A stretch of DNA of 64,000 nt, taken from NCBI RefSeq assembly GCF_026627445.1, contig NZ_JAPNLJ010000006.1, forward strand, positions 1-64,000, in the 5' to 3' direction. The position numbers were made by a program, and so were the translations under genes. The notes beneath the pieces were generated by a model, which saw nothing but the letters and a program-made list of their open reading frames with translations, had not been told where the DNA came from and ran no database searches. This document shows, one piece after another, positions 1-64,000 of this stretch (position 1 is the stretch's first letter; each line of letters begins with the position of its first letter). Source of the DNA: Streptomyces sp. H27-H1. GTDB taxonomy: Bacteria; Actinomycetota; Actinomycetes; Streptomycetales; Streptomycetaceae.

Positions 1-95
1 AAGGCTCCCAGTAGACGACTGGGTTGATAGGCCAGATGTGGAAGCCCGGTAACGGGTGGAGCTGACTGGTACTAATAGGCCGAGGGCTTGTCCTC
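1..95 (+). rRNA. 23S ribosomal RNA, 3' end
   Basis: The window opens inside the 3' terminal part of a 23S rRNA. The conserved terminal helix region (gctgactggtactaataggc at 61-80, followed by cgagggcttg) is seen, and the gene should end near base 94-95. Only the last part is present; the rest lies upstream. The 5S gene follows about 70 bases later, so this is the end of an rrn operon. The exact 3' end is an estimate. Confidence 0.93.
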
Positions 96-167
96 AGTTG
101 CTCGCGTCCACTGTGTTAGTTCTGAAGTAACGAACTGTGTTCATATCCGGTTGGTTAACTTCATAGT

Positions 168-287
168 GTTTCGGTGGTCATAGCGTTAGGGAAACGCCCG
201 GTTTACATTCCGAACCCGGAAGCTAAGCCTTTCAGCGCCGATGGTACTGCAGGGGGGACCCTGTGGGAGAGTAGGACGCCGCCGAAC
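168..287 (+). rRNA. rrf: 5S ribosomal RNA
   Basis: A complete 5S rRNA of about 120 bases. It starts with gtttcggtggtcatagcg, contains the conserved ccgaacccggaagctaagc core, and ends with ggacgccgccgaac, which pairs with the start to form helix I. It is co-transcribed with the 23S gene and is followed 13 bases later by a strong hairpin terminator. Ends are assigned by pairing and could be off by one or two bases. Confidence 0.95.
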
Positions 288-300
288 AATTATTGTAGAA

Positions 301-336
301 AGCCCCGTACCAGGAAACTGGTACGGGGCTTTTCTG
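301..336 (+). terminator. rrn operon intrinsic terminator
   Basis: A perfect 13-bp stem (agccccgtaccag / ctggtacggggct) closed by a GAAA tetraloop, followed by tttctg. It lies directly behind the 5S gene and is the expected end of the rRNA operon. Confidence 0.93.
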
Positions 337-415
337 CGTTTACGGACCGATGCACCGGCTCCTGTAGGGTCAGGGGGCATCGTTCGACATTTCTACAGTC
401 AGTGGAGGCCCCCGG

Positions 416-1006
416 GTGGAGGTCCAGGAGACTCGGGTTCAGACCGACCGAATTTTCACCATTCCGAACATCCTGAGCATGGCGCGCCTCGCGGGCGTGC
501 CCCTGTTCCTGTGGCTGATCCTGGCCGAGCACGACGGCTGGGCCCTGGCCGTCCTCATGCTCAGCGGGGTCACCGACTACCTCGACGGGAAGCTGGCACG
601 GCTCTGGAATCAGATCAGCAGCCTCGGGAGACTGCTGGATCCCGCTGCGGACCGGCTCTACATCCTGTCCACCCTGTTCGGTCTCACGTACCGCGGGATT
701 CTGCCGATCTGGCTCACCGGGGCGCTCCTCGCGCGTGAGCTGATGCTGCTGGTCATGGTCTGGATCCTGCGCCGACACGGCTATCCCCCGCCACAGGTCA
801 ACTTCCTCGGCAAGGCCGCGACCTTCAACCTGATGTACGCGTTCCCCTTCCTGCTGGTCAGCACCTGGTCGGGTTGGTTGGCCTGGATGGGGTCAGTTTT
901 CGGATGGGCGTTCGCCGGATGGGGTACAACCCTCTATTGGTGGGCAGGAATCCTATACGTGGTGCAAGTCCGCCGGCTCGTGAAGGCGGACGCCACGGCC
1001 GATTGA
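416..1006 (+). CDS. CDP-alcohol phosphatidyltransferase (membrane)
   Basis: Transfers a phosphatidyl group from CDP-diacylglycerol to an alcohol acceptor in the membrane; the acceptor (glycerol-3-phosphate, inositol phosphate or other) cannot be told from the sequence. The full family signature is visible: D54-x2-D57-G58-x2-A61-R62-x8-G71-x3-D75-x3-D79, which binds the metal and CDP. About five hydrophobic segments follow, and 196 aa is a normal length. The GTG start at 416 is used because the family usually begins just before the TIPN/ARL segment. The next gene, a fused sugar nucleotidyltransferase, starts 99 bases downstream with its own ribosome site. It resembles PgsA-type enzymes, but I give no symbol because the substrate is uncertain. 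Confidence 0.88.
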   Translation: MEVQETRVQTDRIFTIPNILSMARLAGVPLFLWLILAEHDGWALAVLMLSGVTDYLDGKLARLWNQISSLGRLLDPAADRLYILSTLFGLTYRGILPIWLTGALLARELMLLVMVWILRRHGYPPPQVNFLGKAATFNLMYAFPFLLVSTWSGWLAWMGSVFGWAFAGWGTTLYWWAGILYVVQVRRLVKADATAD

Positions 1007-1105
1007 GCTCGCTCGGCGCCTGACTGACGCGGAGGAGTTGTCCAGTCACTGTGCGGGACGGGTGAGGTCGGCGATACGCCGTCTCCCAAGGAGGACTCTT
1101 CCGAC

Positions 1106-3601
1106 ATGAAGGCCGTCGTGATGGCCGGTGGCGAAGGCACTCGACTTCGTCCCATGACCTCAAGCATGCCGAAACCGCTCCTGCCGGTGGCGAACCGGCC
1201 GATTATGGAGCATGTGCTCAGGCTGCTCAAGAGGCACGGGCTCAGCGAGACCGTGGTTACCGTGCAATTCCTGGCATCACTCGTCAGGAACTATTTCGGT
1301 GACGGCGAGGAGCTCGGGATGGAGCTCACCTATGCCAACGAAGAGAAGCCACTCGGTACTGCCGGCAGTGTGAAGAACGCCGAGGAGGCTCTGAAGGACG
1401 ACACGTTCCTCGTCATCTCCGGCGACGCGCTCACCGATTTCGACCTGACCGACCTGATCCGTTTCCACAAGGAGAAGGGCGGACTCGTCACGGTCTGCCT
1501 CACACGGGTGCCCAATCCGCTGGAATTCGGCATCACCATCGTGGACGAGGAAGGCAAGGTAGAGCGCTTCCTGGAGAAGCCGACCTGGGGCCAGGTGTTC
1601 TCGGACACCATCAACACCGGCATCTACGTCATGGAGCCGGAGATCTTCGACTACGTGGACGCGGACGTCTCGGTCGACTGGTCCGGTGACGTCTTCCCAC
1701 AGCTGATGAAGGAAGGCCGGCCGATCTACGGCTACGTCGCCGAGGGCTACTGGGAGGACGTCGGCACCCACGAGAGCTACGTCAAAGCCCAGGCCGACGT
1801 ACTCGAGGGCAAAGTCCAGGTCGACATGGACGGCTTCGAGATCTCGCCCGGCGTGTGGATCGCCGAAGGGGCCGATGTGAGCCCGGACGCGGTCCTGCGC
1901 GGGCCGCTGTACATCGGGGACTACGCCAAGATCGAAGCCGGCGTGGAGATCCGCGAGCACACCGTCATCGGCTCGAACGTCGTCGTAAAGAGCGGCGCGT
2001 TCCTGCACAAGGCCGTCGTGCACGACAACGTGTACATCGGGCCGCACAGCAACCTGCGCGGCTGTGTCATCGGGAAGAACACCGACATCATGCGGGCCGC
2101 CCGGATCGAGGACGGGGCCGTCATCGGCGACGAGTGCCTCGTCGGCGAGGAATCGATCATCCAGGGGAACGTGCGGGTCTACCCCTTCAAGACGATCGAG
2201 GCGGGCGCCTTCGTCAACACTTCGGTCATCTGGGAGTCCCGGGGGCAGGCACATCTGTTCGGCGCGCGGGGGGTCACCGGGATCCTGAACGTGGAGATCA
2301 CCCCTGAGCTGGTGGTCCGGCTGGCCGGTGCCTACGCCACGACCCTCAAGAAGGGCGCGACGGTCACCACGGCCCGCGACCACTCCCGAGGCGCGAGAGC
2401 GCTCAAGCGGGCCGTGATCTCGGCGCTGCAGGCCAGCGCCATCAACGTCCGAGATCTGGAGAACGTACCGCTGCCCGTGGCGCGGCAGCAGACCGCACGC
2501 GGCAGCGCCGGCGGGATCGTGCTGCGGACCTCGCCGGGTGTACCGGACTCCGTGGACATCATGTTCCTCGACGAGCGGGGGGCGGACCTCTCCCTCCAGC
2601 AGCAGCGCAAGCTCGACCGGGTCTACGCGCGCCAGGAGTACCGACGGGCCTTCCCCGGTGAGATCGGCGACCTGCAGTTCCCGGGAAGCGTCTTCGACGC
2701 CTACACGGGTTCACTGCTGAGGCGGGTGGACACGACCGGGGTCGCGGACTCCGGACTCAAGGTGGTCGTGGACGCCTCCAACGGCAGCGCCGGGCTTGTA
2801 CTGCCCAGCCTGCTGGGCCGGCTCGGGGTGGATGCCCTCACCGTCAACCCGGGGCTCGACGAGTCCCGGCCCACGGAAGCCGCCGAATCCCGCCGGGCCG
2901 GACTCCTGCGGCTCGGGGAGATCGTGGCCTCCTCGCGAGCCGCTTTCGGAGTGCGCTTCGACCCGGTGGGCGAGCGGATCTCCCTCGTGGACGAGCGCGG
3001 CCGGATCATCGAGGACGACCGGGCGCTGCTGGTGATGCTCGACCTGGTGGCCGCCGAGAAGCGCAGCGGCAAGGTGGCCCTGCCGGTGACCACGACCCGG
3101 ATCGCCGAGCAGGTGGCGGCTTACCACGGCACGCAGGTGGAGTGGACGACGACCTCGCCCGACGACCTGACCCGGGTGGGCCGGGCGGACAACACCATCT
3201 TCGGTGGTGACGGGCGGGGCGGATTCATCGTCCCGGAGTTCAGCAGCGTCTTCGACGGCTCGGCCGCCTTCGTGCAGTTGCTCGGGCTGGTCGCGCGGAC
3301 GCAGCTCACGCTGAGCCAGATCGACGCCCGGATCCCGCGGGCGCACGTGCTCAAGCGGGACGTGCCGACCCCGTGGGCGGTGAAGGGGCTCGTGATGCGC
3401 AGGGTCGTGGAGGCGGCCGGGGACCGGCAGGTGGACACCACCGACGGGGTGCGCGTCGTGGAGGCCGACGGGCGGTGGGCCCTGGTGCTGCCGGATCCGG
3501 CGGAGGCGGTCACGCACCTGTGGGCCGAGGGGCCCGACGACGCGTCCGCGCAGGCGCTGCTGGACGACTGGGCAGCGGTGGTTGACGGCGCCGGGCACTG
3601 A
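1106..3601 (+). CDS. Sugar-phosphate nucleotidyltransferase fused to left-handed beta-helix and phosphomannomutase-like domain
   Basis: The 831-aa protein has three parts. Residues 1 to about 235 are a nucleotidyltransferase of the mannose-1-phosphate guanylyltransferase/glucose-1-phosphate thymidylyltransferase type, with the GGEGTRLRP...KP signature at the very start. Residues about 240-370 are hexapeptide repeats forming a left-handed beta-helix. Residues about 385-831 align with the phosphohexomutase fold. Streptomyces annotate such proteins as mannose-1-phosphate guanylyltransferase, making GDP-mannose for glycans. Oddly, the mutase half lacks its usual motifs: the phosphoserine loop reads RTSPGVPD (S476) instead of TASHNP, the metal loop reads FDPVGER (D619) instead of DGDxDR, and the sugar loop reads GGDGRGG (700-706). 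The mutase domain may therefore be structural or regulatory. The start follows a clear aaggagga site. Confidence 0.88.
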
Positions 3602-3647
3602 GCCCCCCGTACGGGAGGGCGTAGGGCCGGAATTGACGCAGGGCCGT

Positions 3648-3696
3648 AGGGCCGGCGGGCGGACGGGGCGAGAGTTCCGTCCGGTTCGCCGGCCCT
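3648..3696 (+). terminator. Hairpin terminator after the nucleotidyltransferase gene
   Basis: Outer stem agggccggcg / cgccggccct with an inner ggacgg / ccgtcc stem. There is no U-run, which is normal for Streptomyces. It separates the upstream gene from the DUF881 cluster. Confidence 0.6.
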
Positions 3697-3730
3697 CCGC
3701 ATTGGGTGGGAGCGGCGGCGACATGCGACG

Positions 3731-4633
3731 ATGTGCGGCATGTCGCAGCCGCCCCACAACCGCAGTTCGGCACCTCCAGCGCGGCCGGACGCCTCCATGT
3801 CGCTGCTGACGCACGTGATGGACCACACCCTCGACGAGGGCTACGCGGAGGCTTCGGCCCGGCGTGAGTCCGAGGGAACGTCCGGCCTGCCGCGAACCCT
3901 CAAGGCCAAGCTGGGCCTTGCCGCCGGGCTCGTGCTCGCCGCCATGGTCGTCACCCTGGGTGCCGCGCAGGCGAGGGCGACCGCGCCGGTGCTGGCCAAG
4001 GAGCGTCAGGAACTCATCGACAGGGTCGAGCGGGCCGACGCGCACGCGGACGGTCTGGAGCGGGACATCGAGCGGCTGCGGGACACCGTCGCCGCCCGGC
4101 AGCGCGAGGCTCTCAAGCAGCACGGCGGCGAACAGGGCCAGCTCGTGGCGCTGCTGTCCGGAGCCACCGAGGTGCACGGGCCCGGGATCAAGCTGACGGT
4201 GGACGATGCGAAGGGCTCGACGACCGGAAACGGCTCGGAGCCGCGCGAGAGCGCCGGATTCTCCGACACCGGTCGGCTCCGCGACCGCGACATGCAGAAG
4301 ATCGTCAACGGGCTGTGGCAGTCGGGGGCGGAAGCGATCTCGATCAACGGGCAGCGGCTGACGTCCCTCTCGGCGATCCGGGCCGCAGGTGACGCGATAC
4401 TGGTCGACAACAGGCCGCTGGTGCCGCCGTACGAAGTGCTGGCGATCGGCGACAAGAAGCGGCTCGGGACCGAGTTCCAGGACTCCGCGGACGGCCAGTA
4501 CCTGCACGTGCTGCAGGAGAACTACGGGATCCGCTACTCCTTGTCGTCCGAGGCGGAGGTGCGCCTTCCGGCCGCGTCGAGCCTGACCGTACGTACGGCT
4601 ACAGCAGCAGAGCAGCAGAAGGGTGCATTGTGA
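3731..4633 (+). CDS. DUF881 membrane protein (first copy)
   Basis: A DUF881 family protein of 300 aa. One transmembrane segment lies at about residues 57-80 (LGLAAGLVLAAMVVTLGA), preceded by a cytoplasmic N-terminus and followed by a coiled-coil (about 85-135) and then the extracytoplasmic DUF881 domain with the typical HGPGIKLTVDDA and QSGAEAISINGQRL motifs. Its function is not known. Its stop overlaps the GTG start of the small basic protein gene by four bases, so the two are translationally coupled. An alternative ATG lies nine bases downstream at 3740. In Firmicutes, DUF881 and Sbp genes lie near cell-division genes; here the ftsR-type regulator lies about 2 kb downstream, which hints at an envelope or division role. 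Confidence 0.85.
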   Translation: MCGMSQPPHNRSSAPPARPDASMSLLTHVMDHTLDEGYAEASARRESEGTSGLPRTLKAKLGLAAGLVLAAMVVTLGAAQARATAPVLAKERQELIDRVERADAHADGLERDIERLRDTVAARQREALKQHGGEQGQLVALLSGATEVHGPGIKLTVDDAKGSTTGNGSEPRESAGFSDTGRLRDRDMQKIVNGLWQSGAEAISINGQRLTSLSAIRAAGDAILVDNRPLVPPYEVLAIGDKKRLGTEFQDSADGQYLHVLQENYGIRYSLSSEAEVRLPAASSLTVRTATAAEQQKGAL

Positions 4634-4962
4634 TCGCGGTACTGGGCCTCGTGGTCGGAGTGGTGGTCGGACTTCTGGTCCGGCCCGAAGTGCCGGCCGT
4701 GGTGGAGCCTTATCTGCCGATCGCCGTGGTGGCGGCGCTGGACGCGGTGTTCGGAGGCCTGCGCGCGATGCTGGACGGCATCTTCGTGGACAAGGTCTTT
4801 GTGGTGTCGTTCCTGTCCAACGTGGTCGTGGCGGCGCTGATCGTCTTCCTCGGCGACAAACTGGGAGTCGGCTCGCAGTTGTCCACGGGTGTGGTCGTCG
4901 TCCTCGGCATCCGCATCTTCTCCAATGCCGCGGCCATCCGCCGGCACGTGTTCCGGGCGTGA
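4630..4962 (+). CDS. sbp: Small basic family membrane protein (Sbp, DUF1290)
   Basis: A 110-aa protein with about three hydrophobic segments and the family sequence GGLRAMLDGIFVDKVFVVSF. Family members are small integral membrane proteins of unknown function, always found next to DUF881 proteins. The GTG start overlaps the upstream TGA, and the second DUF881 gene starts five bases after the stop, so the three genes form one tight operon encoding what is likely a membrane complex. Confidence 0.88.
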   Translation: MIAVLGLVVGVVVGLLVRPEVPAVVEPYLPIAVVAALDAVFGGLRAMLDGIFVDKVFVVSFLSNVVVAALIVFLGDKLGVGSQLSTGVVVVLGIRIFSNAAAIRRHVFRA

Positions 4963-4967
4963 GGCCG

Positions 4968-5861
4968 ATGAGTACGAACGACACCCCTCCCGAGGAGCCC
5001 GGAGCCTCGCAGCAGCGGGCGAAGGAGCAGCCTCCGCTGGAGCCGCCGGCCGGGACCGTGGGCCGTGAGCCCGGCCCCGGGTCGGCGGGGCCCGGGCCGG
5101 CGGGATCGGAGCCGGCGGGAGCCGCGCCGACCGGGCCCGAGCAGACCGGCCGGCAGCGGCTGGCGGCCGGTCTGTGGCCGCCACGGGTGAGCCGCGCCCA
5201 ACTGATCGTCGCGGTGCTGCTGTTCGTCCTGGGACTCGGCCTGGCGATTCAGGTACGGTCGAACAGCGACTCCAGCGCGCTGCGCGGCGCCCGTCAGGAG
5301 GACCTCGTACGGATCCTCGACGAGCTGGACGGGCGGACCAAGCGGCTGGAGGACGAGAAGCAGAAGCTCGACGACCAGCGCCGGGAGCTGGAGAGCAGCT
5401 CGAACCAGGCCGAGGAGGCCCGGAAGCAGACCGTGGAGAAGGAGCGCCAACTCGGGATCCTGGCCGGTACGGTGGCCGCGCAAGGGCCGGGGATCGTGCT
5501 GAAGATCACGGATCCCAAGGGTCAGGTGCTGTCGGACAAGCTGCTGGACACCCTTCAGGAGCTGCGGGCGGCCGGGGCTGAGGCGATCCAGATCAACGGG
5601 GTGCGGATCGTGGCGGACTCGTACTTCTCGGACGAGGAGGACGGGGTGGCGATCGGCGGTAAGAAGATCACACAACCCTATGAGTTCAAGGTGATCGGCA
5701 AGCCCCAGGACCTGGAGCCGGCGCTCAACATTCCCGGTGGCGTGGTCCAGTCGCTGGAGAAGGAGCAGGCGGTCGTCGGCGTCACACGTCCGGCGAAGAT
5801 CGTTGTGGATGCCTTGCGGGCTGCGAAGCAGCCTGACTACGCTCGGTCGTCATCGTCGTGA
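4968..5861 (+). CDS. DUF881 membrane protein (second copy)
   Basis: A 297-aa DUF881 protein. The N-terminal 70 residues are Pro/Gly/Glu-rich and probably disordered in the cytoplasm. A single membrane segment (AQLIVAVLLFVLGLGLAIQV, about 78-97) is followed by a charged coiled-coil (about 110-160) and the DUF881 domain with AQGPGIVLKITDP and AAGAEAIQINGVRI. The ATG at 4968 is preferred because it is the first start after the upstream stop; the open frame continues farther upstream but overlaps the sbp gene. It is paralogous to the gene at 3731, and the arrangement DUF881-sbp-DUF881 is typical of actinobacteria. Confidence 0.87.
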   Translation: MSTNDTPPEEPGASQQRAKEQPPLEPPAGTVGREPGPGSAGPGPAGSEPAGAAPTGPEQTGRQRLAAGLWPPRVSRAQLIVAVLLFVLGLGLAIQVRSNSDSSALRGARQEDLVRILDELDGRTKRLEDEKQKLDDQRRELESSSNQAEEARKQTVEKERQLGILAGTVAAQGPGIVLKITDPKGQVLSDKLLDTLQELRAAGAEAIQINGVRIVADSYFSDEEDGVAIGGKKITQPYEFKVIGKPQDLEPALNIPGGVVQSLEKEQAVVGVTRPAKIVVDALRAAKQPDYARSSSS

Positions 5862-6050
5862 TGCGGGACCAACGGGAGACCGGCTCACGCGGGCGAATGC
5901 CTGCGGGGGGTCGGCGCACTGAAGTCGCGGTGCGTGGTGGAAACTGTCTGATGGTTACGGACGTTGTAGGTATGTCCGGGTCGGCAGGTGTTGCATTCGG
6001 AGTTCGTCCTGCCCCACGGGCGGGTCTGTTTCGGTCAAGGGGAATCGCCC

Positions 6051-6887
6051 GTGAAGTTGTTTGAGAAGTTGTTCGGCAAGAAGAACCGCGAGGACAGCGG
6101 TGCGGCCAGGCACCGCGCGAGGCACGGAGACGTGGAAGGGCAGGGCGACCGGCCGCTCTTCCGGGACGAGGTTGCCGGGGCGGGGGATATTTCGGGCGCG
6201 CACGGCGCGTCGAATGTTGACCCTGCCGGTACCGGACGCATAGGTTTCGGTGAACCATCAACCTCAAGTACGGGTGGAGGGTTCAACTCCGACCCGTATG
6301 CCACCAATGCCTCCGCGGGGCAGCCGCGGCGCGAGGAGCCGTCCATGTCGGCCGAGCAGATTTGCAGCAGGTGCGGGCACCGCAGCGATGCGGCGAGCCG
6401 GTTCTGCTCGAACTGCGGGGCGCCGTTGCGGGCGGGTCTGACGCCGGAGCGTGCCTCGGAGACCACGTCCACCATCTCGATCTCGGGCCTGGAGGCCTAC
6501 GAGGCCGAGGTGTCGGGACAACAGCACGTGTCGTCCTCGCTGTCCCCCGAGGCCCAGGCCGCGGTGGAAGCGCTGCCTCCGGGTTCCGCACTGCTCATCG
6601 TGCGGCGCGGCCCGAACTCCGGCAGCCGGTTCCTCCTGGACGGTGAGCTGACGACGGCCGGCCGGCACCCGCAGAGCGACATCTTCCTGGACGACGTCAC
6701 CGTCTCCCGGCGCCATGTCGAGTTCCGCAGGCGCCAAGACGGCGGTTTCACCGTCGCCGACGTCGGCAGCCTCAACGGCACGTACGTGAACCGTGAACCG
6801 ATCGACTCCGTCTCCCTGAACAACGGCGACGAGGTGCAGATCGGCAAGTACCGGCTGGTCTTCTACGCGAGCCTGCGGGGGCACTGA
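6051..6887 (+). CDS. garA: FHA-domain regulator of the GarA/OdhI type with N-terminal extension and zinc ribbon
   Basis: GarA/OdhI proteins are small FHA proteins that, depending on phosphorylation by Ser/Thr kinases, bind and tune 2-oxoglutarate dehydrogenase and glutamate enzymes. The 278-aa protein keeps the kinase target motif E137-T138-T139-S140 and an FHA domain at about 182-270 with R205, S219-R-R-H and N242, the phosphothreonine-binding residues. Unlike the short mycobacterial form, it has about 100 extra N-terminal residues and a four-cysteine ribbon (C105, C108, C119, C122). The GTG at 6051 follows aagggga at about 8 bases; a longer frame from 5988 lacks such a site. It is followed at 19 bases by the ftsR-type merR gene, as in corynebacteria and mycobacteria. 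Confidence 0.88.
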   Translation: MKLFEKLFGKKNREDSGAARHRARHGDVEGQGDRPLFRDEVAGAGDISGAHGASNVDPAGTGRIGFGEPSTSSTGGGFNSDPYATNASAGQPRREEPSMSAEQICSRCGHRSDAASRFCSNCGAPLRAGLTPERASETTSTISISGLEAYEAEVSGQQHVSSSLSPEAQAAVEALPPGSALLIVRRGPNSGSRFLLDGELTTAGRHPQSDIFLDDVTVSRRHVEFRRRQDGGFTVADVGSLNGTYVNREPIDSVSLNNGDEVQIGKYRLVFYASLRGH

Positions 6888-6906
6888 CCCTTCAAGGGAA
6901 GGTCCC

Positions 6907-7680
6907 ATGCTGCGTATCCCGGCAGGCGGTGCCGCCAAGAGCGGCGCCGCCGGCACCGCCTCCTCGGGCGTGCGGCTGGTGAGCATCGGAACGGTGCTCA
7001 CGATGCTGCGCGACGAGTTCCCCGAAGTCACGATCTCGAAGATCCGTTTCCTGGAGGCGGAGGGGCTCGTCGAGCCCCGGCGCACACCTTCCGGATATCG
7101 CAAGTTCAGCACCGACGACGTGGAGCGCCTCGCTCACGTCCTGCGGCTCCAGCGGGACCACTACCTTCCGTTGAAGGTCATCCGCGACCAGCTCGACGCG
7201 CTCGCACGGGGCGAGCAGATCCGCATCCCGGCGCCCACGGCGCACGGGGAGTCCGTCGACCCCGCCAGCCCCGTCGCCCTCTACGGAGAGGTCGGCCGGG
7301 AACGGCCGACCGTGGCCCGGGTGGGCCGGGCCGAGCTGATCGCCGCCGCGGACGTGGACGAGGTGCAGCTCGTGGAGTGGGAGTCGTACGGGCTCATCGC
7401 GGAGGCGCCCGGCGGCGGTTTCGACGCCGAGGCCGTCACCGTGGCCCGTCTGGTGGCCGATCTCGGACGATTCGGCCTGGAGCCGCGCCACCTGCGGGCG
7501 ATGAAGGCCGCCGCCGACCGGGAGGCCGGTCTGGTGGAGCAGGTCGTCTCGCCGCTGCGCCGACACCGCAATCCGCAGACCAGGGCCCATGCGGAGGCCA
7601 CCTTGAAGGAGCTCGCGGGGCTCTCCGTACGGCTGCACGAGGCCCTTGTGCAGACGGCTCTCGGGGTCCGGCTGCACTGA
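6907..7680 (+). CDS. ftsR: MerR-family regulator, FtsR type
   Basis: A 257-aa MerR protein. The winged helix lies at about residues 25-95 (SIGTVLTMLRDEF, SKIRFLEAEGLVEPRRT, SGYRKFSTDDVERL). In Corynebacterium the gene next to odhI in this position encodes FtsR, an activator of ftsZ; the same neighbourhood here (FHA gene upstream, DUF151 gene and second merR downstream) supports orthology. A second helical module at about 140-250 replaces the short dimer helix of metal-sensing MerR proteins, and no metal-binding cysteines are present. The ATG follows aagggaag. The role in Streptomyces division is inferred from the family, not from this sequence. Confidence 0.85.
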   Translation: MLRIPAGGAAKSGAAGTASSGVRLVSIGTVLTMLRDEFPEVTISKIRFLEAEGLVEPRRTPSGYRKFSTDDVERLAHVLRLQRDHYLPLKVIRDQLDALARGEQIRIPAPTAHGESVDPASPVALYGEVGRERPTVARVGRAELIAAADVDEVQLVEWESYGLIAEAPGGGFDAEAVTVARLVADLGRFGLEPRHLRAMKAAADREAGLVEQVVSPLRRHRNPQTRAHAEATLKELAGLSVRLHEALVQTALGVRLH

Positions 7681-7787
7681 TCCGGAGGGTATTTCGGGCG
7701 GGCTCCGGGGGATTTCGCAGGGGCCGCGGGGCAAGCTTGGGGGAGCCCGACTACCCAAACCTGCCGGGCAGGTCCTAGGGTTGCTGT

Positions 7788-8261
7788 GTGAACGAGCTCG
7801 ACGTTGTGGGTGTCCGCGTGGAAATGCCCTCGAACCAACCGATCGTGCTCCTGCGTGAAGTGGGAGGCGACCGGTACCTCCCCATCTGGATCGGACCAGG
7901 GGAGGCGACCGCCATTGCCTTCGCGCAGCAGGGCATGGCCCCTGCCCGGCCGCTGACGCACGACCTCTTCAAGGACGTGCTGGAGGCGATCGGCCAGGAG
8001 CTGACCGAAGTGCGGATCACGGATCTGCGGGAAGGCGTCTTCTATGCGGAGCTCGTCTTCGCCAGTGGAGTCGAGGTGAGCGCGCGGCCTTCCGATGCCA
8101 TAGCGCTCGCCCTGCGGACCGGGACGCCGATCTACGGCAGCGACGGCGTGCTCGACGACGCCGGAATCGCGATCCCGGACGAGCAGGAGGACGAAGTGGA
8201 GAAGTTCCGCGAGTTCCTCGACCAGATCTCGCCAGAGGACTTCGGTACCGGCCCGCAGTGA
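7788..8261 (+). CDS. Bifunctional nuclease family protein (DUF151)
   Basis: A 157-aa protein of the DUF151/bifunctional nuclease family, small proteins with reported DNase/RNase activity in plants and a mycobacterial homologue. Family motifs are visible: LPIWIGPGEATAIAFAQQG, RPLTHDLFKDVLEAIG and ARPSDAIALALRTGTPIY. The acidic C-terminus (DEQEDEVEKFREFLDQISPEDF) is typical. GTG start at 7788. Its place between two merR genes is conserved in actinobacteria. The physiological substrate is unknown. Confidence 0.87.
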   Translation: MNELDVVGVRVEMPSNQPIVLLREVGGDRYLPIWIGPGEATAIAFAQQGMAPARPLTHDLFKDVLEAIGQELTEVRITDLREGVFYAELVFASGVEVSARPSDAIALALRTGTPIYGSDGVLDDAGIAIPDEQEDEVEKFREFLDQISPEDFGTGPQ

Positions 8262-8354
8262 GGCGCGGGTCGCGCCGTCCTCCCGGATATTTCAGCCCAT
8301 TCGAGTAGCCTTTCCCCGCAATGGGGTACGGGAAACCACTCTCAGGGTGATTAT

Positions 8355-8372
8355 CACTCGGCGTGCCGAGTG
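8355..8372. promoter_or_regulatory. Palindrome upstream of the second merR promoter
   Basis: A perfect inverted repeat, cactcggc-gt-gccgagtg, ends 9 bases before the -35 hexamer of the promoter at 8382. Its position fits an activator or repressor site. Which protein binds it cannot be read from the sequence; the MerR protein encoded just downstream is one candidate. Confidence 0.5.
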
Positions 8373-8381
8373 TGGCGATCG

Positions 8382-8410
8382 TTGACGCACCCCTGGTGAC
8401 TGCCTACCTT
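8382..8410 (+). promoter_or_regulatory. HrdB-type promoter for the second merR gene
   Basis: TTGACG (8382-8387), a 17-base spacer, then TACCTT (8405-8410), a close match to the principal sigma factor consensus. The predicted start is near 8417, leaving a short leader that contains the cggaggg ribosome site before GTG 8443. The 17-base spacing is not the 19-20 bases of classic MerR-activated promoters. Confidence 0.7.
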
Positions 8411-8442
8411 CAAGGTGGGCAGGTCAAGGACGGAGGGTCGGC

Positions 8443-9099
8443 GTGAGAGTCACGGGCGACGGTATGACCGGGGGCATCCCCGCACGGAGTGACGGTGGGC
8501 CGTACCCGCTGCACGGTGGTGCGGTGAACTCCGCGCGCCGTCAGCCGGAGCCCGCGCCGGTCGGTTCGGTGGGGCCGGTGGGTCCCCAGGGCGGCGAGAC
8601 CGCACCCGAGCAGGTCGGATACCGGGGGCCGACGGCGTGTGCCGCAGCCGGCATCACCTACCGGCAGCTCGACTACTGGGCGCGTACCGGGCTGGTGGAG
8701 CCCAGCGTGCGCCCTGCTTACGGGGCGGGCACGCAGCGCCTGTACAGCTTCCGGGACGTGGTCGTCCTCAAGATCGTCAAGCGCTTCCTGGACACCGGGG
8801 TGGCGCTGCAGAACATCCGCACCGCCGTGCAGCATCTGCGCGACCGGGGTATCACGGACCTCGAGCGGATGACGCTGATGAGCGACGGCGCCACCGTGTA
8901 CGAGTGCACCTCGCCGGATCAGGTGGTCAGCCTGCTCCAGGGTGGTCAGGGAGTCTTCGGGATCGCCGTGGGCGTGGCCTGGCGCGACGTGGAGAACGCG
9001 CTCTCGCAGTTGCACGGGGAGCGCGTGGACACAGGCGAGACGGTGGTCCGTCACAACCCGGCCGATGAGCTGGCCGCCCGGCGGAACCGGGCCGTCTGA
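8443..9099 (+). CDS. MerR-family regulator (second of the cluster)
   Basis: A 218-aa MerR protein. About 65 disordered N-terminal residues precede the DNA-binding domain (GYRGPTACAAAGITYRQLDYWARTGL, then RLYSFRDVVVLKIVKRFLDTGVALQNIRTAV, about 65-135). The C-terminal part has no metal-binding cysteine pair. It is the positional equivalent of mycobacterial Rv1828, which lies in the same garA - merR - DUF151 - merR cluster. It has its own good promoter and is preceded by a perfect palindrome. The ligand and targets are unknown. Confidence 0.85.
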   Translation: MRVTGDGMTGGIPARSDGGPYPLHGGAVNSARRQPEPAPVGSVGPVGPQGGETAPEQVGYRGPTACAAAGITYRQLDYWARTGLVEPSVRPAYGAGTQRLYSFRDVVVLKIVKRFLDTGVALQNIRTAVQHLRDRGITDLERMTLMSDGATVYECTSPDQVVSLLQGGQGVFGIAVGVAWRDVENALSQLHGERVDTGETVVRHNPADELAARRNRAV

Positions 9100-9175
9100 G
9101 GCGGGCAGCGCGCCTCGCCTACCGGTGGCGTCGGGTTCGGGCCGATTGTCAGTGCTCTAGGGCAGCATCGGAGCT

Positions 9176-10780
9176 GTGAGAGCCGCGCCGACCATCCTGC
9201 ACCTGGACATGGACGCCTTCTACGCTTCCGTGGAGCAGGCGTCCAAGCCGAGCCTGCGCGGCAAGGCCGTCATCGTGGGCGGGCTCGGGCCGCGCGGGGT
9301 CGTCGCGACCGCCTCCTACGAGGCCAGGCGGTTCGGGGTGCATTCGGCCATGCCGATGGCCCAGGCGCGGCGCCTCTGCCCGAACGGCGCGTGCCTCATT
9401 CCGCGCTTCAGCCTGTACCGCGAGGTCAGCGACACGGTCATGGCGCTGCTGCGGGAACTGTCTCCGCTCGTCGAGCCGCTGAGCCTGGACGAGGCCTTCG
9501 TGGACCTGGAGGCGGGCGGCGTCGCCTTCGACGCGCAGGCCGCGCGGGCCACTGGTCTGCGGCTGCGGGCCGATATCGCCGCCGCGACCGGGCTGAGCGG
9601 GTCAGTGGGGCTCGCGGGATCCAAGATGCTGGCCAAGGTGGCGTCCGAGGAGGCCAAGCCGGCCGGGCTGCTGCTGATCGAGGTCGGCACGGAGCGGGAG
9701 CACCTCGCACCGATGTCGGTACGGACCCTGCCCGGGGTCGGTCCGGCCACGGGGGAGCACCTGCGGCGTGCCGGGATCACCACAGTGGGGGAGCTGGCGG
9801 CGGCCGGCGAGGACGAACTGGTCCGGATGGTCGGGCGTTCGCACGGGGTCGGGCTGCACCGGATGGCGCTGGGGCTGGACGACCGGCCGGTGGTCGCCGA
9901 GCGGGACGCGAAGTCCGTGTCGGTGGAGGACACCTTCGACGTGGACCTGCACGACCGGGTGCGGATCCGCAACGAGGTGCAGCGGCTCGCGGACCGGTGC
10001 GTGGAGAGGCTGCGGGGGTCGGGGCACTCAGGGCGGACCATCGTGCTCAAGGTACGGCGGTACGACTTCTCCACGCTGACCCGGTCGGAGACCCTGCGGG
10101 GGCCCACGGACAACGCGGCGGTGGTGCGGGAGGCGGCGGCGCGGCTGCTGGAGTCCGTGGACACCACGGGCGGGGTGCGGCTGCTGGGCGTGGGCGTCTC
10201 GGGGCTGGCGGACTACACGCAGGAGGACCTCTTCGCCTTCGCCGATGCGCTGGCCGCGCGGGGGGAGGGCGCCGAGGCGGGTGCCGGTTCGGCTTCGGAC
10301 GCGGGGGCTGCGGCGGGCGCGGCTGCCGGTGTGGCGGGGAACGCGGAGGCCGCCGTGGCCGGCGGTGCGGACACTGCCGGCGGGGACGCCGTGCGGGAGG
10401 CGGCCGACGCCGAAGGCGGACAGGGCCGGGACCTGAGCGCCGGGCGGGAGGCCGGGGAAGGGCAGGGCGAGGGCACCGGGCCGGGCCTGGTTGCCGGGCC
10501 GGTCCGCGGGGGCGGGGCGGTGCCCGGGGGCGGCGAAGGCGGGCTTGGGCGGCGCTGGTCGGCCGGGGGCGATGTGCGGCATGCGGTGTACGGGCCCGGC
10601 TGGGTGCAGGGCAGTGGCGTCGGGCGGGTCACCGTACGGTTCGAGCAGCCCGGATCCGAGCCGGGCCGGGTACGGACGTTTCGGGTGGACGACCCCGAGC
10701 TGGAGCCGTCCGATCCGATGTCGCTGGTCGGGGACCGGGTCGCGGGAGTCGCGGGCCGGACGGCTCCGGAGCGGGCCTGA
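9176..10780 (+). CDS. dinB: DNA polymerase IV (Y-family, translesion)
   Basis: An error-prone DNA polymerase that bypasses lesions. The N-terminus has HLDMDAFYASVEQ with the first catalytic Asp, and SLDEAFVDL holds the second acidic pair (about residues 103-110). Palm, thumb and little-finger regions run to about residue 360. Residues about 360-465 are a long Ala/Gly/Glu-rich linker absent from the usual 350-400-aa enzymes. A C-terminal region (HAVYGPGWVQGSGVGRVTVRFEQPGS...RTFRVDDPEL) follows, also seen in other Streptomyces DinB proteins. The linker gives strong off-frame open frames that are artefacts. GTG start at 9176. Confidence 0.92.
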   Translation: MRAAPTILHLDMDAFYASVEQASKPSLRGKAVIVGGLGPRGVVATASYEARRFGVHSAMPMAQARRLCPNGACLIPRFSLYREVSDTVMALLRELSPLVEPLSLDEAFVDLEAGGVAFDAQAARATGLRLRADIAAATGLSGSVGLAGSKMLAKVASEEAKPAGLLLIEVGTEREHLAPMSVRTLPGVGPATGEHLRRAGITTVGELAAAGEDELVRMVGRSHGVGLHRMALGLDDRPVVAERDAKSVSVEDTFDVDLHDRVRIRNEVQRLADRCVERLRGSGHSGRTIVLKVRRYDFSTLTRSETLRGPTDNAAVVREAAARLLESVDTTGGVRLLGVGVSGLADYTQEDLFAFADALAARGEGAEAGAGSASDAGAAAGAAAGVAGNAEAAVAGGADTAGGDAVREAADAEGGQGRDLSAGREAGEGQGEGTGPGLVAGPVRGGGAVPGGGEGGLGRRWSAGGDVRHAVYGPGWVQGSGVGRVTVRFEQPGSEPGRVRTFRVDDPELEPSDPMSLVGDRVAGVAGRTAPERA

Positions 10781-11028
10781 GAGGTTCTCTGCCCGGCCGG
10801 CGGGCTGGGGGAGCCGTCCACTGCCGCTCGGTCCCGTGTGCTGCCGGGTGGGAGGGGGGTGGGTTGGCGTCCCCGTCGTGGGGGTGCGGAGATCCGCCTA
10901 GCGGCCGTGTGGCCTGGCGGTGGCGGTGGTGTCCGCCCGCGAGGTGTGGCCCAGCCCACTGCCCCGGTCCGGTTGTCACGGGGAAGCGGTCCGGGTCGGC
11001 CGACGCGGCCGTTCGGCTTCGGCGGAGG

Positions 11029-11394
11029 TCAGGATTCGTCGACGGTTCTGTGGCCGAAGTCGTGCTGGAAGTCGGTCGGGAGGGCCAGGTCCAGTCCGTA
11101 GTGGTGGTAGAGCTGCAGCTCCTGTTCGGGGGAGAGATGGCGGCCGACGCCGAAGTCGGGGGCGTCCTTGATGAGGGAGCGTTCGAAGGGCACGCGCAGG
11201 GTGTCGCCCACCATCTCGCTGGGCTCCAGCGGGACGAAGGCGTCCCGGCTGAAGAGTCCGGTGCGCACGGCGGCCCATTCCGGGACGCCCGTGGCATCGT
11301 CGAGGTAGACCTCGTCGACGGTGCCGATCTTGGTGCCGTTGCGGTCGAACGCCTTGCGGCCGATCAAGCTGCGGGGATCGATGTCGGTCTGCAC
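11029..11394 (-). CDS. PRC-barrel domain protein
   Basis: A 121-aa protein with a PRC-barrel beta domain at about residues 6-75 (LIGRKAFDRNGTKIGTVDEVYLDD, FVPLEPSEMVGDTLRVPF). PRC-barrels are found in RNA-processing and photosynthetic proteins and in many short stress proteins of actinobacteria. The C-terminal third is charged and has HLSPEQELQLYHHYGLDL. The GTG start at 11394 follows a strong aggaggga site. It is transcribed away from gcvP. The function is unknown. Confidence 0.82.
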   Translation of the reverse strand: MQTDIDPRSLIGRKAFDRNGTKIGTVDEVYLDDATGVPEWAAVRTGLFSRDAFVPLEPSEMVGDTLRVPFERSLIKDAPDFGVGRHLSPEQELQLYHHYGLDLALPTDFQHDFGHRTVDES

Positions 11395-11520
11395 GGTCCG
11401 GTCCCTCCTGTGGGTCGCAACTCATCCGTAATGACCAGAAAAGTGCATTTCTGGAGAGGGGGCCACTCGGGGGAGGTGCCGAAATCCTCGCTGGTAGGCT
11501 GGGTGACGGCTGTTGACCCT

Positions 11521-11755
11521 GTGCGGGAGAGTCCTCCGAGTGAGTGAGACGGAGGCGCCGAAGGAGCAAATCCTCCCCGGAATCTCTCAGGCATACGTAC
11601 CGCACGTGGTGAGGCCACTCTGGAAAGCAGGATCGGGTACCGGGCGCGCAGTGCCGGTCCCCTTCCTCACCGACGGTGAAAGCCGGACCCCGTGGGCAAC
11701 CCCCGCGCGGCCCGGTGAAGCTCTCAGGTTGTGATGACAGAGGGGGAGGCCGTCC
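11521..11755 (+). promoter_or_regulatory. Tandem glycine riboswitch upstream of gcvP
   Basis: Two consecutive glycine aptamers. Aptamer I (about 11521-11627) contains gcgggagagt, gcgccgaaggagcaaatcc, aatctctcaggc and actctggaaag. Aptamer II (about 11640-11755) contains cgacggtgaaagcc, gggcaac, ggtgaagctctcagg and gacagaggggga. These are the family core sequences. Glycine riboswitches turn on glycine cleavage genes when glycine is plentiful; the gcvP start codon is 55 bases downstream. A TAGGCT -10-like box lies at 11495-11500. Exact aptamer limits are approximate. Confidence 0.9.
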
Positions 11756-11810
11756 GGGTGCCCGCGCCGTGGTACCCCTCGCAGGTCGTACGACCAGGAG
11801 GCCTCCGTAC

Positions 11811-14696
<2,886 letters not shown>

Positions 14697-14736
14697 GGGC
14701 CGTACGTCACCGGTGACTTGACGTCCTCGGTGACAT

Positions 14737-14787
14737 GACGAAGGGGCCGGTCCGGGAGGTGTTCCTCCTGGGCCGGCCCCTTTCGTC
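14737..14787. terminator. Hairpin terminator between gcvP and the DUF5999 gene
   Basis: A long hairpin between convergent genes: gacgaaggggccgg pairs with ccggcccctttcgtc (one bulge), with an inner gggagg / cctcc stem. It can serve both strands. Confidence 0.8.
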
Positions 14788-14798
14788 TCTGTCGTCGG

Positions 14799-15005
14799 CT
14801 AGGCCGCCTTCATCACCTGCGTCGCCGCGAGCGGGCGGTGGGGGGCGATGATCTGGCCGTCCGGCAGCAGCTCACCGGTGTCCTCGAACAGCAGGACGCC
14901 GTTGCACAGCAGGCTCCAACCCTGTTCCGGATGGATGGCCACGGGGTGCGCGGCCTCCCGGTCGGCTGAGTCGGCGGACGGGCACGCTGGCTTGTGCTGG
15001 CACAT
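14799..15005 (-). CDS. DUF5999 family small protein
   Basis: A 68-aa protein beginning MCQHKPACPSADSADREAAH, the hallmark of a small conserved Streptomyces family (DUF5999). It has two cysteines near the start and a third at LLCNG and could bind a metal, but the function is unknown. The start is placed at 15005 because the conserved family region begins there; an ATG at 15062 with a ggggg upstream would add 19 residues and cannot be excluded. Confidence 0.72.
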   Translation of the reverse strand: MCQHKPACPSADSADREAAHPVAIHPEQGWSLLCNGVLLFEDTGELLPDGQIIAPHRPLAATQVMKAA

Positions 15006-15274
15006 GGATGCGTTCTTTCGCTGCGGTGTGGTCTGTGTGCTGCGGCTCGATGCGTTGTTCATGGCCGCCCCCCGTATCAACGACTTGGCTCGGTCAGGGA
15101 CCCCAGTGTTCCCCCACGGCACGGTGTCCGCAGGGATTTCCCGGCAGCTGTCCTCATAGATTGATGACGCATCACCCGTGCGGGCGGTTCAGGCCAACTC
15201 CCCTGTCATTTCGGGTGGTTCGTAGGGGGCCCGAGTGGGCTAGGCCGAATGGGCAGAATCGGCCATCGGCCCGA

Positions 15275-15895
15275 TCAGGCGGCCGGTGCGGCCATGGTGG
15301 GCGGGATGGGCGAGGCCGTCGGCGTGAGCCGGTGGGTCAGTACGGGCAGTAGTTCGGACACGGGGTGCGGACGGTAGGCGGCGATGCCGGGCGGCGCGGG
15401 CGCCAGTGGGATCAGCAGATCGGCGGCGGCCGGCAGTCCGGACGAGGCGTCGGCGCCCACGGATCCGTGCAGCCACAGGGTCAGCATGTACAGCTCCGGA
15501 ACGGACAGCAGTCGCGGCTGGTAGCTCTTGCCGAGCGACTCGGCCTGGCGCAGCGCGCGTTCGGTGGCGGCGACGTAGGGGCCCTCGAAGAAGTGGGAGA
15601 AGGCCCACCCGTCGGGGGTCAGCCGGGTGTCGGCCGCCGCGACGTAGTGGTCCCCGCTGCGGATCAGGAAGCGCCAGCCGGTCAGGCGGGTGCGTGGCGG
15701 CCGGCCGCCGGCGGTCAGGCCGGAGACGTGCAGCCGGTCCAGGACGTGGACGGGCAGCGGAAGTTCGGCGGTCATCGGACCCTGGAGGGCGCGCAGGGCC
15801 GGAGTGTGTGCCTCGTGGACGGCCGCGGGAGAACCGAGGGCCGCGAGGACGCTGCGCAGGGCGGGAGCGGGAGCCGGAGGGACGTGCAGCGGCAT
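15275..15895 (-). CDS. Conserved hypothetical protein, 206 aa
   Basis: I do not recognise a family with confidence. The protein has an Ala/Pro-rich start, a central LTGWRFLIRSGDHYVAAADTRLTPDGWAFSHFFEGPYVAATERALRQAE segment that looks like a folded alpha/beta domain, and a hydrophobic stretch near PELYMLTLWLHGS. There is no signal peptide. The ATG at 15895 is chosen because gagagg lies nine bases upstream; the open frame extends further. Codon use is typical of the surroundings. Confidence 0.6.
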   Translation of the reverse strand: MPLHVPPAPAPALRSVLAALGSPAAVHEAHTPALRALQGPMTAELPLPVHVLDRLHVSGLTAGGRPPRTRLTGWRFLIRSGDHYVAAADTRLTPDGWAFSHFFEGPYVAATERALRQAESLGKSYQPRLLSVPELYMLTLWLHGSVGADASSGLPAAADLLIPLAPAPPGIAAYRPHPVSELLPVLTHRLTPTASPIPPTMAAPAA

Positions 15896-16409
15896 GGTGG
15901 GTCGCCTCTCGCTTGGGAGACCTGTGGAACGTGGGCGGGTGCGGGTGCGGACGGCGCTGTCGCATTCTGGGGTCAGAGGGGGGCTGAGGGGCAATGGCCG
16001 CGCGCCAACTCTCTGCCTCGCTTGCGCAGTTTATATGACGCGTGTTCACGCAATGTTTCGGCTAGCTGTCCCGGCTATTGCCGACAAGGCGCTTACCGGC
16101 CCCGCTGGCGTGCCATTCATGCCGGGTGAGTGCAGAGATTTCCCGCTGACCTCGGAGGTTACCGGATGGGGGCTCGGCTGAAAAGCGTCGGTTATCGGTA
16201 ACCGGCAAGGTCTACGCTGTATTTGCGCAAGGACGCTTGCCAGGTGAATGTGCCAAAGCGCCTGTCGGCCAATCCGGCGCGCGCTCCCCGCCAGTCACGC
16301 CCCTTCCGCGTTATCGATCACGCCGCTGGGGCATCATCGACCGTAACGCGCGCCTGGGCCGGTGGATCCATTCCACGCCGGCCAGGCCCAGTCGAGGAGG
16401 GACGCTCCG
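15896..16409. other. Intergenic region, 514 bases
   Basis: Separates the minus-strand hypothetical gene from the plus-strand glutamate-cysteine ligase gene, so it must hold two divergent promoters. It is AT-richer in the middle (about 16030-16070). A gaggaggg ribosome site lies at 16395-16402. I see no convincing gene, RNA or strong consensus promoter. Confidence 0.5.
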
Positions 16410-17945
16410 ATGGGGGAGAAGGTCGTGGCAGGCGGATTCGACCTGTCCGATCGGCAACGGTACCGGAGGAAGCTTCACGAGTGCCTGGAGGTACTGGAGC
16501 GACTTCTGGAGGAGAAGAGGTTCGATCGTCCCAAGAACATGATGGGGCTGGAGATCGAGTTGAATCTCGCGGGTGCCGACGGGTTGCCGAGAATGGTGAA
16601 TGCTCAGGTCCTCGAACGTATTGCGAGCACCGATTTCCAGACCGAACTGGGAATGTTCAACCTGGAGGTGAACGTCCTCCCGCACCGGCTCGGCGGCCGG
16701 GTATTCGACCAGCTCGCCGAGGAACTGAGCGCGGGTCTCGGCTATGCCCACCGGCAGGCGGTGGAGATCGATGCCGGGGTGGTCATGATCGGAATTCTGC
16801 CGACCATCTCCCGGGCCGACCTGGTCACCGCCAACCTCTCGGCCGTGGACCGCTACTCCCTGCTCAACGAGCAGATCCTGACGATGCGCGGCGAGGACTT
16901 CACGCTCGACATCGACGGGGTCGAACGGCTGACCTGGACCTCCGGGTCGATCGTGCCGGAGGCCGCCTGCACCTCAGTACAGCTGCACCTGCAGGTGACC
17001 CCGGCCCGCTTCGCGGACGTGTGGAACGCGGCCCAGGCGGTGGCGGCCGTACAAATAGCCGTCGGTGCCAACTCGCCTTTCCTGTTCGGGCGGGAGCTGT
17101 GGCGGGAGTCGCGGCCGCCGCTCTTCCAGCAGGCCACCGACACCCGGCCGCCAGAACTCCAGGCGCAGGGGGTGCGTCCGCGCACCTGGTTCGGGGAGCG
17201 CTGGGTCGACTCGGCGTACGAGCTCTTCGCGGAGAACGTCCGCTACTTCCCGGCCCTGCTGCCGATCTGCGACGAGGAGGAGCCGCTGCGGGTGCTCGCC
17301 GAAGGCGGCGTGCCGAACCTGCAGGAGCTGGTGCTGCACAACGGCACGGTCTACCGCTGGAACCGGCCCGTCTACGGGGTCGCCGACGGGGTGCCGCACC
17401 TGCGCGTGGAGAACCGGGTGCTGCCCGCGGGCCCGACCGTGGCCGACGTCGTCGCCAACGCCGCCTTCTACTACGGGCTGGTACGGACGCTCGCGGACGA
17501 GCAGCGCCCGGTGTGGAGCCGGCTGCCCTTCGCGGAGGCGGAGGCCAACTTCGACGCGGCCTGCCGCTACGGCATCGACGCCCGGCTGCGCTGGCCGCGC
17601 CGGGGCCGGGGCGGGGGCCTGGCGAGCGTGCCCGCGGTCCGCCTGGTGCTGGACGAGCTGCTTCCGATGGCGGCCGCCGGACTGGACGCCTGGGGCATCG
17701 AGCCGGCCGACCGGGACCACTACCTCGGCATCATCGAGGAACGGTGCCGGCGCCGGGTGAACGGCGCCACCTGGCAGGTGGACACCTACCACCGGGCACG
17801 CGCGGACGGCATGGAGCGGGACGCGGCGCTGGCCGCGACCACGCGCCGCTACAGCGAGCTGAGCCACAAGGGCGATCCGGTGCACACCTGGCCGACCGGT
17901 CCGGGGGATGGCGCCCTGCCGGCCGGGCCGACGGCCGGGGACTGA
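16410..17945 (+). CDS. Glutamate-cysteine ligase family 2 (GCS2) protein
   Basis: A 511-aa member of the GCS2 family, ATP-grasp-unrelated carboxylate-amine ligases that join glutamate to a thiol or amine. Family motifs are MMGLEIELNLAG near residue 45, FQTELGMFNLEVNVLPH near 85, SVQLHLQV near 205 and NAAFYYGLV. Mycothiol replaces glutathione in Streptomyces, so the substrate may not be cysteine; the annotation is family level only. The ATG at 16410 has a clear gaggaggg site; the 16 codons upstream in frame are not needed by the family. Single gene, with no obvious operon partner. Confidence 0.85.
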   Translation: MGEKVVAGGFDLSDRQRYRRKLHECLEVLERLLEEKRFDRPKNMMGLEIELNLAGADGLPRMVNAQVLERIASTDFQTELGMFNLEVNVLPHRLGGRVFDQLAEELSAGLGYAHRQAVEIDAGVVMIGILPTISRADLVTANLSAVDRYSLLNEQILTMRGEDFTLDIDGVERLTWTSGSIVPEAACTSVQLHLQVTPARFADVWNAAQAVAAVQIAVGANSPFLFGRELWRESRPPLFQQATDTRPPELQAQGVRPRTWFGERWVDSAYELFAENVRYFPALLPICDEEEPLRVLAEGGVPNLQELVLHNGTVYRWNRPVYGVADGVPHLRVENRVLPAGPTVADVVANAAFYYGLVRTLADEQRPVWSRLPFAEAEANFDAACRYGIDARLRWPRRGRGGGLASVPAVRLVLDELLPMAAAGLDAWGIEPADRDHYLGIIEERCRRRVNGATWQVDTYHRARADGMERDAALAATTRRYSELSHKGDPVHTWPTGPGDGALPAGPTAGD

Positions 17946-18055
17946 ATCCGGGGCGTGCCCGGTCCCGCCCGTTGATCCCCTTGCCCCGTGGAGGAGGCAG
18001 TATGGGGTGATCGGGGCGGGGCGCCCCGCGGGATGTCGCAGCGGGTGCCGCGGCG

Positions 18056-18880
18056 GTGGCGGAACGGGAGACGGGCGTGCGGACGGAGCCGGAACCGGTG
18101 TTTCGGGAGCTCGACGGGGGCCCGAACGGGCGCAGGATGCTGCGCTCCGAGACGCTGCTCGTGCTCGCCCTGTCCCTGGGCGCGAGCGGTGTTTCGGCGC
18201 TGATCAGCTTCATCGGCTCACTGACCAAGCCGGGCGGGCTCAAGGACCAGGCCGCCACGCTCAACGGCTCGTACGCCCCCGGGCGGCCCTGGCTGGACCT
18301 GGCCTGGCAGCTGTTCGGCATCGCGAGCGCGCTCGTCCCCGTCCTGCTGGTCGCGCACCTCCTGACGCGTGAGGGCGCGCCCGGGCTGAAGGTGCTGGGC
18401 TTCGACCGCACCCGGCCCTGGTGGGACCTGGGCCGGGGCGCGCTCGTCGCCGCCTGCATCGGCAGCGCCGGACTGGCCTTCTACCTGGGGGCGCGGGCGA
18501 CCGGCTTCAACCTCACGGTGGTGCCCGAGGCGCTGCCCGACGTGTGGTGGAAGTTCCCCGTGCTGATCCTCTCCGCGGTGCAGAACTCCGTGGTGGAGGA
18601 GGTCATCGTGCTGGCCTACCTGCTGCGCCGGCTCGACCAGCTCGGCTGGTCCCCGACGGCCGCGCTGCTCGCCAGTTCCGTGCTGCGCGGCTCGTACCAC
18701 CTGTACCAGGGCATCGGCGGCTTCGTCGGAAACATGGTGATGGGCGTGGTCTTCGTCCTCGCCTACCGGCGCTGGGGCCGGGTGGGGCCGCTAGTCGTCG
18801 CGCACGCGCTGCTCGACATCGTGGCCTTCGGCGGGTACGCCCTGCTGGCGGGGAAGGTGGGCTGGCTGCCCACCCCGTAG
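18056..18880 (+). CDS. CPBP family intramembrane metalloprotease
   Basis: A 274-aa multi-pass membrane protein of the CAAX-protease/bacteriocin-processing (Abi) family. About seven hydrophobic segments are visible. The family motifs are the paired glutamates in NSVVEEVIVLAYLLRR, the histidine in SYHLYQG and the HALLD motif near the end. The second half of motif 1 departs from EExxFRG. Members cut membrane substrates or give phage or peptide resistance; the target here is unknown. The GTG start at 18056 has only a weak ribosome site; ATG 18137 is an alternative. Confidence 0.82.
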   Translation: MAERETGVRTEPEPVFRELDGGPNGRRMLRSETLLVLALSLGASGVSALISFIGSLTKPGGLKDQAATLNGSYAPGRPWLDLAWQLFGIASALVPVLLVAHLLTREGAPGLKVLGFDRTRPWWDLGRGALVAACIGSAGLAFYLGARATGFNLTVVPEALPDVWWKFPVLILSAVQNSVVEEVIVLAYLLRRLDQLGWSPTAALLASSVLRGSYHLYQGIGGFVGNMVMGVVFVLAYRRWGRVGPLVVAHALLDIVAFGGYALLAGKVGWLPTP

Positions 18881-18928
18881 TCGCGGAGGGGTCTGCGAGG
18901 CGGCTGCGCCGGGTTGAGGGGCGGCCGC

Positions 18929-19747
18929 TCACGGTGCGCTGAGCAGCTCCCCGTCGATGACCGTGACCGCGCGTCCGGTCAGCAGCGTACGGTCGCCCAG
19001 CACCCGGACCCGGACGAGGCCGGTGCGGGCTCCGCCCTGGAGGCCGACGAGCTCCGTGCGGCCCAGCCGCTGTGCCCAGAACGGGGCCAGGGCGGTGTGG
19101 GCGCTGCCGGTGACCGGGTCCTCGTCGATGCCGAGCGCGGGGAAGAAGCCGCGTGAGACGAAGTCGTACCCGCGGGAGGGGTCTTCGGCCGCCGCGGTCA
19201 CCATGATCCCGCGCCGGGCGTAGCTGCGCAGTGCGGCCAGGTCGGGGGTGAGCTCGCGTACGGCGCGCTCGTCGGCCAGCTCCACCACGAGGTCGCCGAT
19301 GTGGGCCGAGGTGTCGTGGACCGATGTGACCACGGCGCCGAGTGCGCGCTCCACGGCGGCCTCCGTTTCGACCTCGGTCAGGGAGGAGGTCGGGAAGTCC
19401 ATGACGAGGGTCCCGTCTCCGGCGGGCGTGACCTCCAGGATCCCGCAGCGCGCCGAGAAGCGGATCGTCCCGGTCGCGAGGCCGCTCGTGACCAGGACAT
19501 GGGCGGTGGCGAGGGTCGCGTGACCGCACATGTCGACCTCCGCGGACGGGGTGAACCAGCGCAGCGCCCAGTCCGCCTCGCCGCCGGGCGGCAGGGGATG
19601 GGCGAAGGCGGTCTCGGAGAGGTTGACCTCGGCGGCGACCTGCTGGAGCCAGCCGTCCGTGGGGAACCCGCCTTCGAGGAGCAGGACCCCGGCGGGGTTG
19701 CCGCCGAAGGGGCGGTCGGTGAAGGCGTCGACGATTCGGATGCGCAT
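18929..19747 (-). CDS. PhzF family isomerase/epimerase
   Basis: A 272-aa PhzF-fold protein, two diaminopimelate-epimerase-like halves. The N-terminus MRIRIVDAFTDRPFGGNPAGV and the catalytic E45 in NLSETAF are intact, as is MCGHATLATAHVL. PhzF makes phenazine in pseudomonads, but in most genomes paralogues have unknown isomerase roles. No other phenazine genes are present, so a role in phenazine biosynthesis is unlikely. Complete, monocistronic. Confidence 0.88.
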   Translation of the reverse strand: MRIRIVDAFTDRPFGGNPAGVLLLEGGFPTDGWLQQVAAEVNLSETAFAHPLPPGGEADWALRWFTPSAEVDMCGHATLATAHVLVTSGLATGTIRFSARCGILEVTPAGDGTLVMDFPTSSLTEVETEAAVERALGAVVTSVHDTSAHIGDLVVELADERAVRELTPDLAALRSYARRGIMVTAAAEDPSRGYDFVSRGFFPALGIDEDPVTGSAHTALAPFWAQRLGRTELVGLQGGARTGLVRVRVLGDRTLLTGRAVTVIDGELLSAP

Positions 19748-19852
19748 GTGATCGACCGTAGGGACGCGGCGGAGCCGGCCGCAAAGGCCAATCCGGGATG
19801 ACTGGACTGGTCGAAGGGGGCGCGGGCTTGGATGTGCCGGGTGCGGCCGGGC

Positions 19853-20125
19853 TCAGTCGCTCGGCAGGAGGGCGGCCAGTTCGCGCAGGCCGGGGAGGTG
19901 CTGGGGGTCGTAGGGCATCGTCAGGCGGTACCCGCTGCGGCCCAGCGTGATCACCATCGTCGGCCGCCGGCCCTCCGTTAACTCCACGCGGGGCCGTTGC
20001 CACACGTGCCACCGGTGCACGTCCACGGAGCCGAACAGCTCCAGTACGCGGCCGTCGAAAACGAGCAGGGCGGTGTCGCTCACCTGCGCCTCACACGCTT
20101 CATGAGCTTCATAGGAGGAGGTCAT
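19853..20125 (-). CDS. Conserved hypothetical protein, 90 aa, start codon at a transposon junction
   Basis: A small soluble protein with a beta-rich centre (LLVFDGRVLELFG, RPRVELTEGRRPTMVITLGRSGYRLTMPYDP). I do not recognise a function. The ATG (20123-20125) lies in the 5-base target duplication GTCAT directly beside the mobile element at 20126, so the insertion removed the native leader and ribosome site. Translation may now use element sequence (gagacgggaca) or the internal GTG at 20083, giving 76 aa. Codon use fits a real gene. Confidence 0.6.
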   Translation of the reverse strand: MTSSYEAHEACEAQVSDTALLVFDGRVLELFGSVDVHRWHVWQRPRVELTEGRRPTMVITLGRSGYRLTMPYDPQHLPGLRELAALLPSD

Positions 20126-20860
20126 TGTCCCGTCTCAGTGAAGTTTGACCATTCTCACTGAAGTTTGACCGGTCGCGGCTCTACGTTCGCGGCCGTTGGG
20201 CTTGCGAAGGGCGGGACGACGGTGGCCACACCTGCACGGGCATTCGATGGTGAGGCACCCCGGCCCCCGCGCACCCCGGCCAGGCCCTGAAAGGCCGTGG
20301 CTCAGGCCAGGTGCAGCACTCCCACACTGTCGTTAAGGCCGTAGTTTCCGCGCCTGCGGGTCAAAGCAGTTGAGGCCCATCGACGAAGCAATCTCGGACG
20401 CGTGGGCAGATGCCTCATCTGCCATGCTCCACCGCATGGGGAAGTAGATCAACGGGCCGCGGGCCTCCCCGATCAGCGGAGCGGTTGACCAGGGCGAGGT
20501 GTCATCGTCGTCTTCGGTGAGCTCCGGCCACCGTTCCAAGAGCACGGCGACGAAGGCCGCTATGCGCTCAGCTGGAGGGACCGCAGGTTCTTCCGTGTCG
20601 ATGAAGCGGTCATACAGGTCGTTGAAGCACCGGGCCGCAGCAGCGTCATCCGCCGGCCGCTCGCCCTCCCACACAGCAAGGTCATAGCTCATGGGCGCAG
20701 CCTGCCATCTGTCACCGACAGCCAGACCGGCGAACCAGATCATCCGCGGCAGGTCAGATCGCCTGAGACGGGGCAGCCCCGTCTGGTGAAACTTCGATGA
20801 GACGAACGGGCCAGTCGTCAGACTTCAGTGAGACCGGTGCATCTTCGCTGAGACAGGACA
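20126..20860. mobile_element. 735-bp non-autonomous transposon-like element with target duplication
   Basis: The ends are inverted repeats: left TGTCCCGTCTCAGTGAAGTT, right (reverse complement) TGTCCTGTCTCAGCGAAGAT, 17 of 20 identical. It is flanked by the direct repeat GTCAT (20121-20125 and 20861-20865), a 5-base target duplication. Inside the ends the motif TCTCA-N-TGAAGTTTGACC recurs: twice at left (20133-20150, 20154-20170) and in degenerate form three times at right (near 20788, 20819, 20843). Subterminal repeats and a 5-base duplication are IS21-like features. No transposase is present; the only gene is the 119-aa cargo on the minus strand. The family assignment is an inference. Confidence 0.75.
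20333..20692 (-). CDS. Cargo gene of the mobile element: hypothetical protein, 119 aa
   Basis: A soluble acidic protein starting MSYDLAVWEGERPADDAAAA and ending MGLNCFDPQARKLRP. Similar MSYDLAVWEG-type proteins are scattered in Streptomyces, but I know no function. It is the only open frame within the element bounded by the inverted repeats and was probably carried in with it. The ATG at 20692 is used because that is where the similarity begins; the frame extends 17 codons upstream. The residues ERIAAFVAVLLERWPELTEDDDD suggest an acidic helical middle, reminiscent of small immunity proteins, but this is only a resemblance. Confidence 0.62.
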   Translation of the reverse strand: MSYDLAVWEGERPADDAAAARCFNDLYDRFIDTEEPAVPPAERIAAFVAVLLERWPELTEDDDDTSPWSTAPLIGEARGPLIYFPMRWSMADEASAHASEIASSMGLNCFDPQARKLRP

Positions 20861-20904
20861 GTCATGCGGCGATCCTAGGTGTTCGTTGAAGGAGTTTCCG
20901 ATAT

Positions 20905-20937
20905 ATCGTTGACGCATCGCGATGCGTCAACGATAGT
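20905..20937 (+). promoter_or_regulatory. Promoter with embedded 30-bp perfect palindrome (PadR operator)
   Basis: The 15-base half atcgttgacgcatcg (20905-20919) is followed immediately by its exact reverse complement (20920-20934). The palindrome contains the -35 box TTGACG (20909-20914) and the 17-base spacer, and touches the -10 box GATAGT (20932-20937). A protein bound here would block polymerase. The padR gene starts 60 bases downstream, and PadR proteins usually repress their own gene through such a site, so autoregulation is likely. Confidence 0.8.
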
Positions 20938-20997
20938 AGAGACATCGCAACAGCGAGAACCGGAACGAGATCACCGAATGACGAAAGGAGCGCAGTC

Positions 20998-21618
20998 ATG
21001 CGTTCACACGGACAGCACGGACACGGCCACGGACATGAGCACGGACGGGGTCACGGCCACTGCGGGCCGGACCGTCGGGAGGAGTTCCAGGAGCGGCGCG
21101 CCGCCTTCGGGCCGTTCGGGCCGCCTTTCGGCGGCGGGCCCTTCGGCGGGCGCGGCGGCCACGGCGGACCGCGCGGCAGGGCCCGGCGGGGTGATGTACG
21201 CGCCTCCATCCTGGCGCTGCTCGCCGACCGGCCGATGCACGGTTACGAGATGATCCAGGAGATCGGCGAGCGCAGCGGCGGGGTCTGGAAGCCCAGCCCG
21301 GGCTCGGTCTACCCGACCCTGCAGCTCCTCGAGGACGAGGGCCACATCACCAGCCAGAGCGAGGGCGGCAAGAAGCTCTTCACGCTCACCGACGCCGGCC
21401 GCACCGAGGCCGAGTCCGGCCCGGACGCCCCCTGGGCGGAAGCCGGGCGGGGCTTCGACTTCGAGGCGATGAACGAGGTCCGGACGGCCGGTTTCGGCCT
21501 GATGGAAGCCTTCGGCCAGGTCTTCAAGACCGGCACTCCCGCCCAGCGGGCGAAGGCCCTCACCGTCATCAACGACGCCCGCAAGAAGCTCTACCTGATC
21601 CTGGCCGACGAGCACTGA
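20998..21618 (+). CDS. PadR family transcriptional regulator with His-rich N-terminus
   Basis: A 206-aa regulator. Residues 1-63 are His/Gly/Arg-rich, with runs such as HGQHGHGHGHEHGRGHGH followed by Gly/Phe repeats, and probably bind metal. The PadR winged helix is at about 65-140 (GDVRASILALLADRPMHGYEMIQEIGERSGGVWKPSPGSVYPTLQLLEDEGHI), and a C-terminal helical dimerisation part follows. ATG 20998 has a good aaaggag site. The promoter is covered by a perfect 30-bp palindrome, pointing to autorepression. No transporter or enzyme lies next to it in the same direction, so its target is not evident. Confidence 0.9.
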   Translation: MRSHGQHGHGHGHEHGRGHGHCGPDRREEFQERRAAFGPFGPPFGGGPFGGRGGHGGPRGRARRGDVRASILALLADRPMHGYEMIQEIGERSGGVWKPSPGSVYPTLQLLEDEGHITSQSEGGKKLFTLTDAGRTEAESGPDAPWAEAGRGFDFEAMNEVRTAGFGLMEAFGQVFKTGTPAQRAKALTVINDARKKLYLILADEH

Positions 21619-21640
21619 GTGCGAGCCGGCGGGACCTCCC

Positions 21641-21692
21641 GCACAGGACGGCGCGCCGCGCGAGAAACCTCGCGGGGCGCGCCGTCCTGTGC
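21641..21692. terminator. Bidirectional hairpin terminator
   Basis: A 24-bp stem with one mismatch and an AAAC loop. The left arm starts gcacaggacggcgcgc and the right arm ends gcgcgccgtcctgtgc. It lies between the convergent padR and SRPBCC genes. Confidence 0.85.
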
Positions 21693-21727
21693 GTACGTCT
21701 ACGGACCTGCGCGTTCGGGGGTGGCGC

Positions 21728-22156
21728 TCAGGCGACCAGGCCAGAGAGCTTGCGGAGCGACTCGTTCAGGGCGGCGGTGGCCGAGTCCTTGAGCTTGCCC
21801 GCCATGAGAGCGACAGCGGCGCCGGTGAACTCGCCGTCGATGCGGACCGTGGTGGCTTCGCCGTCCGGGATCAGGGTGTAGCGGGTCAGCACGGCCACGC
21901 CCATCGGGCCCTTGCCGGTGATCGCGAAGACGCGCTCGTCCTCCAGCTCCGAGACCGTCCAGAGGATCTCGGCGGGGAAGCCCATCATCTTCATGTTCTC
22001 GGAGAAGGTGGAGCCCACCGCGAGCGTCTCGGGCCCACCCTTCGGGAAGTTGGTGTGGGTCATGCTCCACTGGCCGTAAGCATCCCAGTCGGTCAGCTGG
22101 GACCAGAGCTTCGCGGCGGGCGCCTCGATGCGTGATTCCGCGATGACTTCAGCCAT
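21728..22156 (-). CDS. SRPBCC family protein (polyketide cyclase/START-like fold)
   Basis: A 142-aa protein of the SRPBCC lipid-binding fold. Typical features are the start MAEVIAESRIEAPAAKLWSQLTDW, the central WTVSELEDERVFAITGKG, and the amphipathic C-terminal helix AAVALMAGKLKDSATAALNESLRKLSGLV. Members bind hydrophobic ligands or act as cyclases; no polyketide genes are nearby, so a general ligand-binding role is more likely. ATG 22156 follows ggggtgg; an upstream in-frame extension from 22219 lacks a site. Confidence 0.85.
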   Translation of the reverse strand: MAEVIAESRIEAPAAKLWSQLTDWDAYGQWSMTHTNFPKGGPETLAVGSTFSENMKMMGFPAEILWTVSELEDERVFAITGKGPMGVAVLTRYTLIPDGEATTVRIDGEFTGAAVALMAGKLKDSATAALNESLRKLSGLVA

Positions 22157-22347
22157 GCGACCACCCCTTCTCGTCAGGTACGTGCGGCGGAACGTAGTCC
22201 CGGTGGACGCAACATTCAAGACTGACGACCTGTCAGATATCGCAGAGCGGCCGACTGTGGACGTGGCCGGTGTCCGGTGGGTCTCAGCTCCGTCTCAACA
22301 GGTGTCACACTCTCGTAGCTCCTGACCGGCCCTGCCATGATGTCCGA

Positions 22348-23307
22348 ATGCAAGCGTCAGGGAGACATGCCGGACTGGGCCTAGCCCTCATTTCGGCGAT
22401 CGCGTTCGGTGGTTCCGGTGTGGCGGCCAAGCCGCTGATCGAGGCGGGTCTGGACCCGCTCCACACGGTCTGGCTCAGGGTGGCCGGGGCGGCGCTCGTG
22501 CTGTCCCCGCTGGCCTGGCGTCATCGCGATCTCGTACGCCGCAAACCCCTGCTGCTCGCCGGGTTCGGACTCGTGGCCGTGGCCGGAGTCCAGGCCTTCT
22601 ACTTCGCCTCGCTGTCCCGGATCCCGGTCGGCGTGGCGCTCCTGCTGGAGTACCTCGGCCCGGCGCTGCTCCTCGGCTGGGTCCGCTTCGTGCAGCGCAA
22701 GCCCGTGACCCGGTCCGCCGCGGTCGGCGCCGCCGTGGCCGTCGTGGGCCTCGCCTGCGTGGTGCAGATCTGGGCGGGGCTCAGCCTCGACCTGATCGGG
22801 GTGCTGCTCGGCCTCGCGGCCGCCTGCTGCCAGGCCTTCTACTTCGTCTTCGCCGACCAGGGCAGCGACGGGGACGACGTGCCCGACCCGATGGGCATGA
22901 TCGCGTACGGCATGATCGTCGGCACCCTCGTGATGACCGTCATCGCCCGGCCCTGGCAGATCGACTGGCAGGTCCTGGGCGGCGAGGCGGCCGTCGGAGA
23001 CATGATGGTTCCCGCGCCGCTGCTGCTCGGCTGGGTGGTGCTGATCGCGACCGTCTTCGCGTACCTGACCGGCGTGGTCTCCGTGCGCAAGCTGTCGCCG
23101 CAGGTCGCGGGCGTGGTGGCCTGTCTGGAAGCGGTCGTGGCGACCGTACTGGCCTGGGTGCTCCTCGGCGAGTACCTCGCGACCTGGCAGATCGTCGGCG
23201 GCGCACTCGTGCTGGGCGGTGCCTTCATCGCGCAGACCTCGCGGCCGGTCGCGCCGGGGGTCGCCGAGCCGGTGGCCGCCCTGGACCGCGATCCGAGCAG
23301 GGTCTAG
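22348..23307 (+). CDS. EamA (DMT superfamily) transporter 1
   Basis: A 319-aa ten-helix drug/metabolite exporter with two EamA repeats (about 10-140 and 155-295). The signature LISAIAFGGSGVAAKPLIEAGLDPLHTVWLRVAGAALVLSPL opens repeat one, and VVACLEAVVATVLAWVLLGEYL is the repeat-two signature. Substrates of such proteins are mostly unknown; RhtA-like members export amino acids. The start at 22348 is the first Met before the family region. A second EamA gene follows in the same direction. Confidence 0.88.
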   Translation: MQASGRHAGLGLALISAIAFGGSGVAAKPLIEAGLDPLHTVWLRVAGAALVLSPLAWRHRDLVRRKPLLLAGFGLVAVAGVQAFYFASLSRIPVGVALLLEYLGPALLLGWVRFVQRKPVTRSAAVGAAVAVVGLACVVQIWAGLSLDLIGVLLGLAAACCQAFYFVFADQGSDGDDVPDPMGMIAYGMIVGTLVMTVIARPWQIDWQVLGGEAAVGDMMVPAPLLLGWVVLIATVFAYLTGVVSVRKLSPQVAGVVACLEAVVATVLAWVLLGEYLATWQIVGGALVLGGAFIAQTSRPVAPGVAEPVAALDRDPSRV

Positions 23308-23317
23308 GCTGCCGATC

Positions 23318-23353
23318 ATGCCGCTCACCGTGCTTCCGCCTCCCGCCGCCTAG
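23318..23353 (+). CDS. Possible 11-codon leader peptide before EamA transporter 2
   Basis: An ATG frame, MPLTVLPPPAA, lies 10 bases after the upstream EamA gene and 119 bases before the next EamA start. It contains three consecutive prolines, which stall ribosomes without EF-P. A 7-bp hairpin (gcccggg-ccgtga-cccgggc, 23386-23405) sits between it and the next gene. The arrangement resembles translation-controlled attenuation, but there is no strong ribosome site and short frames arise by chance. Confidence 0.25.
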   Translation: MPLTVLPPPAA

Positions 23354-23472
23354 CGCGGGCGGCTGCCACCACGTAGGAGAACCCGGCCCGGGCCGTGACC
23401 CGGGCGGATTCGCGCTGCCCGCGAAGCGATGACCCGCTCCTTTCATCCTTCACGCACGCGCGGAGACCTCTC

Positions 23473-24540
23473 GTGTCGAACCAATCGCCCGCCACCGGGC
23501 GCAGCCTGATCCATCTCGTCATCGCCGGAACCGCCTGGGGCACCGCGGGGGCGGCGGCCTCGCTCCTCTTCCTCGCCAGCGATCTCGGCCCGCTCGCCCT
23601 GTCCTTCTGGCGGTGCGCGGGCGGGCTCGCGGTACTGCTCGCGGTACTCGCCGTACGCCGCCGCCCGCGGGGCGGCGGCGCCGGGGCGGGCGCCGGCCGG
23701 CCGGATGCCGCGCGGGGGAAGCCCTCGGCGGCCTCGCTGATCGGGACCGGGCTGTTGTTCACCCTCTTCCAGTCCGCGTACTTCGCCGCCGTCCGCGAGA
23801 CCGGACTCGCCGTGGCCACCGTGGTCACCCTCGGATCCGGGCCCGTGCTCATCGCGCTCGGGGCCCGCTACTGGATGGGGGAGCGACTCGGCCGGGGCGG
23901 GATCATCGCCGTCGGCGGGGCGCTGGCCGGGCTGGCCGTACTCGTCCTCGGCAGCGGCGGCGGCGAGGTCCGGCCGCTCGGCGTCGGCTGGTCGGTGCTG
24001 TCGGCCGCCGGATACGGGGCGATGACCCTGCGGGCCAGGCTGCTCGGGCGGCGCGGGGCCGGCGGGGAGCCGCTGGTCACCACCGTCTGGTCGGTCGGGG
24101 TGGGCACGGTGTGCCTGCTGCCGTTCGCCCTGGTGGAGGGGCTGGTGCCGCACACCGCGGAGCCCGTCCGGGTGCTCTGGCTGCTCGCTTACATGGCCAC
24201 CGTGCCGACCGCGCTGGCCTACGCGCTCTACTTCAGCGGGGCCGCCGCGGTGCGTGCCGCGACGGTATCCGTGATCATGCTGATCGAGCCCGTCGGCGCG
24301 GCGGCGATCGCCGTCCTGGTGCTCGGCGAGCGGCTGACCGGGCCGGTGATGCTGGGCACCGTACTGCTGCTCGCGGCGGTGGGGGCGCTGATCGCCGCCG
24401 AGTCGCGGCGTCCCGCGGAGACGGTCGTGAACACGGGCACGGGCACGGGCAGGGACACGGGCAGGGACACGGACGGGGGCGGGCCGGAGGTCCGGCCCGC
24501 CCCCGTCCGTGAACTACCGCGTCAGAGTGCGGTGACGTAG
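23473..24540 (+). CDS. EamA (DMT superfamily) transporter 2
   Basis: A 355-aa EamA exporter with two repeats ([88 protein letters not shown]). The GTG start at 23473 has ggagac upstream; the in-frame extension from 23395 is unlikely to be translated. The last about 35 residues ([20 protein letters not shown]...) are low-complexity and are encoded partly by the terminator hairpin. The 3' end overlaps the convergent PNPOx gene by 19 bases. Substrate unknown. Confidence 0.87.
24469..24510. terminator. Perfect 19-bp hairpin inside the end of the EamA gene
   Basis: acggacgggggcgggccgg (24469-24487) pairs perfectly with 24492-24510 around an AGGT loop. It lies in the last codons of the EamA gene and just after the stop of the convergent PNPOx-like gene, so it can act as terminator for the latter, and its transcript end for the former would cut coding sequence. 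Confidence 0.7.
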
Positions 24541-25307
24541 TCCGGGGTGGTCATGCCGGGGGTCAGGTCGGCGGCCGGGATCGGGGTGCCGTACGCCGGC
24601 GCGACCGGGACCACACCCGACCAGAACGGCAGCCCGAGGTCCTCGGGGTCGTCGTTGGGGCCGCCGGTGCGCAGCTTGGCGGAGACCTCGTCGAGGTCGA
24701 GGCGGATCACGGCGGTGGCCGCGAGCTCTCTGGAGTTGGCAGGCCGGGAGTCCGCGGAGCGGCCCGGTACGACGTGGTCGACCAGGGAGTCGAGGGCCAT
24801 CCGGCGCTCGTCCGGGTCGGTCACCTCGTAGGCGGTGCCGTGCACGACCACCGAGCGGTAGTTCATCGAGTGGTGGAAGGCCGAGCGGGCCAGGACCAGG
24901 CCGTCCAGGTGCGTCACGGTCAGGCACACCGGCAGCCCCGGGTCGGCCTTGCCGGCCGCCAGGAGGGGGCGCGAGCCCGTGGAGCCGTGGATGTAGAGGG
25001 TCTCGCCGACCCGGCCGAAGAGGGTCGGCAGGACCACCGGGGCGCCGTCGCGGACGAAGCCGAGGTGGCAGAGGTAGGCCTGGTCGAGTATCGAGTGGAC
25101 GGTCTCACGGTCGTAGCGCGCGCGGTCGCGGGACCGGGTCGGGACGGTGCGGTCGGTGGGTGTGTACCCGGCGTCCGGCTGGTCCGCGGCCGCGGCTCCT
25201 GTAGTGGCCGTCGTGCCGACCGTCGCGCCGGCCGTCGAGCCGGCCGACTCGGTGGCCGTGCCGGCGGCCGGCTCCGTGGTGGTCTCCGTGGCAGGCGTGG
25301 CGCTCAT
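24522..25307 (-). CDS. Pyridoxamine 5'-phosphate oxidase-like flavin-binding protein
   Basis: A 261-aa protein. Residues 1-60 are Thr/Ala/Gly-rich and disordered; residues about 65-230 are the PNPOx-like split beta-barrel ([71 protein letters not shown]). It is divergent from a MocR-type regulator with only 37 bases between the starts, a pairing typical of vitamin B6-related control. Whether it oxidises pyridoxamine phosphate or binds flavin/haem otherwise is not known. Complete. Confidence 0.82.
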
Positions 25308-25344
25308 CGTGCGGACTCCATTGTATTAGTGCATACTTGGCTTT
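25308..25344. promoter_or_regulatory. 37-base divergent promoter between the PNPOx-like gene and mocR
   Basis: The region is AT-richer than its surroundings. On the minus strand TAATAC (25323-25328) is a good -10 box for the PNPOx-like gene. The elements tagtgc (25328-25333) and gtgcta (25345-25350) look like half sites around the GTG start of the regulator gene, which is probably leaderless. Control of both genes by the MocR protein is a likely reading. Confidence 0.5.
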
Positions 25345-26676
25345 GTGCTAGGAGATTATCTGATCATCGGGCGGCGCGCATCGGAAATCGCCGCGAGTGT
25401 CGAAGCGGGCGTCGCATCGGGCGCACTCGCGCCGGGAGCGCTGTTGCCGCCGATGCGGGAGCTCGCCGGTGTGCTGGGGGTGAACCCCAACACCGTGGCC
25501 GCCGCGTACCGGACGCTGCGCGAGCGCGGGGTCATCGAGACCGACGGACGGCGCGGCAGCCGGGTGCGGGCCCGCCCGGCGACCGCGCCGCGCGACGGGC
25601 TGCGGATGGTCGTCCCGGAGGGGGTGCGCGGGATCGCCTCCGGCAACCCCGACGTGCGGCTGCTGCCCGCGCTGGACGCCGCGCTGGCGGGCGCGGCGCG
25701 TCGGTACGCCGCGGAGCCGACGCTCTACGGCCAGGACCCGGTCGTCCCGGAGCTGGCCCACCTCGCCCGGGCCGGCTTCGACGAGGACGGGGTGCCGGCC
25801 GGGGAGGTGGCGGTGACCTCGGGCGCGCTGGACGGCATCGAACGGGTGCTGGCCGCGCACCTGCGACCCGGGGACGCCGTGGCGGTCGAGGACCCGGGGT
25901 GGGGGAGCGTGCTCGACCTCGTCCCGGCGCTGGGGCTGCGGGTGGTGCCGGTGGCCGTGGACGACGACGGGCCGGTGCCCGGCTCGGTGGAGCGGGCGCT
26001 GGCGCAGGGGGCGCGGGCGCTGCTCGTGACGGCCCGGGCGCAGAACCCGACCGGGGCGGTGGTGAGCGCGGAGCGGGCCACCGAGCTGCGGGCGGTGCTT
26101 GCCGGGTACCCGGAGGTGCTGGTCATGGACGACGACCACGGACACGGCATCGTGGACCTGCCGTTGAACCCGCTGGGCGGGGTGACCCGCCACTGGGCGC
26201 TGATCCGCTCCACCGCGAAGGGGTACGGCCCCGACCTGCGGCTCGCCGTGCTGACCGGGGACGGGGTGACGCTCGACCGGGTCCGCGGGCGGCAGCGGCT
26301 GGGCCCGGGGTGGGTGAGCAGGCTGCTGCAGTACACGGTGGTGGAGCTGTGGAAGGCCGGAGCGGTCGACCACGCGGCGGTCGCACGGTCCTACGGGGAA
26401 CGCCGGGACGCACTGGTCGAGGCGCTGGCGTGGCGGGGGGTGCGGGCGCAGGGGCGCAGCGGGATGAACGTATGGGTGCCCGTCACCGACGAGACGGCGG
26501 TGGTGACGCGACTGCTGGGTGCGGGCTGGGCGGTGGCCCCGGGTGCCCGCTTCCGGGTGGAATCGGGGCCGGCCGTGCGGATGACGATGTCGCCGCTGTC
26601 CCTGGCGGACGTACCGGGGCTGGCCGACGCGGTGGCCTCGGCGGTCCGTCCGGCGGGCGGGGGGCGGCTCGACTGA
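25345..26676 (+). CDS. MocR-type regulator (GntR DNA-binding domain fused to aminotransferase fold)
   Basis: A 443-aa protein. The GntR winged helix is at about residues 8-75 (IAASVEAGVASGALAPGALLPPMRELAGVLGVNPNTVAAAYRTLRERG), and a fold-type I aminotransferase domain follows at about 95-440 with the PLP-binding lysine K292 in RSTAKGYGPDLR and NPTGAVVS earlier. MocR proteins sense PLP or amino-PLP adducts and control B6, GABA or ectoine genes. Its divergent partner here is a PNPOx-like gene, so a B6-linked signal is plausible. GTG start, probably leaderless. Confidence 0.88.
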   Translation: MLGDYLIIGRRASEIAASVEAGVASGALAPGALLPPMRELAGVLGVNPNTVAAAYRTLRERGVIETDGRRGSRVRARPATAPRDGLRMVVPEGVRGIASGNPDVRLLPALDAALAGAARRYAAEPTLYGQDPVVPELAHLARAGFDEDGVPAGEVAVTSGALDGIERVLAAHLRPGDAVAVEDPGWGSVLDLVPALGLRVVPVAVDDDGPVPGSVERALAQGARALLVTARAQNPTGAVVSAERATELRAVLAGYPEVLVMDDDHGHGIVDLPLNPLGGVTRHWALIRSTAKGYGPDLRLAVLTGDGVTLDRVRGRQRLGPGWVSRLLQYTVVELWKAGAVDHAAVARSYGERRDALVEALAWRGVRAQGRSGMNVWVPVTDETAVVTRLLGAGWAVAPGARFRVESGPAVRMTMSPLSLADVPGLADAVASAVRPAGGGRLD

Positions 26677-26780
26677 CGCCCGGGGCGCGGGTCCGGCCCG
26701 ATTCCGAAGGCACACCCCAGTGCGGCGGTCGGCGGGTGGTGCCGGGCGCCGCATCCCTGCGACCCTCTCCGGTCGCGGCG

Positions 26781-27755
26781 TCAGCGCCGGCGGATCTGGG
26801 TGAGTGCCGCACCGGCCAGGACGACGGCCGCGCCCACCGGAGTGTTCCAGTGGAGCTGTTCGTCCAGGAGGAGGACGCCCGCCGTCGTCGCGATGACCGG
26901 GATGAAGTACGTGACCATCTGTGCGGTGGTCGGGCCGATCTCGGTGACCAGGCCGTACTGCATCTGCAGCGCCAGACCCGTACCCAGGGCGCCCAGGGCG
27001 ATCACCGAGAGGGTCGGCCAGAGCGGGAAGGAGGTGGGGGTCGAGGTGAACAGGGCGCTGATCGCCGCCAGTTGGAGGGTCGAGACCAGGAGCTGTGCGC
27101 CGGTCAGGGCAGTCGGTGAACCGGGGACGGAGGCCAATGTGCGGCGTACGTAGATCCAGCCGATCGGGTAGCAGAGCGCGGCCAGCAGGGCGAGCGCGGT
27201 GCCCTTGGCGTCGACGCCGGCGAAGCCCTGCCACACCCCGAGGACGGTGAGCACGCCGAGGAAGCCCAGGCCCAGGCCCGCGAAGCGGCGGCGCGTCGGG
27301 CGGTCCTCGGAGAGGGCGACCAGGGAGAGGGCCATGCCCCACAGCGGCGAGGTGGCGTTGCAGATGCCCGCCAGGCTGGACGGGATGCTCAGTTCCGCGT
27401 ACGCGAAGAGTGAGAACGGGGCGCTGTTGAGCAGCAGCGCGGCAACCGACAGGTGGAGCCAGGTGCGCATGCCCCGGGGGAGCGGTTCGCGGCGGATCAG
27501 GAGCACGGTGAGCAGGGCGAGCGCGCCGAAGAAGACCCGGCCGAGGGCGACCTGGAACGGGGCGTACGCTTCCGTGCCGACCTTGATCAGGAGGAAGCTG
27601 AAGCCCCAGATCACCGAGAGGACCGCGAAGCGCAGGCGCCAGTCCAGGCGGCCGGTGGCGGGATCCGTCGCGGTGGGCCCGGGGGTCCGGACTCCGTTCG
27701 GGGAGAGGGGCGGGGCCGGGGTGCTGGGTGGGGCCGGGGTGCTCGGTGCGCTCAT
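26781..27755 (-). CDS. EamA (DMT superfamily) transporter 3
   Basis: A 324-aa exporter with about 35 disordered Pro-rich N-terminal residues and two EamA repeats (FAVLSVIWGFSFLLIKVGTEAYAPFQVALGRVFFGALALL; FIPVIATTAGVLLLDEQLHWNTPVGAAVVLAGAAL). ATG 27755 has aaggtag upstream; an extension to 27791 lacks a good start. It is divergent from a LysR-type gene, the usual sign that the regulator controls the exporter. Substrate unknown. Confidence 0.87.
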   Translation of the reverse strand: MSAPSTPAPPSTPAPPLSPNGVRTPGPTATDPATGRLDWRLRFAVLSVIWGFSFLLIKVGTEAYAPFQVALGRVFFGALALLTVLLIRREPLPRGMRTWLHLSVAALLLNSAPFSLFAYAELSIPSSLAGICNATSPLWGMALSLVALSEDRPTRRRFAGLGLGFLGVLTVLGVWQGFAGVDAKGTALALLAALCYPIGWIYVRRTLASVPGSPTALTGAQLLVSTLQLAAISALFTSTPTSFPLWPTLSVIALGALGTGLALQMQYGLVTEIGPTTAQMVTYFIPVIATTAGVLLLDEQLHWNTPVGAAVVLAGAALTQIRRR

Positions 27756-27829
27756 GACAGCTACCTTGGCCCTCGTGACCTCGTAGGACAAGCGAATGTT
27801 ATTTGGGGTGTCGGCGTAGCATCGCTTAC

Positions 27830-28741
27830 ATGTTGAACCTGGAGCGCCTGCGCACCCTCGACGCCCTCGCCCGCCACGGCTCCGTCAGCGGCGCCGCCGA
27901 CGGCCTCCATGTCACCACCTCGGCCGTGTCCCAGCAGATGGCGAAGCTGGAGCGGGAGGTCGGCCAGCCGCTCCTGGCCAAGAACGGGCGCGGGGTCCGG
28001 CTCACCGATGCCGGCCGGCTTCTCGCCGATCACGCGGCCCGGATCATCTCGCAGGTCGAGCTCGCCCAGGCCGATGTCGAGGCGCGGCGCGGGTGTGCGG
28101 TCGGCGAACTGCGGATCGGCGCCTTCCCGACCGCCATGCGGGGGCTGCTGCCGCAGGTCCTGGCGGAGTTGCGTACCGATCACCCCGAACTGCGGCCCCG
28201 GGTGAGGGAGCAGGAGCCGGCGGAGAGCATGGCCGCCGTGGTGCGGGGTGACCTCGACATGGCCCTCGCCATCGACTGGGACAACAAGCGGATGCCCGTA
28301 CCGGCCGAGCTCGCCCGGGCCCACCTCCTGGACGACTCCGTGGACATCGCGGTGCCGGCGGGGCATCCGCTGGCCGGCCGCACCGGGATCTCCCTGGCCG
28401 AGTTCGGCGAGGACGACTGGATCTCCTGGAACGAGGGGCAGTTCTGCCACGAGTGGCTCGTCTACACCCTGCGCGGCGTCGGCGTCGAGCCCCGGATCGC
28501 GCACATCGCAGAGGAGCACCACACCCAACTGGCCTTCGTCGAGGCCGGACTCGGTGTGTGCGTGGCCCCCCGGCTGGGGCGCGGACCCATGCCGCCGGGC
28601 GTCCGGCTGCTGCCGGTGTGCGACAGCGTCCGGCGCCACGTGTACGTCGTCTGGCGCGCGGACGCCGACCGGCGGCCGTCGATCCGGGCCGCCGTCGAGG
28701 CACTGAAGAGGGCGGCCTCCGCCGGTGCCGAGGGAGGCTAG
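27830..28741 (+). CDS. LysR-family transcriptional regulator
   Basis: A 303-aa LysR protein. The DNA-binding domain is at residues 1-65 (LNLERLRTLDALARHGSVSGAADGLHVTTSAVSQQMAKLEREVGQPLL), followed by the effector domain (about 90-300). A TAGCAT box lies 8 bases before the ATG at 27830, so the message is probably leaderless. It is divergent from EamA transporter 3 with 74 bases between starts, and probably activates that exporter in response to its substrate. Confidence 0.88.
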   Translation: MLNLERLRTLDALARHGSVSGAADGLHVTTSAVSQQMAKLEREVGQPLLAKNGRGVRLTDAGRLLADHAARIISQVELAQADVEARRGCAVGELRIGAFPTAMRGLLPQVLAELRTDHPELRPRVREQEPAESMAAVVRGDLDMALAIDWDNKRMPVPAELARAHLLDDSVDIAVPAGHPLAGRTGISLAEFGEDDWISWNEGQFCHEWLVYTLRGVGVEPRIAHIAEEHHTQLAFVEAGLGVCVAPRLGRGPMPPGVRLLPVCDSVRRHVYVVWRADADRRPSIRAAVEALKRAASAGAEGG

Positions 28742-28799
28742 GGCCTGCCTTCCGGATCGGGCGCCGGCCCCGGGGCCCGGGCTGGTTCGAAGGGGCGGC

Positions 28800-29318
28800 C
28801 TAGATCTTGCGGAAGTCCCACGACACGATCGAGTCCGGTGTCAGCCGGATCCAGGCGTGCCGTCCGTCGTGCGGCATCTCCGTGACGCCGAAGTTCTTGA
28901 CGGGGAACAGCCGCTCCGGCTCGGCAAGTTCCTCGCACGGCTCGCCCGTACGGGGCGCCTCGCCCACGAAGACGGCGGTGCCGGACAGTTCCACCCCGCG
29001 CAGTTCGTCGTACGCCTCGCCGGAGTCCACGACCACCGAGATGCGGGGGTCCTTGCGGAGGTCGGACCAGCGGCGGCTGCGGGTGATCGAGTACAGCCAC
29101 ATCGAGGTGCCGTCCCAGACGAACCAGAGCGCGCCCACGTGCGGGCGCCCGTCGTGGGAGACCGTGGCCACCCGGCAGGTGCGCTGCTCGCGCAGGAAGG
29201 CGTTCATTTCCTCGTCGGTCAGCATGATGCGGCGGCCCCGCCGCTGTGCCCTGTCCACGGGTGGTCCGTCCGCGGGTGGTCCGTCCACGGGTGGTCCGTC
29301 CACGGGTGTGCTGTCCAT
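28800..29318 (-). CDS. PNPOx-family flavin/F420-binding protein
   Basis: A 172-aa split beta-barrel protein: MLTDEEMNAFLREQRTCRVATVSHDGRPHVGALWFVWDGTSMWLYSITRSRRWSDLRKDPRISVVVD is the family start, and the C-terminus RHAWIRLTPDSIVSWDFRKI is also typical. Such proteins bind FMN, F420 or haem. The first 31 residues are encoded by four 15-bp tandem repeats and read as DGPPV-type pentapeptides; they are outside the fold. ATG 29318 has ggag four bases upstream; ATG 29225 at MLTDEEM is an alternative start. Confidence 0.83.
   Translation of the reverse strand: MDSTPVDGPPVDGPPADGPPVDRAQRRGRRIMLTDEEMNAFLREQRTCRVATVSHDGRPHVGALWFVWDGTSMWLYSITRSRRWSDLRKDPRISVVVDSGEAYDELRGVELSGTAVFVGEAPRTGEPCEELAEPERLFPVKNFGVTEMPHDGRHAWIRLTPDSIVSWDFRKI
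29255..29314. repeat. Four 15-bp tandem repeats in the 5' end of the PNPOx gene
   Basis: Unit ccacgggtggtccgt at 29255, 29270 (one change), 29285 and 29300 (last copy diverged). In frame it encodes a pentapeptide repeat. Copy number is likely to vary between strains. Confidence 0.9.
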
Positions 29319-29394
29319 AAGCTCCGCGCCCCTTCACATCTGACTATGTGTCAGGAATCATGCGTGCTCTTCCGTCGCCACGCCAGGGGGAGCC

Positions 29395-30009
29395 ATGTCC
29401 GATCTCGATCCCGCCACCACCGCGCTGCTCACCGTCGAGTGCCAGAGCGGTGTCGTCGGTGAGGAGAGCGCCCTGCCGGAGCTGGCCAAGGAGGCCCGGG
29501 ACTCCGGCATGCTGGACCGGGTCGCCGCGCTGGTCGAGGCCGCGCGCGGGGCCGGGGTGCAGGTCCTGCACGCGGTGGCCGAGCGGCGGCCGGACGGGCT
29601 CGGGGCCAACACCAACGCGCGGCTGTTCCGGGCCGCGGGGAGGCTGCCGGTCCGGCAGCTGAGCGGCAGCCCGGCCGTGGAGGTCGCCGCCCCCATCACC
29701 GTCGCCGAGCAGGACCTGGTGGTGCGCAGGCTGCACGGACTCTCCCCGATGGCCGGCACCGACCTGGACGCCCTGCTCCGCAACCTCGGCATCCGCACCC
29801 TCGTCGTCGTCGGAGTCTCCTCGAACATCGCGATCCCGAACACCGTCTTCGACGCGGTGAACCTCGGCTACCAGGTCGTCGTCCCCTCCGACGCCATCGC
29901 CGGGGTGCCCGCGGCCTGTACCGCCGAGGTGATCCGAAACTCCCTCTCTCTCGTCGCGGCCATCACCACGGCCGAAGCCCTCATCGCCCAGTGGGCCCCG
30001 GCGCGCTGA
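29395..30009 (+). CDS. Isochorismatase-fold protein lacking the catalytic cysteine
   Basis: A 204-aa cysteine-hydrolase (isochorismatase) fold: ATTALLTVECQSGVV, a central GTDLDALLRNLGIRTLVVVGVSSNIAIPNTVFDAVNLGYQVVVPSDAIAG and AEVIRNSLSLVAAI. The usual catalytic triad is Asp, Lys and Cys. Here the positions read E15, R111 and A146, the last in VSSNIA where active members have a Cys. It is therefore probably not a cysteine hydrolase and may be a binding protein or act by another route. The ATG follows gggggag. Monocistronic; no neighbour suggests a substrate. Confidence 0.85.
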   Translation: MSDLDPATTALLTVECQSGVVGEESALPELAKEARDSGMLDRVAALVEAARGAGVQVLHAVAERRPDGLGANTNARLFRAAGRLPVRQLSGSPAVEVAAPITVAEQDLVVRRLHGLSPMAGTDLDALLRNLGIRTLVVVGVSSNIAIPNTVFDAVNLGYQVVVPSDAIAGVPAACTAEVIRNSLSLVAAITTAEALIAQWAPAR

Positions 30010-30373
30010 GCCTTCGTAGTCCCGGGACCGGCCATCGGCTTCGACTTGGGGAGCGCGACCCCGCTTTGGGGTCGGACGTCTAGGCGCGGAGCCCGCCGTC
30101 CGTGTGCGGCCCGCGCTGCCGCTCGACGCGGGTCCGCTCGTCCCGTACGGCCGGGCGCGGCCTCGTACGGGGCCGCCGCGTGCAGGTGGCAGGTGCCCGG
30201 CGGGGCCCCCCGATGTCCTCGAAAGCCTTGGGCCGGTGGCTCGTCGTGGCCGTGGCCGTGGCCGTGGTCAACGGCTCGGGCGGGCAGGAGCCTTCGGCGT
30301 GAGTAGGAACTACCGGGCCGAGTGAGTACGGCGCCCGAGGCGCCTCGGGCGGGCCGCAGCTCGACTGAGGTCC
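30010..30373. other. Intergenic region, 364 bases
   Basis: Very GC-rich. Several overlapping open frames exist on both strands, but none has both a good ribosome site and a recognisable protein. I see no RNA gene or clear terminator. Confidence 0.5.
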
Positions 30374-30556
30374 ATGGACGAGACGAACCGTGCGCAGGCG
30401 CCGGGCGCACCGGCGCGGCGTACGGGGCCGTGCCAGGGGTGCCGGCGGCCCGTGCCGCAGCGCCTCCCGCTGGTGCCCAAGCTCAACTGCGGCAGGAGCC
30501 ACTGGCTGAACGGCATACGCGACAACTTCTGGCGCGGGCTGTTCGACAACCCCTGA
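30374..30556 (+). CDS. Small protein with a CxxC-C-H zinc-ribbon pattern, 60 aa
   Basis: A short frame with consistent Streptomyces codon bias. C20-x2-C23 and C39-x3-H43 form a possible zinc site (GPCQGCRRPVP...KLNCGRSHW), and the C-terminus WLNGIRDNFWRGLFDNP is aromatic and amphipathic. I do not recognise the family and the ribosome site is weak, but codon use and the metal-site spacing argue for a real gene. Confidence 0.45.
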   Translation: MDETNRAQAPGAPARRTGPCQGCRRPVPQRLPLVPKLNCGRSHWLNGIRDNFWRGLFDNP

Positions 30557-30672
30557 CTTCGAGGAGATGAAAGCTTCCCTTATGGTTCTGCACCGTTTAT
30601 CGCATTCCGCTTATGATTCCAGTCGGGCGTGACATGCGCACCAAGTGCCGGAGCAGGAGCGGGGACACGAGC

Positions 30673-31374
30673 ATGAAAACCATCGGGCTGATCGGCGGGA
30701 TGAGCTGGGAGTCGACGGCGGAGTACTACCGGATCCTCAACGAGCGGACCCGCGAGCGGCTCGGCGGGCTCCATTCGGCCCGCTGCGTGCTCTACTCCGT
30801 GGACTTCGCGGAGATCGAGCGGTTGCAGGTCCAGGGCCGCTGGGCGGAGGCCGGCGAGGTACTGGCCGGTGCCGCCCGGTCGCTGGAAGCGGCGGGGGCG
30901 GAGCTCCTGCTCATCTGCACCAACACCATGCACAAGGTCGCCGACTCCGTCGAGGCGGCGGTCTCCGTCCCGCTGCTCCACCTCGCGGACACCACTGCGG
31001 CCGCCGTCCGCGCCGCGGGGCTGACCCGGGTGGGTCTGCTGGGCACCGCGTTCACCATGGAGCAGGAGTTCTACCGCGGCCGCCTCGGGGCGGGTGGGCT
31101 CGACGTGCTCGTCCCGGATCCCGAGGGGCGCGCGCTCGTGCATCGGGTGATCTACGAGGAACTCTGCCTCGGCATCGTCCGCGACGAGTCCCGTGCGGCC
31201 TACCGCCGGGTCGTCGAGGACCTCGTGGCCCAGGGCGCCGAGGGCGTCGTCCTCGGGTGCACCGAGATCGAACTCCTCATCGGCCCCGAGGACAGCCCCG
31301 TGCCGGTCTTCCCGACCGCCCGCCTGCACGCCGAGGCGGCGGTCGATGCGGCCTTGGCCGATCACACCGCCTGA
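30673..31374 (+). CDS. Aspartate/glutamate racemase family protein
   Basis: A 233-aa Asp/Glu/hydantoin racemase-fold protein. The start MKTIGLIGGMSWESTAEYYRILNE is the signature of the YgeA/aspartate racemase group. The two active-site cysteines are C82 (LICTNTMHK) and C196 (VLGCTEIELLI), so it should be active and produce D-aspartate, D-glutamate or a related D-amino acid. ATG 30673 is preceded by gcgggg; the frame extends to 30613 without a good site. Confidence 0.9.
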   Translation: MKTIGLIGGMSWESTAEYYRILNERTRERLGGLHSARCVLYSVDFAEIERLQVQGRWAEAGEVLAGAARSLEAAGAELLLICTNTMHKVADSVEAAVSVPLLHLADTTAAAVRAAGLTRVGLLGTAFTMEQEFYRGRLGAGGLDVLVPDPEGRALVHRVIYEELCLGIVRDESRAAYRRVVEDLVAQGAEGVVLGCTEIELLIGPEDSPVPVFPTARLHAEAAVDAALADHTA

Positions 31375-31543
31375 CCGCGAGCTGCGGGGGTCCGAGGGTG
31401 AGGGATCGCGCACATGTGCCCGTGGGGGCGGGGGCGGGCCTCGACCTATAGTTACGCGCTGTCCGCCACCGGCCGGGCAAGTCGACAGCGCTGATTGGTG
31501 GTTGGTGGTTGGTGGTTCGGTTCCGTTACCAGGGAGGCCGGTC

Positions 31544-32089
31544 ATGGCCAGCGCGTTTCAGGAGCGCAAGCTCAGGGGGATGTTCACCGCGTTCGACGCG
31601 GACGGCGACGGATATCTGCGCGAGGAGGACTTCGCGGCGCTCGTCGCCCGCTGGAGCCGGCTGCCGGGCGTGGGTCCCGGGACGGAGCTGCGCGTGCGGG
31701 TGGAGGCGCTGCTGATGGGCTGGTGGGCGGCGCTCCTCGAAGAAGGGGACGCGAACGGGGACGGCGCGGTCGACATGGACGAGCTGCTCTCCCTGGTCGA
31801 CAAGCTGCCCGCCATGGTCACGGAGGTGACCGCGACCGCCGACACCGTGTTCGCCGCCGTGGACTCCAACGGCGACGGCCGCATCTCCCCGGAAGAGCAC
31901 CTCCGGCTCGTCGAGACCTGGAACGGCCGGCCCGTGGACATGACGGGCGTCTTCGAACTGCTCGACCTGAACGGCGACGGGCACCTCAGCCGCGAGGAGT
32001 TCGCCCTGCTGTGGCGGCAGTTCTGGATGAGCGACGACCCGGCGGACCCGGGCAATTGGCTCTGCGGCCGGTTCTCCGGCGAGCCGTAG
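31544..32089 (+). CDS. Four-EF-hand calcium-binding protein
   Basis: A 181-aa calcium-binding protein with four loops: D18-x-D20-x-D22 (ending D29), D69-x-N71-x-D73 (ending E80), D107-x-N109-x-D111 (ending E118) and D141-x-N143-x-D145 (ending E152). The order and spacing match prokaryotic calerythrin/CabC-type proteins and the sarcoplasmic calcium-binding fold. It has no signal peptide, so it is cytoplasmic. In Streptomyces such proteins buffer calcium and affect spore germination and aerial growth. The first loop ends in Asp, which weakens calcium selectivity. A strong agggagg precedes the ATG. Three ttggtgg heptamers lie upstream (31495-31515). Confidence 0.92.
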   Translation: MASAFQERKLRGMFTAFDADGDGYLREEDFAALVARWSRLPGVGPGTELRVRVEALLMGWWAALLEEGDANGDGAVDMDELLSLVDKLPAMVTEVTATADTVFAAVDSNGDGRISPEEHLRLVETWNGRPVDMTGVFELLDLNGDGHLSREEFALLWRQFWMSDDPADPGNWLCGRFSGEP

Positions 32090-32238
32090 ACAGGCCGATG
32101 CCGACCATCATGGCCACCCGGACCGGACCGATCGCACAGACGCGGCGGCACTGCGTGCGGCGGGTGTCGCCCAGGCCGCGGCGATCGCGCTCGGTATTCC
32201 TCGGATCGTCGAGGTCAACCGCCGGTTAGCCTGGCGAA

Positions 32239-33078
32239 ATGCTCACAGAAGTGATCGCGACCCGCTATGTCACGCCCTTGCGCGAGGGCGGCTCGCTCCC
32301 GGGGATCGTCGAGGCCGACGACCTCGGGACCTACGTCATGAAGTTCACCGGCGCCGGCCAGGGCCGCAAGACGCTGGTCGCCGAGGTCATCTGCGGCCGG
32401 CTGGCCCAGCGGCTGGGGCTGCGCGTCCCCACGCTGGTGCAGATGCAGCTCGACCCGGTCATCGGGCTCGGAGAGCCGGACCAGGAGGTCCAGGAGCTGC
32501 TGAAGGCCAGCGGCGGGCTGAACCTGGGGATGGACTACCTTCCCGGCTCGATCGGATTCGACCCCCTCGCCTACCAGGTGGACCGTGTGGAGGCGGGGCG
32601 CGTGGTCTGGTTCGACGCCCTGATCAACAACGTGGACCGGTCCTGGCGCAATCCGAACATGCTGGTGTGGCACGGGGACCTCTGGCTCATCGACCACGGC
32701 GCCACCATGATCTGGCACCACAACTGGCCCACCGCCGAGAGCGCCGCCGCCAAGCCGTACAACGCCTCCGACCACGTACTGGCCCCGGTCGGCCCGGACA
32801 TCGCCGCGGCGGCGGCCGAGCTCGCGCCGCTGGTCACGGAGGAGCTGCTCACCGAGGTCGCGGCCGACGTGCCCGACGAATGGCTGGTCGACGAACCCGG
32901 CTTCGACTCCACCGACGCGCTGCGCCGCGCCTATGTGGAGGTCCTGCTGCCGCGCGCGGCCACGATCCACGAGAGGATCACGATGGAGGCCGAGGCGAAG
33001 GTCCGGTCGGGTCCGCCCGGCTGGCTCGCCGACCGCCTCGACCCCCGTCCCCGGAAGATGAAGAGCGACAGCGAGTGA
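32239..33078 (+). CDS. HipA-like kinase-fold protein (partner of DUF3037)
   Basis: A 279-aa protein of the HipA-like C-terminal (PI3/4-kinase-like) family. The fold shows as TYVMKFTGAGQGRKTLVAEVICGRLAQRLGL near the start and WFDALINNVDRSWRNPNMLVWHGDLWLIDHGATMIWHHNW (about 120-165), where NNVDRSWRNPN is the catalytic-loop region and DHGA the metal-binding motif. It lacks the N-terminal domain of true HipA. The next gene (DUF3037) overlaps by four bases, and this pair recurs in many bacteria without a HipB-type antitoxin. The substrate is unknown. Confidence 0.85.
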   Translation: MLTEVIATRYVTPLREGGSLPGIVEADDLGTYVMKFTGAGQGRKTLVAEVICGRLAQRLGLRVPTLVQMQLDPVIGLGEPDQEVQELLKASGGLNLGMDYLPGSIGFDPLAYQVDRVEAGRVVWFDALINNVDRSWRNPNMLVWHGDLWLIDHGATMIWHHNWPTAESAAAKPYNASDHVLAPVGPDIAAAAAELAPLVTEELLTEVAADVPDEWLVDEPGFDSTDALRRAYVEVLLPRAATIHERITMEAEAKVRSGPPGWLADRLDPRPRKMKSDSE

Positions 33079-33458
33079 TCAAGCGGGACGTGTTCGAGTA
33101 CGCCCTGGTGCGTGTGGTGCCCCGGATGGAGCGCGGCGAGTGTTTCAACGCCGGTGTGATCGTCTACTGCCGGGCGCATTCCTACGTCGCCGCGCGCACC
33201 CACCTCGACGAGGCCAAGCTCCTCGCCCTGGACCCGAAGGCCGACGTGGCCGGGGTGCGGGCCGCCCTGCGCGGGGTCGAGGGCGTGTGCGCGGGCGGAG
33301 AGTCCGCCGGTCAGGCGGGGGGCGACGACGCGGGGCGGCGGTTCCGGTGGCTGATCGCTCCGCGCAGCACGGTGGTGCAGCCGGGGCCCGTCCACACGGG
33401 GCTGACGGCGGACCCGGCCGCCGAGGTGGAGAGGCTGCTGGACCTGCTGGTCCTGTGA
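33075..33458 (+). CDS. DUF3037 family protein
   Basis: A 127-aa DUF3037 protein (FEYALVRVVPRMERGECFNAGVIVYCR is the family start). The GTG overlaps the stop of the HipA-like gene (GTGA), so expression is coupled. A Gly-rich insert (about 73-90) precedes FRWLIAPRSTVVQPGPVHTGLT. DUF3037 has no assigned function. The tight pairing suggests it forms a complex with, or is a substrate or regulator of, the kinase-like partner. Confidence 0.87.
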   Translation: MIKRDVFEYALVRVVPRMERGECFNAGVIVYCRAHSYVAARTHLDEAKLLALDPKADVAGVRAALRGVEGVCAGGESAGQAGGDDAGRRFRWLIAPRSTVVQPGPVHTGLTADPAAEVERLLDLLVL

Positions 33459-33551
33459 GCCGCTGCGCCGCTGACCGGCGCGAGCCGGGAGCCCTGGCAC
33501 GCGGTGGCGTTGACACCGGGTGCCAGGGCTCCTAGCGTCTCCTCAGCTGAA

Positions 33552-33592
33552 GCTACTAAGCGGTTGCTCACCCATGGGGGGCCGCTTTTTTC
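33552..33592 (+). promoter_or_regulatory. Possible operator and hairpin upstream of the fabG-like gene
   Basis: The segment contains actaagcggttgctca, which resembles TetR-type operators found before fatty-acid genes in actinobacteria. aagcgg (33559-33564) can pair with ccgctt (33583-33588), followed by a run of T (33587-33592), like an intrinsic terminator ahead of the gene. Either an operator or an attenuator is possible; neither is proven by sequence. Confidence 0.35.
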
Positions 33593-33611
33593 GAGGGCGA
33601 GGAGATCCAGC

Positions 33612-34373
33612 ATGTCCACCACCGAGCAGCGCGTCGCGATCGTGACCGGGGCGGCCCGGGGCATCGGCGCGGCCACCGCCGTACGCCTGGCCGCCGAAGG
33701 CCGGGCGGTCGCCGTACTCGACCTGGACGAGGCGGCCTGCAAGGACACCGTGGAGACGATCACGGCGGCCGGCGGCAAGGCCGTCGCGATCGGCTGCGAC
33801 GTCTCCGACAGTGCGCAGGTGGAGGCGGCCGTCGAGCGGGTGGCGAGCCTGCTCGGTGCCCCGACCATCCTGGTCAACAATGCGGGTGTGCTGCGGGACA
33901 ACCTGCTCTTCAAGATGAGCGACAGCGACTGGGACACGGTCATGAACGTGCACCTGCGCGGTGCGTTCCTGATGTCGAAGGCCTGTCAGAAGCACATGGT
34001 GGCAGCCAAGTTCGGCCGGATCGTGAGCCTGTCCAGCAGTTCCGCGCTCGGCAACCGCGGCCAGGCCAACTACTCGGCGGCCAAGGCCGGTCTGCAGGGC
34101 TTCACCAAGACCCTGGCCATCGAGCTCGGCAAGTTCGGCATCACCGCGAATGCCGTCGCCCCCGGTTTCATCGTCACGGAGATGACCGCCCACACCGCCT
34201 CCCGGGTCGGCATGGACTTCGAGGACTTCCAGGCCGCGGCCGCCACCCAGATCCCGGTGCAGCGCGTGGGGCGCCCGGACGACGTGGCCAACGCCATCGC
34301 CTTCTTCACCGGCGAGGCCGCAGGCTTCGTCTCCGGCCAGGTCATGTACGTGGCCGGCGGCCCGCTCAGCTGA
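33612..34373 (+). CDS. fabG: 3-oxoacyl-ACP reductase-like short-chain dehydrogenase
   Basis: A 253-aa classical SDR: NAD(P) motif TGAARGIGAA near residue 12, NNAG near 92, active-site Ser in VSLSSSSALG and YSAAK for the Tyr/Lys pair. The C-terminus VSGQVMYVAGGPLS fits FabG-like reductases, including the FabG4/high-molecular-weight branch used in fatty acid breakdown. The ATG follows gaggag. It is followed 19 bases later by a second SDR gene, so both probably act in the same lipid pathway. The substrate cannot be fixed. Confidence 0.85.
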   Translation: MSTTEQRVAIVTGAARGIGAATAVRLAAEGRAVAVLDLDEAACKDTVETITAAGGKAVAIGCDVSDSAQVEAAVERVASLLGAPTILVNNAGVLRDNLLFKMSDSDWDTVMNVHLRGAFLMSKACQKHMVAAKFGRIVSLSSSSALGNRGQANYSAAKAGLQGFTKTLAIELGKFGITANAVAPGFIVTEMTAHTASRVGMDFEDFQAAAATQIPVQRVGRPDDVANAIAFFTGEAAGFVSGQVMYVAGGPLS

Positions 34374-34392
34374 CGAGAGGCAGGCGCACGCT

Positions 34393-35154
34393 ATGACGTA
34401 CGACGGAACGGACAGCGGCAAGGTCGCGTTGATCACCGGGGCGAGCCGGGGCATCGGCTACGGCATCGCCGAGGCTCTGGTGGCGCGCGGCGACCGGCTC
34501 TGCATCACCGGACGGAACGAGGAGGCCCTCAAGGAGGCCGTCGAGCGGCTCGGTGCGGACCGGGTGATCGCGGTCGCGGGCAAGGCGCACGACGAGGCCC
34601 ACCAGGCCGTGGCCGTGGAGCGCACGATGGAGGCCTTCGGCCGCGTCGACTTCCTGATCAACAACGCGGGGACCAATCCGGTCTTCGGTCCGATCGCGGA
34701 CCTGGACCTGGGGGTCGCCCGCAAGGTCTTCGAGACCAACGTGATCTCGGCGCTCGGCTTCGCCCAGCGGACCTGGCACGCCTGGCAGAAGGAGAACGGC
34801 GGCGCGATCGTCAACATCGCCTCGATCGCCGGTGTCTCCGCCTCGCCCTTCATCGGGGCGTACGGGATGAGCAAGGCCGCCATGGTCAACCTGACCCTCC
34901 AGCTCGCCCACGAGATGGCGCCGGGGGTCCGGGTCAACGCGATCGCGCCCGCGGTGGTGAAGACGAAGTTCGCGCAGGCGCTCTACGAGGGCCGCGAACA
35001 GGAGGCGGCGGCGGCCTACCCGCTGGGGCGGCTCGGGGTCCCGGAGGACATCGGGGGTGCTGCCGCGTTCCTTACATCTGCACAAGCGGAATGGATCACG
35101 GGGCAAACTCTCGTCGTTGACGGAGGAATGTTCCTCAATGCCGGAGTACATTAA
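34393..35154 (+). CDS. Short-chain dehydrogenase/reductase
   Basis: A 253-aa classical SDR: TGASRGIGYG, NNAGTN, VNIASIAGVSASPFIGAYGMSKAA with the Ser, Tyr and Lys catalytic residues, and NAIAPAVVKTKFAQALYEG. Adjacent to and co-directional with the fabG-like gene, it is probably in the same operon, which ends at the hairpin at 35166. Its cofactor-binding region has GRNEEAL after the second strand, which favours NADP. Substrate unknown. Confidence 0.86.
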   Translation: MTYDGTDSGKVALITGASRGIGYGIAEALVARGDRLCITGRNEEALKEAVERLGADRVIAVAGKAHDEAHQAVAVERTMEAFGRVDFLINNAGTNPVFGPIADLDLGVARKVFETNVISALGFAQRTWHAWQKENGGAIVNIASIAGVSASPFIGAYGMSKAAMVNLTLQLAHEMAPGVRVNAIAPAVVKTKFAQALYEGREQEAAAAYPLGRLGVPEDIGGAAAFLTSAQAEWITGQTLVVDGGMFLNAGVH

Positions 35155-35165
35155 CCGATAATCGG

Positions 35166-35198
35166 ACGCATTTGCCTTCCAAGGGGAGGCAAATGCGT
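35166..35198 (+). terminator. Hairpin terminator after the SDR pair
   Basis: acgcatttgcct pairs perfectly with aggcaaatgcgt around a nine-base loop; unusually AT-containing for this genome. Confidence 0.75.
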
Positions 35199-35244
35199 AC
35201 CTAATAGGCACGTAATCGGTCAAGTGCCGCACGAAACCTACCCA

Positions 35245-35272
35245 TTGGATTCGTGATGCACTGCGGTAGGGT
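35245..35272 (+). promoter_or_regulatory. Promoter for the substrate-binding lipoprotein gene
   Basis: TTGGAT (35245-35250), 16-base spacer, TAGGGT (35267-35272), about 35 bases before the GTG start. It resembles the principal sigma consensus. Confidence 0.5.
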
Positions 35273-35306
35273 CTGCCGCACCCCTGGCTGATCGAGGAGC
35301 GTGCAC

Positions 35307-36890
35307 GTGTTCAACCGGACCAGATGCCTGCAGATCACTGCGGCCCTGGCGTCCATATCCCTGCTCTCCGGATGCAGCTTGTTCTCGGACGGCGGCGGCG
35401 ATGGAGCACAGCGGATTGTCGTCGGAACGACGAGCGCACCCACGACCCTCGATCCAGCTGCGGCCTGGGACGGCTCCTGGGAGCTTTACCGGAACGTCTA
35501 CCAGACGCTGCTGGCGTTCCCCACGGGTGCCACCAAGCCCCAGCCGGACGCCGCTCAGAGCTGCGAGTTCACCGATTCCGGGAACGAGTCCTACCGCTGT
35601 GTCCTGCGGAAGGGCCTGAAGTTCTCCGACGGCGAGTCGCTGGACGCCAAGGCCGTCAAGCACTCCCTGGACCGGATCAAGGCCATCAACGCCCAGTCCG
35701 GCCCCAAGGCCCTCTTCGGCAGCCTGGACAAGATCGAGACGCCGGACGCGCACACGGTGGTGTTCCACCTGAACACCCCGGACGCCACCTTCCCCTTCGT
35801 GCTCGGCTCCCCGGCCGCCTCGCTGGTCTCGCCGAAGCAGTACCCGGCCGACAAGCTGCGCGAGGGCGACAAGGTCACCGGCTCCGGCCCGTACACCCTG
35901 GAGTCCTACAAAGAGGGCGGCGAGGCGGTCCTGAACCGCAGCGACACCTACAACGGGTTCGCCGACCGCCGCAACGAGGGCGTCACCATCCGCTACTTCG
36001 CGGACTCCAAGAAGATGATCGCCGCCCTCAAGGGCAAGGAGATCGACGCGACCTACCGAGGCCTCTCCGCCGAAGAGGTCAAGGACCTGCAGGCCCCCGC
36101 ATCGCACGACGCGGGTGTCCGGGTCGTCGAGAACGTCGGCTCGGAGATTCGCTACCTGATCTTCAACCCCAAGGACCCGCAGGTCGCCAAGGCCGAGGTG
36201 CGCCAGGCGATCGCGCAGATCATCGACCGCGGCACGCTCGTCTCGCAGGTCTACCAGGGCACCGCCGAGCCGCTCTACTCGATGGTCCCCAAGGGGGTCG
36301 TCGGCCACAAGACGCCGTTCTACGACATGTACGGCCAGCCGGACGTGTCCAAGGCCAAGAAGATCCTGCGGGAAGCCGGGGTCCCCACGCCGGTCGACCT
36401 GACCTTCTGGTACACCACCGACCGCTACGGCGCCTCCACCGCGGACGAGTTCACCGAGCTCAAGCGCCAGCTGGACGAGAGCGGGCTCTTCCGGATCACC
36501 CTGCGCGGGCAGCCCTGGAAGTCCTTCCAGGAGGGCTACAAGAAGGGCGAATACCCGGTCTTCGGCCGCGGCTGGTTCCCCGACTTCCCGGACCCGGACA
36601 ACTTCATCGCGCCCTTCGTCGGCAAGGAAAACGCGGTCGGTACCCCGTACGAGGCCACCGAGATCCTGAGCGTCCTCCTGCCCAAGTCCCGCCGCGAGAG
36701 CGACCGGTCGGCCGGCATCCACGAGTTCGAGAAGGCCCAGCAGATCTTCGCCAGCGACGTCCGGCTGCTGCCGCTGTGGCAGGGCAAGCTGTACGTCGCC
36801 GCCCGTGAAGACGTCGGAGGCGCCGAGCGGGCGCTCGACCCGCAGACCGTCATGCAGGTGTGGGAGCTCTACCGCAAGACCAGCTGGTAG
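35307..36890 (+). CDS. ABC transporter substrate-binding lipoprotein (peptide/family 5)
   Basis: A 527-aa solute-binding protein of the DppA/OppA cluster. The signal peptide has a lipobox LLSGC with the acylated cysteine at residue 23. RIVVGTTSAPTTLDPAAAWDG and RVLRKGLKFSDGESLDAKAVKHSLDRI are family motifs. GTG 35307 is favoured because gaggag lies about six bases upstream; GTG 35301 is too close to it. No permease or ATPase genes are adjacent, so it is an orphan that may serve a permease encoded elsewhere. It probably binds oligopeptides. Confidence 0.9.
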   Translation: MFNRTRCLQITAALASISLLSGCSLFSDGGGDGAQRIVVGTTSAPTTLDPAAAWDGSWELYRNVYQTLLAFPTGATKPQPDAAQSCEFTDSGNESYRCVLRKGLKFSDGESLDAKAVKHSLDRIKAINAQSGPKALFGSLDKIETPDAHTVVFHLNTPDATFPFVLGSPAASLVSPKQYPADKLREGDKVTGSGPYTLESYKEGGEAVLNRSDTYNGFADRRNEGVTIRYFADSKKMIAALKGKEIDATYRGLSAEEVKDLQAPASHDAGVRVVENVGSEIRYLIFNPKDPQVAKAEVRQAIAQIIDRGTLVSQVYQGTAEPLYSMVPKGVVGHKTPFYDMYGQPDVSKAKKILREAGVPTPVDLTFWYTTDRYGASTADEFTELKRQLDESGLFRITLRGQPWKSFQEGYKKGEYPVFGRGWFPDFPDPDNFIAPFVGKENAVGTPYEATEILSVLLPKSRRESDRSAGIHEFEKAQQIFASDVRLLPLWQGKLYVAAREDVGGAERALDPQTVMQVWELYRKTSW

Positions 36891-36917
36891 CAGCCCCGTC
36901 CGCTGGTCCGCCTGTCC

Positions 36918-36956
36918 GCCCGCCTGCCCCGCCCGCTCCGGGCGGGGCAGGCGGGC
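36918..36956 (+). terminator. Perfect 18-bp hairpin terminator
   Basis: The left arm 36918-36935 (gcccgcctgccccgcccg) pairs fully with 36939-36956 around a CTC loop, 28 bases after the lipoprotein stop. No U-run. Confidence 0.88.
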
Positions 36957-37071
36957 GCGGCGTTGTCAGTGGCCCCCGGTAGGTTCTTGATCAGTCGCGC
37001 GAAGCAGTTGCGCGAGCGCGGAGAACGCGCAGACGTGAAGTCTCGAACAACGTGTACCGGAGGTTGTCGCC

Positions 37072-37749
37072 GTGACCCAGATGCTGCCCGAGTCCTGGCT
37101 CCCCGTCCTCGGCGGGGAACTGGACCAGCCCTACTTCAAAGAACTCACCGAGTTCGTCGAGAAGGAACGGGCCAACGGGCCGGTCTACCCGCCCCGCGAG
37201 CAGGTCTTCGCGGCCCTGGAGGCCACGGCGTTCGACCAGGTGAAGGTGCTGGTCCTCGGCCAGGACCCGTACCACGGCGCGGGCCAGGGCCACGGGCTGT
37301 GCTTCTCCGTGCAGCCCGGCGTGCGGACCCCGCCCTCGCTGCGCAACATCTACAAGGAGATGCAGGCCGAGCTCGGCACCCCCATCCCGGACAACGGCTA
37401 TCTGATGCCGTGGGCCGAGCAGGGCGTTCTGCTGCTGAACGCGGTGCTCACCGTCCGCGAGGCCGAGCCCAACTCGCACAAGGCCAAGGGCTGGGAGAAG
37501 TTCACCGACGCGGTGATCCGCGCGGTGTCCGAGCGCCCCGACCCGGCCGTCTTCGTCCTCTGGGGGGCGTACGCGCAGAAGAAGCTCCCGCTGATCGACG
37601 AGGAGCGGCACGCGGTCGTCAAGGGCGCCCACCCCTCCCCGCTGTCGGCCAAGAAGTTCTTCGGCTCCCGGCCCTTCACGCAGATCAACGAGGCCGTCGC
37701 GGCCCAGGGCCATGAGCCGATCGACTGGCGGATCCCGGACCTGGGCTGA
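37072..37749 (+). CDS. ung: Uracil-DNA glycosylase, family 1
   Basis: Removes uracil from DNA in base-excision repair. The 225-aa protein has the water-activating GQDPYHG (Q64, D65, H68), the Phe stack GLCFSV, LLLNAVLTVR, and the leucine-loop motif HPSPLS (H187). It is a full-length Ung. GTG start at 37072 with aggttgtcgcc upstream. Independent transcription is likely after the 18-bp terminator. Confidence 0.97.
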   Translation: MTQMLPESWLPVLGGELDQPYFKELTEFVEKERANGPVYPPREQVFAALEATAFDQVKVLVLGQDPYHGAGQGHGLCFSVQPGVRTPPSLRNIYKEMQAELGTPIPDNGYLMPWAEQGVLLLNAVLTVREAEPNSHKAKGWEKFTDAVIRAVSERPDPAVFVLWGAYAQKKLPLIDEERHAVVKGAHPSPLSAKKFFGSRPFTQINEAVAAQGHEPIDWRIPDLG

Positions 37750-37845
37750 TGCCCGACCGCGCCTAGGCGGCAATGCCGGTGCCTCCGGCTAGCGTCTTGA
37801 TGATCAGACCGGAGCAGGTCTGGCAGGAGCAAGCCGGAGGCCGCG

Positions 37846-38343
37846 TTGACGGAGCAGCAGGAGGCGTCGGAAGACGCCGTCATGACCAGGATCGGCCAAG
37901 CGGTCATCCTGCTGCACGCCGGCGACCGCGAGGAGGCCCGCAACCGGCTCGGCGAGATCTGGTCCGAGCTCGGCACGGAGGGCGACTCCCTGCACCGCTG
38001 CACGCTCGCGCACTACCTGGCCGACGCGCAGGACGACCCCGCCGAGGAGCTGGCCTGGGACCTGCGCGCCCTGAAGGCCGCCGACGCCGACGGACCCGGT
38101 CCACCGCCGGCCGTCCGGGTCTTCTACCCGTCGCTGCACCTGAGCCTGGCCACCGACTACGTGAAGCTACGGCGCCCCGATACGGCCCGGATCCACCTGG
38201 CGCGGGCCCGCGCCGCCACCGGGGCACTGGGCGACGACGGGTACGGGAACGGCGTACGGGCCGCCATCGCCCGACTGGAGCGGCGGCTCGCGGCGGAACC
38301 GAGGGAGGCGCCCCGTACGCCGTTCCCGGGACAGAACCAGTAG
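37846..38343 (+). CDS. TPR-like helical protein, 165 aa
   Basis: An all-helical protein: TRIGQAVILLHAGDREEARNRLGEIWSELG, HRCTLAHYLADAQDDPAEELAWDLRALKAAD, FYPSLHLSLATDYVKLRRPDTARIHLARARAATGALGDDGYGNGVRAAIARLERRL. The repeat pattern resembles tetratricopeptide helices. TTG start with ggagg five bases before. No partner is evident; possibly a scaffold or adaptor. Function unknown. Confidence 0.72.
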   Translation: MTEQQEASEDAVMTRIGQAVILLHAGDREEARNRLGEIWSELGTEGDSLHRCTLAHYLADAQDDPAEELAWDLRALKAADADGPGPPPAVRVFYPSLHLSLATDYVKLRRPDTARIHLARARAATGALGDDGYGNGVRAAIARLERRLAAEPREAPRTPFPGQNQ

Positions 38344-38389
38344 TACGGCCGACGCCGGCCACTGTCCGGGACCGCAAAGGGCCGGGCCG

Positions 38390-38977
38390 TCAGCCGCCCT
38401 GTACGCCCGCACAGATACGGGCCTCCGGGCTGTCCGGGTGCCACCGCCCGTGCCGGCGGCCCAGCGCGCACACGTCGGCCGGCCGCACCGGCAGTTCCCG
38501 CACCAGCTCGCGCGGCACCTCGGCGCCCTCGGAGCGGGGCCGGCCGGGATGCTGCCCGCCGGGACGCCCGTCGCCGTGCTCCCGGTGCCCGCCGGGATGC
38601 CGGGGCTCGGGGATGTCCGGCACCGGGGGAGCGGTCCGCGGGCCGCCACGGGACCCGGGCCGGCCGTCCCCGGCGGCCTTCACTGCCGGGACTCCGGCCC
38701 GCGGGACCGAGGCCCGGCCGGATACGGAGGGGGCCGGCCCGGCCGGTTGTCCCGGCACCGCTTCCACCGCCTCCAGCGCCTCCAGGGCGGGCGCCCGGAC
38801 GACCACCGGCGCGGCCCCCGGCCCGCCGCGGGGCTCGTGCCGGGGCGGCGCCCCCGGGGTGCCGGGAGCGGCCCCCGGCTGTACGGGGGCCGGGGTCACG
38901 TTCACGCAGCCGGAGACGGCCGAGACCGCACAGGCGACGCCGAGCAGCAGCTTTGTCGTGGTTCGGGTTGGATGCAC
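38390..38977 (-). CDS. Putative lipoprotein, proline-rich, 195 aa
   Basis: The N-terminus has a basic start, a hydrophobic core and a lipobox-like AVSGC with C24, so the mature protein is probably lipid-anchored. It then runs through a long Pro/Ala/Gly/His-rich region and ends VRELPVRPADVCALGRRHGRWHPDSPEARICAGVQGG, which has two cysteines and may be a small folded domain. The function is unknown. GTG 38977 matches the start of the signal peptide. The coding frame is long but low in complexity. Confidence 0.6.
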   Translation of the reverse strand: MHPTRTTTKLLLGVACAVSAVSGCVNVTPAPVQPGAAPGTPGAPPRHEPRGGPGAAPVVVRAPALEALEAVEAVPGQPAGPAPSVSGRASVPRAGVPAVKAAGDGRPGSRGGPRTAPPVPDIPEPRHPGGHREHGDGRPGGQHPGRPRSEGAEVPRELVRELPVRPADVCALGRRHGRWHPDSPEARICAGVQGG

Positions 38978-39049
38978 TCGCGCAACTCTGCTGTGCGAGC
39001 ACCCTGTTGCGAAAACCCGGAGCCGATATTCACCCCGCACGGGTGACGG

Positions 39050-39574
39050 CTACTCGCCCGTGGCGCCGTCGAGGTGCTCCCGCAGCAGGTCCGCGTGGCC
39101 GTTGTGGCGCGCGTACTCCTCGATCATGTGGGTGTAGACCCAGCGCAGGCTGAACACCTCGCCCCGGCGGTGGCTCTCCGCCTTCGAGGTGAGGTCCAGG
39201 GGCTGGCCGGCCGCAGCCTGCCGGGCCAGCTCGACCTCGGTCTGCCACACCTGCTCGGCCTCGGCCCAGGTGTCCTTGTCGGCGAAGTGGAAGTCCCCGT
39301 CCGGGTCCTCGCCAGTGCAGAAGAGTTCGGGCAGGTCCTCGTCCAGCATGATCTCCCGGAACCAGTACCGCTCCACCTCCGCCATGTGGCGCACCAGCCC
39401 CAGCAGGCTCAGTTCGGAGGGCAGCAGCGGGATGGTGCGCAACTGCGCGTCGCTGAGCCCCTCGCACTTCCAGGCCAGAGTGGAGCGGTGGTAGTCGAGC
39501 CAGCCGTCGAGCATCTCGCGCTCGTCGGCCGTGGTGGAGGGTTCGGTGCGGTGGGATCCGGTGCTGATGGTCAT
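39050..39574 (-). CDS. DinB-like (DUF664) four-helix protein
   Basis: A 174-aa protein of the DinB/DUF664 mycothiol-dependent-like four-helix bundle. The metal-binding histidines lie in LVRHMAEVERYWFRE and in YTHMIEEYARHNGHADLLREHLDG. Members include mycothiol S-transferases and thiol-dependent enzymes. ATG 39574 (MTISTGSHRT) is preferred; an upstream start at 39607 is possible. Transcribed against the flanking plus-strand gene. Confidence 0.85.
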   Translation of the reverse strand: MTISTGSHRTEPSTTADEREMLDGWLDYHRSTLAWKCEGLSDAQLRTIPLLPSELSLLGLVRHMAEVERYWFREIMLDEDLPELFCTGEDPDGDFHFADKDTWAEAEQVWQTEVELARQAAAGQPLDLTSKAESHRRGEVFSLRWVYTHMIEEYARHNGHADLLREHLDGATGE

Positions 39575-39655
39575 GGCACCATCCTGCTCGAACACGCCCG
39601 CGGTCACCAGCGATTAGGCTGCGTACTCCCACAAGGAACATACCTGGAGGTCCCG

Positions 39656-40561
39656 GTGAAGGTCGGCTGTATCGGACTCGGCGATATCGCGCAGAAGGCG
39701 TACCTGCCCGTCCTGACCACGCGCCCGGGGCTCGAACTGCACTTGCAGACCCGGACTCCGGCCACCCTCGAGCGGGTCGGCGCCCACCACCGCGTCCCGG
39801 CCGAACGCCTGCACACCGACCTGGACTCGCTGCTCGCGCAGAAGCTCGACGCGGCGTTCGTGCACGCACCGACCGCGGTCCACCCCGAGATCGTGGAACG
39901 GCTGCTGGAAGCGGGCGTGCCCACCTACGTCGACAAGCCGATCGCCTACGAGCTCGCGGAATCGCGGCGCCTGGTCGAACTGGCAGAGGAACGCGGGGTC
40001 TCCCTCGCCGTCGGCTTCAACCGCCGCCACGCGCCCGGCTACGCGCAGTGCGCCGACCACGCGCGCGACCTGATCGTCATGCAGAAGAACCGGGTCGGCC
40101 TGCCCGAGGACGTACGGACCTTCGTGCTCGACGATTTCATCCACGTCGTCGACACGCTGCGCTTCCTGCTGCCCGGCGAGGCCGACCAGGTCGACGTACG
40201 GGCCGTGGTGCGGGACGGCCTGATGAGCCAGGTGGTGCTCCAGCTATCCGGTACGGGCTTCACCGCGCTCGGCATCATGAACCGGCTCTCCGGTTCCACG
40301 GAAGAGGTGCTGGAGGTCTCCGGGCAGGACACCAAGCGCCAGGTCGTCAACCTCGCGGAGGTCATCGACCACAAGGGCCAGCCCACGGTCCGGCGGCGCG
40401 GGGACTGGGTGTCGGTGGCCCGCCAGCGCGGCATCGAGCAGGTCGTCGACGCCTTCCTGGAGGGCGTCGCCGCAGGCACGACCCTCAGCGCCCGCGACGC
40501 GCTGCTGACCCACGAACTGTGCGAGCGGGTGGTGCGCTCGGCTCTGGAGCAGCAGTCCTGA
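39656..40561 (+). CDS. Gfo/Idh/MocA family oxidoreductase
   Basis: A 301-aa NAD(P)-dependent oxidoreductase. The Rossmann motif KVGCIGLGDIAQKAYLPVL opens the protein, EKP is replaced by the equivalent TYVDKPIAYELAESRRLVELAEERGVSLAVGFNRRHAPGY region, and the catalytic-domain loop DDFIHVVDTLRFLL has the Asp/His residues. Substrates are usually sugars or inositols. GTG 39656 with an excellent ctggagg site. The 3' end overlaps the convergent lnt gene by 77 bases. Confidence 0.85.
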   Translation: MKVGCIGLGDIAQKAYLPVLTTRPGLELHLQTRTPATLERVGAHHRVPAERLHTDLDSLLAQKLDAAFVHAPTAVHPEIVERLLEAGVPTYVDKPIAYELAESRRLVELAEERGVSLAVGFNRRHAPGYAQCADHARDLIVMQKNRVGLPEDVRTFVLDDFIHVVDTLRFLLPGEADQVDVRAVVRDGLMSQVVLQLSGTGFTALGIMNRLSGSTEEVLEVSGQDTKRQVVNLAEVIDHKGQPTVRRRGDWVSVARQRGIEQVVDAFLEGVAAGTTLSARDALLTHELCERVVRSALEQQS

Positions 40562-42125
40562 GCGAATCCCCGAGGGGCGCCTCGCCCGGGTCCCCGGCCA
40601 ATGCCCCGAGGGGCCGCCCGCGCCGTACGGAGCGGGCGCCGCGGAGCGCGCCGTACGCGGCCAGGGCGGCCAGCGCCCCGCCCACCGGCCAGTCCCCGAA
40701 GCGGACGTAGAGCGTCGTGCCCCGGGCGAGCGGAACCTCGTACACCCGCGCCGTCCGCGCCGACGTCGACAGTGCGGACCCGATCCGCTCGCCGGACGGG
40801 CCGTGCACCTCGCTGATGCCGGTCAGTGCGGCGTGCACCTCGGGCCGGCCGGTCTCCGCCGCCCGCAGCGCGGACAGCGAGGCGTGCTGGGCCGGGGCCC
40901 AGCCGTCCTGGAAGCTGGACGTGGCCGACTGGTCGATCAGCAGGGCGGCGCCGTCGCGGACCAGGCGCCGGCTCATGTCGGGGAACGCCGACTCGAAGCA
41001 GACCAGCGGGCCGAGGCGGACGTCCGCCCGGCCGGGCAGGTCCATCAGGACCGGTGCGTCGCCAGGGACCCGGTTCTCGTCCGCCGCCTTGCCGACCGAG
41101 GTGGCCCAGCCCAGCAGCCCGCGGGCCGGCACGTACTCCCCGAAGGGGACCAGGCGCATCTTGTCGTACCGGTCGCCGGTCGGGCCCCCGGGACCGACGA
41201 GCACCGCCGATTTGCGGATCCCCGGCCGGTCGGCGGCCCGCGCGTCCACGTTGACCAGCAGCGGAGCCCCCACCCGGGCCGACAGCGCGGCGAGCCGCCG
41301 GGCCAGGTCCGGGCGGGCCGTGAGGTCCTCGCCGACGCTGCTCTCCCCCCATACGACCAGATCCAGCCGCTGCCCGGCCAGGGTCCCGGTCAGCTGCTCC
41401 CCGAGGGCGAACCGCCGCTCCGCACTGTCCGGGCCGTCCGCGACCGGGCCCGGCTGTACGACGGCCACGCGCAGCACGCCCGAGACCTCCGGGCGGGGCA
41501 CCCACAGCCACACCGCGCCCGTCAGCACCGCGCAGCCCATCACCCCGGCCAGTGCCGCCGTCCGCGCCCCCGGCGCCGTGATCAGCAGGACCAGCGCGCA
41601 GTTGACCGCCACGACCAGCAGGCCGACCAGCCAGACCCCGCCCACCGAAGCCAGCCGCAGGGCGGGCGCCACCTGCCACTGACTGGCCCCGAGCAACCCC
41701 CACGGCCCGCCCAGCCCCTGCCAGGACCGGGCCAGCTCCGACAGCAGCCAGCCCGCCGGTACGAGGACCAGCGCGGCCCCCGCCCGGCCCCCGATGGGCG
41801 CCCCGCCGAGCAACTCCCGCACCAGCAGCGCCCAGGGGATCCAGAGCAGGCCCAGCAGCGCCGCCAGGGCGAAGAGGAACACGTGCAGGCTGGGCAGCAG
41901 CCAGTGGTGGACGGCGAAGACGAAGCCGGCGCCGCCGAGCCAGCCCTCCAGGGCCGCGCGCCGGCCGGAGGGCGCCGACCTCAGCAGCAGGATCCAGGGC
42001 ACGAGGGCGACGTAGGCGAACCACCACCACGCGGGGGCGGGGAAGGCGAGGCAGGGCAGCGCCCCCGCCGTGACCGCCGCCACCGCACGCCACCACGGGG
42101 CCCGCTTCGAGACCGTCAGCACCAT
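40485..42125 (-). CDS. lnt: Apolipoprotein N-acyltransferase
   Basis: Adds the third acyl chain to lipoproteins. The 546-aa protein has about seven N-terminal membrane segments followed by a nitrilase-like domain. The catalytic Glu is in VVWGESSV, the Lys in DRYDKMRLVPFGEYVP and the nucleophile Cys in LVCFESAFPDM. ATG 42125 follows ggagg; the 83 extra codons upstream are not part of the family. The C-terminal about 30 residues (PSAPPARTVRGSAARRGR) are read antisense to the end of the oxidoreductase gene. The extended C-terminus is typical for Streptomyces. Confidence 0.9.
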   Translation of the reverse strand: MVLTVSKRAPWWRAVAAVTAGALPCLAFPAPAWWWFAYVALVPWILLLRSAPSGRRAALEGWLGGAGFVFAVHHWLLPSLHVFLFALAALLGLLWIPWALLVRELLGGAPIGGRAGAALVLVPAGWLLSELARSWQGLGGPWGLLGASQWQVAPALRLASVGGVWLVGLLVVAVNCALVLLITAPGARTAALAGVMGCAVLTGAVWLWVPRPEVSGVLRVAVVQPGPVADGPDSAERRFALGEQLTGTLAGQRLDLVVWGESSVGEDLTARPDLARRLAALSARVGAPLLVNVDARAADRPGIRKSAVLVGPGGPTGDRYDKMRLVPFGEYVPARGLLGWATSVGKAADENRVPGDAPVLMDLPGRADVRLGPLVCFESAFPDMSRRLVRDGAALLIDQSATSSFQDGWAPAQHASLSALRAAETGRPEVHAALTGISEVHGPSGERIGSALSTSARTARVYEVPLARGTTLYVRFGDWPVGGALAALAAYGALRGARSVRRGRPLGALAGDPGEAPLGDSLRTAAPEPSAPPARTVRGSAARRGR

Positions 42126-42171
42126 GAGGGGCCTCCGCTTCCAGTGTGGAACAGCCCTGCCGGTCCGACCA

Positions 42172-42651
42172 TCAGAACGACATGTGCCGCCACTTCTCGT
42201 GGACGGTGACCCGGGAGAAGCGCCAGCCGGAGCGGGCGGTACGGGCCAGGGCGAAGGTGTAGCGGCCCGCCGCGACGAAGTTCGGCGCGGTGACGGGGGC
42301 GACGGCGCCGTCCGGTTCCGCGGTGTCCAGCCGCATGGGATTGAGGAAGTCCGCCCGGACCTCCGCCGTGTCACCCGCGGAGCCGCCCAGGTCCTCGATC
42401 CGGATCAGCCGGTTGACGATGAGGTGCTGGCGCACCGGGAACAGCTTCATCGTCTCCGCGAGCCAGTCCGCGACCTCCCCGGCCGGGCCCTCGATCCCGC
42501 CGGCCGAGCCGTAGTCGGCCCGACCGCCCGGAGCGAACAGTGCGCGGTACGCGTCCCAGTCGCCGTCGTCCACGGCGATGGCGTACCCCGTGACCAGCTC
42601 GTCGATCGCCAGTCGGTCCATCACGCCCGCAAGGTCAACACGCTGTGTCAT
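42172..42651 (-). CDS. SnoaL/NTF2-like fold protein
   Basis: A 159-aa protein of the nuclear transport factor 2/SnoaL-like family: RLAIDELVTGYAIAVDDGDWDAYRALFAPGGRADYGSAGGIEG at the start and GRYTFALARTARSGWRFSRVTVHEKW at the end. Members include ketosteroid isomerases, hydrolases and dehydratases. Ligand unknown. It lies upstream of lnt on the same strand, 46 bases away, perhaps co-transcribed. ATG 42651. Confidence 0.85.
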   Translation of the reverse strand: MTQRVDLAGVMDRLAIDELVTGYAIAVDDGDWDAYRALFAPGGRADYGSAGGIEGPAGEVADWLAETMKLFPVRQHLIVNRLIRIEDLGGSAGDTAEVRADFLNPMRLDTAEPDGAVAPVTAPNFVAAGRYTFALARTARSGWRFSRVTVHEKWRHMSF

Positions 42652-42720
42652 CGGGTCAGTGTGGGGGCGCGGGGCGTCGAGGCCAAGGGGCGTGCGCGGG
42701 GCGGATGCCCCGGCCCGCGA

Positions 42721-42897
42721 TCAGTGACCGGATCGCGCCTCCCGGGGCCGGACCACGACGAGGTACGCGTCGGTGGCCAGATCCATCACCACCTCCGCGG
42801 CCACTCCCTCACGCATCCGCTGCGCCGCGTACTCCTCGGCCGGCCAGCTCCCCCTCGGACTTCCGGCCGGAAACCGTTCCAGCACCACTCGACCCAT
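42721..42897 (-). CDS. Small conserved protein, 58 aa
   Basis: A short frame with strong codon bias: MGRVVLERFPAGSPRGSWPAEEYAAQRMREG then AAEVVMDLATDAYLVVVRPREARSGH. A ggggg(t)g ribosome site precedes the ATG at 42897. The pattern suggests a small folded alpha/beta protein. I recall no name for the family. It lies between the SnoaL-like gene and uppP on the same strand, so it could be co-transcribed with uppP. Confidence 0.6.
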   Translation of the reverse strand: MGRVVLERFPAGSPRGSWPAEEYAAQRMREGVAAEVVMDLATDAYLVVVRPREARSGH

Positions 42898-42945
42898 GGG
42901 ACACCCCCTGCTACTCGCCTTCAGGTCTCTCCCTGCACAACGACG

Positions 42946-42981
42946 CGAAGGCTGCCCGGGAACGTTCCCGAACGGCCTTCG
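42946..42981 (-). terminator. Nested hairpin after uppP
   Basis: Outer arms cgaaggc / gccttcg enclose the perfect palindrome cgggaac-gttcccg (42957-42970). It is 30 bases beyond the uppP stop on the minus strand and could terminate it. Confidence 0.55.
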
Positions 42982-43010
42982 ATTCACGCGAAGCGGTGAG
43001 CGGCGCCGGC

Positions 43011-43889
43011 CTAGCCGGCCGACTCGCCGGCGTGGGGGCTGAGGACACCCATGCCGATCAGGACGAACAGCAGGATGCCGAGCAGGACCCGGTAGATCAC
43101 GAAGGGCATGAAGCTCTTGCTGGAGATGAACTTCATGAACCAGGCGATGACCACGTAGCCGACGAGGAAGGCGATGACCGTCGCGAAGATCGTCGGACCC
43201 CACGAGATGTGGCCGGGATCCTCCATCACGTCCTTGATCTCGAACAGGCCGGAGGCCAGCACGGCCGGGATGGCGAGGAGGAAGGAGTAGCGGGCCGCGG
43301 CCTCGCGGGTGAAGCCCAGCAGCAGACCGCCGGAGAGCGTGGCACCCGACCGGGACACGCCCGGGATCAGCGCCATCGCCTGGCAGAGACCGAAGACGAG
43401 ACCGTCCTTGACGCCCAGTTCCTTCAGGGTCTTGCGCTCACGGATGGCGCGGTGCCGGCCGCCCTCCTCGTCGCGTGCGGCCAGCCGGTCGGCGACGCCG
43501 AGCACGATGCCCATCACGATGAGGGTGGTGGCGATCAGCCGCAGATCGCGGAACGGGCCCTCGATCTGGTCCTTGAAGGCGAGGCCGAGGACGCCGATCG
43601 GAATCGAGCCGACGATCACCAGCCAGCCCATCTTGGCGTCCTGCTCGGAGCGCAGGGCCTTCGTGTACAGCGAGCGGAACCAGGTGGAGATGATCCGCGC
43701 GATGTCCTTGCGGAAATAGATCAGTACGGCGGCCTCGGTGCCGATCTGCGTGATGGCGGTGAAGGCCGCTCCCGGATCGTGCCAGCCGGCGAACGCCGCG
43801 GTCAGCCGCAGATGGGCGCTGGAGGAGATCGGGAGGAACTCCGTAAGCCCCTGGACGAGACCGAGGATTAGGGATTCGAACCAGCTCAT
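43011..43889 (-). CDS. uppP: Undecaprenyl-diphosphatase
   Basis: Recycles the lipid carrier of peptidoglycan synthesis and gives bacitracin resistance. The 292-aa membrane protein has the catalytic motifs GLTEFLPISSSAHL near residue 16 and PGVSRSGATLSGGLLLGF, plus about eight membrane helices. The start ATG lies at 43889 with MSWFESLILGLVQ. The TVP38-like gene lies 48 bases upstream on the same strand, so the pair may be co-transcribed. Confidence 0.96.
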   Translation of the reverse strand: MSWFESLILGLVQGLTEFLPISSSAHLRLTAAFAGWHDPGAAFTAITQIGTEAAVLIYFRKDIARIISTWFRSLYTKALRSEQDAKMGWLVIVGSIPIGVLGLAFKDQIEGPFRDLRLIATTLIVMGIVLGVADRLAARDEEGGRHRAIRERKTLKELGVKDGLVFGLCQAMALIPGVSRSGATLSGGLLLGFTREAAARYSFLLAIPAVLASGLFEIKDVMEDPGHISWGPTIFATVIAFLVGYVVIAWFMKFISSKSFMPFVIYRVLLGILLFVLIGMGVLSPHAGESAG

Positions 43890-43937
43890 GTCGGGGTGCG
43901 CTCGTCCTTGTGATCGTCGGGCAGTTCGCGTCCGATG

Positions 43938-44675
43938 CTAGGGCCCGTGGGGCGCGGCCGTGACCACAGGGGGGTGTACGGGCGTCAGTTCCCGTACAGC
44001 GGCGGGCCGCTCGGGCCTGCGTACGGGCGCCAGCCGGTGCCGCCCCCGCCACGCCACGACCGCCGCCCCCACCGCGGAGAGCGCGATGAAGCCGAACGAG
44101 GCGAGGAACGCGGGGGAGGACGGGGAGGAGGCGCTGGCCCCCGCGATCACGTACGCGGCGGTGTTCGGGACCACGCCGATCGCGGTGGCGAGGAGGAAGG
44201 GGAGCCAGCCGCAGCGGGACAGCGCGGCGGCGTAGTTGGCCACCGCGAAGGGCAGACCGGGGAAGATCCGGACCGCCAGCATCGAGCGGAAACCGTGCCG
44301 GGCCAGCTGGTCGTCGGCCGCCTGCAGCCACCGGCCGCGGATCAGCGGACGCAAGGCATCGCGGCCCATCATCCGGCCGAGGCCGAAGGAGATCCCCGCG
44401 CCGACGACGGAGCCGGCTACCGCGGCGACCAGGCCGAACTGGGAGCCGAAGAGGGCCCCGGAGGCCAGGTTCAGCAGGGGTCGCGGCACCAGGGCGGCCG
44501 TGCACACCCCGTACGCCGCGGCGAAGAGCAGGACGGCAGTGCCCACCGGAAGCCCCGGGGGCCAGCCCTCCGAGAGCAGCCGCTGGGGCTCGAACAGCAC
44601 GACGCAGACGCCGGCCGCGAGGAGCAGCACGACGAGCAGCGAGAGCCGCGTCCACGGCGCGAGGAGGAGGGACAT
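43938..44675 (-). CDS. TVP38/TMEM64 family membrane protein
   Basis: A 245-aa SNARE-associated-type membrane protein with about six helices. GALFGSQFGLVAAVAGSVVGAGISFGLGRMMGRDAL and FPGLPFAVANYAAALSRCGWLPFLLATAIGVVPNTAAYV are the family motifs; the GRMMGR glycine-rich loop is the re-entrant region. Family members move lipids across membranes. The C-terminus is a charged Arg/Pro tail. Located directly upstream of uppP. A DedA relative occurs elsewhere in the window. Confidence 0.88.
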   Translation of the reverse strand: MSLLLAPWTRLSLLVVLLLAAGVCVVLFEPQRLLSEGWPPGLPVGTAVLLFAAAYGVCTAALVPRPLLNLASGALFGSQFGLVAAVAGSVVGAGISFGLGRMMGRDALRPLIRGRWLQAADDQLARHGFRSMLAVRIFPGLPFAVANYAAALSRCGWLPFLLATAIGVVPNTAAYVIAGASASSPSSPAFLASFGFIALSAVGAAVVAWRGRHRLAPVRRPERPAAVRELTPVHPPVVTAAPHGP

Positions 44676-44724
44676 TCCGGGAGACTAACCGACCACCCCG
44701 TACGGGCGCCGTAATCTGGGACTC

Positions 44725-45450
44725 ATGCAGTCGAACGACCGGCGGCGTCCGCGGGAGCCGCGCAGCGGCCTCGCCGCGCTGTTGGAGGCCCGGCTCACGG
44801 AGTCCTACGGCGCCGCGGCCGACGTGGAGCGGGCCGCGCACATGGCCGCCTACATGAAGGACGTCGCGCCCTTCCTCGGGATCCCCACGCCACTGCGCCG
44901 CGAGCTGTCGAGGGCCGTGACCAAGGACACCCCGAAACCGTCCGAAGCGGACTGCACGGCGCTCGCGCTGCGCTGCTGGGAGCTGCCGGAGCGTGAGTAC
45001 CAGTACTTCGCCGTCGACTACTTGCGCCGGCACGTCTCCCGCTGCTCCTCCGGCTTCCTGCCCGTCGTCCGCCGTCTGATCGTCACCGTCCCCTGGTGGG
45101 ACACCGTCGACTTGCTCGCCGCGCACACGGTCGGGCCGCTCGTGGCGGCGGACCCGGCGCTCGCCGCCGTCATGGACGAGTGGATCGGTGACGAGAACCT
45201 GTGGGTGGCCCGTACCGCCCTGCTCCACCAGCTCCGCTACAAGTCCGCGACCGACAGCGGCCGGCTCTTCGCGTACTGCCGCCGCCAGAGCGCCCACCCC
45301 GACTTCTTCATCCGCAAGGCCATCGGCTGGTGCCTGCGCGAGTACGCGAAGACGGACCCCGGCGCCGTACGCGCCTTCGTCGCCGCGGAGCGGGAGTCGC
45401 TGTCCCCGCTGTCGGTGCGCGAGGCGCTGAAGAACATCGGTGCCGGGTAA
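44725..45450 (+). CDS. DNA alkylation repair protein, AlkD-like
   Basis: A 241-aa HEAT-like helical glycosylase of the AlkD/AlkC superfamily that removes bulky or cationic alkylated bases. The pattern KDVAPFLGIPTPLRRELSRAV, CWELPEREYQYFAVDYLRRHV, VPWWDTVDLLAAHTVGPLVAADP and HPDFFIRKAIGWCLREYAKTDP is typical; the W and D of VPWWDTVD and the W of IGWCLREY correspond to the active-site residues. Start ATG 44725. Confidence 0.9.
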   Translation: MQSNDRRRPREPRSGLAALLEARLTESYGAAADVERAAHMAAYMKDVAPFLGIPTPLRRELSRAVTKDTPKPSEADCTALALRCWELPEREYQYFAVDYLRRHVSRCSSGFLPVVRRLIVTVPWWDTVDLLAAHTVGPLVAADPALAAVMDEWIGDENLWVARTALLHQLRYKSATDSGRLFAYCRRQSAHPDFFIRKAIGWCLREYAKTDPGAVRAFVAAERESLSPLSVREALKNIGAG

Positions 45451-45699
45451 TTCAGTGGCCCCGCCGGGGCCGCTCCGGCAGGATCTGGCACATGTCCCGG
45501 TACGCCTTCCCCGCAGCGCCGTCCGCAGTCGCGGACGCGCCGAAGGCTGCCGTCCTCGCAGAACCCGCAGCAGGCGCAACCGCATTCGGCGGCGCACGAA
45601 GCTGACCCTTCCCGGATCGTCCGGCGGACCCCGCAGGGGGAGGGTCGGTCCGCTCAAGGGGTCCCGTAGTTCCAGCTTCGGATCACACGGGAAGACATC

Positions 45700-46878
45700 A
45701 TGGCCAAGACGGCCTTCGTGCGCACCAAGCCGCACCTCAACATCGGCACCATGGGTCACGTCGACCACGGGAAGACGACACTGACCGCCGCCATCACCAA
45801 GGTCCTCGCCGCGCGCGGCGGCGCCTCCTTCGTGCCGTTCGACCGGATCGACCGGGCCCCCGAGGAGGCCCGGCGCGGCATCACCATCAACCTCACGCAC
45901 GTCGAGTACGAGACCGACACCCGGCACTACGCGCACGTGGACATGCCCGGCCACGCCGACTACGTCAAGAACATGGTCACCGGCGCTGCCCAGCTCGACG
46001 GGGCGATCCTCGTCGTCTCCGCCCTCGACGGGGTCATGCCCCAGACCGCCGAGCACGTGCTGCTCGCCCGGCAGGTCGGCGTCGACCACATCGTGGTCGC
46101 GCTGAACAAGGCCGACGCCGGGGACCCCGAGCTCACCGACCTGGTCGAGCTCGAGGTCCGGGAGCTGCTCACCGCGAACGGCTACGGCGGGGACACCGCC
46201 CCGGTCGTACGCGTCTCCGGGCTCGGGGCGCTGGACGGCGACCCGCGCTGGACCTCGGCGATCGAGGCCCTGCTCGACGCCGTGGACACGTACGTGCCGA
46301 TGCCCGTGCGGTACACGGACGCGCCGTTCCTGATGCCGGTGGAGAACGTCCTCACCATCACCGGGCGCGGGACCGTCGTCACCGGCGCCGTCGAGCGGGG
46401 CACCGTCCGCATGGGCGACCGCGTCGCGCTGCTCGGCGGCGACGGGACCCCCGCGGAGTCGGTGGTCACGGGGCTGGAGACCTTCGGGAAGCCGATGGAG
46501 TCCGCCGAGGCCGGGGACAACGTCGCGCTGCTGCTGCGCGGGGTGCCCCGCGACGCGGTGCGCCGCGGTGACGTGGTGGCCGCGCCCGGCAGCGTCGTAC
46601 CGAGGCGCCGCTTCACGGCGCGGGTGTACGTGCTGTCCGCCCGCGAGGGCGGCCGCACCACACCGGTGTCGACCGGCTACCGGCCCCAGTTCTACATCCG
46701 CACCGCCGACGTGGTGGGCAACGTGGACCTGGGCGAGGCGGGCGCGGCCCGGCCGGGGGACACGGTCACCATGACCGTGGAGCTCGGGCGGGACGTCCCG
46801 CTGGAGAGCGGGCTCGGCTTCGCGATCCGCGAGGGCGGGCGCACCGTCGGGGCGGGGACGGTGATAGAGGTCGGGTAG
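45700..46878 (+). CDS. tuf3: Elongation factor Tu, divergent third copy
   Basis: A 392-aa GTPase with P-loop GHVDHGKT (19-26), DMPGH (81-85) and NKAD (136-139). Compared with ordinary EF-Tu (DCPGH, NKCD/NKVD) several conserved positions differ, including the substituted M82 and A138, and switch I is [13 protein letters not shown]. It matches the divergent EF-Tu3 type known from Streptomyces coelicolor and S. ramocissimus, which is poorly expressed in normal growth and linked to stress. It stands alone, not beside rpsL or fusA. Whether it supports translation here is not known. Confidence 0.92.
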
Positions 46879-46995
46879 CGACTGTGGAGTGACCGGGCGG
46901 TGCCGGGGTGGTGCCCGGTTGGTGCCCGCTGTGGTGGCGGTGGTCGGCTTGCGCCAGACTGCCGTCACCACTGGCATGCGGGGAGGGAGCGGTCC

Positions 46996-47880
46996 ATGGA
47001 CGGCGGCAGCGGAGAAGGCGGCGGGGAAGGCAAGGGCACGGCGTTGGTGCTCGGCGGAGGCGGGCTGACCGGCGTCGGCTGGGAGGCCGGGATGCTGTAC
47101 GGGCTCGCCCGCGCGGGCGTCGATCTGACCTGCGCCGACCTCGTCGTCGGGACCTCGGCCGGCTCCGTCGTCGGCGCGCAGCTCACCTCCGGACTGCTCA
47201 CCCCGCAGGAGCTGTACGAGCGCCAGCTCGGCGACCCCGGCGGGGAGATCCCCGTGAAGCTGGGGGCTTCCCTGATCGGGCGGTACGCCGTCGCGATGGT
47301 GCGCTCCCGCGACGCGAAGGCCTACCGTCGCAGGGTCGGCGCGCTCGCGCTCGCCGCCGACACGGAGCCGGAGGAGGAGCGCCGCAAGGTGCTGGAATCC
47401 CGGCTGGTGTCGCGCGACTGGCCCGAGCGGCGCCTCGTCGTCGCGGCGGTGGACGCGCTGACCGGTGAACTCGCCGCCTTCGAGCGCGGGAGCGGGGCCG
47501 GGCTGGTCGACGCCGTCTCGGCGAGCTGCGCCGTCCCCGGGGTGTGGCCGCCCGTGACGGTCGGGGGGCGGCGGTTCATCGACGGCGGGATCCGCTCCGC
47601 GACCAACGCCGACCTCGCCTCCGGCTACGCGCGCGTGGTGATCCTCGCGCCCGTGACCATGGGCGCCGGGCTGATCCCCTCGCCCGCGGCGCAGGCCGCG
47701 CGACTGCGCGAGGCCGGGGCGAAGGTGCTGCTGATCACCCCGTCGCCGCAGGCCCGTAAGGTCTTCGGGCGCAACGTACTGGACCCCGCGCGCCGAGATC
47801 CCGCCGCGCGGGCGGGGCTGGAGCAGTCCGCGGAGCACGTGGCGCAGGCGCGCGAGGTCTGGGCGGGTCCCGGGGCCTGA
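46996..47880 (+). CDS. Patatin-like phospholipase
   Basis: A 294-aa cytoplasmic lipid acyl hydrolase. The oxyanion loop GGGGLTG (20-26), the nucleophile S54 in GTSAG and the partner D196 in DGG make the Ser/Asp dyad complete. ATG 46996 is chosen at the start of the family region; the frame extends upstream to 46900. Ten bases after the stop a spermidine-synthase-like gene begins, so they form a likely operon. Substrate lipids unknown. Confidence 0.9.
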   Translation: MDGGSGEGGGEGKGTALVLGGGGLTGVGWEAGMLYGLARAGVDLTCADLVVGTSAGSVVGAQLTSGLLTPQELYERQLGDPGGEIPVKLGASLIGRYAVAMVRSRDAKAYRRRVGALALAADTEPEEERRKVLESRLVSRDWPERRLVVAAVDALTGELAAFERGSGAGLVDAVSASCAVPGVWPPVTVGGRRFIDGGIRSATNADLASGYARVVILAPVTMGAGLIPSPAAQAARLREAGAKVLLITPSPQARKVFGRNVLDPARRDPAARAGLEQSAEHVAQAREVWAGPGA

Positions 47881-47890
47881 CAATGGTCCG

Positions 47891-48739
47891 GTGAGTGACG
47901 AACAGATCCCGGTGATCCGGAACGTGGCCCAGGGCACCGCCAAACTGATGCCGGACATCGACCGGGAGCGGGCCTGGCTGCTCACCGTGGACGGGGCGCC
48001 GCAGTCGTACGTGGACCTCGACGACCCGGAGCACCTGGAGTTCGAGTACGTACGCCGCCTCGCGCACGTACTGGACTGCGTGGCCGGGCCGGGGGCCGCG
48101 GTGGACCTGCTGCACCTGGGCGGTGGCGCGTTGACGCTACCCAGGTACGCGGCGGCGGGCCGGCCGGGGTCGAGGCAGGACGTGGTCGAGTTCGACGCCG
48201 GGCTCGTCGAGCTGGTCGGGGAGTTCCTGCCGGTGGCGGCCGGGAGCGGGATCACGGTGCACGTCGCCGATGCGCGGGCCTGGCTGGCCGCGGCGCCGGA
48301 CGCGAGCGCGGACGTGGTGGTGGGGGACGTCTTCGGCGGCTCCCGGGTGCCGGCTTCGCTGAGCTCGGTGGAGTACGCCCGGGAGGTGGCGCGGGTGTTG
48401 AGGCCCGGCGGGGTGTACGTGGCGAACCTCGCCGACGGGGCGCCGTTCGCGTTCCTCCGGGGGCAGCTGGCGAACTTCGGTTCGGTGTTCGGGGAGCTGG
48501 CGCTGATCGCGGAGCCGGGGGTGCTGCGGGGACGCCGGTTCGGGAACGCGGTGCTCCTGGCATCGGAGCGGGAGCTGCCCGTGGCGGAGCTTTCGCGGGC
48601 GTGCGCGGGTGACGCGTTCCCCGCGCGGGTGGAGGCGGGGCCGGCTCTCGCCCGGCTGATGCGCGGGGCTCTGCCGGTGTCCGACGCCGATGCGGTGGCC
48701 TCGCCCGAGCCGCCGGCGGGGGCGTTCAGCCTCGGCTGA
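47891..48739 (+). CDS. Spermidine-synthase-like methyltransferase-fold protein
   Basis: A 282-aa Rossmann-fold protein similar to spermidine synthases: LLHLGGGALTLPRYAAAGRPGSRQDVVEFDAGLVELV (SAM-binding motif) and the GDVFGGSRVP motif near the active site. It lacks N-terminal membrane segments. In actinobacteria such proteins are usually not true spermidine synthases. Coupled to the patatin gene. GTG start at 47891. Confidence 0.82.
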   Translation: MSDEQIPVIRNVAQGTAKLMPDIDRERAWLLTVDGAPQSYVDLDDPEHLEFEYVRRLAHVLDCVAGPGAAVDLLHLGGGALTLPRYAAAGRPGSRQDVVEFDAGLVELVGEFLPVAAGSGITVHVADARAWLAAAPDASADVVVGDVFGGSRVPASLSSVEYAREVARVLRPGGVYVANLADGAPFAFLRGQLANFGSVFGELALIAEPGVLRGRRFGNAVLLASERELPVAELSRACAGDAFPARVEAGPALARLMRGALPVSDADAVASPEPPAGAFSLG

Positions 48740-48793
48740 GGGAACGCGCCGCCGTGCGGGCCGGGGTCGTCGGCAAGATCCGAAAGAGACGGC

Positions 48794-48985
48794 CTAGTGC
48801 GGTGACCGGAAAGGTTCACCGTGTCGCGGCGCCCGGCACGGCACTTCTCCCCCAGCTACCGCTGGGAGGTGCCCCCCGCGTTGTCGGACCGGGCAAGTAC
48901 GTCCAGTACGGGCCTCGGTCCTCCGCCTTGCGATGCACCGCGCCGGACACCGCGACCCGGCAAACCTTCCCGGCCACAGCACTAG
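48794..48985. repeat. 192-bp palindromic intergenic repeat (MITE-like)
   Basis: The ends begin with CTAGTGC and form a long imperfect inverted repeat: left ctagtgcggtgaccggaa, right arm (reversed) ctagtgctgtggccggga, with pairing continuing through about 50 bases (gtcgcgg, ccggc, cgg). A short hairpin, cccagc-tacc-gctggg, lies in the middle (48853-48868). Such elements recur in Streptomyces genomes as small non-coding repeats. The end supplies the stop codon of the MFS gene. I see no coding frame. Confidence 0.75.
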
Positions 48986-50271
48986 ACGGGGACGGGGACC
49001 GGTTTGGCCGTCGGGGAGGTCTTGCGGGTCATGTGTCGGACGTCCGGGACCAGAAGGACGGCCGCCGTCACCACGATCACCAGGCCCGCGCAGCCCCATA
49101 GGGCCGAGGTGCGGCCGATCATGGACTCGACCGGGCCGGCCACCGCCGTGGCCAGCGGGAGCATCGACACCGAGCCGAACCAGTCGTAGGCCGAGACGCG
49201 GGAGAACTTCTCCTCCGGGATCTCCTGGTGCATCGTCGTCATCCAGCTCACGCCGAACACCTCGATGGCCGTGCCGCTCACGAACATCACCGCGCACAGT
49301 GCCCACACCGGCAGTGGCACCGCCAGCCCCGCCGCGGGGAGCGCCAGCGGGAACACGCACAGGGTGCCGACCAGCAGCAGGCGGCGCGGCTTCCAGAGCA
49401 TCATCAGGACGGCCCCGCCGATGGTGCCGAGGCCGAAGAAGGCCAGGGCCAGGCCCCACGGAGCCGCCCCGCCCAGTTGCTCCAGGGCGACCAGGGGCCC
49501 GTAGACCGCTTCGGCGGCGCCGACCACGGCCACGACGACGGAGAACTGGAGCACGATGCTCCACAGCCAGGGCCGGCTCCTGAACTCCACCCAGCCGTCG
49601 CGCAGATCGGCCCACAGGCCGCCGCCGGGAGCGCGGTCGGCGATGTGGCCGACATCGAGGAAGGCCCGTAGGGCTCCGGCGGCCGCGAAGGCGGCCGCGT
49701 CCGCGGCGAGTACCCAGCCGGGGCCCAGGAAGGCGACCATGGCTCCGCCGAGGGCGGCTCCGCCGACGCCGGCGCCGTTCATCGCCATCCGGAAGACGGC
49801 GAAGGCACGGTTGGCCTGCTTGCCGGAGACGCTGGCCAGCAGCATGCCCTCGGCGGCCGGATTGAAGAAGGCCGTACCCGTGCCGCACAGCGCGGTGAGC
49901 AGCATCATCTGCCACAGCTGAGGGTGGCCGGTCAGGACCAGGACGGCGAAGACGGCCTGCGAGACGCAGTTCAGGGCGTTGGCCGCGACCATGACGTGGT
50001 GGCGGGGTATCCGGTCGGCGATCGCTCCGCCGATGAGGAGGAAGAGGACGAGCGGCAGCGTACGGGCGGCGGCCACGAGGCCGACATCGCCGACGGAGCC
50101 GCCGGCCTGGAGGACCGCGAACGTGGTCGCGATGAGCGCTCCGTGGCTCCCGAGGTTCGTGATGACCGCGGCACCCGTCAGCAGGGTGTAGTTGCGGCCC
50201 GCCCACTCCGGCCTGCGGCGCGAGGAGGACATACGGGCGGCATCGGGGGAGAGGGAAGGAGGTGAGCTCAC
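48982..50271 (-). CDS. MFS transporter
   Basis: A 429-aa twelve-helix major facilitator. The loop 2-3 motif is present as GGAIADRIPRHHVMV, the N-terminal domain opens YTLLTGAAVITNLGSHGALIATTFAVLQAGGSVGDVGLVAAARTLPLVLFLLIGG, and the C-terminal domain starts VLQFSVVVAVVGAAEAVYGPLVALEQLG. Substrate unknown; EntS-like exporters are relatives. The stop TAG lies in the first bases of the adjacent repeat, so the C-terminus KPVPVPV may not be the ancestral end. Start GTG 50271 or ATG 50232 (MSSSRRR) is uncertain. Confidence 0.85.
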   Translation of the reverse strand: MSSPPSLSPDAARMSSSRRRPEWAGRNYTLLTGAAVITNLGSHGALIATTFAVLQAGGSVGDVGLVAAARTLPLVLFLLIGGAIADRIPRHHVMVAANALNCVSQAVFAVLVLTGHPQLWQMMLLTALCGTGTAFFNPAAEGMLLASVSGKQANRAFAVFRMAMNGAGVGGAALGGAMVAFLGPGWVLAADAAAFAAAGALRAFLDVGHIADRAPGGGLWADLRDGWVEFRSRPWLWSIVLQFSVVVAVVGAAEAVYGPLVALEQLGGAAPWGLALAFFGLGTIGGAVLMMLWKPRRLLLVGTLCVFPLALPAAGLAVPLPVWALCAVMFVSGTAIEVFGVSWMTTMHQEIPEEKFSRVSAYDWFGSVSMLPLATAVAGPVESMIGRTSALWGCAGLVIVVTAAVLLVPDVRHMTRKTSPTAKPVPVPV

Positions 50272-50340
50272 CCCCGGACTATCCCGGTCCCGGGCCGGCG
50301 ATCCAAACGAATATCCGGCCCGGGCGCATCGTGCGACAGA

Positions 50341-51411
50341 TCAGCCCGCGTTGAGGCGGACGCTGCTCAGGATCTTCTCGAGGGTCTCCTTGGACGCCTC
50401 GCCCGGGACGCCCGCGACGCCGTAGAAGACCCAGGTGGAGAGGTCACCCTTGGCGTTCGTGAAGCTGAAGGTCATGGACTTGCCGTCCGTGGAGCACTTG
50501 TTCTCCTTGGGCAGGTTACTGACGGTCGCGGTCGCCATGTGCCCCTTGAGCCCGGAGGAGGTCGTGTACTCCTTGGCCTCGGACACCTTGGTGGTGCCCT
50601 TCGGCGCCTTCTGCGCGTACGCGGAGAAGGCCCAGTTGCCGGCCTCGTTGCGAGCGGCCTCGGCGGTGTCCTTGGCGCCCATGCCGCCCTTGGTGCCGGT
50701 GCCCGCCAGTTCGGTCGACTCCTCCTTGCCGTCCTTGTCGGAGTCGACCTTGCACCAGTCCTCCTTGAGGATGGCGGGTGCGTTCATCATGACGAGGGCC
50801 GTGCCGTCGTTCTTGACGTGGTCCTCGAAGCCGATGGACAGGCCCGAGGACTGGACGTCCCAGTCCGCCGGGACGTCGAAGGCGGAGCCGTACTTCGGGT
50901 TGACGACGACCTTCCAGCCCGGGATCACCGGCTTGGCGTCGGCGCCACCGCGCGGGTTGGCGCCCGGGCTCGCCGAAGCGGACGCGCCGGAGGAGGCCGC
51001 ACCCGAGGAGGCCGGGGCGGAGGGGGAGGAGCTCGGCTTGCCGTCCGCCTCGTTGCCGGCCTTGTCGTCCCGGGTCATGACGAACGCGCCGGTGGCGGCG
51101 GCCGCCACGACGACGGCCGAGGCCGCGACGATGGCCACGGTCCTGGTCGAGAACGGGCTCCCGCCACGCGGCGGCGGGGGCGGCGGAGTGCCGCCCCACT
51201 GGGGTACGGGCACGGTCGGGGGCTGCTGGCCCCACGCCTGGGGGGCGGGCGGCTGCTGGGGGTACCCGTAGCCGGGCTGCTGCTCCCCGTACGCCGCCGG
51301 CTGCTGCTGCTGGTACGGGTTCGGCGTTCCCGGCTGCTGCTGGTACGGGTTCTGATGCGCGTCCTGGGGGTTCTGTTCGCCCCCGGGCGGCTGCTGCTGT
51401 CCTGGCCACAT
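50341..51411 (-). CDS. Single-pass membrane protein with Gln/Pro-rich cytoplasmic tail
   Basis: A 356-aa protein. The first about 85 residues are Gln/Pro/Tyr/Gly repeats (NPYQQQPGTPNPYQQQQPAAYGEQQPGYGYPQQPP). One transmembrane segment (RTVAIVAASAVVVAAAATGAFVM, about 90-112) is followed by a Ser/Ala linker and an extracytoplasmic domain (about 165-356) with KVVVNPKYGSAFDVPADWDVQSSGLSIGFEDHVKNDG. Two cysteines lie in the outer domain. This layout is common in Streptomyces secreted or anchored unknowns. No function can be given. Confidence 0.75.
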   Translation of the reverse strand: MWPGQQQPPGGEQNPQDAHQNPYQQQPGTPNPYQQQQPAAYGEQQPGYGYPQQPPAPQAWGQQPPTVPVPQWGGTPPPPPPRGGSPFSTRTVAIVAASAVVVAAAATGAFVMTRDDKAGNEADGKPSSSPSAPASSGAASSGASASASPGANPRGGADAKPVIPGWKVVVNPKYGSAFDVPADWDVQSSGLSIGFEDHVKNDGTALVMMNAPAILKEDWCKVDSDKDGKEESTELAGTGTKGGMGAKDTAEAARNEAGNWAFSAYAQKAPKGTTKVSEAKEYTTSSGLKGHMATATVSNLPKENKCSTDGKSMTFSFTNAKGDLSTWVFYGVAGVPGEASKETLEKILSSVRLNAG

Positions 51412-51506
51412 GGCCGGTAACGATAGTGGGAGCGGGCGCGCGGAGCCACGGCCGCCCCCGTACAGGTCTGGCCAATGCTGCCTACTCGTGGGTAACATAG
51501 CGTTCC

Positions 51507-51959
51507 ATGAGCGCTGAACAGATGAACGTGGGCGAACTGCTCGCCGCGACCGTGCCGATGGCCAAGACCCTGAACCTCCAGTTCCTGGAGACCACTCCCG
51601 AGCGCGCGGTCGTCCGGCTCCCGGACCAGCCCGACTTCCACAACCACCTCGGTGGCCCGCACGCCGGCGCCATGTTCACCCTCGCCGAGTCCGCGAGCGG
51701 CGCGATCGTCCTGGCCGCCTTCGGCGACCAGCTCTCGCGAGCCGTGCCCCTCGCCGTGAAGGCGGAGATCGGCTACAAGAAGCTCGCCAAGGGCGTCGTC
51801 ACGGCCATCGCCACCCTCGGCCGCCCGGCCGCCGAGATCGTCGCCGAACTCGACGCGGGCGGCCGCCCCGAGTTCCCCGTCACCATTGCCATCCAGCGCG
51901 AGGACGAGGCCGTGACCGGTGAGATGACCGTCGTCTGGACACTGCGTCCCAACGCCTGA
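51507..51959 (+). CDS. DUF4442 hotdog-fold thioesterase-like protein
   Basis: A 150-aa hotdog-fold protein resembling YiiD/PaaI and DUF4442 proteins: PDQPDFHNHLGGPHAGAMFTLAESASGAIVLAAFGDQ forms the hotdog helix and its preceding loop. Such proteins hydrolyse acyl-CoA or acyl-ACP. The histidine/asparagine in HNHLGG is in the catalytic area. ATG 51507. Monocistronic; its acyl substrate is unknown. Confidence 0.85.
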   Translation: MSAEQMNVGELLAATVPMAKTLNLQFLETTPERAVVRLPDQPDFHNHLGGPHAGAMFTLAESASGAIVLAAFGDQLSRAVPLAVKAEIGYKKLAKGVVTAIATLGRPAAEIVAELDAGGRPEFPVTIAIQREDEAVTGEMTVVWTLRPNA

Positions 51960-52057
51960 GAACGTTCCGCCGCGATGCCGGCGGAGGGTCCGGACAGGGC
52001 GTTTCGTTGTGGGCGCATCACACTAGAGTCCCTCCCACGACTGATGGAGGGGGTCCC

Positions 52058-52267
52058 GTGGCAAGCCGAGCCAAGATCGATATCAGCCTCGACGCCGAGC
52101 TCGTGGTGGAGGTGATGGTCCTCGCCGGGGTCGGGTCGCCCCAGGACGCGGTGGAGGCCGTCGTGCGGGACTACATCGCGCGCGGCCACCGCACCGAGGC
52201 GCGTGTCCAGCTCCAGGACGAGCCCCGGCGCGAGGCCGACCTCGGGCAGCAGCCGCCGCAGGGCTGA
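52058..52267 (+). CDS. Ribbon-helix-helix (VapB/MetJ-type) small protein without a toxin partner
   Basis: A 69-aa protein: ASRAKIDISLDAELVVEVMVLAGVGSPQDAVEAVVRDYIARGH has the strand-helix-helix pattern of type II antitoxins of the DUF2191 kind. The C-terminus is charged and Gln-rich. A ggaggggg site precedes GTG 52058. Nothing after it within 150 bases resembles a PIN or other toxin; the next gene is a glycosidase. It could be a solitary DNA-binding protein or an orphan antitoxin. Confidence 0.72.
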   Translation: MASRAKIDISLDAELVVEVMVLAGVGSPQDAVEAVVRDYIARGHRTEARVQLQDEPRREADLGQQPPQG

Positions 52268-52423
52268 GCGCCGGGCCGCCGCCGCAGGGCTGAACCTCGG
52301 CGTCGCGGTGGCGCGCCTGAGCGGGGCCCGTGCGGCGGTCGGCGCACAGTTGGGCGGCGGGAGCGGTCCGGCGCGGGCCGCTCCCGCCACCTGACGCCGA
52401 TGCCCACGCCGCAGGGAGCCCCC

Positions 52424-54934
52424 ATGAGCGAGGCCGTGTCCAGACGCCGTGCGCTGCGCCTCCTCGGGGCGGTGGGTGTCGTGCTCGGCGCGGCCGGCTG
52501 CGTACCGGCGCCGCCGCCGGGCAGGCCGCCCGGCACGGAGCCCCGTAAGGCGGCCGCCGGACCCGTCGGCGCCGCCCGGGTCGACGCCCTGCTGGAACGG
52601 CTCACCCTGGAGGAGAAGACCGTCCTGCTGCACGGCGGCCCGGACCCGGACCCGCTCGGCCAGGCCGGCTACGTACCGGGCATCGCGCGCCTCGGCATCC
52701 CGGCGCTCCGCCTCGCCGACGGCCCGGCGGGCGTCCGCGTCGCCAAGCCCGCCACCGCGCTGCCCGCGCCGGTCCTGCTCGCCTGCGCCTTCGACCCGGG
52801 GCTCGCCCGCGAGTACGGCCGGGTCATCGGCCGCGAGGGCCGCGCGCTCGGCGTCGACGTCCTCCTCTCGCCGATGGCCAACCTCATCCGCACCCCCTAC
52901 GCCGGGCGGAACTTCGAGACGTTCTCGGAGGATCCGAAGCTGACGGCCGATCTGGTGGCCGAGGTCGTCCGGGGCATCCAGGACGAGGGCCTCATCGCCA
53001 CCGTCAAGCACTTCGCGCTCAACAACCAGGAGAAGGGCCGCGACACCGTCGACGTGATCGCCGCCGAACGGACCCTCCACGAGACCGAGCTACGGGGCTT
53101 CGAAGCCGCCGTGGCCGCCGGGGCCGGCGCCGTCATGGGTGCCTACAACAAGGTCAACGGGGTCTACGCCTGCGAGAGCCGCCCGCTCCTGGACGAACTG
53201 CTCCGCGGGCGCTGGGGGTTCGACGGCTGGGTGATGTCGGACTGGGAAGCCACCCACAGCACCGTCGCCTCGATCGGTGCCGGCCTCGACATGGAGATGC
53301 CCGCGGGCACCCACTACGGCGCCCCGCTACGGGAGGCGGTGCGCGGCGGCTCCGTCCCCGAGAGCACCGTGGACCTCGCGGTACGCCGGATCCTGACCAC
53401 CATGGACCGCTTCGGACTGCTCGGCGGGCACCCCGCCGCCCGGCCCGCCCGGGACGCCGCCGCCGGGGCCCGCACCGCCCGGCAGGTCGCCGCCGCCGGA
53501 GCGGTCCTGCTGCGCAACGAGCGTGCCGCCCTGCCGCTGACGGGGCCCGCCGCCCGCTCCATCGCCGTGATCGGCCCCACCGGGCGGACTCCCTTCGTCA
53601 GCGGCGGCGGCAGGGCCCACGTGATTCCGGACGCGGCCGCCGCCCCGCTCGAGGAGATCCGGCGGCGGGCCGGCAGCGGCTCCACGGTGGCCTACGCGCT
53701 CGGCGAGGACATCTACGGGCGCCCACTGCCGGCGAAACTGCTGACACCCGCCACCGGCCTCGACGACCGGGCGGTGGCCCCCGGGAGCACCTGGAGCTTC
53801 GAGGGGACCTTCCGGCTGGCCGCCGACGACGAATGGACCCTGCTCGTCCACTACACCGGGCAGCGGCCGGCCGTCCGCCTCGACGGGGAGGAACTCTTCC
53901 CCGTACGGCAGGGCGTGGCCGAGCAGTTCGCCGGCGGACTGCTCGGCGCCGCGCCCGACGGCCTCACCGTGCGCCGCCGCACCCTGGCGCTCAAGGCTGG
54001 CGAACACCGGCTCGCCGTCACCGCCGAGGGTGGGCCGAAGGGGCAGCGGCTGCGGCTGCGGCACACCACCAAGGCGACCCGGACCGCCGACCTCGCCGAG
54101 GCCGTCAAGGCGGCCAAGGCGGCCCGCAGCGTGGTGCTCTTCGCCTACGAGGACGCCACCGAGGGCACCGACCGCACCTCGCTGGGGCTCCCGGGCGGCC
54201 AGGCCGCGCTGATCGAGGCGGTCGCCGCCGCCAACCCGCGTACCACGGTGGTGCTCAACACCTCCTCCAGTACGACGATGCCCTGGCTCCCACGGACCGC
54301 GGCGGTCCTCCAGATGTACTACCCGGGGCAGGAGGGCGCGGCCGCCACCGCGGACGTGCTCTTCGGCGACGTGGATCCGGGCGGCCGCCTCACCCAGACC
54401 TTCCCGGCCGACGAGCGCGTGACCGCGGTCGGCGGCGACATGGTGCGCTACCCGGGGGTGGGCGGCCGGCAGGAGTACTCCGAGGGCGTCCACGTGGGCC
54501 ACCGCTGGTACGACGCGCAGCGGGCGGCGCCGCTGTTCGCCTTCGGGCACGGGCTCTCCTACACGACCTGGGAGTACGAGAAGCTGACGGTGCGGCCGGG
54601 CGGCGCGCACGGGAAGCACGGCGGGCTGCGCGTGGAGTTCACCGTCCGCAACACCGGACGCCGCAAGGGCACCGAGGTCGCGCAGGTCTACGTCGGCCCG
54701 TCCCCGGACCTGAAACTGGACCAGCCGGTGCGGGCGCTGGCCGGCTACCGGCGCCTGACCCTCGCCCCCGGGCAGGCGCAGCGGATCGTCCTGGACATCG
54801 ACGCGCGCACGCTGTCGTCCTGGGACCCGGAGCGGGACGCGTGGGTCGTGGGAACGGGCCGGCGCGAGGTGTTCGCGGGCCGGTCCTCGCGCGAACTGCC
54901 GCTGCGGGCAAAGGCTGTGGTGGCGACCGGATAG
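52424..54934 (+). CDS. Secreted glycoside hydrolase family 3 (beta-glucosidase-like) lipoprotein
   Basis: An 836-aa GH3 enzyme. The N-terminus has a twin-arginine motif (SRRRALRLLGAVG) and lipobox LGAAGC (C26), so it is exported and probably lipid-anchored. The GH3 N-terminal barrel follows (DGPAGVRVA, KHFALNNQEKGRD), with catalytic nucleophile D273 in VMSDWEATHS. A PA14-like carbohydrate-binding insert (about 465-545; GTFRLAADDEWTLLVHYTG) splits the second domain, and a fibronectin III-like domain ends the protein (FTVRNTGRRKGTEVAQVYVG). ATG 52424 has gggag; an in-frame ATG at 52400 is possible. It cleaves beta-glucosides or related glycans. Confidence 0.95.
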   Translation: MSEAVSRRRALRLLGAVGVVLGAAGCVPAPPPGRPPGTEPRKAAAGPVGAARVDALLERLTLEEKTVLLHGGPDPDPLGQAGYVPGIARLGIPALRLADGPAGVRVAKPATALPAPVLLACAFDPGLAREYGRVIGREGRALGVDVLLSPMANLIRTPYAGRNFETFSEDPKLTADLVAEVVRGIQDEGLIATVKHFALNNQEKGRDTVDVIAAERTLHETELRGFEAAVAAGAGAVMGAYNKVNGVYACESRPLLDELLRGRWGFDGWVMSDWEATHSTVASIGAGLDMEMPAGTHYGAPLREAVRGGSVPESTVDLAVRRILTTMDRFGLLGGHPAARPARDAAAGARTARQVAAAGAVLLRNERAALPLTGPAARSIAVIGPTGRTPFVSGGGRAHVIPDAAAAPLEEIRRRAGSGSTVAYALGEDIYGRPLPAKLLTPATGLDDRAVAPGSTWSFEGTFRLAADDEWTLLVHYTGQRPAVRLDGEELFPVRQGVAEQFAGGLLGAAPDGLTVRRRTLALKAGEHRLAVTAEGGPKGQRLRLRHTTKATRTADLAEAVKAAKAARSVVLFAYEDATEGTDRTSLGLPGGQAALIEAVAAANPRTTVVLNTSSSTTMPWLPRTAAVLQMYYPGQEGAAATADVLFGDVDPGGRLTQTFPADERVTAVGGDMVRYPGVGGRQEYSEGVHVGHRWYDAQRAAPLFAFGHGLSYTTWEYEKLTVRPGGAHGKHGGLRVEFTVRNTGRRKGTEVAQVYVGPSPDLKLDQPVRALAGYRRLTLAPGQAQRIVLDIDARTLSSWDPERDAWVVGTGRREVFAGRSSRELPLRAKAVVATG

Positions 54935-54994
54935 GCTGCCCGTTCGGCCTGCCACAAGGGGCGGGCCGAGCGGCTGACTCGGGAGGACGTACCG

Positions 54995-55735
54995 GTGCAC
55001 ATCCTGGAGGAATGGCTGGGGACGATTCCGGCGGTCAGCATCTACCTCCTGGTGGGGCTCGTCATCGGACTGGAGAGCCTCGGAATCCCGCTGCCGGGGG
55101 AGATCGTCCTGGTCAGCTCGGCGCTGCTGGCCTCGCAGCAGGGCCACATCGACCCCGTGGTGCTGGGCATCTGCGCGACCACCGGGGCGATCGTGGGCGA
55201 CTCGATCGGCTACGCGATCGGGCGCAAGGGCGGGAAGCCGATGCTGGAGCGGCTCGGACGCCGCTTCCCCAAGCACTTCGGGCCGGACCAGGTCGCCGTA
55301 GCGGAGCGCTCCTTCGAGAAGTGGGGCATGTGGGCCGTCTTCTTCGGGCGGTTCGTGGCACTGCTGCGGATCTTCGCCGGGCCGCTGGCGGGCGTACTGC
55401 ACATGCCCTACTGGCGGTTCCTGATCGCGAACGTCCTCGGGGGGATCCTGTGGGCGGGCGGTACGACGGCCGTCATCTACTCGATCGGGATCGTCGCCGA
55501 GCCGTGGCTGAAGGGGTTCTCGTGGGTGGCCCTGGCACTGGCGCTGCTCTTCGGGCTCGCCGTGACCGTGGTGGTGCGCGGACGCATGAAGAAGGCGGCG
55601 GCAGCGGCGTCGGACGAGACCGCTCCGGGCTCGGCCAAGGCCGAGACCGCTCCTGGCGCGGCCCCGGACGTGACCGCTGAGGCGGCCCCCGTGCCGGGGC
55701 AGGCTTCGGCCGCTCCGACCGTGCGCGCCGACTGA
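54995..55735 (+). CDS. DedA family membrane protein
   Basis: A 246-aa DedA protein with about five helices. ESLGIPLPGEIVLVSSALLAS, GAIVGDSIGYAIGRKGGKPML (glycine-rich re-entrant loop) and FGRFVALLRIFAGPLAGVLHMPYWRFLIANVLGG are family motifs; the conserved R in FGRFVALLRIFAG is present. DedA proteins translocate undecaprenyl phosphate or phospholipids. The C-terminal about 45 residues are Ala/Glu/Thr-rich and probably disordered. Downstream of the GH3 gene by 60 bases. Confidence 0.92.
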   Translation: MHILEEWLGTIPAVSIYLLVGLVIGLESLGIPLPGEIVLVSSALLASQQGHIDPVVLGICATTGAIVGDSIGYAIGRKGGKPMLERLGRRFPKHFGPDQVAVAERSFEKWGMWAVFFGRFVALLRIFAGPLAGVLHMPYWRFLIANVLGGILWAGGTTAVIYSIGIVAEPWLKGFSWVALALALLFGLAVTVVVRGRMKKAAAAASDETAPGSAKAETAPGAAPDVTAEAAPVPGQASAAPTVRAD

Positions 55736-55745
55736 GGGGCTCGCC

Positions 55746-55772
55746 CCCTGCCCGGCCCGAGGGCGGGCAGGG
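55746..55772. terminator. Hairpin terminator between dedA and the carbonic anhydrase-like gene
   Basis: ccctgcccg pairs with cgggcaggg around a nine-base loop, between convergent genes. Confidence 0.7.
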
Positions 55773-55791
55773 AAGCGACGGGCAGCGCCCG

Positions 55792-56337
55792 TTACGCGTC
55801 CGGAGTCACCGAGGCGCGGTGCTGCCCGGCCAGTTCGGTGTACATGAGGGCGTTGACCTTGAGGCCCTCGCGCTCCTCCGCGGTCAGTGCGCGCCGCACC
55901 TTCGCCGGGACGCCCGCGACCAGCGAACCGGGCGGGACGACCATCCCCTGCGGGACCAGGGCCTGGGCGGCCACCAGTGACCCGGCGCCGATCACCGCGC
56001 CGTTGAGGATCGTCGCGCCCATCCCGATCAGACAGTCGTCCTCGACCGTGCAGCCGTGCACGACGGCGTTGTGGCCGATGGAGACGCGCTCGCCGATGGA
56101 GACCGGGAAACCGGGGTCCACGTGCACGGTGCAGTTGTCCTGCACGTTGCTGTCGGCGCCGAGCGTGATCGGACCGCAGTCCGCGCGGAGCACCGCCGAA
56201 TACCAGATGCTCGCGCCCGCGCCCAGGGTTACGTCCCCGATCACCACTGAGGTGGGAGCGGTGAACGCCGTGGGGTCGATCACGGGGTTCTTCCCGCCGA
56301 CACCCGCCACGAGTGCCTGGGCCGCCTGCTGCGTCAT
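55792..56337 (-). CDS. Gamma-carbonic anhydrase family protein
   Basis: A 181-aa left-handed beta-helix protein of the gamma-carbonic anhydrase/YrdA family, hexapeptide repeats from about residue 15 to 145. Metal-ligand histidines are expected in TVHVDPGF and SIGHNAVVHGC, which are present. In actinobacteria these proteins may bind zinc or iron and have little or unclear carbonic anhydrase activity. ATG 56337 follows gaggaagag. Convergent to dedA. Confidence 0.88.
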   Translation of the reverse strand: MTQQAAQALVAGVGGKNPVIDPTAFTAPTSVVIGDVTLGAGASIWYSAVLRADCGPITLGADSNVQDNCTVHVDPGFPVSIGERVSIGHNAVVHGCTVEDDCLIGMGATILNGAVIGAGSLVAAQALVPQGMVVPPGSLVAGVPAKVRRALTAEEREGLKVNALMYTELAGQHRASVTPDA

Positions 56338-56463
56338 GTGTTCTCTTCCTCTTCCGGTACGTCTTGTCGCGCTACGGGCACCGTAGGGCACGCCGTCCGC
56401 GGCCCCGAGGATGGGGTGAAGATCACGGCGCGGTCCGGGCTCCCGGCGCGCTACGGTGACCCG

Positions 56464-57204
56464 GTGGCGAAGAACCAGAACACGTTCTCATCCCTGACGG
56501 CGCTGCGCCGCCGGCTCGCCGGGCGCGCCGTCCACGCCGGCTGGCGCTGGATGCAGCGGGCCGGCGCGGTCACCGCGCAGGCCCCGGGCGGGCTGCGCTT
56601 CGGTGCGATCGGCCACGGCACGCGGCTCGCCTTCCCGCAGGGCACCGTCTTCGGCGAGCCCTGGATCAGGCTCGGCGACCACTGCATCATCGGGGAACAG
56701 GTCACGCTCACCGCCGGGATGATGCCGGACCTCGACCTGGGCGCGGAACCGATGCTGGTCCTCGGCAACGGTGTGGTCATCGGCCGGGACAGCCACGTCA
56801 TCGCCGACACCAGGATCACGATCGGCAACGACACCTTCTGCGGTCCCGGGGTCTACATCACCTCCACCAACCACAGCTACGACGACCCGCACCAGCCCGT
56901 CGGCAAGCAGTGGCCGCGCAGCGCCCCGGTGGAGATCGGCCCGGGCTGCTGGCTGGGAACCGGCGCGGTGATCCTGCCCGGGGCGCGGCTGGGCCGCAAC
57001 GTCGTGGTGGCGGCGGGGGCCGTCGTACGGGGCGAAGTGCCGGACCACGCCGTGGTGGCGGGGGCGCCGGCGCGGATAGTGCGCCGCTGGGACCCCGAGA
57101 CGGGCTGGCAGCCGCCGCTGCGCACGCCGGCGCCGGTGCCGATCCCCGACGGGGTGACGCCGGAGCAGCTGCGCGCACTGGCCGGCCTGGCGGAGACGGA
57201 GTGA
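56464..57204 (+). CDS. Hexapeptide-repeat acyltransferase
   Basis: A 246-aa left-handed beta-helix protein of the maltose/galactoside O-acetyltransferase type: IRLGDHCIIGEQVTLTAGMMPDLD, NGVVIGRDSHVIADTRITIGNDTFCGPGVYITSTNHSYDDPHQP and PVEIGPGCWLGTGAVILPGARLGRNVVVAAGAVVRGEVPDHAVVAGAPARIVR. The H of TNHSY is the usual catalytic His. Its start is divergent from the carbonic anhydrase-like gene (126 bases apart). GTG 56464 appears leaderless, with TACGGT at 56452. The sugar substrate is unknown. Confidence 0.88.
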   Translation: MAKNQNTFSSLTALRRRLAGRAVHAGWRWMQRAGAVTAQAPGGLRFGAIGHGTRLAFPQGTVFGEPWIRLGDHCIIGEQVTLTAGMMPDLDLGAEPMLVLGNGVVIGRDSHVIADTRITIGNDTFCGPGVYITSTNHSYDDPHQPVGKQWPRSAPVEIGPGCWLGTGAVILPGARLGRNVVVAAGAVVRGEVPDHAVVAGAPARIVRRWDPETGWQPPLRTPAPVPIPDGVTPEQLRALAGLAETE

Positions 57205-57283
57205 ACGCCGCGGGCGGCGGCGTGCCCTGCGGGGCGGGCGCTGCTCGAAGCGGCTCGCCCCTGCCTGGCCCGAAGGGCGCGCT

Positions 57284-58159
57284 CTAACCCGCCGCGAGGA
57301 GGACCGTGCCCGCCAGGGCCAGGCCCGCGCCCGCCGCCTGGACGGGGCGCAGGCGTTCCTTGAGAACGGCGAAGGCCGCCAGCGCGGTGATCACCGGGTA
57401 GAGCGAGGAGAGCACGGCGGCGATGGTGACCGGGCCGTGCTGGGCGGCGATGGAGTACGTGCCGTTCGCCGCGACGTCGGCGAGTCCGACGAAGGCGAGC
57501 GCCGGCAGCAGCCCCCACAGCAGCCGCAGCCGCAGGCCGCCCGCGTCCGCCGGGAGGGCCGGGAGGCCGCGCCGGGTCTGCACCCACAGGGCCGTCCCGC
57601 CGACGGCGACATTGGTGACGCGCTGGACGAACAGCGCCAGGAACAGGCCCGACAGGGTGGAGGAGGCGGAGGCGATCAGGGCCATCACCGCGCCGAAGCC
57701 GAAGGCCGCGACGAGGGTGAGGACCACGGCCCGCCGCTGTACGGGGGCGCCGCGCAGCTCCGGTCCGCCCGCGAGGACGATGCCCGCGACGGCCACCGCG
57801 ATCCCGGCGAACTGGCCGGCGCCGGGGCGTTCGCCCAGCAGCAGCCCGGCGGTCACCGGTACGACCACGCCGAGGGAGCCGAGCGGGGAGACCACGCCCA
57901 TCGGGCCGAGGGCGAGCGCCTTGTAGAAGCTGAGCATCGCGACCGGCCCCACCAGCCCGGCCTCCACGGCGAACCAGAGCTGCGGTCCGGCCTCCTGCCA
58001 GGCGCCGGTGCCCAGGACCACTGCGCCCAGCACGAGGACGGCGAGGACCTGGGAGGCCACGACCACGGTGAGGGCCGGTATCCGGCGGGTCAGCATCCCG
58101 CCGCCGAAGTCGGCGAGGCCCCACAGGACGGCGGTGGCCAGGGCGAACAGGGCGGTCAT
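57284..58159 (-). CDS. EamA (DMT superfamily) transporter 4
   Basis: A 291-aa exporter with two EamA repeats (LFALATAVLWGLADFGGGMLTRRIPALTVVVASQVLAVLVLG; VVSPLGSLGVVVPVTAGLLLGERPGAGQFAG; VLSSLYPVITALAAFAVLKERLRP). It is divergent from an XRE-cupin regulator gene, with 184 bases between starts holding repeated sequence that is likely the operator. This pair is a common module in actinobacteria, with the cupin sensing the exported compound. Confidence 0.88.
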   Translation of the reverse strand: MTALFALATAVLWGLADFGGGMLTRRIPALTVVVASQVLAVLVLGAVVLGTGAWQEAGPQLWFAVEAGLVGPVAMLSFYKALALGPMGVVSPLGSLGVVVPVTAGLLLGERPGAGQFAGIAVAVAGIVLAGGPELRGAPVQRRAVVLTLVAAFGFGAVMALIASASSTLSGLFLALFVQRVTNVAVGGTALWVQTRRGLPALPADAGGLRLRLLWGLLPALAFVGLADVAANGTYSIAAQHGPVTIAAVLSSLYPVITALAAFAVLKERLRPVQAAGAGLALAGTVLLAAG

Positions 58160-58343
58160 GGCAGGCCTCGCAGTACAGTGCGTTGAACGGTGGAGTACAT
58201 GGCGCGGTACGCCATGGGGCATGCCTCCGGGCGCTCCGCGGCACACGGTGGGTGCGCCCCGGGGAGCACCTCGGGGTACGACGCACGATAGTGCAGTCTG
58301 TTGAACCCTGTCATCCAAAATATTGGACGGAGTGGATGGAACG
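58160..58343. promoter_or_regulatory. Divergent promoter region with repeated half-sites
   Basis: Two near-identical 13-mers, cagtgcgttgaac (58176-58188) and cagtctgttgaac (58294-58306), lie near either end, and an inverted repeat tccaa-aata-ttgga (58314-58327) sits just before the regulator start. The middle is a GC-rich run with imperfect dyads (gtgcgccccggggagcacc area). The XRE-cupin protein probably binds one or more of these. Confidence 0.5.
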
Positions 58344-58925
58344 GTGTCGGATCTCGAACAGCTCACCCAGGCGCTCGGCCGCAACCTCAAGCGCTGGCGC
58401 GGAGAGCGCGGGTTCACCCTCGAGGCCCTCTCCGCCCGTGCGGGGGTGAGCCGGGGAATGATCATCCAGATCGAGCAGGCCCGTACGAACCCCAGCGTCG
58501 GCACGACCGTCAAACTGGCCGACGCGCTCGGCGTCAGCATCACCACCCTGCTGGACCACGACCGCGGTCCGCGGGTACAGGTGGTGCTCCCGGGACAGGG
58601 GGTGCGGATGTGGTCCACCGAAGGCGGCAGCGGCGCGAGCATGCTGCTCGGCGACGACCGGCGGGGGCCGGTGGAACTGTGGACCTACCGGCTGGAGCCC
58701 GGCGAGGGGACCGCCTCGGACCCGCATCCGCCGGGCACCTTCGAGATGCTGCACGTCACGGTGGGGGAGCTGACGCTGATGGTCGCCGACGAGGCGTACG
58801 CCGTACCGGCCGGCGGGGCCGTCTCCTTCGAGGCGGACGCCCCGCACGCCTACCGCAACGAGGGGGCCGTCCCCCTGGAGATGACGATGGCGGTCTCCAT
58901 CCCGCCGGTGACCGCCCACGCCTGA
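58344..58925 (+). CDS. XRE-family regulator with C-terminal cupin
   Basis: A 193-aa regulator. The HTH is at about residues 5-65 (TQALGRNLKRWRGERGFTLEALSARAGVSRGMIIQIEQARTNPSVGTTVKLADALGV) and the cupin at about 105-190 (PGTFEMLHVTVGELTLMVADEAYAVPAGGAVSFEADAPHAYRNEG). The cupin senses a small ligand. GTG 58344 with ggatgg upstream is used; TTG 58323 is possible. Divergent to EamA transporter 4, which it probably controls. Confidence 0.86.
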   Translation: MSDLEQLTQALGRNLKRWRGERGFTLEALSARAGVSRGMIIQIEQARTNPSVGTTVKLADALGVSITTLLDHDRGPRVQVVLPGQGVRMWSTEGGSGASMLLGDDRRGPVELWTYRLEPGEGTASDPHPPGTFEMLHVTVGELTLMVADEAYAVPAGGAVSFEADAPHAYRNEGAVPLEMTMAVSIPPVTAHA

Positions 58926-58948
58926 CCGGAGCGGGTCCCGGTGCGTGC

Positions 58949-59203
58949 TCAGCGCGGGCCGGCGACCCCCGGGCCGGCGACCCCCGGGCCGGCGCCCCGG
59001 CCCGCCTGCATGGCCGGCCCCCGCACCGGATGCGTCGCGACCAGGTCCCGGCAGACGGCCAGGAGGTTCCGCCGGTCGGCCGTGATCCAGTCCCGGTCCA
59101 GCGCCCAAGCCCCGCAACACCGGGTCCGGTTCGAAGGCGACGGCCAGCCCGACCTGCTCGAACACCTCCGAGTCGGAGGGGGGAATCGCGATGGCGAAGG
59201 AGC
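58949..59203 (-). pseudogene. Frameshifted gene remnant
   Basis: Reading on the minus strand, one frame gives IPPSDSEVFEQVGLAVAFEPD and continues to VLRGLGAG; about there the coding signal moves to another frame, giving ALDRDWITADRRNLLAVCRD then LVATHP, followed by a low-complexity AGPGVAGPGVAGP tail and a stop at 58949. Both segments look like one protein broken by a one-base indel near 59105. The 9-bp repeat gccggcgacccccgg near the end occurs about three times. No start is clear. I do not recognise the family. Confidence 0.55.
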
Positions 59204-59215
59204 TCCGGCGGCCCC

Positions 59216-59620
59216 TCAGAGGGCGGGGATCTCGATCGCCGGGCAACGGTCCATGACGATGTCCACTCCCGCCGCGCGGGTCCGGTCGAAGGCGGCCTCG
59301 TCGACCACGTTCAGCTGGAACCAGACGGCCTCGGCCCCCTTCGCGACGGCCTCGTCGGCCACCGGGCCCGCCAGGGTGCTGTTCACGAAGACGTCCACCA
59401 CGTCCACCTTGAACGGGATCGCCTCCAGAGAGGGGTACCCCTGCTCGCCGTGGACCGTCTCGGCCTTGGGGTGCACGGGGATCACGCGCTTGCCGTACCG
59501 CTGGAGGACCTCGGCCACCCGGTACGCGGCCCGGTCCCGGTTGTTGGACAGGCCGACCACGGCCCAGGTGTCGCCGAGCTCGGTGAGGATCTTGCGGATG
59601 GTTGCCGGATCGCCGTACAC
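59216..59620 (-). CDS. CoA-binding domain protein
   Basis: A 134-aa Rossmann-like CoA-binding protein (YccU type): YGDPATIRKILTELGDTWAVVGLSNNRDRAAYRVAEVLQRYGKRVIPVHPK, then NSTLAGPVADEAVAKGAEAVWFQLNVVDEAAFDRTRAAGVDIVMDRCPAIE. The glycine-rich region GLSNN is the nucleotide loop. GTG 59620 is preceded by aggagg. Such proteins bind CoA and have no known enzymatic role. It is divergent from the IMPACT-family gene. Confidence 0.88.
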   Translation of the reverse strand: MYGDPATIRKILTELGDTWAVVGLSNNRDRAAYRVAEVLQRYGKRVIPVHPKAETVHGEQGYPSLEAIPFKVDVVDVFVNSTLAGPVADEAVAKGAEAVWFQLNVVDEAAFDRTRAAGVDIVMDRCPAIEIPAL

Positions 59621-59704
59621 GTGTGCCGCCTCCTGCTGCTGTGTGTCTACTTCCAGGTCAATCAACCGAAAAGACGCATGTCGGATTCCCCGTAGGGTGG
59701 ACGG

Positions 59705-60331
59705 GTGAAGGCAGACCAGTACGTGACCGTGGCCCGTGAGGGTGTGCACGAGTCCGAGATCAACCGCTCGCGGTTCCTGTGCGCGCTCGCGCCCGCCGCC
59801 ACCGAGCGGGAGGCGCAGGAGTTCGTCGCCCGGATCCGCAAGGAGCACCCCACCGCCTCGCACAACTGCTTCGCCTACGTCATCGGCGCCGACGCCTCCG
59901 TCCAGAAGGCCAGCGACGACGGCGAGCCCGGCGGCACCGCCGGGGTACCGATGCTGCAGATGCTGACGCGCCGGGACATCCGCTACGCGGTCGCCGTCGT
60001 CACCCGCTACTACGGCGGCGTCAAGCTCGGCGCCGGCGGGCTCATCCGCGCCTACGGAGGGGTCGTCGGCGAGGCCCTCGACGTGCTCGGCACCGTCACC
60101 CGCCGCCGCTACCGGCTGGTCACCGTCACCGTCGACCACCAGCGGGCCGGCAAGACCGAGAACGACCTGCGCTCCACCGGGAGGAACGTGGTCGACGTGC
60201 GCTACGGGGCCGCCGTGGAGATCGAGGTCGCCCTGCCCGAGGCCGACCTGCCCGCCTTCGAGGCCTGGCTCGCCGACAGCACCGCCGGGAGCGCCACCCT
60301 CACGCCGGGCGGGGAGACGTACGCACCCTGA
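59705..60331 (+). CDS. YigZ/IMPACT family protein
   Basis: A 208-aa UPF0029/IMPACT-family protein: ESEINRSRFLCALAPAATEREAQEFVARIRKEHPTASHNCFAYVIG, SDDGEPGGTAGVPMLQML and AVVTRYYGGVKLGAGGLIRAYGGVVGEAL are the signature. The second domain (about 145-205) is the DUF1949-like alpha-beta region. The function is linked to translational control in eukaryotes and is uncertain in bacteria. GTG 59705. Confidence 0.93.
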   Translation: MKADQYVTVAREGVHESEINRSRFLCALAPAATEREAQEFVARIRKEHPTASHNCFAYVIGADASVQKASDDGEPGGTAGVPMLQMLTRRDIRYAVAVVTRYYGGVKLGAGGLIRAYGGVVGEALDVLGTVTRRRYRLVTVTVDHQRAGKTENDLRSTGRNVVDVRYGAAVEIEVALPEADLPAFEAWLADSTAGSATLTPGGETYAP

Positions 60332-60666
60332 GCATCCGGCCGAGGCCCCCGGCGCGGTGCGGCCGGTGCGGTGCGGCTGGTGCGGTGCCGGAGAAGCGGT
60401 AGCGCACGGCACCCGCAGCACGGGCCGGTGCCCTTCGCCTGCCGGAGCATCCCCGCCCTCGGCTGTCCCCGCGGTGGCCGGAGACTTGGCAATGGACCCA
60501 GCCGTCGGCACGGGAAAGGGGCGTCCCGGCGTCTCGTGGTCGCCGCAAGCGGCGAAGACCAGCCGTACTGCTGGACCCCAGGTAGCGGTGGGTCGGCGCG
60601 AAGCGCAGTCGCCCAGGGCTGCGCGGTGTGAAACCTGAAGGTGTTGTGGGAGCTCCCGTCAAACAA
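60332..60666. other. Intergenic region, 335 bases
   Basis: Very GC-rich. The beginning has simple ggtgcgg-type repeats (60350-60390). Open frames on the minus strand continue out of the IS element but are not convincing. It ends at the left inverted repeat of the IS element. Confidence 0.5.
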
Positions 60667-61558
60667 GGAGCCTTTTTCAACCTGGCTGTGTGGTCGGGGT
60701 GTTGGCGGGTGAGGGCTGTACGGAACAGCGAAGCTCCTGGTAGACGGGTTCTCGACCAAGATCACCCGTGTCCGCCAGGAGCTTCGTGTGCTTGTCTGCC
60801 CGTCGTCGATTGATCTGTCCAGCCACACCCTCGGTACCTGACGGGGCGCCTACGGGCTCGGCGGTGGAAGATCTGGACGCGGTGGAGACGCCTGCCGGCC
60901 GGGCGTCAGGCCCTGCTTGCCCTGGCCCACCTGCGGTGCGGCGACACCTACGCCCAGCTCGCCGCCGGCTTCCGCATCGGCACCGCGACCGCGTACCGCT
61001 ACATACGCGAGGCCATCGACGTACTGGCCGCCGGGGCTCCCACCCTGGACGAGGCGATGAAGACCGTACGGACGAAGGCGTTCGTGATCCTGGACGGCAC
61101 CCTGCTGCCGATCGACCGGATCGCCGCCGACACCCCGTACTACTCCGGGAAACACAAACGCCACGGCATGAACGTCCAGGTCCTCACCGATCCATTCGGA
61201 CGCCTCTTGCGGGCCTCACCCGCACTGCCCGGCTCCACCCATGATCTGACCGCCGCCCGCACACACGGCATCATCGACGCGCTCGCCGAGGCGGGCGCGA
61301 AGTGCTGGGCGGACCAGGCGTACCAGGGCGCCAGCCGGCCAGTTCGCGTGCCGTTCAGGGGCCGCCGGCTCAAGCGGTGGAAGCGCCGGCACAACAGCAG
61401 CCACGCCAAGATCCGCTGCCTCGGCGAGCAGGCCATGGCCACCCTCAAGGGCTGGCGCCTGCTCCGCAAGCTCCGCCGCAGCACCAACCGGATCACCGAC
61501 GTCGTGAAAGCCGTCCTCGTCCTTCACCACGCCTCAACATCAGGTTGAAAAAGGCTCC
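60667..61558 (+). mobile_element. IS5-family-like insertion sequence, 892 bp
   Basis: The ends are perfect 18-bp inverted repeats: GGAGCCTTTTTCAACCTG at 60667-60684 and its reverse complement at 61541-61558. The single transposase gene fills most of it and is frameshifted. No target duplication longer than one or two bases can be seen (left flank acaa, right flank atga). Its right end falls in the 3' end of the FAD oxidoreductase gene. Confidence 0.85.
60788..61548 (+). pseudogene. IS5-family transposase (DDE), frameshifted
   Basis: A GTG with aggag upstream opens a frame (LVCPSSIDLSSHTL) that ends at a TGA at 60839; the body continues one frame over from about 60832 (YLTGRLRARR...RRQALLALAHLRCGDTYAQLAAGFRIGTATAYRYIREAIDVLA). 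The frame runs to 61548. Restoring one base in the ctcgg run at about 60832 joins the parts. The DDE residues are the D in VILDGTLLPID, the D in ADQAYQG and the E in CLGEQAMATLKG. All three are kept, so the inactivating change is recent. A programmed frameshift is possible, but no slippery run is seen. Confidence 0.8.
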
Positions 61559-62742
61559 ATGAGTCGGGGGTCGGAGAAGAAGTCGCTGGGCTTGGTGAGG
61601 CCCGCGTTCACCCGGACGAAGCCGTCCATGGTGTCCTGGCTCTCGGCTACCTTGCCCAGGACCCGCTGCATCTCGGGCGGCGGAGGTTCGAGGGACGCGA
61701 ATTCGGCGGTGAACTCGTAGATCTGCATGACCCGTTCGTCCCGCGCCTGTTGGTAGCCGCGCATGGAGTCGTCGAACGCGCTGCGGCCCGCGAAGGTTTC
61801 GTCCAGGGCCTGCGCGCACAACTCGGCATCCTGGAAGGCGTCCTGGATTCCCTGGGCCGTGACGAAGTCCTTCAGGTACCCGGCGTCGCCGACCAGCGCC
61901 CACCCCGGTCCGTAGGGGACCCGGAAATGGTTCTCGACGGCGGTGCCGACCAGCCGTTCGGTACTGGTGGCGGCGGCGATCCGGTCGGCGAAGGCCGGCA
62001 CCCGGTTCAGGGTGTCGTGGTAGCCGCCCTCGATGTCGGCGCGGTTCGCCTCGAACTCCCGCATCGGCAGTCCGCAGATCACCAGCGTCACGTCTTCGTT
62101 GGTGGGCCAGGCCGCGAAGGAGCGGTCGCCCCGGATGTACGCCTCGAACCCGCCGTGCATCGGCAGGTTCGCCCAGTACGTGTAATAGCTGACCTGGAGC
62201 TTCGGCTTCTCCGCGTAGCGGCGGGCGTCCACGGCGCGGGCGACCATCGAGTGGGCGCCGTCGGCTCCGATGACGACCCGGCCGTACTCGGTGGTAGCGG
62301 TCCCGTCCGGGCCGTGGCCGCGGATGCCGGTCACGGCGTCCCCCTCCGTGACCAGACCCTCCACGGTGAACTTCTCGCGCACCTCGGCGCCGGCCTCCAC
62401 CGCCGCGTCGACGAGGATCTTGTCGAGGACGGTCCGCCGGGGCGCGTACGAGCCCTGGCAGCCCAAGCCCGCCGGCGAGCCGGAGATGACGATGGGTCCC
62501 AGGTCGAAGGTGTACGTGGTGATCTCCGGGCACCCGGTGGCGACGACCCGGTCCAGCAGGCCCCAGCGCCGCAGGGCCGCGAGTCCGGGCGGGTGGATGA
62601 GGTGGGTGGAAAGGGTGTCGCTGGGGAAGACCGCCCGGTCCACCACCAGGACCCGGTAGCCCTGGCGTGCCAGCAGCATCGCCGTGCTCGCGCCCGCGCA
62701 GCGGGCTCCCACGATCACGGCGTCGTAGGTCTTTCCGGTCAT
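61540..62742 (-). CDS. FAD-dependent oxidoreductase, 3' end altered by the IS element
   Basis: A 400-aa FAD-dependent monooxygenase/dehydrogenase (squalene-epoxidase-like or geranylgeranyl-reductase-like group). The FAD motif TYDAVIVGARCAGASTAMLLARQGYRVLVVD opens it; the second motif GPGWALVGDAGYLKDFVTAQGIQDAFQDAELCAQAL holds GD. The last residues, EPFST, are encoded by the IS right end, so the natural C-terminus is lost or replaced. ATG 62742 follows ggggagg; an ATG at 62835 with gaggag would add 31 residues (MDRDGWFSRGG...). It may still be active because the core domains are intact. Confidence 0.85.
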   Translation of the reverse strand: MTGKTYDAVIVGARCAGASTAMLLARQGYRVLVVDRAVFPSDTLSTHLIHPPGLAALRRWGLLDRVVATGCPEITTYTFDLGPIVISGSPAGLGCQGSYAPRRTVLDKILVDAAVEAGAEVREKFTVEGLVTEGDAVTGIRGHGPDGTATTEYGRVVIGADGAHSMVARAVDARRYAEKPKLQVSYYTYWANLPMHGGFEAYIRGDRSFAAWPTNEDVTLVICGLPMREFEANRADIEGGYHDTLNRVPAFADRIAAATSTERLVGTAVENHFRVPYGPGWALVGDAGYLKDFVTAQGIQDAFQDAELCAQALDETFAGRSAFDDSMRGYQQARDERVMQIYEFTAEFASLEPPPPEMQRVLGKVAESQDTMDGFVRVNAGLTKPSDFFSDPRLMEPFST

Positions 62743-63810
62743 GTCGATCGCCTCCCCGAAGGGGTAGGGCCTGTGTTTCCACGGTAGGCGGCGGCACGGG
62801 TCACCGCCTCGGGAGAACCACCCGTCGCGGTCCATGGGCGGTTCTCCTCGTCTGAGGCGGTTGAGGCGGTTGAGGTGGCACGGCGGGCGGCGGGCCGGGG
62901 GAGGGCGTCGATCCGGCCTGCCGCGTTCCCGTAGCCGTCCGCATCCCGCGCGGAGGGCGGGCCTGGGCGGTCCCCCCTTGTCCGGATCCGCGTCATGACA
63001 TGGACGCCGCATGCCCCTTGATCCGCCCCGCCGTCCGCCGTCGTTGCGCAGAGCTGAGTGGTGGGTCCGAGGGCGGCATGCGTTAGCGTGGCAGGGGGCG
63101 GCTGGGGGTCCTGTGCTGGTTCGTGTGGTTTTAGAGGGGTAGTAGGGGTAAACGTGCAGGTCGGGGCGATTCTATGAAGTTCCTGCACACCTTTTTGACG
63201 CATCTCCTAGCATGAATGATCACCTGAGGGCAAACGTGCAGGTCAAGCGCTTGGGCCTCGCCTCTCGGTGGGGCCCTCCTGCATCCCCGTGCTGATCTGG
63301 TGCTGACCTCTCATCACCCGTCATCACCTCTGAGAACCTCAACCGTGCTGGGTTGGTGCTGACTTGGACAAGCCTTGATGGCTTCGGAGGTGTGTCGGCA
63401 AGCGGAGCGATCAAGATGGGCCGGTGAACTGGCGAGATCGGTCCGGCGGTGACAGTCACGGACGGTAGACGTAAGCCAGCCACCGCAGACCGTCCCGGGA
63501 TATGGCGCAACGGGCAGCGGCAAATAGCGCGATGGGAATGAAGTCTCCGTAGGTTTCATGGGGGCAGGAGGTGTACGTAAATCGCCGCGTCGGTTCGCCG
63601 GATTCGCTAACCGGCGTTTGGCGGCTATGTTCCGCCCGGCGGGGCGGGGTGGCGCCCTGTTCAACGTCCGCAGGCTGGCCGAACCGGGGGCCAGGAGCTG
63701 TAGTAGATCGGGTGGTAGGGCAGCGTATTGACGAGGGCGCCGTCCGTCGGGCACGTGCTGGGGTGGGACTGTGACGAGGTGGCTATCGGCGATCTGCGGG
63801 CACACCATGC
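62743..63810. other. Gene-poor region, about 1.07 kb
   Basis: The part up to 63160 may hold the oxidoreductase promoter. From about 63130 composition is lower in GC than the flanking genes. It contains two copies of aaacgtgcaggtc (63150 and 63232), a pair of tggtgctgac motifs (63297-63306 and 63354-63363), and copies of tcatcacc. Open frames on both strands (for example 63571-63774 and 63220-63510) have poor codon bias and are not convincing. No tRNA seen. Confidence 0.55.
63150..63244 (+). repeat. Direct repeat pair aaacgtgcaggtc
   Basis: Exact 13-bp copies at 63150-63162 and 63232-63244, 82 bases apart. An inverted, partly matching tcctgcaca lies between (63181-63189). The spacing, nearly eight helical turns, would suit a regulator that loops DNA, but no regulator is known. 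Confidence 0.6.
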
Positions 63811-63887
63811 GCTAACCGCTAACCGCTAACCGCTAACCGCTAACCGCTAACCGCTAACCGCTAACCGGAAACCGGAAACCGGAAACC
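63811..63887. repeat. Eleven tandem heptamers
   Basis: Eight exact copies of gctaacc (63811-63866) followed without a break by three exact copies of ggaaacc (63867-63887), all in one 7-base phase over 77 bases. The opposite strand reads ggttagc. A single cgctaacc also occurs at about 63606. The array lies in the gene-poor end of the window. Confidence 0.95.
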
Positions 63888-64000
63888 GGCGAGTTCGCCG
63901 AATCTCGGAGGACTCTGCCTGGGAACCGGCGGCGATTCTTCGCTTTCACGCGAGTCCGGCGTGGGTTCCCCTCTGATGTCTGGGCGAAACTGGCGACCGT

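What the first reader, a model, noticed from the sequence alone, without database searches (positions are those of the whole stretch)
20121..20865. Intact-looking 735-bp non-autonomous transposon carrying a single cargo gene
Inverted termini (17 of 20 bases), internal subterminal repeats of TGAAGTTTGACC type and a perfect 5-base duplication GTCAT on both sides show a transposition event in which only a 119-aa gene, not a transposase, was carried. Such a MITE-like unit with a gene inside would be moved by an IS21-like transposase in trans. The cargo type (MSYDLAVWEG) recurs in Streptomyces, so the element may be a vehicle that spreads this gene.
Basis: partly seen in the sequence, partly recalled or inferred. 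Interest (0 to 1): 0.75.

Follow-up and report, generated by a model that had tools for sequence, protein, structure and literature searches.

The report
Shrunken Tn7-like transposon at padR hotspot
A 735-bp stretch of a Streptomyces chromosome has the ends and a relic gene start of a Tn7-like transposon, from which it likely shrank to a single gene, and it lies beside a conserved control sequence of the padR gene where Tn7-type ends sit at nearly the same distance in 15 of 392 genomes, so that sequence is predicted to be a landing site.

Summary
In detail: a 735-bp element (20126-20860), termini matching at 17/20 and 36/44 bases, GTCAT on both sides, one 119-aa gene. The IS21 reading does not. 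A 6.5-kb element in G379 has the same ends and encodes TnsA, TnsB, TnsC and two TniQ proteins, a Tn7-like set. The window copy looks like its internal-deletion form: left end, first ~60 bp of tnsA, a relic of the DUF2199 region, the cargo gene, right end. G232 and G024 hold sister minis (798, 746 bp) that kept DUF2199 instead. All four lie between phzF and padR. In 15 of 392 genomes a Tn7-type end lies 36-41 bp from CGATATATCG upstream of padR, and in 0 of 392 at 51-81 bp. Several end types, ten different 5-bp duplications and two elements in a row in G379 point to repeated arrival. Best reading: the padR promoter/operator is a preferred attachment site, predicted to be read by a TniQ/TnsD-type selector; the window copy is a stripped remnant, probably stranded (no TnsB found). 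The site is not exclusive: one G379 element has an identical copy elsewhere. Not shown: movement of minis as units, cargo function, a base-exact empty site.

The parts
20121..20125 (.). left copy of the 5-bp target duplication GTCAT; its last three bases are the start codon of the 90-aa ORF on the minus strand
20126..20169 (+). left end with two 20-bp-spaced repeats
   Evidence: matches the G379 element end
20195..20256 (+). relic of the 5' end of tnsA
   Evidence: alignment to the G379 element, whose tnsA starts at its base 71
20264..20319 (-). relic of the DUF2199 region: the last codons of the gene and its 3' flank
   Evidence: about 74-75% to G232 and G262; aligned to G232 and G379
20333..20692 (-). 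cargo gene, 119 aa (MSYDLAVWEG family)
   Evidence: 89% protein identity to the G379 copy
20776..20860 (-). right end with degenerate repeats, facing padR
   Evidence: 89-94% to G379, G262, G232, G024
20861..20865 (.). right copy of the target duplication GTCAT
20881..20937 (.). conserved padR promoter/operator-like block with CGATATATCG at 20899 and a perfect 16-bp inverted repeat at 20904-20935; predicted attachment block, 38 bp from the element end
   Evidence: recognition is inferred
20998..21618 (+). padR regulator gene
   Evidence: PF03551, 2.6e-21
18929..19747 (-). phzF-like gene on the far side of the site
   Evidence: PF02567, 5.2e-62

Best explanation
The 735-bp unit has the ends of a Tn7-like (TnsABC-TniQ) transposon and relics of its genes, and is likely an internal-deletion remnant of such an element, predicted to have been delivered to its padR site by a TniQ/TnsD-type target selector. 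Shown: its ends, cargo gene and relics match, in order, a 6.5-kb element in G379 that encodes TnsA, TnsB, TnsC, two TniQ proteins and DUF2199. Shown: Tn7-type ends of several kinds lie 36-41 bp from CGATATATCG upstream of padR, with different 5-bp duplications. Inferred: TniQ recognises that conserved block and TnsABC joins the element a set distance upstream, leaving the padR promoter whole, as TnsD does at glmS for Tn7. Inferred: the window copy lost tnsA-tniQ and DUF2199 by internal deletion, somewhat more likely after insertion than before, and is stranded unless transposase comes in trans.
For: Same ends and contents in order; Tn7-like genes between those ends in G379; 15 of 392 genomes with a 36-41 bp spacer against 0 of 392 at 51-81 bp; conserved block beside a non-conserved junction region in 47 sequences; eight exact 5-bp duplications among 16 loci, and 6 of 24 exact-end pairs with about 0.04 expected; two successive elements in G379 with GGGAC and GCAGT duplications; recent mobility at least of the second of these, which has a 100% identical 5,746-bp copy elsewhere with a CTGAT duplication; TnsD of Tn7 reads a site +23 to +58 from a 5-bp duplication (PMC2918618, passages); no TnsB in G000 while the same search rings in G379.
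Against: No binding or transposition was tested. The site is not exclusive: the second copy of the G379 element lies away from padR, a window-type right end in G385 and a left end in G227 have no padR in the stretches read. The second G379 element is at 33 bp, outside 36-41. Six of 16 loci lack a far end or a duplication. Only the G379 element of the window type is complete. A base-exact empty site was not found.
Confidence: 0.8

Rival explanations
1. The mini moved into this chromosome as a mini, carried in trans by TnsABC-TniQ of a co-resident element since lost, so it is a mobile single-gene cassette.
For: Both ends and the duplication are intact in the window and G232 copies, while larger relics at the site in G319, G345 and G012 have lost recognisable ends.
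Against: The three minis have private junctions, the window mini was seen once among 392 genomes, and no TnsB of this type was found in G000.
Confidence: 0.35
2. The shared position reflects one ancient insertion inherited by all these species, not repeated targeting.
For: The locus order is conserved, and relics of the window family recur there.
Against: Different end types, ten different 5-bp duplications that match on both sides, two successive insertions in G379 and opposite stacking order in G262; in 12 of 29 relatives phzF starts 86-159 bp from the block with no room for an element.
Confidence: 0.05
3. Insertions gather here because the transposition proteins prefer an AT-rich promoter or a harmless gap, not because a TniQ protein reads the padR block.
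For: The block is AT-rich in a GC-rich genome, and insertions upstream of it spare padR; recognition is untested.
Against: The spacer is confined to 36-41 bp in 15 of 15 exact-pattern hits and none at 51-81 bp, tighter than harmlessness requires.
Confidence: 0.12
4. It is an IS21-derived MITE moved by an IS21-type transposase.
For: Subterminal repeats and a short duplication are also known in IS21 (recalled).
Against: The element with matching ends carries tnsA/tnsB/tnsC/tniQ; the IS21 model gives 12.8 bits against 160.
Confidence: 0.02

Closest known systems
Tn7 at attTn7 (glmS), TnsD-directed (PMC2918618, passages)
   Same: TnsABC plus TniQ/TnsD-type genes in the parent, repeats at both ends, 5-bp duplication, one orientation, insertion a set distance from a conserved block.
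   Different: The block is a promoter/operator-like palindrome upstream of padR instead of the end of a coding gene; the window copy has no transposition genes.
Actinobacterial Tn7-like transposons (TnsA_like_Actin, NF033179; clade 2 of PMC8649781, passages)
   Same: The G379 TnsA matches NF033179 at 1e-89; Streptomyces plasmids carry related tnsA-B-C sets.
   Different: No attachment site for them appeared in my searches; whether this element falls in clade 2 was not tested by a tree.
Miniature inverted-repeat elements (MITEs) and other non-autonomous derivatives
   Same: Short, both ends kept, transposase lost by internal deletion.
   Different: Single copy, holds an intact gene, sits at a Tn7-type site.

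Membership tests
Tn7-like transposon (family of the window element's ends) | an element with the same ends encodes TnsA, TnsB, TnsC and TniQ | tested here: met
   G379 element L032:2776-9258; the two TniQ hits and TnsA are near or below the Pfam cut-offs (27.9 and 24.9 against 27; 25.5 against 26.5), TnsA far above the NCBIfam one
Tn7-like transposon (family of the window element's ends) | 5-bp target duplication | tested here: met
   GTCAT twice in the window; further 5-bp cases
Tn7-like transposon (family of the window element's ends) | arrays of TnsB-binding repeats at both ends | tested here: inconclusive
   repeats are present; binding not tested
Tn7-like transposon (autonomous) | own tnsB | tested here: not met
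   only a tnsA start relic remains, so the window copy is a derivative, not a complete member
Tn7-like transposon (TnsD-type targeting) | set-distance insertion beside a conserved site | tested here: met
   36-41 bp in 15 of 392 genomes, 0 of 392 at 51-81 bp; the selector itself not tested
IS21 | IstA-type transposase in the element with matching ends | tested here: not met
   IS21 model 12.8 bits, cut-off 160
MITE | multiple copies in the genome | tested here: not met
   one copy with both ends in G000
MITE | short, terminal repeats, duplication, no transposase | tested here: met

The most novel reading that the evidence does not exclude
The padR promoter/operator of Streptomyces is a shared attachment site at which a TniQ-type selector reads a regulatory palindrome instead of a coding-gene end; several Tn7-like subfamilies dock and stack there, and stripped single-gene minis travel to it in trans as interchangeable one-gene cassettes.
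Probability: 0.35. Interest if true: 0.72.

Novelty: new variant of a known kind. Interest (0 to 1): 0.6.

Why it matters
The Tn7-like clade dominated by actinobacteria is described as experimentally uncharacterised (PMC8649781, passages). This gives a concrete, testable attachment site in an antibiotic-producing genus, a candidate selector (the 318-aa or 171-aa TniQ of G379), natural minis that help define the minimal ends, and a possible docking site for adding genes to Streptomyces chromosomes. It also corrects the family of a short element easily taken for an IS21 derivative.

Tried and rejected

Limits and dropped rows: searches used exact patterns, so 15 of 392 is a lower bound; G024 (38 bp) was missed, and G025 (39 bp) and G056 (41 bp) have ends with two mismatches. 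One search did not test spacers under 24 bp. The 47 sequences were chosen by CGATATATCG and its next four bases, so conservation there is by construction; that from -18 to -1 and beyond +13 is not. In one search the far ends of G106 and G158 were allowed one mismatch and picked partly by their duplication, so those two are weaker; G204 shows 7 matching bases and G024 4; G352 was flagged only with a shifted frame and is not counted. One search left out loci below L031, the window, L051, L081-L095 and L114 onwards. Short paired ends away from padR (for example L036, L037, L042, L043) gave no exact 5-bp duplication. Genomes of one genus are not independent. My note listed L052 and L055 as empty sites; searches do not bear that out, and they are not used as such.

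Full report
The element. The window holds a 735-bp unit at 20126-20860 between two GTCAT copies. Its ends match at 17 of 20 and 36 of 44 positions; the best of 200 simulated pairs reached 29 of 44. It carries one gene of 119 codons on the minus strand.

What the ends belong to. A search of 392 genomes of the genus with the 745-bp stretch matched 132, many of them only in the cargo gene. In several, both ends lie near each other with different DNA between. In G379 they enclose 6,483 bp (L032:2776-9258) with GGGAC on both sides. That element encodes a TnsA (NF033179, 1e-89), a TnsB-type transposase (Mu C-terminal domain and a weak rve match; the four PDB sequences matched are all named TnsB, E 0.0015-0.0022), a TniB/AAA TnsC, a 171-aa and a 318-aa TniQ protein, a DUF2199 protein and a cargo protein 89% identical to the window's. 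This is a Tn7-like set. The IS21 model gives 12.8 bits against a cut-off of 160.

How the window copy arose. Against the G379 element, bases 6-131 of the window element match the left end and first codons of tnsA; bases 139-194 match the last codons and 3' flank of DUF2199; bases 196-735 match the cargo gene and right end. The order is that of the large element with blocks missing, so internal deletion is the simplest history. The cargo gene has stayed intact: against G379, 21 codons differ silently and 13 not, and 25 of 37 base changes are at third positions. G232 (798 bp, GGGCG on both sides) and G024 (746 bp, 4-bp match) are sister minis that kept DUF2199 and have no cargo gene; their left junctions differ from each other and from the window's. 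G262, whose longer copy is damaged, also lacks the cargo gene, so the cargo may have been gained in one branch rather than lost in the others. Relics of the same family lie at the same locus in G012, G319, G345 and G334.

Where it sits. The window, G379, G262, G232 and G024 copies lie between phzF and padR; G334 lies beside padR with no phzF in the 19 kb read. A search for a Tn7-type end followed after 24-50 bp by CGATATATCG hit 15 of 392 genomes, with a spacer of 36-41 bp in all 15; at 51-81 bp it hit 0 of 392. If spacers of 24-50 bp were equally likely, 15 of 15 within six values would have a probability near 2e-10 (my arithmetic; the genomes are not independent). In 47 distinct sequences chosen by CGATATATCG, conservation extends from about -18 to +39 while the junction region is not conserved. 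So the end lies outside the conserved block at a set distance.

Repeated arrival. Of 16 loci examined, eight have exact 5-bp duplications (window GTCAT, G106 TCCTC, G351 GCCAC, G381 TCGGG, G185 AGCGG, G375 TCGGC, G158 ACAGA, G232 GGGCG), one a 7-base match (G204), one a 4-base match (G024); six have no found far end or no duplication (G142, G262, G342, G334, G352, G052). Pairing only exact ends gave 6 duplications among 24 pairs, about 0.04 expected (window not included). In G379 two elements stand in a row: the first with GGGAC on both sides, the second with GCAGT on both sides and 33 bp from CGATATATCG; without the second, the first would lie 41 bp away. In G262 the window-type element is nearest padR and another type lies beyond it, the reverse order. 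tnsA, tnsB, tnsC and a tniQ were matched at G204, G381, G142, G158, in pieces at G185, and in the second G379 element. In 12 of 29 relatives (L052-L080) phzF starts 86-159 bp from the block, which leaves no room for an element.

Recent movement and a second kind of target. The second G379 element has a 100% identical 5,746-bp copy a megabase away, flanked by CTGAT on both sides, with no padR and no similar block in the 17 kb read. So this group has moved recently with 5-bp duplications, and padR is a preferred but not the only target. Tn7 too has more than one target route (recalled; TnsE is mentioned in PMC8649781, passages).

Mechanism. TnsD of Tn7 binds +23 to +58 from the centre of a 5-bp duplication (PMC2918618, passages). 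By comparison I infer that a TniQ protein of these elements reads the padR block. G000 has no TnsB match by a search that rings in G379, and one weak TnsA fragment elsewhere (46 bits, cut-off 110), so the window copy is likely stranded. Whether it shrank after or before insertion is open; private junctions and single occurrence favour after, intact ends favour before.

Cargo. One search found 619 relatives at E <= 0.001, a profile search 1126 (120 listed each, named hypothetical or uncharacterised where I saw a name). Of 28 loci with cargo relatives (L003-L030) one, G385, has convincing Tn7-type ends within the 1.5 kb flanks, so the element is a minor vehicle for this gene. The model (mean pLDDT 89.9) is ferredoxin-like with no informative relative. 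I give no function.

Against the reading. Besides the second G379 copy, a window-type right end with cargo occurs in G385 within a nest of other ends, and a left end with a truncated DUF2199 in G227, neither with padR in the stretch read.

Literature. Searches and term look-ups in PMC10293859 and PMC8649781 (0 occurrences of PadR in the main texts) showed no report of a padR attachment site or of natural single-gene Tn7-like minis. Supplements were not read, and the library holds open-licence papers only. PMC10293859, PMC8649781 and PMC2918618 were seen as passages; all others as search listings.

Noticed in passing
window 19853-20125: A 90-aa ORF lies between phzF and the element, its start codon inside the left GTCAT copy; it was found at no other padR locus read and may be left from an earlier arrival at the site.
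   Followed up: partly
L149 (G379:C1:7143000-7160000), 5624-11370: A 100% identical second copy of the G379 Tn7-like element with a CTGAT duplication, away from padR: recent transposition to another kind of target.
   Followed up: partly
L038 (G385:C38:24000-36000), 5900-8160: A nest of several TGTCCYGTCTC-ended units of different types, one of them carrying the window-type cargo and right end.
   Followed up: partly
L036 1908-2540, L037 1809-2418, L042 3035-3608, L043 3173-3913: Short paired Tn7-type ends (about 0.6-0.7 kb) at places without padR; no exact 5-bp duplication found.
   Followed up: partly
L130 (G000:C121:193000-203000), 4745-5251: The window's own genome has a DUF2199 gene elsewhere (79% protein identity to the G379 copy) without matching transposon ends around it.
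   Followed up: partly
L125 (G000:C94:44000-56000), 5685-6098: A TnsA-like fragment below the family cut-off, the one trace of Tn7-type transposition genes found in this genome.
   Followed up: no
L031 about 3975-5166: ORFs that look like an IS630-type transposase (by eye, recalled) interrupt the short tniQ gene of the G262 element.
   Followed up: no
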